Positions 1 to 28,591 of a DNA stretch of 28,591 nucleotides are shown here, piece after piece (position 1 is the first letter of the stretch; every line of letters begins with the position of its first letter). The stretch spans positions 1-28,591 of IMG/VR virus record IMGVR_UViG_3300009703_000081, one strand, 5' to 3'. A program made the position numbers and the translations under genes. The notes beneath the pieces were generated by a model, which had not been told where the DNA came from, made no database searches, and worked only from the letters and a program-made list of their open reading frames with translations. This DNA is from a virus.

Positions 1-324
1 CCAGTAGTACCTGGTCAACAAACAGGAAACGCTGGAGCCATGGAAACTTATATGCAATTAAAGCGGCAAGCAAAGACTCCAGAAGATTACGAGATACTTG
101 ATCAACTTGGCATGGCAATTCACCAGGAGAAGTTTGGAACGCCTCAGATGCGCATGGAAAGCACCATCGGTACCTTTAATCCTTTAATGGCACAGATGGG
201 TCTTCAGCAGCCTGCTAGGGGCATACAACCAGATAAAGAAGCACTTGTTGACAAGATGGACCAACAAGCCTTAGAAGCTCAAGAGTTTCTAAAAAAGCTT
301 ACTAAATTTAATAAAAAAGATTAA
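1..324 (+). CDS. C-terminal part of an unknown, probably virion-associated protein
   Basis: The frame is open from the first base of the window (13 codons before the first ATG at 40), so the gene probably begins upstream and only about 107 residues are visible. The visible part is rich in Gln, Met and Lys and predicted helical, with no motif I recognise. It ends 17 bases before the transglycosylase-like gene on the same strand, which suggests one transcript. The leader PVVPGQQTGNAGA before the first Met looks like a flexible linker rather than non-coding DNA. A start at position 40 cannot be excluded. Function unknown; placement beside virion-type genes suggests a structural or internal capsid role. 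Confidence 0.6.
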   Translation, partial: PVVPGQQTGNAGAMETYMQLKRQAKTPEDYEILDQLGMAIHQEKFGTPQMRMESTIGTFNPLMAQMGLQQPARGIQPDKEALVDKMDQQALEAQEFLKKLTKFNKKD

Positions 325-341
325 AAATAGGAGTTATAAAA

Positions 342-941
342 ATGCCTAAAAAACCGACTTACTTTTCTAATCCAGAAATTGCTTCTTTTGCAAGAAAAGC
401 CGGATTTCCAGAAGAATTAATTCCCACAATGGTTGGAATCTCAAAAGCCGAATCAGGAGGAGATCCTCTGGCTTTTAATCCCAATGCATCAACAGGAGAC
501 TTGTCATATGGTCTAATGCAGATCAATATGCTTGGGGGCATGGGTCCCGAAAGAAGAAAGGAATTTGGTATTGGAAAAAATGAAGAATTATATGATCCAA
601 TAACAAATTTTAAAGCTGCCAAAAAAATCTATGACCAACAAGGCTTAGGTGCTTGGTCTGTTTATCGTTCAGGTAAATATAAAGACTTTTTGCCTACGGG
701 GGCACAAGTAAACCAAACAGGAACGCAAGCATTTAATCAATCCTTGATAGATCCAACCCAACCCTATTCAGAAGCTAGAACTGTTAATGGTATACCTGTC
801 AATATTAATATTTCTGTTGAGTCAAAACAAAAAGAAACACAAGAAAGAAAAAGTCTTGCTGATCAATTAAAACAACAATTTATTACGACAGCATTGAGTC
901 AGATAATGAATCCAATGTCAATGTTCCCAGGATTGCTCTAA
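342..941 (+). CDS. Lytic transglycosylase / lysozyme-like (SLT-type) virion protein
   Basis: A 199-residue protein whose first ~115 residues look like a soluble lytic transglycosylase fold. KAESGGDP contains the candidate catalytic Glu37, followed by SYGLMQIN (residues 55-62), the usual ES...GLMQI pair of this family, and GAWSVYRSGKY near residue 105. Such proteins cleave peptidoglycan; in phages they often sit in the virion and open a local hole during DNA entry. The C-terminal ~85 residues (Gln-rich, then a Met/Pro-rich hydrophobic end) are unfamiliar. No signal peptide is visible. The start is supported by AGGAG 9 bases upstream. The stop overlaps the next ATG (TAATG), indicating translational coupling. 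It could be a tail-tip or internal virion protein rather than the lysis endolysin, because separate GH24 and GH73 genes exist in the window. Confidence 0.72.
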   Translation: MPKKPTYFSNPEIASFARKAGFPEELIPTMVGISKAESGGDPLAFNPNASTGDLSYGLMQINMLGGMGPERRKEFGIGKNEELYDPITNFKAAKKIYDQQGLGAWSVYRSGKYKDFLPTGAQVNQTGTQAFNQSLIDPTQPYSEARTVNGIPVNINISVESKQKETQERKSLADQLKQQFITTALSQIMNPMSMFPGLL

Positions 942-1213
942 TGAATATAAGAAATTTTTCTAAGAACTACGAAACAAATTACACCCCTGGACAGCTTATC
1001 CAAAATTCTATTGAGAGATATTATCCTTATAACAAAGGAGGAATGATCGAACAAATCACTAAAGCTAGATATACAATTAAGCAACAACCCCCTGTGGACA
1101 ACAGGTTTCAAGATTTTTTAAATTTACAAAGCAATCCTGATTTTTTATTTAATGCAACCATAGCGCCAGGACTATCTAACTTTAATCAGGCACTTCAGAT
1201 GTTTAATCAGTAA
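941..1213 (+). CDS. Hypothetical 90-residue protein, coupled to the transglycosylase-like gene
   Basis: The ATG overlaps the stop of the preceding gene by one base (TAATG), the typical arrangement of translationally coupled phage genes. The product is rich in Asn, Gln, Tyr and Phe with no hydrophobic helix, signal peptide or recognisable motif. It ends 29 bases before the next gene, with a TTATAATTA element in between, so it probably closes its small transcription unit. Its company suggests a minor virion component, but I do not recognise the family. Confidence 0.6.
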   Translation: MNIRNFSKNYETNYTPGQLIQNSIERYYPYNKGGMIEQITKARYTIKQQPPVDNRFQDFLNLQSNPDFLFNATIAPGLSNFNQALQMFNQ

Positions 1214-1215
1214 GG

Positions 1216-1224
1216 TTATAATTA
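1216..1224 (+). promoter_or_regulatory. TTATAATTA promoter-like element
   Basis: A perfect TATAAT -10-like hexamer inside TTATAATTA lies 18 bases before the GTG start of the 263-residue gene. The same nine bases occur just upstream of the two large fibre genes (14308-14316 and 16643-16651). No good -35 box is visible at 17 bases, so a phage-modified or alternative polymerase specificity is possible. Confidence 0.4.
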
Positions 1225-1242
1225 AAAAAAAGGTATAACAAA

Positions 1243-2034
1243 GTGGCATCTACTTCAACTAACAAGCAACCAGTATTGGTTGACAGACCTCTATTTGACT
1301 CTGTAAGAGTTACAACGCAAACAGTTGGCACTGTTTCTACTCTATTCGTTCAGGGTGGCCAAGCTCCTTCAATCCTGGTCGATATGGACGCAGAGCTTAC
1401 GGAAGACAATAATAACGGCGGCGTAGTTGATGCAATTAATATTGTTAGAAACGATGCCTATAGAGCTGCAGATTTTACAATCAATAGCACCACATCTGGG
1501 AATGTCATTTCAATTAGCAGTGGTCAGATTTTATTCGTAGAAGATACCACTCAAGTTACAGCCACCGGTGCTCCCATGAGTGGTTATGGTTATTATCTTT
1601 ATACCGGAGCAACAACGCTAACCGGTGTTAACACCGCACTTCATATTACCGGTGGTGATCCCAGTGGTTTATCAGGTGGCTTTACTTACACTGGTGCTGC
1701 TTTTGGTCAGCAAGACCCTGTAACCTTTGTGTTCTACCACACTCGTGGCACCACTACTCCCATTCCTGCAAGTGGTGATTACAAGGTTTTATTTTCAAAG
1801 ACTATTCCTTTAAATACTCAACAAGTTGATTGCAATGATGTAATGCCTGACATCGCCTATCCTATGCCCCAAGCAGGTGATAGTGCTAGCCTGGCCGGCG
1901 GATCACCACTTAGAAACAAAGGAATCTACCTGGAACGTGGAGATAGAATTTATGTAGGTGTTGTCCCTAACGGTCCTCACTCTTCGGGATATGATCCAGG
2001 GGCTCATGTTTTTGCTCAAGGCGGATTCTTCTGA
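1243..2034 (+). CDS. Presumed virion structural protein (263 aa), unknown family
   Basis: Begins with GTG (encoding the initiator before ASTSTNKQPV); the next in-frame ATG would remove 46 residues of continuous, well-formed sequence, so GTG is preferred. The sequence is rich in Gly, Thr, Ser and Val with alternating hydrophobic stretches, as in beta-sandwich virion proteins, and has no catalytic signature, signal peptide or membrane segment. It lies 2 bases before the 546-residue gene and follows its own promoter-like TTATAATTA. A minor capsid, decoration or tail protein is plausible, but this rests on composition and neighbours only. GTG-GC at the start is shared with the 762-residue fibre gene. 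Confidence 0.6.
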   Translation: MASTSTNKQPVLVDRPLFDSVRVTTQTVGTVSTLFVQGGQAPSILVDMDAELTEDNNNGGVVDAINIVRNDAYRAADFTINSTTSGNVISISSGQILFVEDTTQVTATGAPMSGYGYYLYTGATTLTGVNTALHITGGDPSGLSGGFTYTGAAFGQQDPVTFVFYHTRGTTTPIPASGDYKVLFSKTIPLNTQQVDCNDVMPDIAYPMPQAGDSASLAGGSPLRNKGIYLERGDRIYVGVVPNGPHSSGYDPGAHVFAQGGFF

Positions 2035-2036
2035 TC

Positions 2037-3677
2037 ATGGCCAAAAAGAACGGAAATTCATTCGGTTCTTTTAATTCTTTTTCAAAATCAAAAAGTATAG
2101 AACCGAAAGGCATAACTCCCATTAGAACAGAGTTTTCTAAAGGTTCAATTCCTGATTCAATTTATACATCAAATCGTGAATCTGCATGGTCCAGGTGGAG
2201 GAGAGGCTTTGAAATTTATTCAAATAGTTCGATAGGAGAGGTTTATAGTTATCCTTTTGATTATGTAATTCCAGTGGGTGGGTCGCCCACAACCGGCAAT
2301 CAGCCAAGGATACCCGGCTTGTTTCAAGGCTTTCCGACCAAGAATAAAGAACTTGGTATGCACTGGGCCGGAGTAAGGCTTGGGGGCAGCCTGCGTTTAG
2401 ACAATATAGAAGACCGATTCGGAACTAAGGCATCGATTGCTTCTGTAACAGAAGATGAAAACTTCTGGTATGTACAGCTATCAGGATCCTGGGGACCGTT
2501 TCCCTTTACGTTACCTGCTCCGCTGTTTGTTTTTACAGGGCCGAATAGGCCGCCACTTTATCCAATGAATGGTGAAGTATTTGAAACAAGAATTATAGAG
2601 CCAGGTGGAACACCAATAACATCAGAGACAATAGATCCGACAACACAAAAAAGATATGGTTATATACAAGCAGTTGTTGTTGAAACAAGAGAAGAGACAG
2701 GTGTAATTAAACTACAAAAACAAGGATCAGTGGAATCCACAACTGATGCTGCATTTATTACTCCAGCCAGAACATCTCCACAAGTTGGTCGTTTCATGAT
2801 GACAGGAACAAGGTACTGCTGTTCTTGTCAGGATTTTACCAGGAGAGACTATGCATATATCTCTCAACTTGGAAGCACAAGCAATCAAAAAATCTTTCCT
2901 CGTACTAAAGCATCAGTCATAAAACCAGGTCGATTTGAAAGAATGTATAGAGGTGAAGTGGTAACAGGGTTTGGGCCAATACCTAGCGTTAGACCTAAAC
3001 TAGATGAGCAAGGCAGAAAGATTCCCGATGACCGAGCAATGTCAAAAGGAACAGAAGATCGTGCGATGGAAGTTATTGCTCCATCTGCTGAATACGAAAT
3101 CCCACCGCAAGTAACGCCAACAAGTGATACTGAGCAAGGTGCAACCAGAGATAGGCCAGGTATGTTTAGAGACTTTGGTGGTGTCTATAAAAGAAGCACG
3201 CCATTACCTTCTTTAGAGGGTGCCACATCAGAAGGTATGCCAACATTTAATGATTACAAAACAAAAGAGAATGAAGATGGTTCATATGAGATAACATCCT
3301 TAACTGATTTTTGGACACCTTTGTTGGACGAGATTAGATATTGCAAACATATCTATGCAATGAAATTTGCTGAAAAAGTATTCCCACCCGAACCCTCTGA
3401 TTTTCCAATAGGAACTGCGGAAGGATTAGTCGAATGGGAACAACAGCTGGTTGAAAAAACAAACAAAGATAATGAAAAAGCAAATTACCAAATTGCTGTC
3501 AATGGTTTAGCGAAGATGGATGTACCACCCTACAACTGTGGCGCTCCAATGATGATGCCAATGGCGCAGAGGTTATTTAACATACCGAGTGACTTTGTTC
3601 AGATGTCCAACTTTAGAATGTATGATAAGAATGGTAAAGAATATATTCCCTATGAAGGGGGGAGGCCCGGAACATAA
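2037..3677 (+). CDS. Presumed structural protein (546 aa) with a split SWIM-like CxC...CxH signature
   Basis: A 546-residue protein starting 2 bases after the upstream stop. Its middle contains YCCSCQDFTRR (C262, C264) and, 171 residues later, YCKHIYAMKFA (C436, H438). Each half looks like one side of a SWIM zinc finger (CxC...CxH), but the usual spacing is far shorter, so the intervening region would be an insertion. A C-terminal segment with Met/Pro-rich GAPMMMPMA precedes the stop. There is no membrane segment. The product sits among presumed virion genes and its stop overlaps the next ATG (TAATG). It could be a zinc-stabilised baseplate, neck or tail protein. Coding status is secure; the zinc site is an inference from four residues. 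Confidence 0.68.
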   Translation: MAKKNGNSFGSFNSFSKSKSIEPKGITPIRTEFSKGSIPDSIYTSNRESAWSRWRRGFEIYSNSSIGEVYSYPFDYVIPVGGSPTTGNQPRIPGLFQGFPTKNKELGMHWAGVRLGGSLRLDNIEDRFGTKASIASVTEDENFWYVQLSGSWGPFPFTLPAPLFVFTGPNRPPLYPMNGEVFETRIIEPGGTPITSETIDPTTQKRYGYIQAVVVETREETGVIKLQKQGSVESTTDAAFITPARTSPQVGRFMMTGTRYCCSCQDFTRRDYAYISQLGSTSNQKIFPRTKASVIKPGRFERMYRGEVVTGFGPIPSVRPKLDEQGRKIPDDRAMSKGTEDRAMEVIAPSAEYEIPPQVTPTSDTEQGATRDRPGMFRDFGGVYKRSTPLPSLEGATSEGMPTFNDYKTKENEDGSYEITSLTDFWTPLLDEIRYCKHIYAMKFAEKVFPPEPSDFPIGTAEGLVEWEQQLVEKTNKDNEKANYQIAVNGLAKMDVPPYNCGAPMMMPMAQRLFNIPSDFVQMSNFRMYDKNGKEYIPYEGGRPGT

Positions 3678-3889
3678 TGGCTGACTTTGGTGATATAGTT
3701 GATGGCGTATTTGTTCTATCGGAAGAACAAGTTAAAATTAGAAAATATGGATTCAGTCCTATTAAAGCCAGTGGAATACCAACCGTTTACCATGCAGGAG
3801 ATGTTGTAAATCTTCCATATAGTGGCGGCGAAAAGTCTAGTATCGAGGCTTTGGGAGACTGCTGGGCAGCCTTTGCAACCGGAACTTGA
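3677..3889 (+). CDS. Hypothetical 70-residue protein
   Basis: Starts inside the stop of the 546-residue gene (TAATG), so it is probably translated by coupling. The 70-residue product has balanced composition, a VFVLSEEQVKIRKYGFSP stretch near the start and a Trp/Ala/Gly-rich end. No motif is recognised. It is the last gene before the inverted-repeat region 3891-3951, so it probably ends the upstream late transcription unit. An overlapping reverse-strand frame over the same bases looks like a shadow. Confidence 0.6.
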   Translation: MADFGDIVDGVFVLSEEQVKIRKYGFSPIKASGIPTVYHAGDVVNLPYSGGEKSSIEALGDCWAAFATGT

Positions 3890-3890
3890 C

Positions 3891-3951
3891 TTATTAGTGT
3901 ATACTAATAATAAGCCTTGAGGGCTAAGAGATTCTAATACTTTCAAGGCTT
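3891..3951 (+). repeat. Two adjacent inverted repeats downstream of the structural genes
   Basis: The first hairpin is ATTAGT-GTAT-ACTAAT, extendable to CTTATTAGT against ACTAAT(AAT)AAG. The second has perfect 9-base arms AAGCCTTGA (3912-3920) and TCAAGGCTT (3943-3951) around a 22-base loop, followed by TTGACTTTCCC. They directly follow the last gene of the structural run, so they may serve as a terminator or processing site, although the T tract is poor. CTAATA recurs at 3904, 3934 and 3978, which would also fit protein-binding sites for the neighbouring recombinase-like or HTH protein. Confidence 0.45.
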
Positions 3952-3962
3952 TGACTTTCCCG

Positions 3963-3991
3963 TTGTGTACAGTATGGCTAATACGCTATAA
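3963..3991 (+). promoter_or_regulatory. Possible sigma70-type promoter of the recombinase-like gene
   Basis: TTGTGT (3963-3968) and CTATAA (3986-3991) are separated by exactly 17 bases, a good bacterial promoter geometry. Only five bases then precede the ATG at 3997, so the transcript would be almost leaderless or translation would begin further in. Weak evidence on its own. Confidence 0.3.
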
Positions 3992-3996
3992 AACCT

Positions 3997-4428
3997 ATGG
4001 AACCCAAGCCTCCTACGGACCAACGTATTGTAAATGATTATTTTAGTCTTTTAGCTTCCCGTAAATTAAAAAACGTTGCATGGCTTTATGGAATGATTGC
4101 CACTTACGGCATCAAGCCAGACAAGTTATGGGATTTTAATTGGGGACCAGAAAACAGTATTATAGTAAAAAGTAGAAAGAAACCAATTTACCCGCTGCAT
4201 CCGCAGTGGGTTATTTTGTTTGGACTGAAACAAAAAAGACCCCAACAATTGTGGGGTCGTATCAAAAGCTTGTGCTACGGTTTGTATCAAGAAATGGCAA
4301 ACCAAAAAATAGATCTTAACATTACAGATCTATTACTTGCGCATAAAATTAGACGCAAGTATTATTCTGGATCTACCCAGCCATCATCTGATTCTCTGAA
4401 GACTGTTGCCCTTGCAAATGCTTCTTAA
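3997..4428 (+). CDS. Degenerate tyrosine-recombinase (integrase)-like protein, 143 aa
   Basis: Residues 5-75 resemble the start of the catalytic domain of cyanobacterial tyrosine recombinases: PPTDQRIVNDYF, then WLYGMIATYGIKPDKLWDF, then KSRKKPIYPLHPQWV. In active enzymes the second block reads TGLRPxE or YGLRPHE, where Arg is the first catalytic residue; here it is Lys (GIKP). A later DLLLAHKIRRKYYSG could correspond to the HxxR-containing block, but the normal HxxR and the C-terminal Tyr are not recognisable, and the protein is under half the family's usual length. It is therefore probably inactive in strand exchange: a remnant, or a DNA-binding protein derived from an integrase. Its 3' end overlaps the opposing HTH gene by 56 bases, an integrase/excisionase-like pairing. 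The match comes from pattern memory, so the family call is moderate. Confidence 0.45.
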   Translation: MEPKPPTDQRIVNDYFSLLASRKLKNVAWLYGMIATYGIKPDKLWDFNWGPENSIIVKSRKKPIYPLHPQWVILFGLKQKRPQQLWGRIKSLCYGLYQEMANQKIDLNITDLLLAHKIRRKYYSGSTQPSSDSLKTVALANAS

Positions 4429-4603
4429 CGGCATTGACGTTCCAGTAATAGCTGTCACGGGACCACGTCTTTCCAGGAAACGCGCTATAGTGTTTTCCAA
4501 GCTTGAGGGTCCCGTCATCCCGCAGGCGGAATAAAGTCTTCCTATCAATCCCTAGCGCTTCTTCTGTCTTGTTGATGGAGGACCAACCCGTCATGTTTGC
4601 CAT
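4373..4603 (-). CDS. Excisionase-like / MerR-type helix-turn-helix DNA-binding protein (76 aa)
   Basis: A small basic protein whose first half reads as a winged helix-turn-helix: NKTEEALGIDRKTLFRLR is the HTH with its recognition helix, followed by GTLKLGKHYSAFPG and a turn into YYWNVNAVKKHL. Such proteins bind DNA as recombination directionality factors or as repressors. It is the only reverse-strand gene in the first 10 kb and overlaps the end of the recombinase-like gene tail to tail. Upstream of its start lie two ATCAAGT repeats 10 bases apart, candidate binding sites for autoregulation. The C-terminal tail (QGQQSSENQMMAG) is probably disordered. A second HTH protein of related design is encoded at 13513-13932. 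Confidence 0.65.
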   Translation of the reverse strand: MANMTGWSSINKTEEALGIDRKTLFRLRDDGTLKLGKHYSAFPGKTWSRDSYYWNVNAVKKHLQGQQSSENQMMAG

Positions 4604-4639
4604 GGAAAAAAGTGGCGTACATATTCAACATACACAGAA

Positions 4640-4656
4640 ATCAAGTTTTATCAAGT
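4640..4656. repeat. ATCAAGT direct repeat, 10-bp period
   Basis: ATCAAGT occurs at 4640-4646 and 4650-4656, separated by TTT, so the two copies face the same side of the helix. They lie about 40 bases upstream of the reverse-strand HTH gene, in the 122-bp gap before the HNH gene. Excisionase-type proteins commonly bind such in-phase direct repeats. Two copies of seven A+T-rich bases can also arise by chance. Confidence 0.35.
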
Positions 4657-4725
4657 AATTTTATAAAGCCTTTTAATTTTAGAAAAATTTACCAATCTTA
4701 AAATAAAGTAACCGCAACTGAAGAG

Positions 4726-5103
4726 ATGTTCAATGACGAGACGGAGCCCCTCTCCTTGCTCATTGAGATAACTCCTCGGATGGCGAAAAGGCGTTATCGT
4801 CAATCAATCTACGAAGCCTGGAACCACAGCTGTGGTTATTGTGGCAAACCAGCAACTTCACTTGATCACATCATTCCAAGATTTAAATCTGGTTCTAGCA
4901 ACCGAAACAATCTAATTCCAGCTTGTCAGCGATGTAATAACAATAAAGGTAGCATGGATATGGAAGAATGGTATCGCAAACAGGATTACTTTTGTGAAGT
5001 AAAACTAGAAAGAATTAAAGCATGGACAACCGATGAGTATATATCTTGCAATATACATATTTATAATATAAATAACTTACCACCAGATCCAGAAGCTGCG
5101 TAA
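4726..5103 (+). CDS. HNH endonuclease
   Basis: A 125-residue protein with a complete HNH nuclease core: CGYCG (C36, C39), then SLDHIIPR with the catalytic His48, then NNLIPACQRCNNNK (C67, C70, the Asn residues and a closing Lys). The two CxxC pairs would bind a structural zinc. An N-terminal helix-rich segment KRRYRQSIYEAWNH precedes the fold. Free-standing HNH enzymes of this size are common in phages as homing endonucleases or nicking enzymes; packaging-linked HNH proteins also exist but normally sit next to terminase, which is not seen here. The gene ends 4 bases before the 1248-residue gene. The ATG at 4726 is the first in frame after the 122-bp gap; no Shine-Dalgarno is obvious beyond GAAGAG. 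Confidence 0.85.
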   Translation: MFNDETEPLSLLIEITPRMAKRRYRQSIYEAWNHSCGYCGKPATSLDHIIPRFKSGSSNRNNLIPACQRCNNNKGSMDMEEWYRKQDYFCEVKLERIKAWTTDEYISCNIHIYNINNLPPDPEAA

Positions 5104-5107
5104 ATAA

Positions 5108-8100
5108 ATGACCTTTACTATTCTTAATCCCGGTCCGTTTGGTGGTGCAATAAATACGCCTCAAGTACAAAATAATCCCAACATTACAGTTGCTCCAACC
5201 ACATCACCACCAGCTACATCACCAGCTACATCACCGCCGGCTACATCAGCGCCGACTAATACAGTTCCACAAAATCAAATCCCAGCAGAAAACTTTTATC
5301 CAACATCTACAGAAATCAAAGAAACAACTTTAGACAATAGAGATACATCGTATCCATTGGCTTACGTTCGATTCAAAAAAGATGCAAAATTTCCTGTTAC
5401 TTTAAGTAATGGAATTACGATAGAAGTACCCCTAGAAGCTACTAATACCACCCCGGTACCCCCTGGCGCAGCGCCCGTTCAACCTCAATTTAATAATTAT
5501 GTAGTAACAGCTTATATACCAAACGATCAACAGATAAAAGACGCACGTGTTCAATATGCGGAGGAAGGCAGAGCCATACCTGGCAACCATAGAGCAATTG
5601 GTTACGCCTATCCTGATGGACGTTACGTTACTCCTCAAGGTCCGAGTGACAGAGCAAGAGAGGTTGGTAATCTTTTAATAAAGAGAGCTGGAGAAATTAA
5701 AAAAAAGTTTGACGCCGATAACGAAGTATATAGCGTATCAAAAAACATATACGATGAAAAACTTACGAATTATCAAAATGATTTAAAAATCCAAAAAGGT
5801 GTTAATGCCCTGGCAAAAGCAGCTGCCCAAGCAACTTTAGATAAAAGTCAAAATGAATATAGTGGTGATTATACAAAAAATAGAGATAAATTATTAGAAG
5901 AATTGCAAAGGGAAGGTATTAGTGATCCAAGGGGTTTAGAAAATGCCTTTAGAGAGTTTTATGTAAGTGCCGATTTAACGCCGTCAGAGCTTTCCGAGGA
6001 ATTATATCAAGAAACTCCTTACGAAAGATTAGGCGATGCAAGAGATAAATTTGATAGTCAATACTATGAGAACCAAGAAGCTTTAATAAACCTAGAATAC
6101 GGACCGAAACAACAATGGGAGAAGATTGTCAAAACAGATGATGTTGATATGTTGCATTTATATGGAGTAGACACAACCACCAGAAGAGCAGAAACTCCCT
6201 TCGAAACATATCTTCCTGATAATTTTTATCGTAATGATTACAGAATTAGAACTCAAAATGGCGAACAAGTCAGAGGCAATAGTCCATATGAAATATTAGC
6301 CTATGGTGCTAAAGATGAAGAAGGTAATTTTATTAAACCAGAACAGCTTGTTGACAAAGGTGTTGATTTTGTTACTGATAGCGATCTACAAAACGTTCGA
6401 AATATCCAACTGGGTGTCGGAAGAGACGATGAAGACGCTTTGATTCGTGAACTTCTCGAACAAGAGGGAGAAGTTTTCAATAGGTTGCGAGAGGAATATC
6501 AACTAGCAATGGGAGGCGAAAGCGAAGAATGGAAGAATTTACAGAACCAATACACCTGGGAAGATGGCATTCCTTTATTTGAACTTAATCAAGAAAAGCC
6601 ATTACATTTTTTAAACCTATTAAGAATATCCGCTTCAGATGCATTAAACGATCCAGACAATGAAACAGCAAAAAGACACGCAAAAATACTAGAAGATATT
6701 AGAAATGAAGATGAAAATTATGATGCAGAGCTTAGGATTACAGATGCCGAAGATGTTATAAATTCTTTTGTTAGTGATGAAAGTAAAAAAGAAATCAGAA
6801 AATTTGGTGCATTAACAGAAGATGCATTAAAAAGAACACTTTCAGAAATTGAAAAACAAAGAGCCGAAGAAGCAAATCTAGCCTTTTTAAAGGGTTTTGG
6901 CAGCTTTGATGAAGTATTTAATGCTGCATCTACCATTACGGATTCTTTATTAAATGATACGGGAATAGGCGGATTACTTCCCTTAACAAGTAGTAATGCA
7001 TCTAAATACAGAGCAGATTTAGAAAAAAACGTTAAAGACCTGGTCGGTGTTAATAACAGTGTTGAATATAACTGGGAAAATTGGTTTGAAAATAATTTAT
7101 CTAGAAACTACAACACTCAATACTATCTGGATAATATTGAAAAATTTGAACCTTTAGAAAAAGGACAAGACATATTAGAAGCATATAAAAAAACACAACA
7201 CCGTTATCCTCTTTTTGATATGTATGAAACAGAAGAAGTTGAGGTGGAAAATCCAGAAACAGGTGAAATTACCATAGAACAAGTTGACAAATATAATCAA
7301 GACTTTTTAAATGAAGCAGGCTTCTCAAGCTCTCAGGAATTAAATGATTTTCTAAATACTGAAACAGAAGAAAGCGCATATCTAAATGAAATAAAAAATA
7401 TTATTCAACATGTTTCCAATGAAACGATTTCCAAAGCTGATAACAATAAAGAACTAGAAGAACTACTGCAAACACATAAAGATGATATCGATGAACTTGA
7501 TAGAACTTTGCAGGAAGAAACAGGAGAAGAGGCCTTTGTTGTAACAATAAATGATGAAGAGCAAGCCATTAATGGCAGATTTTTACGTTCTTTTTTAAAC
7601 GATTATTTAAAACCTAGGTTTAATACATCTCGCTCAATGGATGAATTTGTTGAATATATGGATGTTAGACAAAAAGAAAAAAATCCATTTCAAACAGAAG
7701 ACTTTGCAAGTGCTATACGTGATGCCGGTAGAGCAGCATCAGAAGAATATCTCAAAGATGTACTGCAACCATTGGAGGGGCAACAAAGAAGTTTTGATTA
7801 TGAGTACTACATGAATCCAATTGAAACAATAAAAGAAAGGGGAACAAGTACCATTGATACTGAAAACCCTCCCGAAAAATATATAAATCAAGCAGAAATT
7901 ATTAATAGGGATTGGGAAATAGCAAAAAATAACCCTGATTCACTGGTAAATGCAAATGCCCCTGAAGGAACACCAAATTATGGTACGTGGGCACAACAAG
8001 CATATCGCTATGGCTATGATCTTAATAATCCAGAAGATTTTGCAAAATTACACTTTGATCTCTTAGGCTATAAGACTGGCGACGGAAACTATAATTTTGA

Positions 8101-8854
8101 CCCAGCAGAAGATTACTTTAATGCAACAAGCATTCAAGATTTTTTAGATGGAAAATTAGTTCAAGTATTAACAGATAGAGCAACTCAGGTCAACAGTGTC
8201 TTCGGTCGCTTCATAACACCTGAAGAGTTTGCTGATGAATTTTTAATAGGCTTAGATCCAGCTAATGCTGAAGAATACGAAAAAGCCCTGAAAGAAGTTG
8301 GCCTGGAAGGATTCAAAGGAACATTGGATGAATTAAAAGAATATATTGTTCAAAACATTAGAACTGGTACAGCCCAAGCCATTCGGGAACAGATTAAATA
8401 TCTAAACGAAAGAAGAAAAGAACCAACTCAAGAAGTTTTAGGTATTACTTATATTCAAAGACCAGAAGACTTTAAAGAAACAGGGGGAGTTGCAGACACA
8501 CAATTATATAAATTTTTTCAAGATGCGGGGTATCAAGGATCTGAAAGTGAATTTTTTGAGACGTTTGCACCAGATCAAAACCGAGAAGACCTTGAATTAA
8601 TTGCAACGATCTCAGACCCAAAGGGATTTAAGTTTGCCTTTGATTCAGAAGAGATGAGTGACCCATTTACCGCCCTGGGAACTTTTAATACTTTTCTTGA
8701 AGATTTTGATGAAGAAGAAGATAGCTCTGAAACAAGAGAAAGAGAAGAAGGGTTTTTTGATATATTTGGGAGTTATGATGAAGAAGAAGATATGTCTGAT
8801 ACAGCCAAAGGTTTCTTAGCAGAATTCACTTCATTTATTAAGCCTAATGTCTAA
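5108..8854 (+). CDS. Very large acidic protein of unknown function (1248 aa)
   Basis: An uninterrupted 1248-residue frame. Residues ~25-60 form a Pro/Thr/Ser low-complexity linker (TTSPPATSPATSPPATS). The body from ~140 onward is rich in Glu, Asp, Lys, Asn and Tyr and predicted mainly helical, with several coiled-coil-like segments. The C-terminus is strongly acidic (DFDEEEDSSE, YDEEEDMSD) before a final FLAEFTSFIKPNV. No enzymatic motif, membrane segment or signal peptide is visible. Its size and late-strand position suggest an internal virion or tape-measure-like role, but the absence of long hydrophobic stretches argues against a classical tape measure. It begins 4 bases after the HNH gene and its last bases overlap the next start by 8. 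Product unknown; coding status certain. Confidence 0.6.
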   Translation: MTFTILNPGPFGGAINTPQVQNNPNITVAPTTSPPATSPATSPPATSAPTNTVPQNQIPAENFYPTSTEIKETTLDNRDTSYPLAYVRFKKDAKFPVTLSNGITIEVPLEATNTTPVPPGAAPVQPQFNNYVVTAYIPNDQQIKDARVQYAEEGRAIPGNHRAIGYAYPDGRYVTPQGPSDRAREVGNLLIKRAGEIKKKFDADNEVYSVSKNIYDEKLTNYQNDLKIQKGVNALAKAAAQATLDKSQNEYSGDYTKNRDKLLEELQREGISDPRGLENAFREFYVSADLTPSELSEELYQETPYERLGDARDKFDSQYYENQEALINLEYGPKQQWEKIVKTDDVDMLHLYGVDTTTRRAETPFETYLPDNFYRNDYRIRTQNGEQVRGNSPYEILAYGAKDEEGNFIKPEQLVDKGVDFVTDSDLQNVRNIQLGVGRDDEDALIRELLEQEGEVFNRLREEYQLAMGGESEEWKNLQNQYTWEDGIPLFELNQEKPLHFLNLLRISASDALNDPDNETAKRHAKILEDIRNEDENYDAELRITDAEDVINSFVSDESKKEIRKFGALTEDALKRTLSEIEKQRAEEANLAFLKGFGSFDEVFNAASTITDSLLNDTGIGGLLPLTSSNASKYRADLEKNVKDLVGVNNSVEYNWENWFENNLSRNYNTQYYLDNIEKFEPLEKGQDILEAYKKTQHRYPLFDMYETEEVEVENPETGEITIEQVDKYNQDFLNEAGFSSSQELNDFLNTETEESAYLNEIKNIIQHVSNETISKADNNKELEELLQTHKDDIDELDRTLQEETGEEAFVVTINDEEQAINGRFLRSFLNDYLKPRFNTSRSMDEFVEYMDVRQKEKNPFQTEDFASAIRDAGRAASEEYLKDVLQPLEGQQRSFDYEYYMNPIETIKERGTSTIDTENPPEKYINQAEIINRDWEIAKNNPDSLVNANAPEGTPNYGTWAQQAYRYGYDLNNPEDFAKLHFDLLGYKTGDGNYNFDPAEDYFNATSIQDFLDGKLVQVLTDRATQVNSVFGRFITPEEFADEFLIGLDPANAEEYEKALKEVGLEGFKGTLDELKEYIVQNIRTGTAQAIREQIKYLNERRKEPTQEVLGITYIQRPEDFKETGGVADTQLYKFFQDAGYQGSESEFFETFAPDQNREDLELIATISDPKGFKFAFDSEEMSDPFTALGTFNTFLEDFDEEEDSSETREREEGFFDIFGSYDEEEDMSDTAKGFLAEFTSFIKPNV

Positions 8855-9146
8855 TAAAAGAAAAAAAGCAGCTAAAGCTGCAAAGCTAGCAAAAGAAGAC
8901 ATGGCCTGCAACAAGCCACGTAAGACACCCGGACACGCCACCAAGTCGCATGTAGTGAAGGCATGCAAAGATGGGAAGGAAAAAATTATACGCTTCGGTC
9001 AGCAAGGCGTAAAGGGTGCAGGTAAGAACCCTAAAACAGCCAAAGATAAAGCAAGAAAAAAATCATATTACGCAAGACATAATGCACAAGACTCTAATCC
9101 TGATAAATTTTCCGCACGTTACTGGTCGCATAAAGTAAAATGGTAA
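8847..9146 (+). CDS. Small basic protein, DUF6321-like
   Basis: A 99-residue, strongly Lys/Arg-rich protein. The block from residue ~19 (MACNKPRKTPGHATKSHVVK, then KIIRFGQQGVKGAGKNP, then the end SARYWSHKVKW) matches the small family I recall as DUF6321, common in cyanophage and marine phage genomes; its function is not known. Two cysteines (C20, C40) and the basic surface would suit nucleic-acid binding or virion packing. It starts inside the end of the 1248-residue gene (8-base overlap), and its own last 7 bases contain the start of the next small gene, so the three form a coupled cassette. Confidence 0.7.
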   Translation: MSNKRKKAAKAAKLAKEDMACNKPRKTPGHATKSHVVKACKDGKEKIIRFGQQGVKGAGKNPKTAKDKARKKSYYARHNAQDSNPDKFSARYWSHKVKW

Positions 9147-9319
9147 TTAAATGTGAACTGGATTTGTTAAGCATTCGTACATTATACGATGCCGTTTGCG
9201 ATGCAATTAAAAATTGGCCTGGCTCTCCAGCAAGACCCGCTGAACAACAAGAAGATTACTTGCAACTGAAAACATTTTTATTTAGTATGCTATGTGAAGC
9301 CTCTTTGAAAGACGAATGA
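9140..9319 (+). CDS. Small hypothetical protein, 59 aa
   Basis: An ATG at 9140 overlaps the end of the DUF6321-like gene by 7 bases and opens a 59-residue frame (starting MVIKCELDLLSIRTLYD). It contains WPGSPARPAEQQEDY and ends EASLKDE. The composition is protein-like and the frame uses the same codon style as its neighbours. It has no motif I can tie to a function. The TGA stop overlaps the next ATG (ATGA). The tight overlaps on both sides are the main evidence that it is real; I also recall very similar short proteins in cyanophages. Confidence 0.6.
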   Translation: MVIKCELDLLSIRTLYDAVCDAIKNWPGSPARPAEQQEDYLQLKTFLFSMLCEASLKDE

Positions 9320-9426
9320 AAAATCAAAGCTACATTCAAGGATCTCCCAAAAAAACGAGCCAAGGACAGGGCAAGCACTCAAAAAGCAATCACGGAAGAA
9401 AAAAATTACGTGGACAAGGCAAATAA
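9316..9426 (+). CDS. Very small basic Gly/Lys/Ser/Gln-rich protein, 36 aa
   Basis: Begins in the stop of the preceding gene (ATGA) and encodes MKNQSYIQGSPKKTSQGQGK followed by a His/Lys/Arg-rich end, KLRGQGK. The strongly basic, low-hydrophobic composition suggests nucleic-acid or virion association; no domain is recognisable. Similar tiny SPKK/GQGK-type proteins occur in cyanophages, as far as I remember. It ends 34 bases before the lysozyme gene, with an A+T-rich palindrome in the gap. Without a homology search its reality rests on the start/stop overlap and composition. Confidence 0.5.
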   Translation: MKNQSYIQGSPKKTSQGQGKHSKSNHGRKKLRGQGK

Positions 9427-9435
9427 ATTGTTATA

Positions 9436-9457
9436 TTATTGATAATGATTTATCATT
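9436..9457. repeat. A+T-rich palindromic stretch before the lysozyme gene
   Basis: The sequence TATTGATAATGATTTATCATTA contains TGATAA/TTATCA and, in an alternative register, TAATGA-TTTA-TCATTA. It directly precedes the lysozyme ATG at 9461, where no Shine-Dalgarno is present. TTGTTA and TATCAT separated by 17 bases give a possible promoter in the same place. It may be an operator or merely A+T-rich. Confidence 0.25.
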
Positions 9458-9460
9458 AAC

Positions 9461-10084
9461 ATGTTGAATTTTTCAAATGCGATAGATTTGATATGTAAAT
9501 ATGAAGGATTCAATGAAAAGGCATATCCAGATCCATGCACTGGTGACGCCCCCTTTACCATTGGCTATGGAACACAATACTATCCTGATGGTGAAGCAGT
9601 AAGCGGTGAACACCGTTGCACCGAAGAAAAGGCACTGGAATATTTAAATAGTGAAATTAATTTAATTAACAAGGATTTAGATAAATTAAATTTAAATATT
9701 GATGAATCAATGCGTGAGGCGCTAGTTTCTTTTATACATTCAATTGGATGGTCGCCATTTTTATTTACTTGTATTTCAGAGCACATTGAAAACGAAGATT
9801 GGCTTGAGGTTGCCACACAATTTTCTAGATGGATCTTTGATTGTGATCATAATGTTATTGGTAATTTAGTAGACAGAAGAAGAGAAGAAATTAAATTATT
9901 TTTTAGTGAATTAAATGATTCAGCATGGGGGTCAACTGAAATTTTATTACATGCTTTTCGTAATTATGTGGCAACACCAAATCAAGTTAGAGCAATTCGA
10001 AAGTTAGAAGAAAACATTGCTCCCCAAATCCTGGCGGATTTTGGCAATGAATTCGATGTTAATAAAGGATTCTGGTTAGATTAG
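9461..10084 (+). CDS. GH24 lysozyme-type endolysin with a C-terminal extension
   Basis: Residues 1-150 show the T4-type lysozyme fold: IDLICKYEGFNEKAYPDPCTG with catalytic Glu15 and Asp24 (eight residues between, as in the family), then FTIGYGT with the third catalytic Thr33, later ALVSFIHSIGW and VIGNLVDRRREEIKLFF (the usual GLxxRRxxE block). It hydrolyses the NAM-NAG bond of peptidoglycan. Three extra residues lie between Asp and Thr compared with T4. Residues ~152-207 form an extra C-terminal segment (helix-rich, ending GFWLD) of unknown role, possibly wall binding. There is no signal peptide, so holin-dependent release or a virion role is expected. It is followed 25 bases later by the NblA-like gene. 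Confidence 0.88.
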   Translation: MLNFSNAIDLICKYEGFNEKAYPDPCTGDAPFTIGYGTQYYPDGEAVSGEHRCTEEKALEYLNSEINLINKDLDKLNLNIDESMREALVSFIHSIGWSPFLFTCISEHIENEDWLEVATQFSRWIFDCDHNVIGNLVDRRREEIKLFFSELNDSAWGSTEILLHAFRNYVATPNQVRAIRKLEENIAPQILADFGNEFDVNKGFWLD

Positions 10085-10109
10085 AATAGAGAAAAGAAAA
10101 CCAAAACTA

Positions 10110-10400
10110 ATGGATAGTATTCCCGAAGCTCAAGAGTTTATTCTTCCATTAGAGCTGCAGTTTTCGATGCGCAAGGCGGAGATTCAAGCCCAAGATATGA
10201 CTTGGGAAGAACTGCATTCTGCTCTCTTGAATCTCTATCATCAACGACTGCTAGAGTGGCAAGCTATAAAAGAAATCATGGATAGTGAGAACATTAAAAT
10301 AGACTTTGATGTCCCCACTGAATTAGAGCTAGCTGAACTTGCAGCTTGCATGATACAAGATGATGACGACGAAGAAGATGATCCCTTTGAAGTTGTTTAA
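10110..10400 (+). CDS. NblA-like protein (candidate phycobilisome-degradation adaptor), 96 aa
   Basis: Residues 11-57 fit the NblA pattern: ILPLELQFSMRKAEIQAQDM, then WEELHSALLNLYHQRLLEW, i.e. a short strand, a (L/F)xLExxFxxR helix, a Met/Leu turn, and a second helix with ALLxLYxxxL. NblA links phycobiliproteins to Clp protease in cyanobacteria, and cyanophage versions are known. This one is longer than the usual ~60 residues: after a conserved-looking IDFDVPTELELAELA it ends in an acidic run (DDDDEEDDPFE). A phage adaptor could release amino acids from the antenna or alter light capture. It may instead belong to a separate short phage family sharing the helical pattern. The last 4 bases overlap the convergent DUF3310 gene. 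Confidence 0.55.
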   Translation: MDSIPEAQEFILPLELQFSMRKAEIQAQDMTWEELHSALLNLYHQRLLEWQAIKEIMDSENIKIDFDVPTELELAELAACMIQDDDDEEDDPFEVV

Positions 10401-10597
10401 TTAGTATCAATTAAACGTGTCAAGTACCACTGAGCCTTTTTTAAAGACTCAACACCCCCTTTATGCTTTTCTCTCCAGATATATTTGGCAACGTTACCTT
10501 TTAGGTACCCTCTATATTCTTCTTTGGTTAGCTGCGCTTCGATTGCTTCAATGCATTCAAATCCACCAGAAGAATAATGAGGTGGATGATTAATCAT
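10397..10597 (-). CDS. DUF3310 protein (T7 gp1.7-like domain), 66 aa
   Basis: The sequence from the ATG at 10597 opens MINHPPHYSSGGFECIEAIE, then YLKGNVAKYIWREKHKGGVE and KKAQWYLTRLI. This is the DUF3310 pattern: NPPHY near the N-terminus, GNxxKYIxR and a Lys/Gly turn, then LxKAxWYL. T7 gp1.7 is the best-known relative and is a nucleotide kinase, but many phage DUF3310 proteins are uncharacterised. The frame is open to 10930, yet the upstream part overlaps the 118-residue gene and has shadow-like composition, so I chose the Met immediately before the domain. Some of the 125 bases before 10597 could encode a longer N-terminus from a non-ATG start. Confidence 0.75.
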   Translation of the reverse strand: MINHPPHYSSGGFECIEAIEAQLTKEEYRGYLKGNVAKYIWREKHKGGVESLKKAQWYLTRLIDTN

Positions 10598-10695
10598 ATT
10601 TTCAATATTGTTGTCGTAGTCATATGTATTAACAATATGACTTGGATAGCGACTAAGTTTATGGATTTCGGTATCAGCGTCACCTGAAACCTCGA

Positions 10696-10717
10696 AAACA
10701 ACTGATTCCAGTTGCTT
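10696..10717 (-). terminator. Weak hairpin with short T run between the 118-aa gene and DUF3310
   Basis: On the reverse strand CAACTG-GAAT-CAGTTG forms a perfect 6-bp stem, extendable to about 9 pairs including a G-T wobble, followed by TTTTC. It begins ten bases after the TAATAA double stop of the 118-residue gene. It may be a weak terminator or an attenuator before DUF3310. The stem is A+T-rich and the T run is only four bases. Confidence 0.35.
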
Positions 10718-10722
10718 ATTTA

Positions 10723-11079
10723 TTACATCACCAAACCACGGCGCTGAAGGGATCTGATGCCCTCCATCGTCACATCCGCTGATGGAAGGTTCATTCCCAC
10801 CCTCTCGCTCGACATAGGAAGAGTCCCCGGATACATGTGTGCCTCTTCGACTGCTGGAATGTAACCAGTCTTCCCCGGCCTGCTCATCCCCTCTAATGCT
10901 AGATTTTTCCTTTCCATCCCCGTTTCGCATGCTACAAGACCACGATTATACATATCATACAGAGGCACATCGTTATCTGTGTTATCAAGAGGTTGACCAA
11001 AATCGGCTTCAGTCAAACAACGACAACTAACTTCATCTTGAACAAAGCTATCCAAAAATCCCGCAGCATTCATTAACAT
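10723..11079 (-). CDS. Hypothetical 118-residue protein
   Basis: An acidic to neutral protein with four cysteines or so in its first half (VSCRCLTEADFGQ) and a Met-rich second half (EGMSRPGKTGYIPAVEEAHM). I recognise no domain. Within the overlap with the long upstream extension of the DUF3310 frame (10723-10930), this frame has the more protein-like composition, so it is taken as the real one. A second Met at residue 3 could be the start. It ends GTG ATG TAA TAA, followed by a hairpin. It is the first gene after the divergent + gene that begins near 11136, so a two-way promoter region is expected at 11080-11135. Confidence 0.5.
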   Translation of the reverse strand: MLMNAAGFLDSFVQDEVSCRCLTEADFGQPLDNTDNDVPLYDMYNRGLVACETGMERKNLALEGMSRPGKTGYIPAVEEAHMYPGTLPMSSERVGMNLPSADVTMEGIRSLQRRGLVM

Positions 11080-11135
11080 TTTTAGTTTGATTTACTTCTC
11101 TTACAATAATACTATGGCAAAATCAGATAAAGAAA

Positions 11136-11474
11136 TTGTTCGACCTAAATTACGATCCTTTAAAAGATTCCGCAAGTTCTGGTAGTGAAGTAACTGATTT
11201 AAATCCGGAAAGAATTTACGATACAGACTTAAGAAGAGTAGACGAAAGAGATGCAGGTATTGTTCGTCGAACAAATGATAAACAAAAACGCGTAGCTAAA
11301 TTCATGCGAGCAGTTAAATCAGCAAATAAATTTAGACAAAAAGCAGAAATAGATTACCCCCTTGGTGAAGGGGGAGATGTACCCGGTTATTTTGATGGAG
11401 ATCGATTTGGTCGCGGAGGCGGAACAAACTACGCAGAAAAACCAAAACGATTTTCAGGTAAACCTTACGGTTAA
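11136..11474 (+). CDS. Hypothetical 112-residue protein with an abnormal start
   Basis: The frame starts at TTG with no Shine-Dalgarno; the sequence FDLNYDPLKDSASSGSEVTD, a basic Arg/Lys-rich middle (RVDERDAGIVRRTNDKQKRV) and a Gly-rich end follow. There is no in-frame ATG upstream. An ATG at 11114 in another frame gives MAKSDKEI and would join this frame smoothly (MAKSDKEI-FDLNYDP) if one G at about 11138 were skipped, so a one-base insertion or +1 frameshift near the start is suspected. The gene stands alone on the + strand within a reverse-strand block, and its last 4 bases overlap the dCTP deaminase gene tail to tail. Function unknown. Confidence 0.55.
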   Translation: MFDLNYDPLKDSASSGSEVTDLNPERIYDTDLRRVDERDAGIVRRTNDKQKRVAKFMRAVKSANKFRQKAEIDYPLGEGGDVPGYFDGDRFGRGGGTNYAEKPKRFSGKPYG

Positions 11475-12058
11475 ACCTTTGAAAAAACTACCTCTTTCTT
11501 TTGGCTTTGATACTTACCTTTTCTGTCCTGGTAACTAACAGCACAAGGTTTACCGCGATGAAATATTAACTGTGTAATTCCTTCGTCAGCATAAATCCTG
11601 TTAAACAAACCAGTACAATTACTAATTTCTAGAGTAAGGTATCCTTCCCAGCCAGCTTCAGCTGGAGTAATGTTAACAAGAATTCCCGATCTAGCGTAAG
11701 TAGATTTTCCGACAGCAACTACTGTTACATTCCTGGGAAGCTTTAAGTGTTCTTGCGCAACGCCAAGGCAATAACCATAGGGAGGCAGGATAAAATATTG
11801 ACCGTTTTCATCTTCTAATAACTCAGCTGGCTTTAAAATATCCGTATCAAAATTTTTAGGATCACAATCTCCTCTTTGAGTACCGCCAAAGATTAAGCAT
11901 TGGCTAGGAGATAAACGAATATCATAGCCATAAGAACCAAGACCGTAGCTGAGAATACGTTTGCCATTTTTTTCTTTACAAGAATAATCAATAAAAGGAG
12001 AAATCATTTCATGCTGTTCAGCAAGCTCTTTAATTTCCCAATCTGACAACACTGACAT
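11471..12058 (-). CDS. dcd: dCTP deaminase
   Basis: A full-length 195-residue member of the dCTP deaminase/dUTPase superfamily. It has YGYDIRLS, a LPPYGYCLGVAQEHLKLP strand pair, GKSTYARSGILVNITPAE (with the substrate-contacting Lys/Ser/Arg block, R123) and GWEGYLTLEISN, where Glu144 occupies the place of the catalytic Glu of E. coli Dcd. The enzyme deaminates dCTP to dUTP, feeding dTTP synthesis, and acts as a homotrimer in the cytoplasm. Phages carry it to supply thymidine nucleotides for replication. A good AAGGAAAG ribosome site lies upstream. It follows the Dam-like gene by 27 bases in the same reverse-strand operon. Bifunctional (dUTP-producing plus dUTPase) activity cannot be ruled out from sequence. 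Confidence 0.92.
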   Translation of the reverse strand: MSVLSDWEIKELAEQHEMISPFIDYSCKEKNGKRILSYGLGSYGYDIRLSPSQCLIFGGTQRGDCDPKNFDTDILKPAELLEDENGQYFILPPYGYCLGVAQEHLKLPRNVTVVAVGKSTYARSGILVNITPAEAGWEGYLTLEISNCTGLFNRIYADEGITQLIFHRGKPCAVSYQDRKGKYQSQKKEVVFSKV

Positions 12059-12085
12059 GAAGTGTACTTTCCTTGTATAACTACA

Positions 12086-12676
12086 TTAAACAATAATCCT
12101 CCCTTTTGGGGAGTAAATTTCAATAAATTTTTCAGTACTAGAAGTGGGATCCTGTTTTGGCTGAAGATAAACCAAAAGAGAAGTACAAGTGCGCTGCTCT
12201 GTTACACCTTTACTCGTCTTTTTAATTAAAGTAGGTGCGGTTTTTAAAATGCACACAGGAAAATCAAAAATTTTTTGTTCATATCGAATCATATCAGGAC
12301 AATTTGTAAAATATAAACCTTGTTCAATGTCACCATTCCACCAAGATTTATAAAGTTTTCTAAACCAAACAGCATGTGATGAAACCAGACTAGGAGAAGA
12401 AGCCCTGGTCATCTTCCAGCGATCTTCTTTTTTATGCCAAAAGTAAGCCCCCGCCGGAGGAAATAAATACACACGACCAAACCAATCCTGTAAGTTTAAC
12501 CCATCGTCGGTTGGGGTAAAATAATTTTCAGCCTCTATATGCTCATTAGCAAAATTTGAACTAGCAACATCTAACTCAATGCCTCCCAGTAGTTCGTGCG
12601 CAGCAGAGGTTAAATCATAGTTTGTTATATATTCTCGGTCTTCATCTAGACCATAACGAATATTGGGTATTGCCAT
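12086..12676 (-). CDS. Phage Dam-like (DNA N6-adenine methyltransferase family) protein with altered catalytic motif
   Basis: The segment ELDVASSNFANEHIEAENYF followed by TPTDDGLNLQDWFGRVYLFPPAGAYFW is the conserved front of phage Dam methyltransferases (LDVxAS...N...A..YFT..DDGL.QDW.G.VW.NPPYG). Here the catalytic NPPY is FPPA, so the Asn and Tyr that position the adenine amino group are missing. The remainder keeps other conserved-looking parts (WFRKLYKSWWNGDIEQG, FDFPVCILK, EIYSPKGRI). It may be inactive, have a different target, or be a binding protein. It starts at the last base of the 126-residue gene (1-base overlap) and precedes dCTP deaminase, giving a DNA metabolism cassette. Confidence 0.68.
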   Translation of the reverse strand: MAIPNIRYGLDEDREYITNYDLTSAAHELLGGIELDVASSNFANEHIEAENYFTPTDDGLNLQDWFGRVYLFPPAGAYFWHKKEDRWKMTRASSPSLVSSHAVWFRKLYKSWWNGDIEQGLYFTNCPDMIRYEQKIFDFPVCILKTAPTLIKKTSKGVTEQRTCTSLLVYLQPKQDPTSSTEKFIEIYSPKGRIIV

Positions 12677-13056
12677 TATTGTTTATCTTTTTCATACTCA
12701 ACTTCAAAATAACGTATTCCACTATCATCATTGATGATGTACGCTGCTTTTTCTTCTGGATTTATTTTTTGAGCGGCCGCCAGAACCCTTCTAAAGGTTT
12801 CAGCTAAATCACCATTGTTTTGAGATTCACACTCTTCTTCGGCTGCATGAATTTCTTTTAGTGTTAAAAAGAAAACAGTACGCTCACCATCTGGCTGAAA
12901 ACAAAGTACCCCAGGACCCTCGTGCATCCAAAACTTTCTATACATTTTACACATATCACCTAAAATAAATTTAGATGTTGTTTCAAGCATCTTTACTTTT
13001 TCTTCATCAATGTCTTTTCCAAGGGTTGCTCGAATTAACTTTTCTCTGTTGTTCAT
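12676..13056 (-). CDS. Hypothetical 126-residue protein
   Basis: A mixed alpha/beta-looking acidic protein beginning MNNREKLIRATLGKDIDEE, with a Cys/Met-rich middle (GDMCKMYRKFWMHEGPGVLCF) and an acidic helix (EIHAAEEECESQ). There are no catalytic or nucleic-acid-binding motifs I can name. It overlaps the upstream 152-residue gene by 4 bases (ATGA type) and the Dam-like gene by 1 base, so the three are surely co-translated. The Dam-like and dCTP deaminase neighbours suggest a supporting role in DNA metabolism, but that is guilt by association only. Confidence 0.6.
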   Translation of the reverse strand: MNNREKLIRATLGKDIDEEKVKMLETTSKFILGDMCKMYRKFWMHEGPGVLCFQPDGERTVFFLTLKEIHAAEEECESQNNGDLAETFRRVLAAAQKINPEEKAAYIINDDSGIRYFEVEYEKDKQ

Positions 13057-13511
13057 TTTTTAAACAATCCTTGTTTAGATAAAGATTCTAATAGTTTTGG
13101 AAGAGGCCTGTATATTACAACTAATTTACCAAGATTGCCTCTTTTTTTAATCAACTTGCCATTCTCGTCTTTTAATTTATCAAATTCACCAGACCTAATT
13201 AAATATTCTGCTACACACCTTAATCGACGTTTTAAGGGAAGTTCCGCCAAGGGAAACTTACCGCAGATTGTATCCGGCTTCATATCTCTAAAAGCCATTC
13301 TCAATCTATTTGCCAGAGTCATTTGAAATCCTTCATCCTCCTGCTCATAGTTTTTTAAATTTTCAAGATACCTTTGAAGGCACTTTGAATCAAAGGATCC
13401 CTCTGGAGGCAAAAAACAAGACACCTGCTTGACCAAAGAAACCGGTAGCTTTTCTTTGAAATTATCTAATGTTATGGATTCTAGATCCAAATTATCAAAA
13501 CGATTAGCCAT
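13053..13511 (-). CDS. Hypothetical 152-residue basic protein
   Basis: A Leu/Lys-rich helical protein; the C-terminal half (PLKRRLRCVAEYLIRSGEF then GNLGKLVVIYRPL) could form a small winged-helix-like domain, but no family is recognised. The start lies 1 base after the stop of the HTH gene, and the end overlaps the 126-residue gene. Position directly behind a DNA-binding protein suggests a role in early regulation or replication; this is not shown by any motif. The isoleucine/leucine pattern supports a real folded protein. Confidence 0.6.
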   Translation of the reverse strand: MANRFDNLDLESITLDNFKEKLPVSLVKQVSCFLPPEGSFDSKCLQRYLENLKNYEQEDEGFQMTLANRLRMAFRDMKPDTICGKFPLAELPLKRRLRCVAEYLIRSGEFDKLKDENGKLIKKRGNLGKLVVIYRPLPKLLESLSKQGLFKK

Positions 13512-13512
13512 T

Positions 13513-13932
13513 TTAAATTAAGTCCTTATGAGATGTTTTATATAAAGGCTTTTTTTTATAAAGATCGGAAGACTCAATTTTTTTATTTTTGATAAATGAT
13601 TGTATGACCTGATTCCATGGGATTCTTATAATTGCTTTTCTTTGACCATCGGGAACTATATTGATATAGTGGACGCCTTCTTTCCAGCCAGCATCTGGCT
13701 TGCTTCTGCCAAGCGCAATCCAGTTTCTAATTGTTTGATCAGAAATATTTAATCTTCTGCCGCATTCTTCAGTGGAAATATATTCATCTGCATAGGCATC
13801 GGGGCAAAGGGACGAGGAGGTTTTATCGGGGTGATTGTCATACCACATTGAATTAAGTACATTTTTTATACTTTTAAGTTCATGGGCTACATCTTCTATT
13901 GCTTTTTTAATGCCATTCATAACGCAATACAT
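13513..13932 (-). CDS. Helix-turn-helix DNA-binding protein with N-terminal coiled coil (139 aa)
   Basis: Residues ~5-30 (GIKKAIEDVAHELKSIKNVL) form an amphipathic helix likely to dimerise. Residues ~50-80 are a MerR/excisionase-type HTH: YISTEECGRRLNISDQTIRN, then WIALGRSKPDAGWKEGVHYI, resembling the 76-residue HTH protein at 4373-4603. The C-terminus is basic and Lys-rich, suitable for DNA contact. It is probably a repressor or activator of the reverse-strand cassette that it heads. A second Met at residue 5 (13920) is an alternative start. The divergent membrane-protein gene begins at 13971 (or 13941), so the intervening 8-50 bases would hold both promoters and possibly its operator. Confidence 0.65.
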   Translation of the reverse strand: MYCVMNGIKKAIEDVAHELKSIKNVLNSMWYDNHPDKTSSSLCPDAYADEYISTEECGRRLNISDQTIRNWIALGRSKPDAGWKEGVHYINIVPDGQRKAIIRIPWNQVIQSFIKNKKIESSDLYKKKPLYKTSHKDLI

Positions 13933-13970
13933 TTAATTTAATGCTAGTCTATAAAAAAATTAAACCGATC

Positions 13971-14291
13971 ATGGAAAACCAAGAACCACAGGTTGAAAAT
14001 ACTCCCCAATTTTCTCCGGAAATGATTGCGGAAATGAAAAGGCAGGCAAAAGAATTAGCCGTCAGACAGGTTTTAGAACGCCGAAATACGCCTCAGCCAT
14101 CTATTCCACAACCACTACCCAATCAACAAAGAAATCAAAATATTCAAACTAGAGTGGTAAGACGAAGCTTAACACTAGCAGAAATTTTATTGATGTTCAC
14201 GCTTTCATGCGGCTTGGTTTTTGGATTGCAATCCTGCTGGAATGCAACATCAGAATATTTACCTCGAATTGAAATTAAAATGCAAAAATAA
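13971..14291 (+). CDS. Small membrane-anchored protein (106 aa)
   Basis: A soluble helical N-terminal part (FSPEMIAEMKRQAKELAVRQ), a Pro/Gln/Asn-rich linker, and one likely transmembrane helix near the C-terminus (LAEILLMFTLSCGLVFGLQS) with a short outer tail. There is no cleavable signal peptide. The frame also has an ATG at 13941 (10 residues longer); I chose 13971 because MENQEP begins the well-formed part and leaves room for promoters opposite the divergent HTH gene. It precedes the fibre genes, from which it is separated by 47 bases carrying TTATAATTA. A single-helix protein at this place could be a lysis or assembly factor; function is unknown. Confidence 0.6.
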   Translation: MENQEPQVENTPQFSPEMIAEMKRQAKELAVRQVLERRNTPQPSIPQPLPNQQRNQNIQTRVVRRSLTLAEILLMFTLSCGLVFGLQSCWNATSEYLPRIEIKMQK

Positions 14292-14307
14292 TAGAGATGC
14301 AGTGGAA

Positions 14308-14316
14308 TTATAATTA
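14308..14316 (+). promoter_or_regulatory. TTATAATTA promoter-like element before the first fibre gene
   Basis: The same nine bases as at 1216 and 16643, here 22 bases upstream of the GTG start of the 762-residue fibre gene. The contained TATAAT matches a -10 box; no convincing -35 is seen. Recurrence before three presumed late genes is the main support. Confidence 0.4.
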
Positions 14317-14338
14317 CGAGTAGGCATGAATATGTTAA

Positions 14339-16627
14339 GTGGCAGATAGGAAGATCTCAGAATTATCAGCAATCGCGGGTGCAGATATTGCAAACGACGA
14401 TTTATATACGGTTGTTGATGTTTCTGAAATAGATCCGGGACTTAAAAATAGAAAATTTACTTTCCTTGCATCCAGGGAATATTATAATATTTATTATTTA
14501 CAGTTAACTGGTGGCATTATTGCCGGTAGCTTAACAGTTGATAACGATCTTACTATTGGTGGAACGTTTGCCCCCCTAAACGTTCAAATATCGGGCACTG
14601 GTACCTTTAACCAATTAGTTTGCACGGGAACCGGAGAGTTTAGAAACTTACTCAGCGGCAACACAATTACTGGTTCGGACTTAAGGGGTACCAATGCTAA
14701 CATCACAACAGGAAATATTACAGAAATTATTTGTGTAACAATTACAGGTACATCTGCAGGTTTTACAGTCGTTACGGGGACCACTGTAACAGGATCAACA
14801 GGTAAATTCACACAAGTTACAGGCCAAGAAATTGCAGGTGTTAGTGGTTTATTTAGTTTAGTTAGTGGCGCTGCTATTACTGGCGCAGCAATTAATACAA
14901 CCGGTACGTTATCTGGTACCACTATTACCGGTGAAACAGGTAAATTTACAAACATTCAATCAACAAACATTACCGGCACAACAATTACCGGGATTACAGG
15001 TAAGTTTTCAAATATTAGTGGAACTAATATTACTGGTTTAACCATTACCGGTACAACCATAAAAGGAACAACAATTACCGGAAATACTGGAACATTTACT
15101 TCTTTAACGGGAACAACAATTACAGGACAAACCGGTAAGTTTATAAGCTTTAGCGGAACAACTGGTAATTTTGTTTCTTTAACAAGCCAATTTATTACGG
15201 GATCTACAGAGATATCCGGCTTAACAATTAAATCCCCAACAGGTGATTTTAATCAAATCACAGGAGAAACAGGAACATTTACAACAAAACTAAGCGGAAA
15301 CACGGTTACTGGTAATACAGGTTTATTTACTACGCAGCAAGCTGTTTCCGGTATTTTTACAACTAAACTAAGTGGTCAAACAATTACTGGCGTTACTGGA
15401 CAATTTACCTCTTTAACAGCTTTAACTGGTACATTTATAAATCAAGTAAACATTCCCAGTATTTCAACAACAGGTGATGTTGAAATTGGTGGAGATTTAA
15501 CTGTTACAGGTAGTGGTTTCTTTCAAAGCAATATATCTATTACCGGAACAGTAAGTGGCACTACTCTTTCCGGAATTACTGGCACCTTTGGTGACATTAC
15601 TTCAAACACAATTACAGGTTCAACTTTAATTACAGGTGAAACAATAAATGCAAACAATATTACCGGTACAACAATTACCGGTGTTACGGGTAAATTTACG
15701 TCAATAACAGGAACAAATATTACTGGTGTGAACATTACCGGTCAAACCGGTAAATTCTCAAGCATTAGCGGTACCAATGTTCAAGGAATAACCGTTACGG
15801 GTACTACAGGTAATTTTGAAATTATTAATGTTTCAAGATTAGATGCCACAACAAAAATTTCTGGTTTAACAATCACTGGTCAAACCGGACAATTTAAAAC
15901 AGCAACAATTAGTGGCTTTAATGCCATTTCGATTACAGGTACAACCATTACCGGTACAACTGGTAATTTTGAATCCATTACAGCAACTGTAATCACAGGC
16001 ACAACAATTACCGGAACAACAGTAAAAGGTATTACTGTTACAGGAACAACAGGTTTATTTGATAACTTAACCGGAAATACAATTGGATTTGGAACTCTTG
16101 ATGTTGAAACAGGTAATTTTACAACTGTAAGTGGTGTATCGGGTACTTTTACAGATACCTTATCTGGTGAAATTATTGCGGGTCAAGATTTATCTGTAAG
16201 CAGAATTACAGGCAGTACCAGAGTTGTTACTGCTTTATTAAGTGGTACCACAATGACAGGCACCACGGGCAGCATTCACTTTGTTTCCGGCTCCACAGGA
16301 ATTTTTACAGATCTTATTTCCGGAGATTTTATTACTGGTGGCACCTTAATTGAATCAGTAACTGTTACAGCTACGACCGGTAATTTTACTGTTGCAAACT
16401 TTGTTACCACAACAACGGGAAATATTATTTCTAGCGGTTATATTTCAGGAGCTTCTGGTCTAAGAACAGAAAGAATGATCAGAGGCGCAATGATTGAAAC
16501 TAAAATAGTTTACGAAGAAGATCAAATAATTGAAAGTGGTTTTAATGGATTTTCAATTACACCACTTACATTATCAAGTGGAGTTACTGTTACAGTACCA
16601 ACTGGCTCAATTTGGCTGACAGTATAA
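14339..16627 (+). CDS. Repetitive tail-fibre-like protein (762 aa, ITGTT-type repeats)
   Basis: GTG start; the N-terminal ~45 residues (ADRKISELSAIAGADIANDD) look like a phage fibre attachment module. Residues ~100-680 consist of a degenerate ~13-16-residue unit such as SGTTITGQTGKFTSI, repeated dozens of times with Gly/Thr/Ile/Ser dominance; this is expected to form a long trimeric beta-structured shaft. The end (GFNGFSITPLTLSSGVTVTV, PTGSIWLTV) resembles C-terminal caps of phage virion proteins. There is no S74 chaperone domain here, unlike the next gene, so it may be the proximal fibre part or use the neighbour's chaperone. Reverse-strand open frames opposite the repeats are shadows. Host-range role is inferred. 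Confidence 0.78.
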   Translation: MADRKISELSAIAGADIANDDLYTVVDVSEIDPGLKNRKFTFLASREYYNIYYLQLTGGIIAGSLTVDNDLTIGGTFAPLNVQISGTGTFNQLVCTGTGEFRNLLSGNTITGSDLRGTNANITTGNITEIICVTITGTSAGFTVVTGTTVTGSTGKFTQVTGQEIAGVSGLFSLVSGAAITGAAINTTGTLSGTTITGETGKFTNIQSTNITGTTITGITGKFSNISGTNITGLTITGTTIKGTTITGNTGTFTSLTGTTITGQTGKFISFSGTTGNFVSLTSQFITGSTEISGLTIKSPTGDFNQITGETGTFTTKLSGNTVTGNTGLFTTQQAVSGIFTTKLSGQTITGVTGQFTSLTALTGTFINQVNIPSISTTGDVEIGGDLTVTGSGFFQSNISITGTVSGTTLSGITGTFGDITSNTITGSTLITGETINANNITGTTITGVTGKFTSITGTNITGVNITGQTGKFSSISGTNVQGITVTGTTGNFEIINVSRLDATTKISGLTITGQTGQFKTATISGFNAISITGTTITGTTGNFESITATVITGTTITGTTVKGITVTGTTGLFDNLTGNTIGFGTLDVETGNFTTVSGVSGTFTDTLSGEIIAGQDLSVSRITGSTRVVTALLSGTTMTGTTGSIHFVSGSTGIFTDLISGDFITGGTLIESVTVTATTGNFTVANFVTTTTGNIISSGYISGASGLRTERMIRGAMIETKIVYEEDQIIESGFNGFSITPLTLSSGVTVTVPTGSIWLTV
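14655..16350 (+). repeat. Degenerate short coding repeats of the fibre shaft
   Basis: Many near-repeats of the type ACAATTACCGGTACAACAGG encode (S/G)GTTITGxTGxF units throughout the 762-residue gene. The units differ in third codon positions, so they are old and diversified rather than freshly copied. The same unit recurs in the N-terminal third of the following fibre gene. Short near-identical tracts allow length change by recombination or slippage. Confidence 0.7.
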
Positions 16628-16642
16628 ATAGATTTAAAGCGA

Positions 16643-16651
16643 TTATAATTA
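16643..16651 (+). promoter_or_regulatory. TTATAATTA promoter-like element before the second fibre gene
   Basis: TTATAATTA lies 16 bases upstream of the ATG at 16668, in the same setting as at 1216 and 14308. Both this copy and the one at 1216 are followed by an A run. There is no clear -35 box. Confidence 0.4.
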
Positions 16652-16667
16652 AAAATAAAACAAAGAC

Positions 16668-19600
16668 ATGGCATTCGGTAAAGTAAAAGTTGATCAAATT
16701 ATTTACACCAGTGGTGGTGGCGAAGCAACCTTAAACGTTTCCGGTCTAATAGATGTTAATGCAGAAAACCTTGTTATTTCAGGAACTATTTCAGGTGTTA
16801 CCGGCGAATTTCAAACTGTTCTCGCACCCTCTGGTAACTTTAGTGGATTAGCTGTTTCTACGGGTGATTTTACTTATATTACTGGTGTTGAAATCCATGC
16901 ACTGACTTTATTGTCAGGCACTACTATTACTGGTCAAACTGGTAATTTTGATGTATTAAACGTCGGTGGTCACACCTCTACCGGTACCATTTCAGGTAAT
17001 ACAATCACCGGCCAAACTGGTAATTTTGATGTATTAAACGCAAATACAGCTACTTTTGTAACAGGCGTTACGAAAGAACGATTAACAGTTACTGGTGACG
17101 CTTTTTTTGTTGAAGATATTTTTGTAACCGGATCTGGTATTTTTGGATCAGGTGTTTATTCTACAGGCGGTGTTATTTCTGGTATTACCGTACAAGCAGG
17201 TACAGGGGACTTCACAAATATTACAGGTAGTACAGTAACTGGCGGTACAGGTAATTTTGCACTTGGTGGCTATGGATACCTCACCATTAGCAATAATAGA
17301 TCACCATTTTCTATTGGTCTTATTCAATTTACAGACGGAGCAGGAGTAGATTTTTATGAAAGTGGAACAGCTAATTCAGTCGGTTTTGACGCACCTACTG
17401 GCATTGCAGGAAATATAAGATGGGCATTACCATCTAGTGATGCATCTGTATCTGGTTACGCTTTAGTTAGTGATGCATCTGGAACTTTAAGCTGGGGACC
17501 TGTAGGAAGTGAACAGCTTTACTCAACAGGTATTAATGCAAGCTCAATTCCAGGAGCAGGGCTTATTTATCCTGTTTTAAAAGACAATACCACCGGAAGT
17601 GGACTTGCTCGTGCAACATCTAGTTTATCTTACAACACTGCAAACAACTATTTAAATGCAGTTGGTTTAAGTGGAACAACTATTACTGGCGGTACAGGTA
17701 ATTTTGCAAATGGTGGCTATGGATACCTCACTATTAGCAATAATAGATCACCATTTGCTGGGCTTGGTCTTATTCAATTTACAGATGGAGCAGGAGTAGA
17801 TTTTTATGAAAGTGGAACAGCCAATTCAGTCGGTTTTAACGCACCTACTGGGATGGGACTAGCAAACATAAGGTGGAGATTACCATCTAGTGATGCATCT
17901 GTATCTGGCTATGCTTTAGTTAGTGATGGAGCTACAAATTTAAGCTGGGCACCTGTAGGAGGTGGACAGCTTTACTCAACAGGTATTAATGCAAGCTCAA
18001 TTCCAGGAGCAGGGCTTATTTATCCTGTTTTAAAAGACAATACCACTGGAAGTGGACTTGCTCGTGCAACATCTAGTTTATCTTACAACACTGCAAACAA
18101 CTATTTAAATGCAGCTGGTTTAAGTGGAGGATTCATAACTGGCGGTACAGGTAATTTTGCAGCTGGTGGCTATGGATACATGACCATTAGCAATACTAGA
18201 TCACCGTTTGCTGGGCTTGGTCTTATTCAATTTACAGATGGAGCAGGAGTAGATTTTTACGAAAGTGGAACAGCCAATTCAGTCGGTTTTAACCCACCTA
18301 CTGGCATGGCAGCATTTACAAACATAAGATGGAGATTACCATCTAGTGATGCATCTGTATCTGGTTACGCTTTAGTTAGTGATGGAGCTACAAATTTAAG
18401 CTGGGCACCTGTACCCAATTTAAGTGGCTCAACACTTGGTTCCCCAGGCACAACCACATTAGGTGTTGGTACAGCTGTTGTTACAGGATCTTTTGGAGCA
18501 AGTGGCTCTACTATTTTGGGTTTTGAAGCGGGAGCAGGTCTTCAACCAACAGGAACAGTACCTAAGCCCTTAACAAGCGGTGTCATTATTGGTGCCTTTG
18601 CTTTATCAGGTGTAACTGGCACAAGCGGCAACCAAAATACAGTTATTGGATGGGGTGCAGGTGCAAATACCAGGAATCCATCAGGAACAATACTTATTGG
18701 TTATAGAACAGCCACTTCATCTAATCCGGGAACATTTAAGGCTACCCAGACAAACATTATAGCTATAGGCAATAATGCAGGAATAGACAGCGGATTTACT
18801 CTGGCATCATTTGAAGCTCAAAATAACGTAATTGTTGGCCATGAAGCTCTTAATTCAATTTATGATGCCACTGGAAATATAAGCATAGGTAATTACTCAT
18901 CGAAGAACGCAGGAGGAAGTCTATTTAACACTACTGTTGTTGGCAATTATGCATTAGAAAGTGGTAACACTGTTAGCGGTGGTATTTATATTGGACATCG
19001 TGCAGGTATTTCTCACAGTGGTACAAATAATCATATAGTTATTGGAGAGGAAGCTTATCCTTCACCCGATAACAACACCAGCGAGAATGTTGCTATTGGT
19101 TATAGAGTTGCCAGTGAATCTTCAGGATTTTTAACATCGACCGTTATGATAGGAGGTAATAACTGTGCGAAGGGAATATATTCTGGAACCAGAAATGTTG
19201 CAATAGGCAGTTATATAGCTAGTAATCATTTTGTTACAGCTTGGACTAATTCTTGGACATATACAGTTGCAGTTGGCAGCGATCTGGCCAAGGATGATAA
19301 ACCTCAAGACAGCAATGTTTATGTAGGCTCATTCTGCGGCAGCACTATTTCTGGCCCCAACAATGTACTGATTGGAAAGAATATATGTTCGCCAACAGGT
19401 GTAACACATACAGGTGGAGACAATATATTAATCGGTAGTAATATGTTTAATCATTTCGGTAACTCACAGGTATCCAAAAATGTTTCTATTGGTATTGACA
19501 ATGCATCAAATGGACATACAGTTGGTTCAGTTCTTGTTGGATATAGAGCAGGTCAAAGTATAACAACAGGCGACGGCAATACACTAATAGGATATCGAGC

Positions 19601-20324
19601 GGGCAGGAGCGTTCAAGATGGCTTTCAAAACACCGCTGTAGGATACGATGCTCTTATTAGCACACAAGTTGGATACTATAATACCGCTGTAGGATACGCT
19701 TCTCTTTCTAGCAACTTAAATATCGGAAATACAGCCGTAGGAAATGCTGCGCTATTTTCATTGACAACCGGAGGATTCAATACAGCAATAGGAAATAGTG
19801 CAGGGTACGCTGGCCTTGGTCTTGTTACCGGATCAAATTGTACATTTATTGGTCATAATTCTGAACCTTCGGCCGGAGGTGTTAACAATGAAATTACACT
19901 AGGTAATAATTTGATTACAACATTAAGATGTAATCAAACAAGTATTACTAGTCTTTCTGATGAAAGAGATAAAACAAATATTGCGGATCTCGATCATGGT
20001 ATTGATTTTATTAAACGATTGAGACCCGTTAAGTTTGAGTGGGCACGTAGAGACCCTCAAGTAACCATGGTCTCTGGAGAACGTGTCTATTCTCCCAGTG
20101 AGTTTAATGGTAAAAAAGATTATGGTTTTATTGCTCAGGAACTACAGACAGTAGAAACTGAATTAAATACTACTGAATATACAAGTTTAGTTCTTGATTC
20201 AAATCCTGAGAAACTAGAAGCAGCCCCACTTAAAACGTATCCAATTCTTGTTCAAGCCGTTAAACAATTAATTGATCGTTTAGAAGCAGCCGAACAAACC
20301 ATTGCTCAATTGCAAGGCGCTTAA
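16668..20324 (+). CDS. Tail fibre/tailspike with triplicated module, YadA-like head repeats and C-terminal S74 intramolecular chaperone
   Basis: A 1218-residue fibre. Residues 1-200 carry the same ITGQTGNF units as the preceding fibre. Residues ~200-582 are two full copies and one partial copy of a ~150-residue module (GGYGYLTISNNRSPF...). Residues ~630-1080 are repeats of NTAVGYxAL/NTAIGNSAG type, as in trimeric adhesin head domains. From Ser1097 (SDERDKTNIADLDHGIDFIK, then YGFIAQELQ and KTYPILVQAVKQLIDRLEAA) comes a 122-residue peptidase S74 domain, which helps trimer folding and cuts itself off before the Ser of SDER. The ending is a coiled coil. It presumably binds the host surface. It is followed by glycosyltransferase genes. 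Confidence 0.88.
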   Translation: MAFGKVKVDQIIYTSGGGEATLNVSGLIDVNAENLVISGTISGVTGEFQTVLAPSGNFSGLAVSTGDFTYITGVEIHALTLLSGTTITGQTGNFDVLNVGGHTSTGTISGNTITGQTGNFDVLNANTATFVTGVTKERLTVTGDAFFVEDIFVTGSGIFGSGVYSTGGVISGITVQAGTGDFTNITGSTVTGGTGNFALGGYGYLTISNNRSPFSIGLIQFTDGAGVDFYESGTANSVGFDAPTGIAGNIRWALPSSDASVSGYALVSDASGTLSWGPVGSEQLYSTGINASSIPGAGLIYPVLKDNTTGSGLARATSSLSYNTANNYLNAVGLSGTTITGGTGNFANGGYGYLTISNNRSPFAGLGLIQFTDGAGVDFYESGTANSVGFNAPTGMGLANIRWRLPSSDASVSGYALVSDGATNLSWAPVGGGQLYSTGINASSIPGAGLIYPVLKDNTTGSGLARATSSLSYNTANNYLNAAGLSGGFITGGTGNFAAGGYGYMTISNTRSPFAGLGLIQFTDGAGVDFYESGTANSVGFNPPTGMAAFTNIRWRLPSSDASVSGYALVSDGATNLSWAPVPNLSGSTLGSPGTTTLGVGTAVVTGSFGASGSTILGFEAGAGLQPTGTVPKPLTSGVIIGAFALSGVTGTSGNQNTVIGWGAGANTRNPSGTILIGYRTATSSNPGTFKATQTNIIAIGNNAGIDSGFTLASFEAQNNVIVGHEALNSIYDATGNISIGNYSSKNAGGSLFNTTVVGNYALESGNTVSGGIYIGHRAGISHSGTNNHIVIGEEAYPSPDNNTSENVAIGYRVASESSGFLTSTVMIGGNNCAKGIYSGTRNVAIGSYIASNHFVTAWTNSWTYTVAVGSDLAKDDKPQDSNVYVGSFCGSTISGPNNVLIGKNICSPTGVTHTGGDNILIGSNMFNHFGNSQVSKNVSIGIDNASNGHTVGSVLVGYRAGQSITTGDGNTLIGYRAGRSVQDGFQNTAVGYDALISTQVGYYNTAVGYASLSSNLNIGNTAVGNAALFSLTTGGFNTAIGNSAGYAGLGLVTGSNCTFIGHNSEPSAGGVNNEITLGNNLITTLRCNQTSITSLSDERDKTNIADLDHGIDFIKRLRPVKFEWARRDPQVTMVSGERVYSPSEFNGKKDYGFIAQELQTVETELNTTEYTSLVLDSNPEKLEAAPLKTYPILVQAVKQLIDRLEAAEQTIAQLQGA
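17265..18411 (+). repeat. Tandem ~450-bp in-frame repeats (2.5 copies) in the fibre gene
   Basis: Copies begin at 17265, 17712 and 18165 (spacings 447 and 453), each starting GGTGGCTATGGATA. Long stretches are almost identical, including the TCTGGTTACGCTTTAGTTAG and CAATTCCAGGAGCAGGGCTT regions. The third copy stops around 18411, before the head repeats. High identity compared with the diverged short shaft repeats indicates recent duplication or gene conversion. Confidence 0.85.
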
Positions 20325-20328
20325 AATT

Positions 20329-20356
20329 ATCTATAATCAATATAGATTAGTTTTTT
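20329..20356 (+). terminator. Possible A+T-rich terminator after the fibre gene
   Basis: ATCTATA (20329-20335) and TATAGAT (20341-20347) form a perfect 7-bp stem with a 5-base loop, followed by TAG and six T. It lies directly after the fibre stop and just before the glycosyltransferase start. The stem has few G-C pairs, so termination would be partial. Confidence 0.4.
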
Positions 20357-20358
20357 GA

Positions 20359-21285
20359 ATGCCAAGTACGCCCAAAGGTGGAACTGAGATTTTAGTTGAG
20401 TCCCTTCAGAGTTATCTTGATTTTGAAGGGATTAATTTAATTGTTTGTAATTGTGATAAAAATTTAATTGTTCCGGGTGTAAAAAATATTCTTTTGCAAC
20501 AATTAAGTTATGACCAGGATAATGTACAAGGAATGAAAAGTGGTAGCTTTGTAAATAAAATTGATTGTTTTATTTACAATTCGCATTGGTGCCATCAAAA
20601 ATTTAGAGAAAAATTTAATACACCCCCATGGAAATCAATAGTCATAAAAAATGCAACAACAAAATTTTTACCTAAACCAAAATCTAAGGGGAAAAAATTA
20701 AAATTAATACACACTTCAACCCCTTGGCGAGGGTTACACGTATTATTAAAAGCATTTCAAATTTTAAATCGCAACGATATTGAATTAGATGTGTATTCCT
20801 CTACTAAAATTTATGGCCCTGTATTTGAAAAAATGCTAGGAAATAAGTTTGAACCTTTGTTTGATGAATTAAAAAATACGCCTGGTATTAACTATAAAGG
20901 ATACGCAACAAATCAAGAAATAAGAGATGCCTTGCAAGAAGCACATATTTTTGCATATCCAAGTATTTTTGAAGAAACATCTTGCATTGCAGTAATAGAA
21001 GCCATGTGCGCTGGATGTCAAGCAGTGGTTACTAATTATGGAGCACTATCAGAGACATGCGGAGAATACGCTGATTTTGTTTGTTATGATTCCGATTATC
21101 TTCGATTGGCTGAAAAATATGCTACCGTATTGAACGAAGTAATTGATTCTTATTGGACACCAGAAAATCAATTAAAACTTAAAAAACAAACTGAGTTCTA
21201 TAACGAAAACTGGACATGGCAAAAAAGAATTCCTCAATGGCAAAAAGTTTTAGAACAGATCAGAAAAAACCAACCAACGTATTAA
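20359..21285 (+). CDS. GT4-family glycosyltransferase (308 aa)
   Basis: The N-terminus starts directly at the donor-side loop (MPSTPKGGTEILVESLQSYL), where many GT-B enzymes have a preceding beta strand; an in-frame TGA precedes the ATG, so no longer form is possible. The C-terminal Rossmann domain has the signature HIFAYPSIFEETSCIAVIEA followed by MCAG, with the nucleotide-sugar Glu of the EX7E-type block (Glu203 region). IHTSTPWRGLHVLLKAF is the usual inter-domain region. It should move a sugar from an NDP-sugar to an acceptor that cannot be predicted: host surface glycan, phage protein, or DNA base. The gene overlaps the frameshifted GT2 gene by 49 bases, forming a glycosylation pair. Confidence 0.83.
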   Translation: MPSTPKGGTEILVESLQSYLDFEGINLIVCNCDKNLIVPGVKNILLQQLSYDQDNVQGMKSGSFVNKIDCFIYNSHWCHQKFREKFNTPPWKSIVIKNATTKFLPKPKSKGKKLKLIHTSTPWRGLHVLLKAFQILNRNDIELDVYSSTKIYGPVFEKMLGNKFEPLFDELKNTPGINYKGYATNQEIRDALQEAHIFAYPSIFEETSCIAVIEAMCAGCQAVVTNYGALSETCGEYADFVCYDSDYLRLAEKYATVLNEVIDSYWTPENQLKLKKQTEFYNENWTWQKRIPQWQKVLEQIRKNQPTY

Positions 21286-21356
21286 TTGCTACACCTGCCT
21301 TGCATGGGCAAGTAGATGCTTATTATGCGTCTACAATAAATGAAATTCTAAATTAG
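21237..21356 (+). pseudogene. N-terminal fragment of a GT2-like glycosyltransferase, separated by a -1 frameshift
   Basis: ATG at 21237 (inside the end of the GT4 gene, other frame) encodes MAKSFRTDQKKPTNVLIATP, then ALHGQVDAYYASTINEILN, and stops at TAG 21354-21356. VLIATPALHGQ is the first Rossmann strand of GT-A enzymes, missing from the 179-residue frame. Reading TTA at 21353-21355 instead of TAG continues LGAANNINIDVC straight into MLSYESILP of the downstream frame. A single missing T in AATT(T)AGG would restore a 230-residue protein. No -1 slippery heptamer is visible, so true mutation or a sequencing/assembly error in a T run is more likely than programmed frameshifting. Confidence 0.65.
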
Positions 21357-21388
21357 GAGCCGCCAATAATATTAATATTGATGTCTGC

Positions 21389-21928
21389 ATGCTTTCTTAT
21401 GAAAGTATTTTGCCCATGGCAAGAAATCAATTAATGTCTCTTGCTGTTGAACAAGATTACGATTGTATGATTTTTATTGACGCAGACGTTTGTTGTAATC
21501 CAAATACTTTAATTAACATAATTAAAAATCCAAAAGATGTTATTGCGATACCAACAGTTAAAAAAATTGAAGGAGAAGAAGTTTATGATTTTTGGTTTGA
21601 AGATGAAGAACAATTTGAAACAATCGAAGGTAATTTACAGGCAGTTAATATTGTTAGTACAAGTTGTTTAAAATTAAGCAAAAAAAGTTTACAGACATTA
21701 AGCAAAAATAGTGTAGATATTTATTTTAGAGGAAACAAAATAAAAAATATTTGTCAATATGATTTTAATGGAGAAGGTTTTATGGGAGAAGATGTTTTTC
21801 TTTGTGAAAAATTACATGATTTGGGTTTTGAAATCTGGATTGATTTTTCAAGCACTTGTATGCATATAGGTCCTAAAGTGTATAAAGGTAATTACAAAAA
21901 AACAGTCCTTAACAAAAATGACGATTAA
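21389..21928 (+). CDS. GT2-like glycosyltransferase, main (C-terminal) part
   Basis: The 179-residue frame starts MLSYESILPMARNQLMSLAV and has the GT-A metal motif in MIFIDADV (D31-x-D33), then KNPKDVIAIPT, and a second conserved acidic block FNGEGFMGEDVFLCEKLHD where the catalytic base is expected, followed by an IDFSSTCMHIG ending typical of phage GT2 proteins. On its own it lacks the first nucleotide-binding strand, which is encoded in another frame just upstream (21237-21356). If the frameshift is an artefact, the whole gene is 230 residues. The end overlaps the lysin gene by 11 bases. Function would be transfer of a sugar from an NDP donor; acceptor unknown. Confidence 0.7.
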   Translation: MLSYESILPMARNQLMSLAVEQDYDCMIFIDADVCCNPNTLINIIKNPKDVIAIPTVKKIEGEEVYDFWFEDEEQFETIEGNLQAVNIVSTSCLKLSKKSLQTLSKNSVDIYFRGNKIKNICQYDFNGEGFMGEDVFLCEKLHDLGFEIWIDFSSTCMHIGPKVYKGNYKKTVLNKNDD

Positions 21929-23033
21929 ATTTACAGACGCAGCAAAATATTACGATGCTTTAGAGCATCAGATTGATGCCTGGAACTGGCTTCAAACCAA
22001 AGTATCTCCTGAAATCTTAAATATTTTTGCTTCTAAATATAGAGAAGTAACAAATAAAAAGAATGTAGGTAATAATACCTGGGACGGAATTTATAATTCG
22101 GCCAAACAAGCAGGCGCAAAATATCCTGAATGTGTAGCAGCACAATGGGCATTGGAATCCAGCTGGGGTAAACATGTATCAGGTAAACATAATTACTTCG
22201 GGCTAAAGGGAGCCGGTGGTTCAGACTGTGAAACATCTGAATTTATTGATAACAAATGGATTACTATTACAGACGGTTTTATTGATTTTGATTCTATTGA
22301 TGATTGCGTAAAATATCTTGTTAACCGTTGGTATAAGGATTTTAAGGGCTACCAGGGAGTCAATAGAGCCTCAAGCCGTAATGAATGCGCTGAACTATTA
22401 GTTAGCGAAGGTTATGCAACCGATCCAGACTACACCAAAAAATTGATTCAAATAATGGATCAACAAACAGGAACTCCTGGTTGCAACGAAGATTTAATTA
22501 TCAATGACATTGTTCTTGATGTTCCCTATGAATATCAGCTTGATAATAAATCAGGTACTGGTTACAGAGAATGTTTTTCTAGTAGCTGTGCAATGATAGC
22601 AAAATATTATGGAGCAGTTCAAAGTGATGATGAATATAATTCTATTCGTAGAAAATTTGGTGATTCAACAGAAGCCGTAGCACAAGTACAAACACTGCAA
22701 TCACTCGGTCTAAAAGCAAAATTTATTACAGACGGTAATTCAGCAATATTAGAAAATGAAATTAGGCATGGCAGACCAGTTGCGGTGGGTTGGCTGCATC
22801 ATGGTTCTATTGCTAGACCAGAGGGGGGCGGCCACTGGACTTGTGTAATCGGTTTTGATAAAGACAATTTTGTTCACCATGATCCTAATGGTGATGCAGA
22901 CATGGTGAATGGTGGTTACATCAACAACGAATCAACAGCAGGATGCAGTATTTGTTACAGTAGAAAAAATTGGCTTAAGCGCTGGGAGTGTGATGGCAAC
23001 GGAACAGGCTGGGCTTTACTTGTTACCAAATGA
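21918..23033 (+). CDS. Two-domain lysin: GH73-like glucosaminidase plus C39-like cysteine peptidase
   Basis: Residues ~55-185 match FlgJ/GH73-type glucosaminidases: YPECVAAQWALESSWGKHVS with candidate catalytic Glu80, then GKHNYFGLKG, and later YKDFKGYQGVNR. Residues ~200-371 look like a papain-fold C39-type peptidase: GYRECFSSSCAMIAKYYG with candidate nucleophile Cys219, then EGGGHWTCVIGFD with His306, and HHDPNG with Asp322. A protein joining wall glycan cleavage with a peptide-cutting domain would be an efficient endolysin or virion lysin. No signal peptide; the first ~50 residues are of unknown role. The start overlaps the GT2 gene by 11 bases; its stop overlaps the next ATG (ATGA). A holin-like gene converges from the opposite strand. 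Confidence 0.8.
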   Translation: MTIKFTDAAKYYDALEHQIDAWNWLQTKVSPEILNIFASKYREVTNKKNVGNNTWDGIYNSAKQAGAKYPECVAAQWALESSWGKHVSGKHNYFGLKGAGGSDCETSEFIDNKWITITDGFIDFDSIDDCVKYLVNRWYKDFKGYQGVNRASSRNECAELLVSEGYATDPDYTKKLIQIMDQQTGTPGCNEDLIINDIVLDVPYEYQLDNKSGTGYRECFSSSCAMIAKYYGAVQSDDEYNSIRRKFGDSTEAVAQVQTLQSLGLKAKFITDGNSAILENEIRHGRPVAVGWLHHGSIARPEGGGHWTCVIGFDKDNFVHHDPNGDADMVNGGYINNESTAGCSICYSRKNWLKRWECDGNGTGWALLVTK

Positions 23034-23182
23034 AGAATAAAAAAGAAATTAAAGTTAATATTTGTTGGGAATTAGGAAAAGAAAAAAAATGCGTAACCCT
23101 CAATAAAAATGAGGCTTACGCAACTAAAAAATGGGTTGACGAACAGGGAGGAGTTGTATTTTGGTTCCAACCTGTTGAATAA
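23030..23182 (+). CDS. Small hypothetical protein, 50 aa
   Basis: Starts inside the lysin stop (ATGA) and encodes a Lys-rich product, MKNKKEIKVNICWELGKEKK, continuing with YATKKWVDEQGG and ending VVFWFQPVE. It is beta-rich in appearance with no membrane helix, so it is not an obvious holin; a tiny regulatory or lysis accessory role is possible by position. The stop is immediately before the convergent holin-like gene (1-base gap). The start/stop overlap and clean composition support it. Confidence 0.55.
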   Translation: MKNKKEIKVNICWELGKEKKCVTLNKNEAYATKKWVDEQGGVVFWFQPVE

Positions 23183-23344
23183 TCAGCGCTGTTTTGCTTT
23201 ACCGATAACCAATGCAACAGTCTCTAAAACTTTGTAAATACCTTTGAGGAAGTTGTCATCCTTTGGGGTAGGAGTCATAGCAGTGATAACACTAGCTGCA
23301 GCATGAACGGCTAATGCAGCTTCAATGTATTTAGCGAAATCCAT
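23183..23344 (-). CDS. Holin-like small membrane protein, 53 aa
   Basis: A reverse-strand frame reading MDFAKYIEAALAVHAAASVI then TAMTPTPKDD, a second amphipathic or hydrophobic helix (YKVLETVALVIGKAKQR) and a basic end. The two short helices joined by a TPTPKDD turn, plus the positive C-terminus, resemble small phage holin-like proteins found beside endolysins. It would form lesions in the inner membrane to release endolysin. It converges with the lysin and 50-residue genes and lies at the end of the reverse-strand run 24523-23183. Too short for certainty, but the pattern is good. Confidence 0.6.
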   Translation of the reverse strand: MDFAKYIEAALAVHAAASVITAMTPTPKDDNFLKGIYKVLETVALVIGKAKQR

Positions 23345-23365
23345 GAGTAATAAATGAACACCTTT

Positions 23366-23641
23366 TTATTCTAAGTGTAAAGATCTATAAAAAAAGAATG
23401 TTTTTAAATCATCATTGATAATCCACTTACTACTTTCATGTTTTGTAAACCATTTTTTCCATACACGAAATTGTTTTTCTTTGTTTGCACAAGAACAATC
23501 AAATGCTAAAGAATCACCAGGGGGTATCACAGAAGTCCATTGACGCAATACACGTACACCAATAGCCTGTGCTTTATTAGCAACCTTACCTGTCAAATTG
23601 ATAATTATTTTTCTGTTTCTTTGATTTCTTTTTTTTGTCAT
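23366..23641 (-). CDS. Hypothetical 91-residue protein
   Basis: The ATG at 23641 gives MTKKRNQRNRKIIINLTGKV, then IGVRVLRQWTSVIPPGDSLA and FDCSCANKEKQFRVWKKWF. It is basic, with a CSC pair and many Trp, possibly nucleic-acid or metal binding, but no family is recognised. The frame is open further upstream to 23803, but that part overlaps the 74-residue gene and looks like a shadow, so I start it here. The remaining overlap with that gene is 56 bases, which is unusual but compatible with coupled translation. Confidence 0.5.
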   Translation of the reverse strand: MTKKRNQRNRKIIINLTGKVANKAQAIGVRVLRQWTSVIPPGDSLAFDCSCANKEKQFRVWKKWFTKHESSKWIINDDLKTFFFYRSLHLE

Positions 23642-23810
23642 CCAATCGTTTGCTTGACGTTTTGATTGGCATACGACCATGCTCACTGACCACACGCAAC
23701 CACTCGTCGTCATTATCCAAGGTTTTAACCATAGCTTTATAAAGTGTTTCTTGTTTAGTTTTATGGTTTTTGTTATCCTTTTTCTTTTCATTCGATAAGT
23801 CATCTGTCAC
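23586..23810 (-). CDS. Hypothetical 74-residue highly charged protein
   Basis: Starts in the stop of the 238-residue gene (ATGA-type 4-base overlap). The product is Lys/Asp-rich (MTDDLSNEKKKDNKNHKTKQ), with a central ETLYKAMVKTLDNDDEWLRV that looks like a folded helix, then SEHGRMPIKTSSKRLDDKKK. It is probably partly disordered. Short proteins with the WLRVV/GRMPIK block seem familiar from cyanophages, but I cannot assign a function. Its end overlaps the 91-residue gene. Confidence 0.55.
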   Translation of the reverse strand: MTDDLSNEKKKDNKNHKTKQETLYKAMVKTLDNDDEWLRVVSEHGRMPIKTSSKRLDDKKKKSKKQKNNYQFDR

Positions 23811-24523
23811 GGCCTGGTTGCATATGGTACCAAGATAGCAGGAAAGGGCTTGGTTAGTTGTTGTTCACGAGCCCAAGCTGTTTTCCATTCAACAAGAGAA
23901 TGTACATGTGAAGCATTTTCAACAAAATCAGATTCTACTTCCAGTGCTATTAAATCAGCATTTTCCCATAAAATGTACTCAAAATTTTCTGCCAATAAAT
24001 CATCATCAGAAGAGGTTGGAAATTCAATCACCATTCCAACTTCATAATTTATATCTTCATTCCTGGTAGAAGAAACACATAATAAATATTTACCCGTCTC
24101 CAAGGGAAAATAACGATCGTCTCCTTTATCAAAACGATTTGGATTAAAAGTATTATAAAGATCCGACCCGGCAGACATTACATGACCTTCATAAGGATAA
24201 TAAACTTCACCATTTTCTATTTCTTTAATACTATCTCTATCAAAAATACCTCTGCCTAAGATAGGGTTTAAATTTAAATCATAAACAGAAAGCTGAATAT
24301 ATTCTTTACGTTCTCCTCCTTTTGCAAGAATAATCCAAGCAGGTGAACTTATTTCAATACTAAACCAATGATTAAAAGTACCACCGCCATAACCATTAGA
24401 ACCAAGTTTATTTTTAGGACCAAGAGAACCTAGTAAATTTCGTATGGATAGTTGACCAAATGGACCTAATGGCAGTGGATTATTTTGAGTTCTTTGTCTT
24501 TGAGTAGCAGAAACGCGAGGCAT
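23807..24523 (-). CDS. Presumed virion-associated protein, 238 aa
   Basis: A beta-rich sequence with GYGGGTFNHWFSIEISSPAW, then IQLSVYDLNLNPILGRGIFD, YYPYEGHVMSAGSDLYNTFN and KYLLCVSSTRNEDINYEVGM, the pattern of a beta-sandwich (C2- or pre-peptidase-like) domain. I recall close relatives in marine cyanophages annotated only as hypothetical. No catalytic residues or signal peptide are visible. The first 25 residues are Gln/Pro/Leu-rich and may anchor it. It heads the reverse-strand run that ends in the holin-like gene. The upstream gap (24524-24552) has ATTATAAAC on the reverse strand, close to the TTATAATTA element. Confidence 0.6.
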   Translation of the reverse strand: MPRVSATQRQRTQNNPLPLGPFGQLSIRNLLGSLGPKNKLGSNGYGGGTFNHWFSIEISSPAWIILAKGGERKEYIQLSVYDLNLNPILGRGIFDRDSIKEIENGEVYYPYEGHVMSAGSDLYNTFNPNRFDKGDDRYFPLETGKYLLCVSSTRNEDINYEVGMVIEFPTSSDDDLLAENFEYILWENADLIALEVESDFVENASHVHSLVEWKTAWAREQQLTKPFPAILVPYATRP

Positions 24524-24552
24524 TTATTTAGTTTATAATCAATATTTCTATT

Positions 24553-25218
24553 TTACTCTTTTAAAATATTCTGGTTTTCCAAAGGATTTGAAATATTCAT
24601 TTTCATTCCTTGCAAGCAGAGTTGATTATTGCCTTTATTGTTGCTGTACAACATAAGTTTTTCAACATCAAACTCTAAGATCATTTGATTAATTGTTTTT
24701 GGAGGCAAAGATCTATTCCAAGAAGACACAAGATGCAAGGGATTGGCGCACTTAGGGTTTTGACAAGTTCTTGTAACTCGAAATTTACCAACATCTCCCC
24801 AGGAGCACTGGTATATGGCCTTATGAATAGAAACGTTTTCAGATAAATTGTTGCTATATTCACTGCGATATGAAGGCATCTTAATTCTTTCAGGACTATA
24901 GATAGTTTTTGTTTTTATTTCCCAGCATTCTTTCGGATCTCCAATATTAATTTGTTTCCATAGCTTTTGATATTTGATTTTATAGGCAGAATCAAGATAG
25001 TTTATATCAAAACCACAGGCATTAGAAAGGATTTTTTGAACACAGAAATAACACCAATGTTTTTCTTTATGACGAATGATGTGACCATGAGGGCAAGGAA
25101 AGCCTTTATAGAACCCAATTTCATCTAGCTCTTGATCAGAACGAGAAGCAATCCCTGGATCATAACTAAATTGAGTCGCATGAGACACTTCATGATACAT
25201 CCGATTGAGGTTGGCCAT
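24553..25218 (-). CDS. HNH-like zinc-binding protein with a degenerate nuclease core (221 aa)
   Basis: Two Cys/His clusters are seen: GFPCPHGHIIRHKEKHWCYF then CVQKI (C42, H44, H46, C56, C59) as a zinc ribbon, and VTRTCQNPKCANPLHLVSSW then NRS (C152, C157, H162, N168), which resembles the HNH_3 pattern HxCxNPxCxNPxHL..gtxxxN. The His that should precede the first Cys (general base) is Arg (TRTC), so it may be inactive, or a divergent homing-type nuclease, or a DNA-binding protein. The N-terminus reads MYHEVSHATQF, rather like a zinc-peptidase HExxH site but without the Glu-spacing needed. It starts 19 bases before the inverted-repeat array, which probably controls it. Confidence 0.6.
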   Translation of the reverse strand: MANLNRMYHEVSHATQFSYDPGIASRSDQELDEIGFYKGFPCPHGHIIRHKEKHWCYFCVQKILSNACGFDINYLDSAYKIKYQKLWKQINIGDPKECWEIKTKTIYSPERIKMPSYRSEYSNNLSENVSIHKAIYQCSWGDVGKFRVTRTCQNPKCANPLHLVSSWNRSLPPKTINQMILEFDVEKLMLYSNNKGNNQLCLQGMKMNISNPLENQNILKE

Positions 25219-25236
25219 GCAGAGAATCAGACTTTT

Positions 25237-25330
25237 GGGTTATTTTTTCTTTAGTATAACCCACAGTACATTATCGGAGTATTGTACTGTTAAAACTTTT
25301 CATCAGTACAATATTTTGTTTATGTACTGT
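25237..25330 (-). promoter_or_regulatory. Array of three inverted repeats with identical 12-bp spacers
   Basis: GGGTTAT (25237-25243) pairs with ATAACCC (25256-25262); ACAGTACA (25263-25270) pairs with TGTACTGT (25283-25290); CAGTACA (25304-25310) pairs with TGTACTG (25323-25329). Every spacer is 12 bases, the last two palindromes share one half-site sequence, and their centres lie 40 bp apart. On the reverse strand GGGTTATACT contains an extended -10-like TATACT. The array could be a tandem operator for a dimeric repressor, or transcribed hairpins. It sits directly before the reverse-strand HNH-like gene. Confidence 0.6.
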
Positions 25331-25352
25331 AGATAGGGGTAAAGTATAAAAG

Positions 25353-25373
25353 GTCTGAAAGTCTGAAAGTCTG
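25353..25373. repeat. Tandem 8-bp repeat GTCTGAAA (2.6 copies)
   Basis: GTCTGAAA GTCTGAAA GTCTG runs head to tail between the inverted-repeat array and the terminator. Its complement CAGACTTT also occurs on the other side of the array (25228-25235), so the array is flanked by inverted copies. It may be further binding sites or a slippage product. Confidence 0.5.
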
Positions 25374-25406
25374 CACAAAAAAAGACCGGAGCAAAAGCCG
25401 CCGGTC
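25374..25406 (-). terminator. Strong intrinsic terminator of the D5-speD-GT operon
   Basis: On the reverse strand GACCGG and CCGGTC form a perfect G+C-rich stem (+ coordinates 25401-25406 and 25384-25389), with three more inner pairs around a TTTT loop, followed by seven T. It stands 24 bases after the stop of the 419-residue glycosyltransferase and is the clearest terminator in the window. Confidence 0.88.
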
Positions 25407-25429
25407 CAAGCATTCAAATTTTAAAAAAA

Positions 25430-26689
25430 TTAAACTTTAACGGCAGCTTTCTTTTTAGTTTTTTTGGGCTTTACAATTTCAGGTTTTACTTCATCCTCCA
25501 CTCGGACAACCTCCTGGAAAACATCATTGAATTTAGACGCAACAGTTTCCCATTTAAATTGAGGATGGGTTACACGATCGTAACAAGACTGAGCAACCTG
25601 GTCCAAAAATTCACGGTCTTCATAATACTTACCTAAAATTTCAGTCAAGTGATCGTCTTCGGGACAAGGCATGATGCGACCAAGATTATGGTCTACATCG
25701 TTATGAAGAGATCTAATCATCTCACCTGTACCTTCAAAAATTTCTTTACAAGAAGTGTGGTTTGGTACGACTTGAGCAACTCTGCAAGATGCGTGCTCAA
25801 AGTTGACAAGACCCCAACCTTCCCCTTTGCAAGTATTGACACCAACGTCACATGCGTTATAGATGACGTTTAACAGTTCAAAAGGGACAGCGGGTGCATG
25901 AGGACTGGGCGAAGTCATAATGATTCTGTTATTAGGATCCAGCCCTTGACGATTCATTTCTCTTGCAAACAAAGGCATGATATCCCAACCCATATCCTTT
26001 AATCCCATATGGAGATAAAGCTTAGTGTCAGGGCGATCAACAGCAAATTTTGCAAAGGCACTTACTGTAATATCGATGCGTTTTCTAAATTGATTTCGAT
26101 TGCCATTAAAGACAATAAAATCATCCGGATTTAAGCCAAGTTGTTTTCTAGCCTCTACTTTATCCATAGGATAGAATTGTTTTTCTGTTAAGCCATGAGG
26201 AATAACAGTAATAGGCTTTGTGGCACCTGCATTAATAGTTTCTTGAGCACCAAATTCGGTATAGCAAACAGCAGCATCCCATTCGTTAAGAGTATCAAGC
26301 AAGCCGCCATACCACTCATAGGAATCCATGGGATAATAACCCACGAATTTAAAACCAAGAGTTTCTCTTAGATCTTTGATACGATTAAATTGTTCATTGA
26401 TAATCCAACTATCATTGATCGTACAGATGACATCAGGTTTGATTTGTTCAACAAGGCCACGAATACGATCTTCACCAAAAGGAGCAGTTTGAAAACGATT
26501 AGAAGCAGGATATAAAAAATATTCTTGCTGAAGAGGAGTTGTATCACCATGCCAATTACAACCAAGCACATGGATTTCATAATTACCAGTTGCTTTTAAA
26601 CGTTTAAGAACGTTTTCGGTTACCCTTGCAAAACCCGTAGTAGCAACAATGTCACCAACCCAAAGAAGTTTAATCTTGGTATCAGCCAT
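25430..26689 (-). CDS. GT4-family glycosyltransferase (419 aa)
   Basis: A full-length GT-B enzyme. The N-terminal domain opens IKLLWVGDIVATTGFARVTE (the usual donor-side loop with a Phe-Ala-Arg variant). The C-terminal domain has HGLTEKQFYP, then GLNPDDFIVFNGNRNQFRKR and IDITVSAF, and the sugar-nucleotide block CDVGVNTCKGEGWGLVNFEH, in which the two Glu of the EX7E motif are recognisable. The last ~25 residues are Lys-rich (KPKKTKKKAAVKV), probably a flexible basic tail. It transfers an NDP-sugar to an unknown acceptor. It follows speD by 22 bases and ends before a strong terminator, so it is the last gene of a primase/helicase-speD-GT operon; no separate promoter is seen. Confidence 0.87.
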   Translation of the reverse strand: MADTKIKLLWVGDIVATTGFARVTENVLKRLKATGNYEIHVLGCNWHGDTTPLQQEYFLYPASNRFQTAPFGEDRIRGLVEQIKPDVICTINDSWIINEQFNRIKDLRETLGFKFVGYYPMDSYEWYGGLLDTLNEWDAAVCYTEFGAQETINAGATKPITVIPHGLTEKQFYPMDKVEARKQLGLNPDDFIVFNGNRNQFRKRIDITVSAFAKFAVDRPDTKLYLHMGLKDMGWDIMPLFAREMNRQGLDPNNRIIMTSPSPHAPAVPFELLNVIYNACDVGVNTCKGEGWGLVNFEHASCRVAQVVPNHTSCKEIFEGTGEMIRSLHNDVDHNLGRIMPCPEDDHLTEILGKYYEDREFLDQVAQSCYDRVTHPQFKWETVASKFNDVFQEVVRVEDEVKPEIVKPKKTKKKAAVKV

Positions 26690-26711
26690 ATTAAATGATT
26701 AGCTTTAAATA

Positions 26712-27071
26712 CTATACATAATTTTGAAGAGTTGTGGGCCTGTTAATGTCTTTTTTGATTATTGTTTTTGATTTTAATTTATCTCTAAACATGTTGGTAA
26801 GTTTGAAAGTATCAAACTCTTTGCCACAAGTATAGAAATCAATAGCAGCAAACCCTAACTCGGGCCAGGTATGAATAGAACAGTGGGACTCGGCAAGTAA
26901 CGCTAACAAGGTTACACCTTGAGGTTCAAATTTTTCCCCGATCATCCTTAGAAGTTTTGCGTTAGCAAGATGTAATGCTTCATACATAATGCATTCTAAT
27001 TTTTCATAGTCATTTAAAATCTCATGATCACAATCATGGGCATCCAATAACAAGTGCTTACTGCTAGTCAA
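26712..27071 (-). CDS. speD: S-adenosylmethionine decarboxylase (pyruvoyl type)
   Basis: A 119-residue enzyme of the short prokaryotic AdoMetDC class. TLLALLAESHCSIHTWPELG carries the processing site: cleavage between Glu61 and Ser62 turns Ser62 into the pyruvoyl group, and His67 is the processing/proton-donor residue. Cys82 (YTCGKEF) matches the catalytic Cys of the family. Decarboxylated SAM is the aminopropyl donor for spermidine. Phage copies are known in cyanophages, where polyamines may neutralise packaged DNA; that role is inference. The start overlaps the end of the D5-like gene by 4 bases, so it is coupled to it. Length is in the usual ~120-130 range, so the gene is probably intact. 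Confidence 0.93.
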   Translation of the reverse strand: MTSSKHLLLDAHDCDHEILNDYEKLECIMYEALHLANAKLLRMIGEKFEPQGVTLLALLAESHCSIHTWPELGFAAIDFYTCGKEFDTFKLTNMFRDKLKSKTIIKKDINRPTTLQNYV

Positions 27072-28591
27072 AATTCTTCCTCATGTACTTCTATTTTGAC
27101 ATCCCCTTTACTTAAAAGAGACTCTCCATACATATCCATCCATTTATCTTTATTTAAACCAACCTCTACAACAGAAGGAAATTTTTCATACTTAGCGGGG
27201 TTGGATGCCCTGGGAGCAATGTTTATAATTTTTGCACCCCTTACAGTAGCCATCTTGTAAACATTTAGATTTAATTGATGAACACAGATATCAAGCAAAA
27301 GAGATTCAAAACGACTACGGCCCAGAATATTTACATTGCTACCACGAGAAAATTCACAATAGCTGGCATACAACCATTTATCCCAATTGGTATACACATA
27401 GGATGTACCCCCTGGGGCAAACTTTGCCAAGCCAATAGAACAAGCAACCCCTGGATCAAAGATCAAACAATGGCTTATCCAATCCATTATCTGATTAGAT
27501 TTTAAGATCTGTTCACGATGATGTTTAGCAAAGAAAGGAACTTTTTTATTTGTTTCCATTAGATATTCACGCATTTCATCTGCGCTCATATCAAGCAACC
27601 AGTTCACCAGACCTGGTAACATACATGCAAACTCACCGAATGGACGACCCTTATCATCCATATCAATAAGAGTTTTTTGTTCTGAAGCTGCTCCTTTAAA
27701 AGGTTTGTCGAATGGAAGAGTAAGGCGACGACGTGCCAATCCTGAGGTGGGATCTGTGGTTTGGATTGGTTCGTTGGCTGTGATGATAACAAGTCCATTA
27801 AACTTGAACGGTTTTTGAGAGTTGCTTTGGAACTTGCGTTCGTTACGGATTAGGTCACGTCCAGTGATTGCTTTTAAAATGGAAACCGAACCACCATAGC
27901 GTTCAACGTCATTGAAAAGTAAAAGTTTTTTCTTGTATAGATTAGCAGTTTCAAAACGATTTTTTTCTAGGTGTTCAAGACTTGAAATCATTGCATTTTC
28001 ATCACCGACCAAAGCATGTGCAAGGTTGGCATAAGTAGATTTACCTGACTTACCTGGACCAACAATCTCAACAAACTTCTGAACTTCAGAGTGACTTAAC
28101 AGAACAGCACGCAACCATGCACGAAGAACTTGTGTACGACCCCAGTTATTATCTTGAGTATTTTTCAACCACTTGATAATAGGCTCACAGTCTACATGAG
28201 GGTCATAATCATAAGGCAACTGTTGAGTCATATACAATTCTTTTTTAAACGCAGAAAATTCTTTTGTCTCAACATTTAAAATGCCATTTGTAAAAAGCAA
28301 TAAATCTTTTTGGTCATACCAATCATCAAAGATAAGACTAATTTTTAATTGCTCAACAACATCATTAATCAGATTCATGCTGTAACCATTAGGTAAAGCA
28401 TCTTTCTTAATAAGATTAAATTTATCTTTTATGTCTCCTTTAATCTCAGAATCAAACAGCTGGCACCACAAGCCCTTACTTCTATATTCATACATAAAGA
28501 AACAACCTTGTTGTTGGCTGTATAATAAGTCTCCTTTATACATTTGAATCATAAGATCAGTTACAACATCAGAAGATGAATTTCTAGGACG
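27068..28591 (-). CDS. D5/P4-family phage DNA primase-helicase (SF3), 5' end outside the window
   Basis: The frame remains open past the first Met (28552) to the window edge, adding 13 codons, so the gene very likely starts beyond the window. Around residue 80 after that Met lies LLLFTNGILNVETKEFS, the D5_N-type region before the helicase. VEIVGPGKSGKSTYANLAHA is the Walker A motif; KKLLLFNDVERY is the Walker B-like strand; FNGLVIITANEP is the SF3 motif C with its Asn. This is the P4/D5 helicase core that unwinds DNA ahead of a replisome or primes synthesis. A C-terminal ~170-residue extension includes winged-helix-like parts. It is the first visible gene of the speD/GT operon. Confidence 0.87.
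   Translation of the reverse strand, partial: RPRNSSSDVVTDLMIQMYKGDLLYSQQQGCFFMYEYRSKGLWCQLFDSEIKGDIKDKFNLIKKDALPNGYSMNLINDVVEQLKISLIFDDWYDQKDLLLFTNGILNVETKEFSAFKKELYMTQQLPYDYDPHVDCEPIIKWLKNTQDNNWGRTQVLRAWLRAVLLSHSEVQKFVEIVGPGKSGKSTYANLAHALVGDENAMISSLEHLEKNRFETANLYKKKLLLFNDVERYGGSVSILKAITGRDLIRNERKFQSNSQKPFKFNGLVIITANEPIQTTDPTSGLARRRLTLPFDKPFKGAASEQKTLIDMDDKGRPFGEFACMLPGLVNWLLDMSADEMREYLMETNKKVPFFAKHHREQILKSNQIMDWISHCLIFDPGVACSIGLAKFAPGGTSYVYTNWDKWLYASYCEFSRGSNVNILGRSRFESLLLDICVHQLNLNVYKMATVRGAKIINIAPRASNPAKYEKFPSVVEVGLNKDKWMDMYGESLLSKGDVKIEVHEEEF

Follow-up and report, generated by a model that had tools for sequence, protein, structure and literature searches.

The question raised by this locus is what purpose is served by a group of inverted repeats located between a transcription terminator and a reverse-strand HNH-like gene in an uncultured virus. 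The first-pass annotation described an array of three perfect inverted repeats, all with 12-nt spacers, and proposed a multi-site operator, an origin-like element, or a small RNA with three loops. In the window (the whole 28,591-nucleotide stretch analyzed), the three repeats were recovered, including two palindromes with the half-site TGTACTG whose centres are 40 bp apart, as were the bracketing repeats (CAGACTTT at 25228-25235 and a tandem AAAGTCTG at 25358-25373, within the outer left arm) and the position of the block between terminator and gene (Table 1). The terminator is absent from the consensus-scan listing. The block had also been called the largest gap in the window, a description that fails, as the ORF-free stretches 9147-9460 and 23034-23365 both exceed 25219-25429.

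Alignment of the region with its own reverse complement revealed that the repeats, real as they are, do not form an array of separate units; they are pieces of one 158-bp dyad, larger than first described. Its arms of 77 nt each (left, 25375-25299; right, 25294-25218) flank a centre at 25296/25297 with the sequence AAAAGTTTT, and 52 of 77 columns are symmetric between the arms with zero gaps. Its dyad score was 54; the runner-up in the window scored 33, and none of 1000 dinucleotide shuffles exceeded 32. The three perfect 7-nt repeats with 12-nt spacers were likewise not reached in any of 1000 shuffles (mean 0.03); the window as a whole contains eight repeats of this kind. On the minus strand, the dyad begins just past the glycosyltransferase terminator and reaches as far as the initial A in the start codon of the HNH-like gene, hereafter HNH-B. 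The inner half-site of the dyad reads ACAGTACA.

Table 1. Coordinates of the dyad element, its parts and the adjoining genes in the window.
Feature	Position	Strand	Details
Whole element, 158-bp dyad	25218..25375	-	Self-complement alignment, dinucleotide shuffles, compensated changes in relatives
Outer right arm, TGCAGAGAATCAGACTTT	25218..25235	+	Arm ends on the A of the HNH-B start codon
Third inverted repeat, GGGTTAT-N12-ATAACCC	25237..25262	.	Halves 25237-25243 / 25256-25262; unconserved in relatives
Conserved TATACTAAAGAAAAA, -10-like box reading towards HNH-B	25244..25258	-	Identical in L004 and L031
Inner palindrome (right), CAGTACA-N12-TGTACTG	25264..25289	.	Halves 25264-25270 / 25283-25289
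Inner palindrome (left), CAGTACA-N12-TGTACTG	25304..25329	.	Halves 25304-25310 / 25323-25329
Outer left arm, repeated CAGACTTT (TGCAGACTTTCAGACTTT on the minus strand)	25358..25376	-	Pairs with 25218-25235
HNH-B, 221 aa, zinc/HNH-motif protein, proposed element binder	24553..25218	-	PHROG endonuclease, 9e-13
Intrinsic terminator of the glycosyltransferase gene	25377..25406	-	Stem 25384-25406, T run 25383-25377; seen in sequence
Glycosyltransferase gene, upstream neighbour	25430..26689	-	phrog_2170, 6e-56

The window belongs to the lineage of the cyanophage Synechococcus phage S-EIVl, whose neighbourhood of D5-like primase, speD, glycosyltransferase and HNH-B it matches. The same neighbourhood was present in many uncultured contigs, and one contig, IMGVR_UViG_3300011013_000021, carries the same genes at 100% identity. 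S-CBS4 and TJE1 were rejected as same-locus relatives; the glycosyltransferase is common, but the gene order around the element differs. No regulatory or replication site for the S-EIVl lineage was described in the literature searched, which did not include the original S-EIV1 paper. In S-EIVl, HNH-B (KJ410740.1 7135-7725; L109:5980-6570) is apparently mis-annotated with only a later start, its 5' part being covered by the annotation of two small ORFs on the opposite strand. In L024, L043, and L058, the element and HNH-B are located between speD and the glycosyltransferase gene rather than after the latter, suggesting that element and HNH-B move together with respect to the glycosyltransferase gene. 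Elsewhere in the window, a long ORF with TGxTITG-like repeats (14339-16627) probably encodes a tail-fibre protein.

Upstream of HNH-B, a dyad scoring at least 44 was present in 27 of 45 distinct relatives compared to none of 45 control stretches, with median scores of 52 and 24, respectively. Whole-genome dyad scans of 13 genomes (window included) and 8 long genomes placed the HNH-B site at or near the top of the genome's dyads in most cases, with one such site per genome; the site was weak in a few long genomes (G024, G026, and G027). In the weak-scoring group, the outer arms and inner half-sites are still visible by eye. Dyads ranged from 120 to 340 bp, with arms of 77-131 nt and inner-palindrome spacers of 11-14. 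The dyad adjoins the same genes in the relatives but differs in sequence between lineages: outer arms of TGCAGA/CAGACTTT are found in the window and many relatives, with other sequences in distant ones, while the inner half-site is AAATnACA in most relatives and AGGCGACA, CCCGTACA, or others elsewhere. The element yielded no DNA match to annotated phages. A second recurring palindrome, AGTCTCA-TGAGACT, lies between terminator and element in some relatives (e.g. L008 and L014) and was not seen there in the window.

Covariation, which the first-pass annotation had named as a check, was observed within the window's own lineage, where three pairs were changed on both arms and 97.7% of alignment cells were paired, a value matched by none of 500 shuffles and compared to at most 53% in slid controls. 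Half-site pairs also covary in the short-form group. The right inner palindrome is the same in L004 and reads CCGTACA/TGTACGG in L031 and L033, while the left one reads CCGTACA-N12-TGTACTG in L031 and has one half altered in L004. Both CAGTACA palindromes retain their spacing in the closest relatives, except for one arm in L004, and L031 carries a 33-bp insertion at the dyad centre. The loss of palindromes and spacing in relatives, which was to count against the repeats, was thus not found for these two. It was found for the third, which is present in the window and lost in L031 and L004, while the TATACTAAAGAAAAA inside it stays identical; its 12-nt spacer is therefore probably a coincidence.

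A rival reading is an RNA hairpin: folding of the dyad in read-through transcripts would mask the start of HNH-B, which would stay accessible in transcripts initiated at an internal promoter, as in T4 homing endonucleases. For one of these, an inhibitory hairpin has a precedent (PMC2988022). Consistent with such a role, the right arm ends at the HNH-B start codon, and each strand folds much better than shuffled sequences do (z about -7), the element forming one long hairpin on either strand; good folding of both strands is, however, expected of any dyad. Mismatches showed no coding-strand G-U bias (90 G-T and 138 A-C against 107.5 and 120.5 expected), the distance from dyad to start codon varies among relatives, and a stem has no need of repeated use of one half-site. 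The G-U asymmetry weakly favours the antisense strand (p 0.02), and the promoter scan showed none on the antisense strand nearby. Rfam returned only matches below gathering scores, mostly to eukaryotic miRNA families. The hairpin is accordingly disfavoured and considered improbable, and the proposed three-loop small RNA is disfavoured by the unconserved third hairpin, the single long fold and the same lack of G-U bias.

Conservation of HNH-B across the lineage is reflected in a mean column identity of 57% in 48 sequences; the protein combines an N-terminal Cys/His zinc-type pattern with an HNH motif. The gene is freestanding, neither GIY-YIG nor intron-encoded, and in many relatives is accompanied by an HNH_3-like protein, HNH-A. 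The HNH motif aligns only with I-PpoI, at a weak E of 0.5-0.7. His98 is the general base of I-PpoI; the corresponding position in HNH-B is Arg in 44 of 48 sequences (Arg150 in the window), Lys in one, and His in three. Histidine is kept in a few relatives (L063, L075, L178-type, and L271), and the distant L271 combines it with a similar element. HNH-B thus seems to have lost the cutting residue, and by this comparison most members would no longer cut. A fold search was set aside as proof of ancestry, as the matches to I-PpoI, NFI, and SMAD-MH1 were weak (E 0.6 to 5). The L271 contig (PCBA01000062.1) was binned as a gammaproteobacterial MAG and is probably a phage contig.

Comparison of half-sites and proteins revealed joint variation. 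Half-site distance was correlated with distance in HNH-B residues 76-130 (partial r 0.60, controlled for neighbour-gene distance between genomes; 0 of 2000 permutations), and the best 4 of 131 protein windows were all in HNH-B. Windows of speD correlate too, up to 0.57, suggesting that shared ancestry explains part of the joint variation. Within HNH-B, residues 113-127 vary with the half-sites; columns 119-127 and 113 stand out, mapping to two predicted strands, and the stretch between them, that immediately precede the HNH helix. Elements next to an HNH-B with the loop SKQK or SKQR carried at least two AATnACA half-sites in 24 of 28 cases, compared to 5 of 43 for other loops. The lineage of the window pairs the loops SNNL, SENL, or SRDL and Lys113 with the half-sites CAGTACA or CCGTACA. 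Among disjoint close pairs the loop effect was weak (p 0.07), and the number of independent lineages behind the joint variation is small, the sequences being related. The sequence of the element turns over between viruses while its symmetry persists, probably because HNH-B binds it and in this way governs its own expression.

One pair of close relatives, L216 and L217, differs in a manner consistent with this pairing. Identity between the two is ~97% for the glycosyltransferase and for the final third of HNH-B; for the element, for HNH-A, and for the preceding two thirds of HNH-B it is 60-85% (97% in one block). The outer motif copies are altered together, from ACCGGAATGAA to ACACAATGAA, as are the inner sites. 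Their HNH-B proteins are 90% identical, with differences clustered in the half-site-correlated segment. The region (L216:3450-4413 and its counterpart in L217) has the appearance of an allelic exchange that took in the element together with HNH-A and all but the final third of HNH-B, in phages otherwise almost identical. Swaps of this type were sought in other close pairs and are not general, this being the only clear case.

The element also carries a putative promoter. The conserved TATACTAAAGAAAAA is present in a single copy in the genome, overlaps the third repeat and is abutted by the right-hand CAGTACA palindrome; no -35 match was found for it. In 18 of 44 elements the gene-facing arm had the higher -10 score of the two arms, and in 1 of 44 the lower, a bias indicative of a directional promoter on the DNA. 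Furthermore, the half-site motif recurs ahead of the HNH start in several relatives and, in the case of S-EIVl HNH-B, follows TATAAT.

On the basis of these features, the explanation preferred here, held with middling confidence, is a dyad-symmetric operator/promoter to which HNH-B, and perhaps HNH-A as well, would bind for autoregulation. HNH-B, in many relatives together with HNH-A, would occupy the palindromic half-sites, which are ACAGTACA in the window and mostly AAATnACA in other lineages; on the right-hand site, abutting the -10-like box, it would shut off or set its own transcription, and binding on both arms could be cooperative. We infer the binder, its loss of cutting and the autoregulatory outcome, all three, from sequence facts. 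The first-pass interpretation holds up in part: of its three readings, the multi-site operator is the best supported, given the kept palindromes, the half-sites varying with HNH-B and the gene-facing -10-like box; arms of 77-131 nt exceed the need of a plain operator and count against it.

The main rival to the operator is a replication origin, in which a symmetric A+T-rich site would be loaded bidirectionally by the D5-like (superfamily 3) primase-helicase encoded upstream, or by HNH-B as initiator. There is one element per genome, located within the primase-speD-glycosyltransferase cluster; the primase carries D5_N and DUF5906 domains, in most relatives the A+T content of the element is higher than that of the flanking DNA, and variable sites in a fixed layout recall iterons. 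However, a GC-skew extremum at the element was absent in 11 long genomes, skew being a weak predictor in phages, and a raw GC-skew flip at the element, considered as an origin signal, vanished at 4-fold sites. The 4-fold skew of the glycosyltransferase was about -0.09 to -0.10 whether the gene was upstream or downstream of the element. The origin-like element of the first-pass annotation is therefore without support from skew. Furthermore, primase regions showed little variation with the half-sites (partial r 0.06-0.22), and the -10-like box is one-sided. An origin is considered rather unlikely.

A recombination or attachment site (attP or a resolution site), or else the termini of a small transposable element, would account for the inverted outer arms and for the occurrence of element and HNH genes either before or after the glycosyltransferase gene. 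An integrase is encoded about 5 kb from the element in three relatives, these carriers of a tyrosine integrase being the L080, L073, and L060 contigs (G021, G025, and G024). Against this, 11 of 14 genomes had no tyrosine integrase match and none of 14 had a serine recombinase or resolvase match, while transposon or MITE ends would be expected in several copies and not, as here, one per genome. Attachment sites and transposon ends are disfavoured, with a very low probability.

Building on the operator/promoter, a more tentative proposal, doubtful in itself, is that HNH-B descends from a homing endonuclease and now acts as a sequence-specific DNA-binding protein, forming with the dyad a fast-evolving, module-exchangeable specificity pair that perhaps decides incompatibility or exclusion between co-infecting relatives. 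A symmetric site turning over with one segment of a neighbouring protein would provide a natural series of protein-DNA specificities and suggests a route from HNH nuclease to regulator. Many uncultured phages represent the S-EIVl lineage.

Three known systems offer comparisons. Iteron origins, as in plasmids and satellite phage P4, are bound by superfamily 3 or plasmid initiators and consist of repeated or inverted short A+T-rich sites with lineage-specific sequences. The element is similar in its repeated and inverted short A+T-rich sites of lineage-specific sequence near a D5-like primase-helicase gene, and is dissimilar in the lack of skew support, the variation of its sites with HNH-B and not the primase, and the one-sided -10-like box. 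In lambdoid-type operators, paired palindromes differ between immunity groups together with the binding protein. Here, too, paired palindromes differ between related phages together with an adjacent protein; unlike the lambdoid case, no HTH repressor was found beside the element, and the partner is apparently a zinc/HNH protein. The third is the T4 homing endonuclease I-TevI, for which autorepression through a binding site overlapping its own promoter has a precedent (PMC2988022). As with I-TevI, the putative binding site is located just upstream of a nuclease-family gene, and it may overlap the promoter, a palindrome abutting the conserved -10-like box. I-TevI is an intron-encoded GIY-YIG enzyme and has one operator; the dyad here, of 120-340 bp with two-fold sites, adjoins the gene of an HNH-motif protein that in most cases lacks the I-PpoI-type histidine. 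Regulation by the element is most likely in the manner of I-TevI autorepression, by a protein that by fold is not of the I-TevI family.
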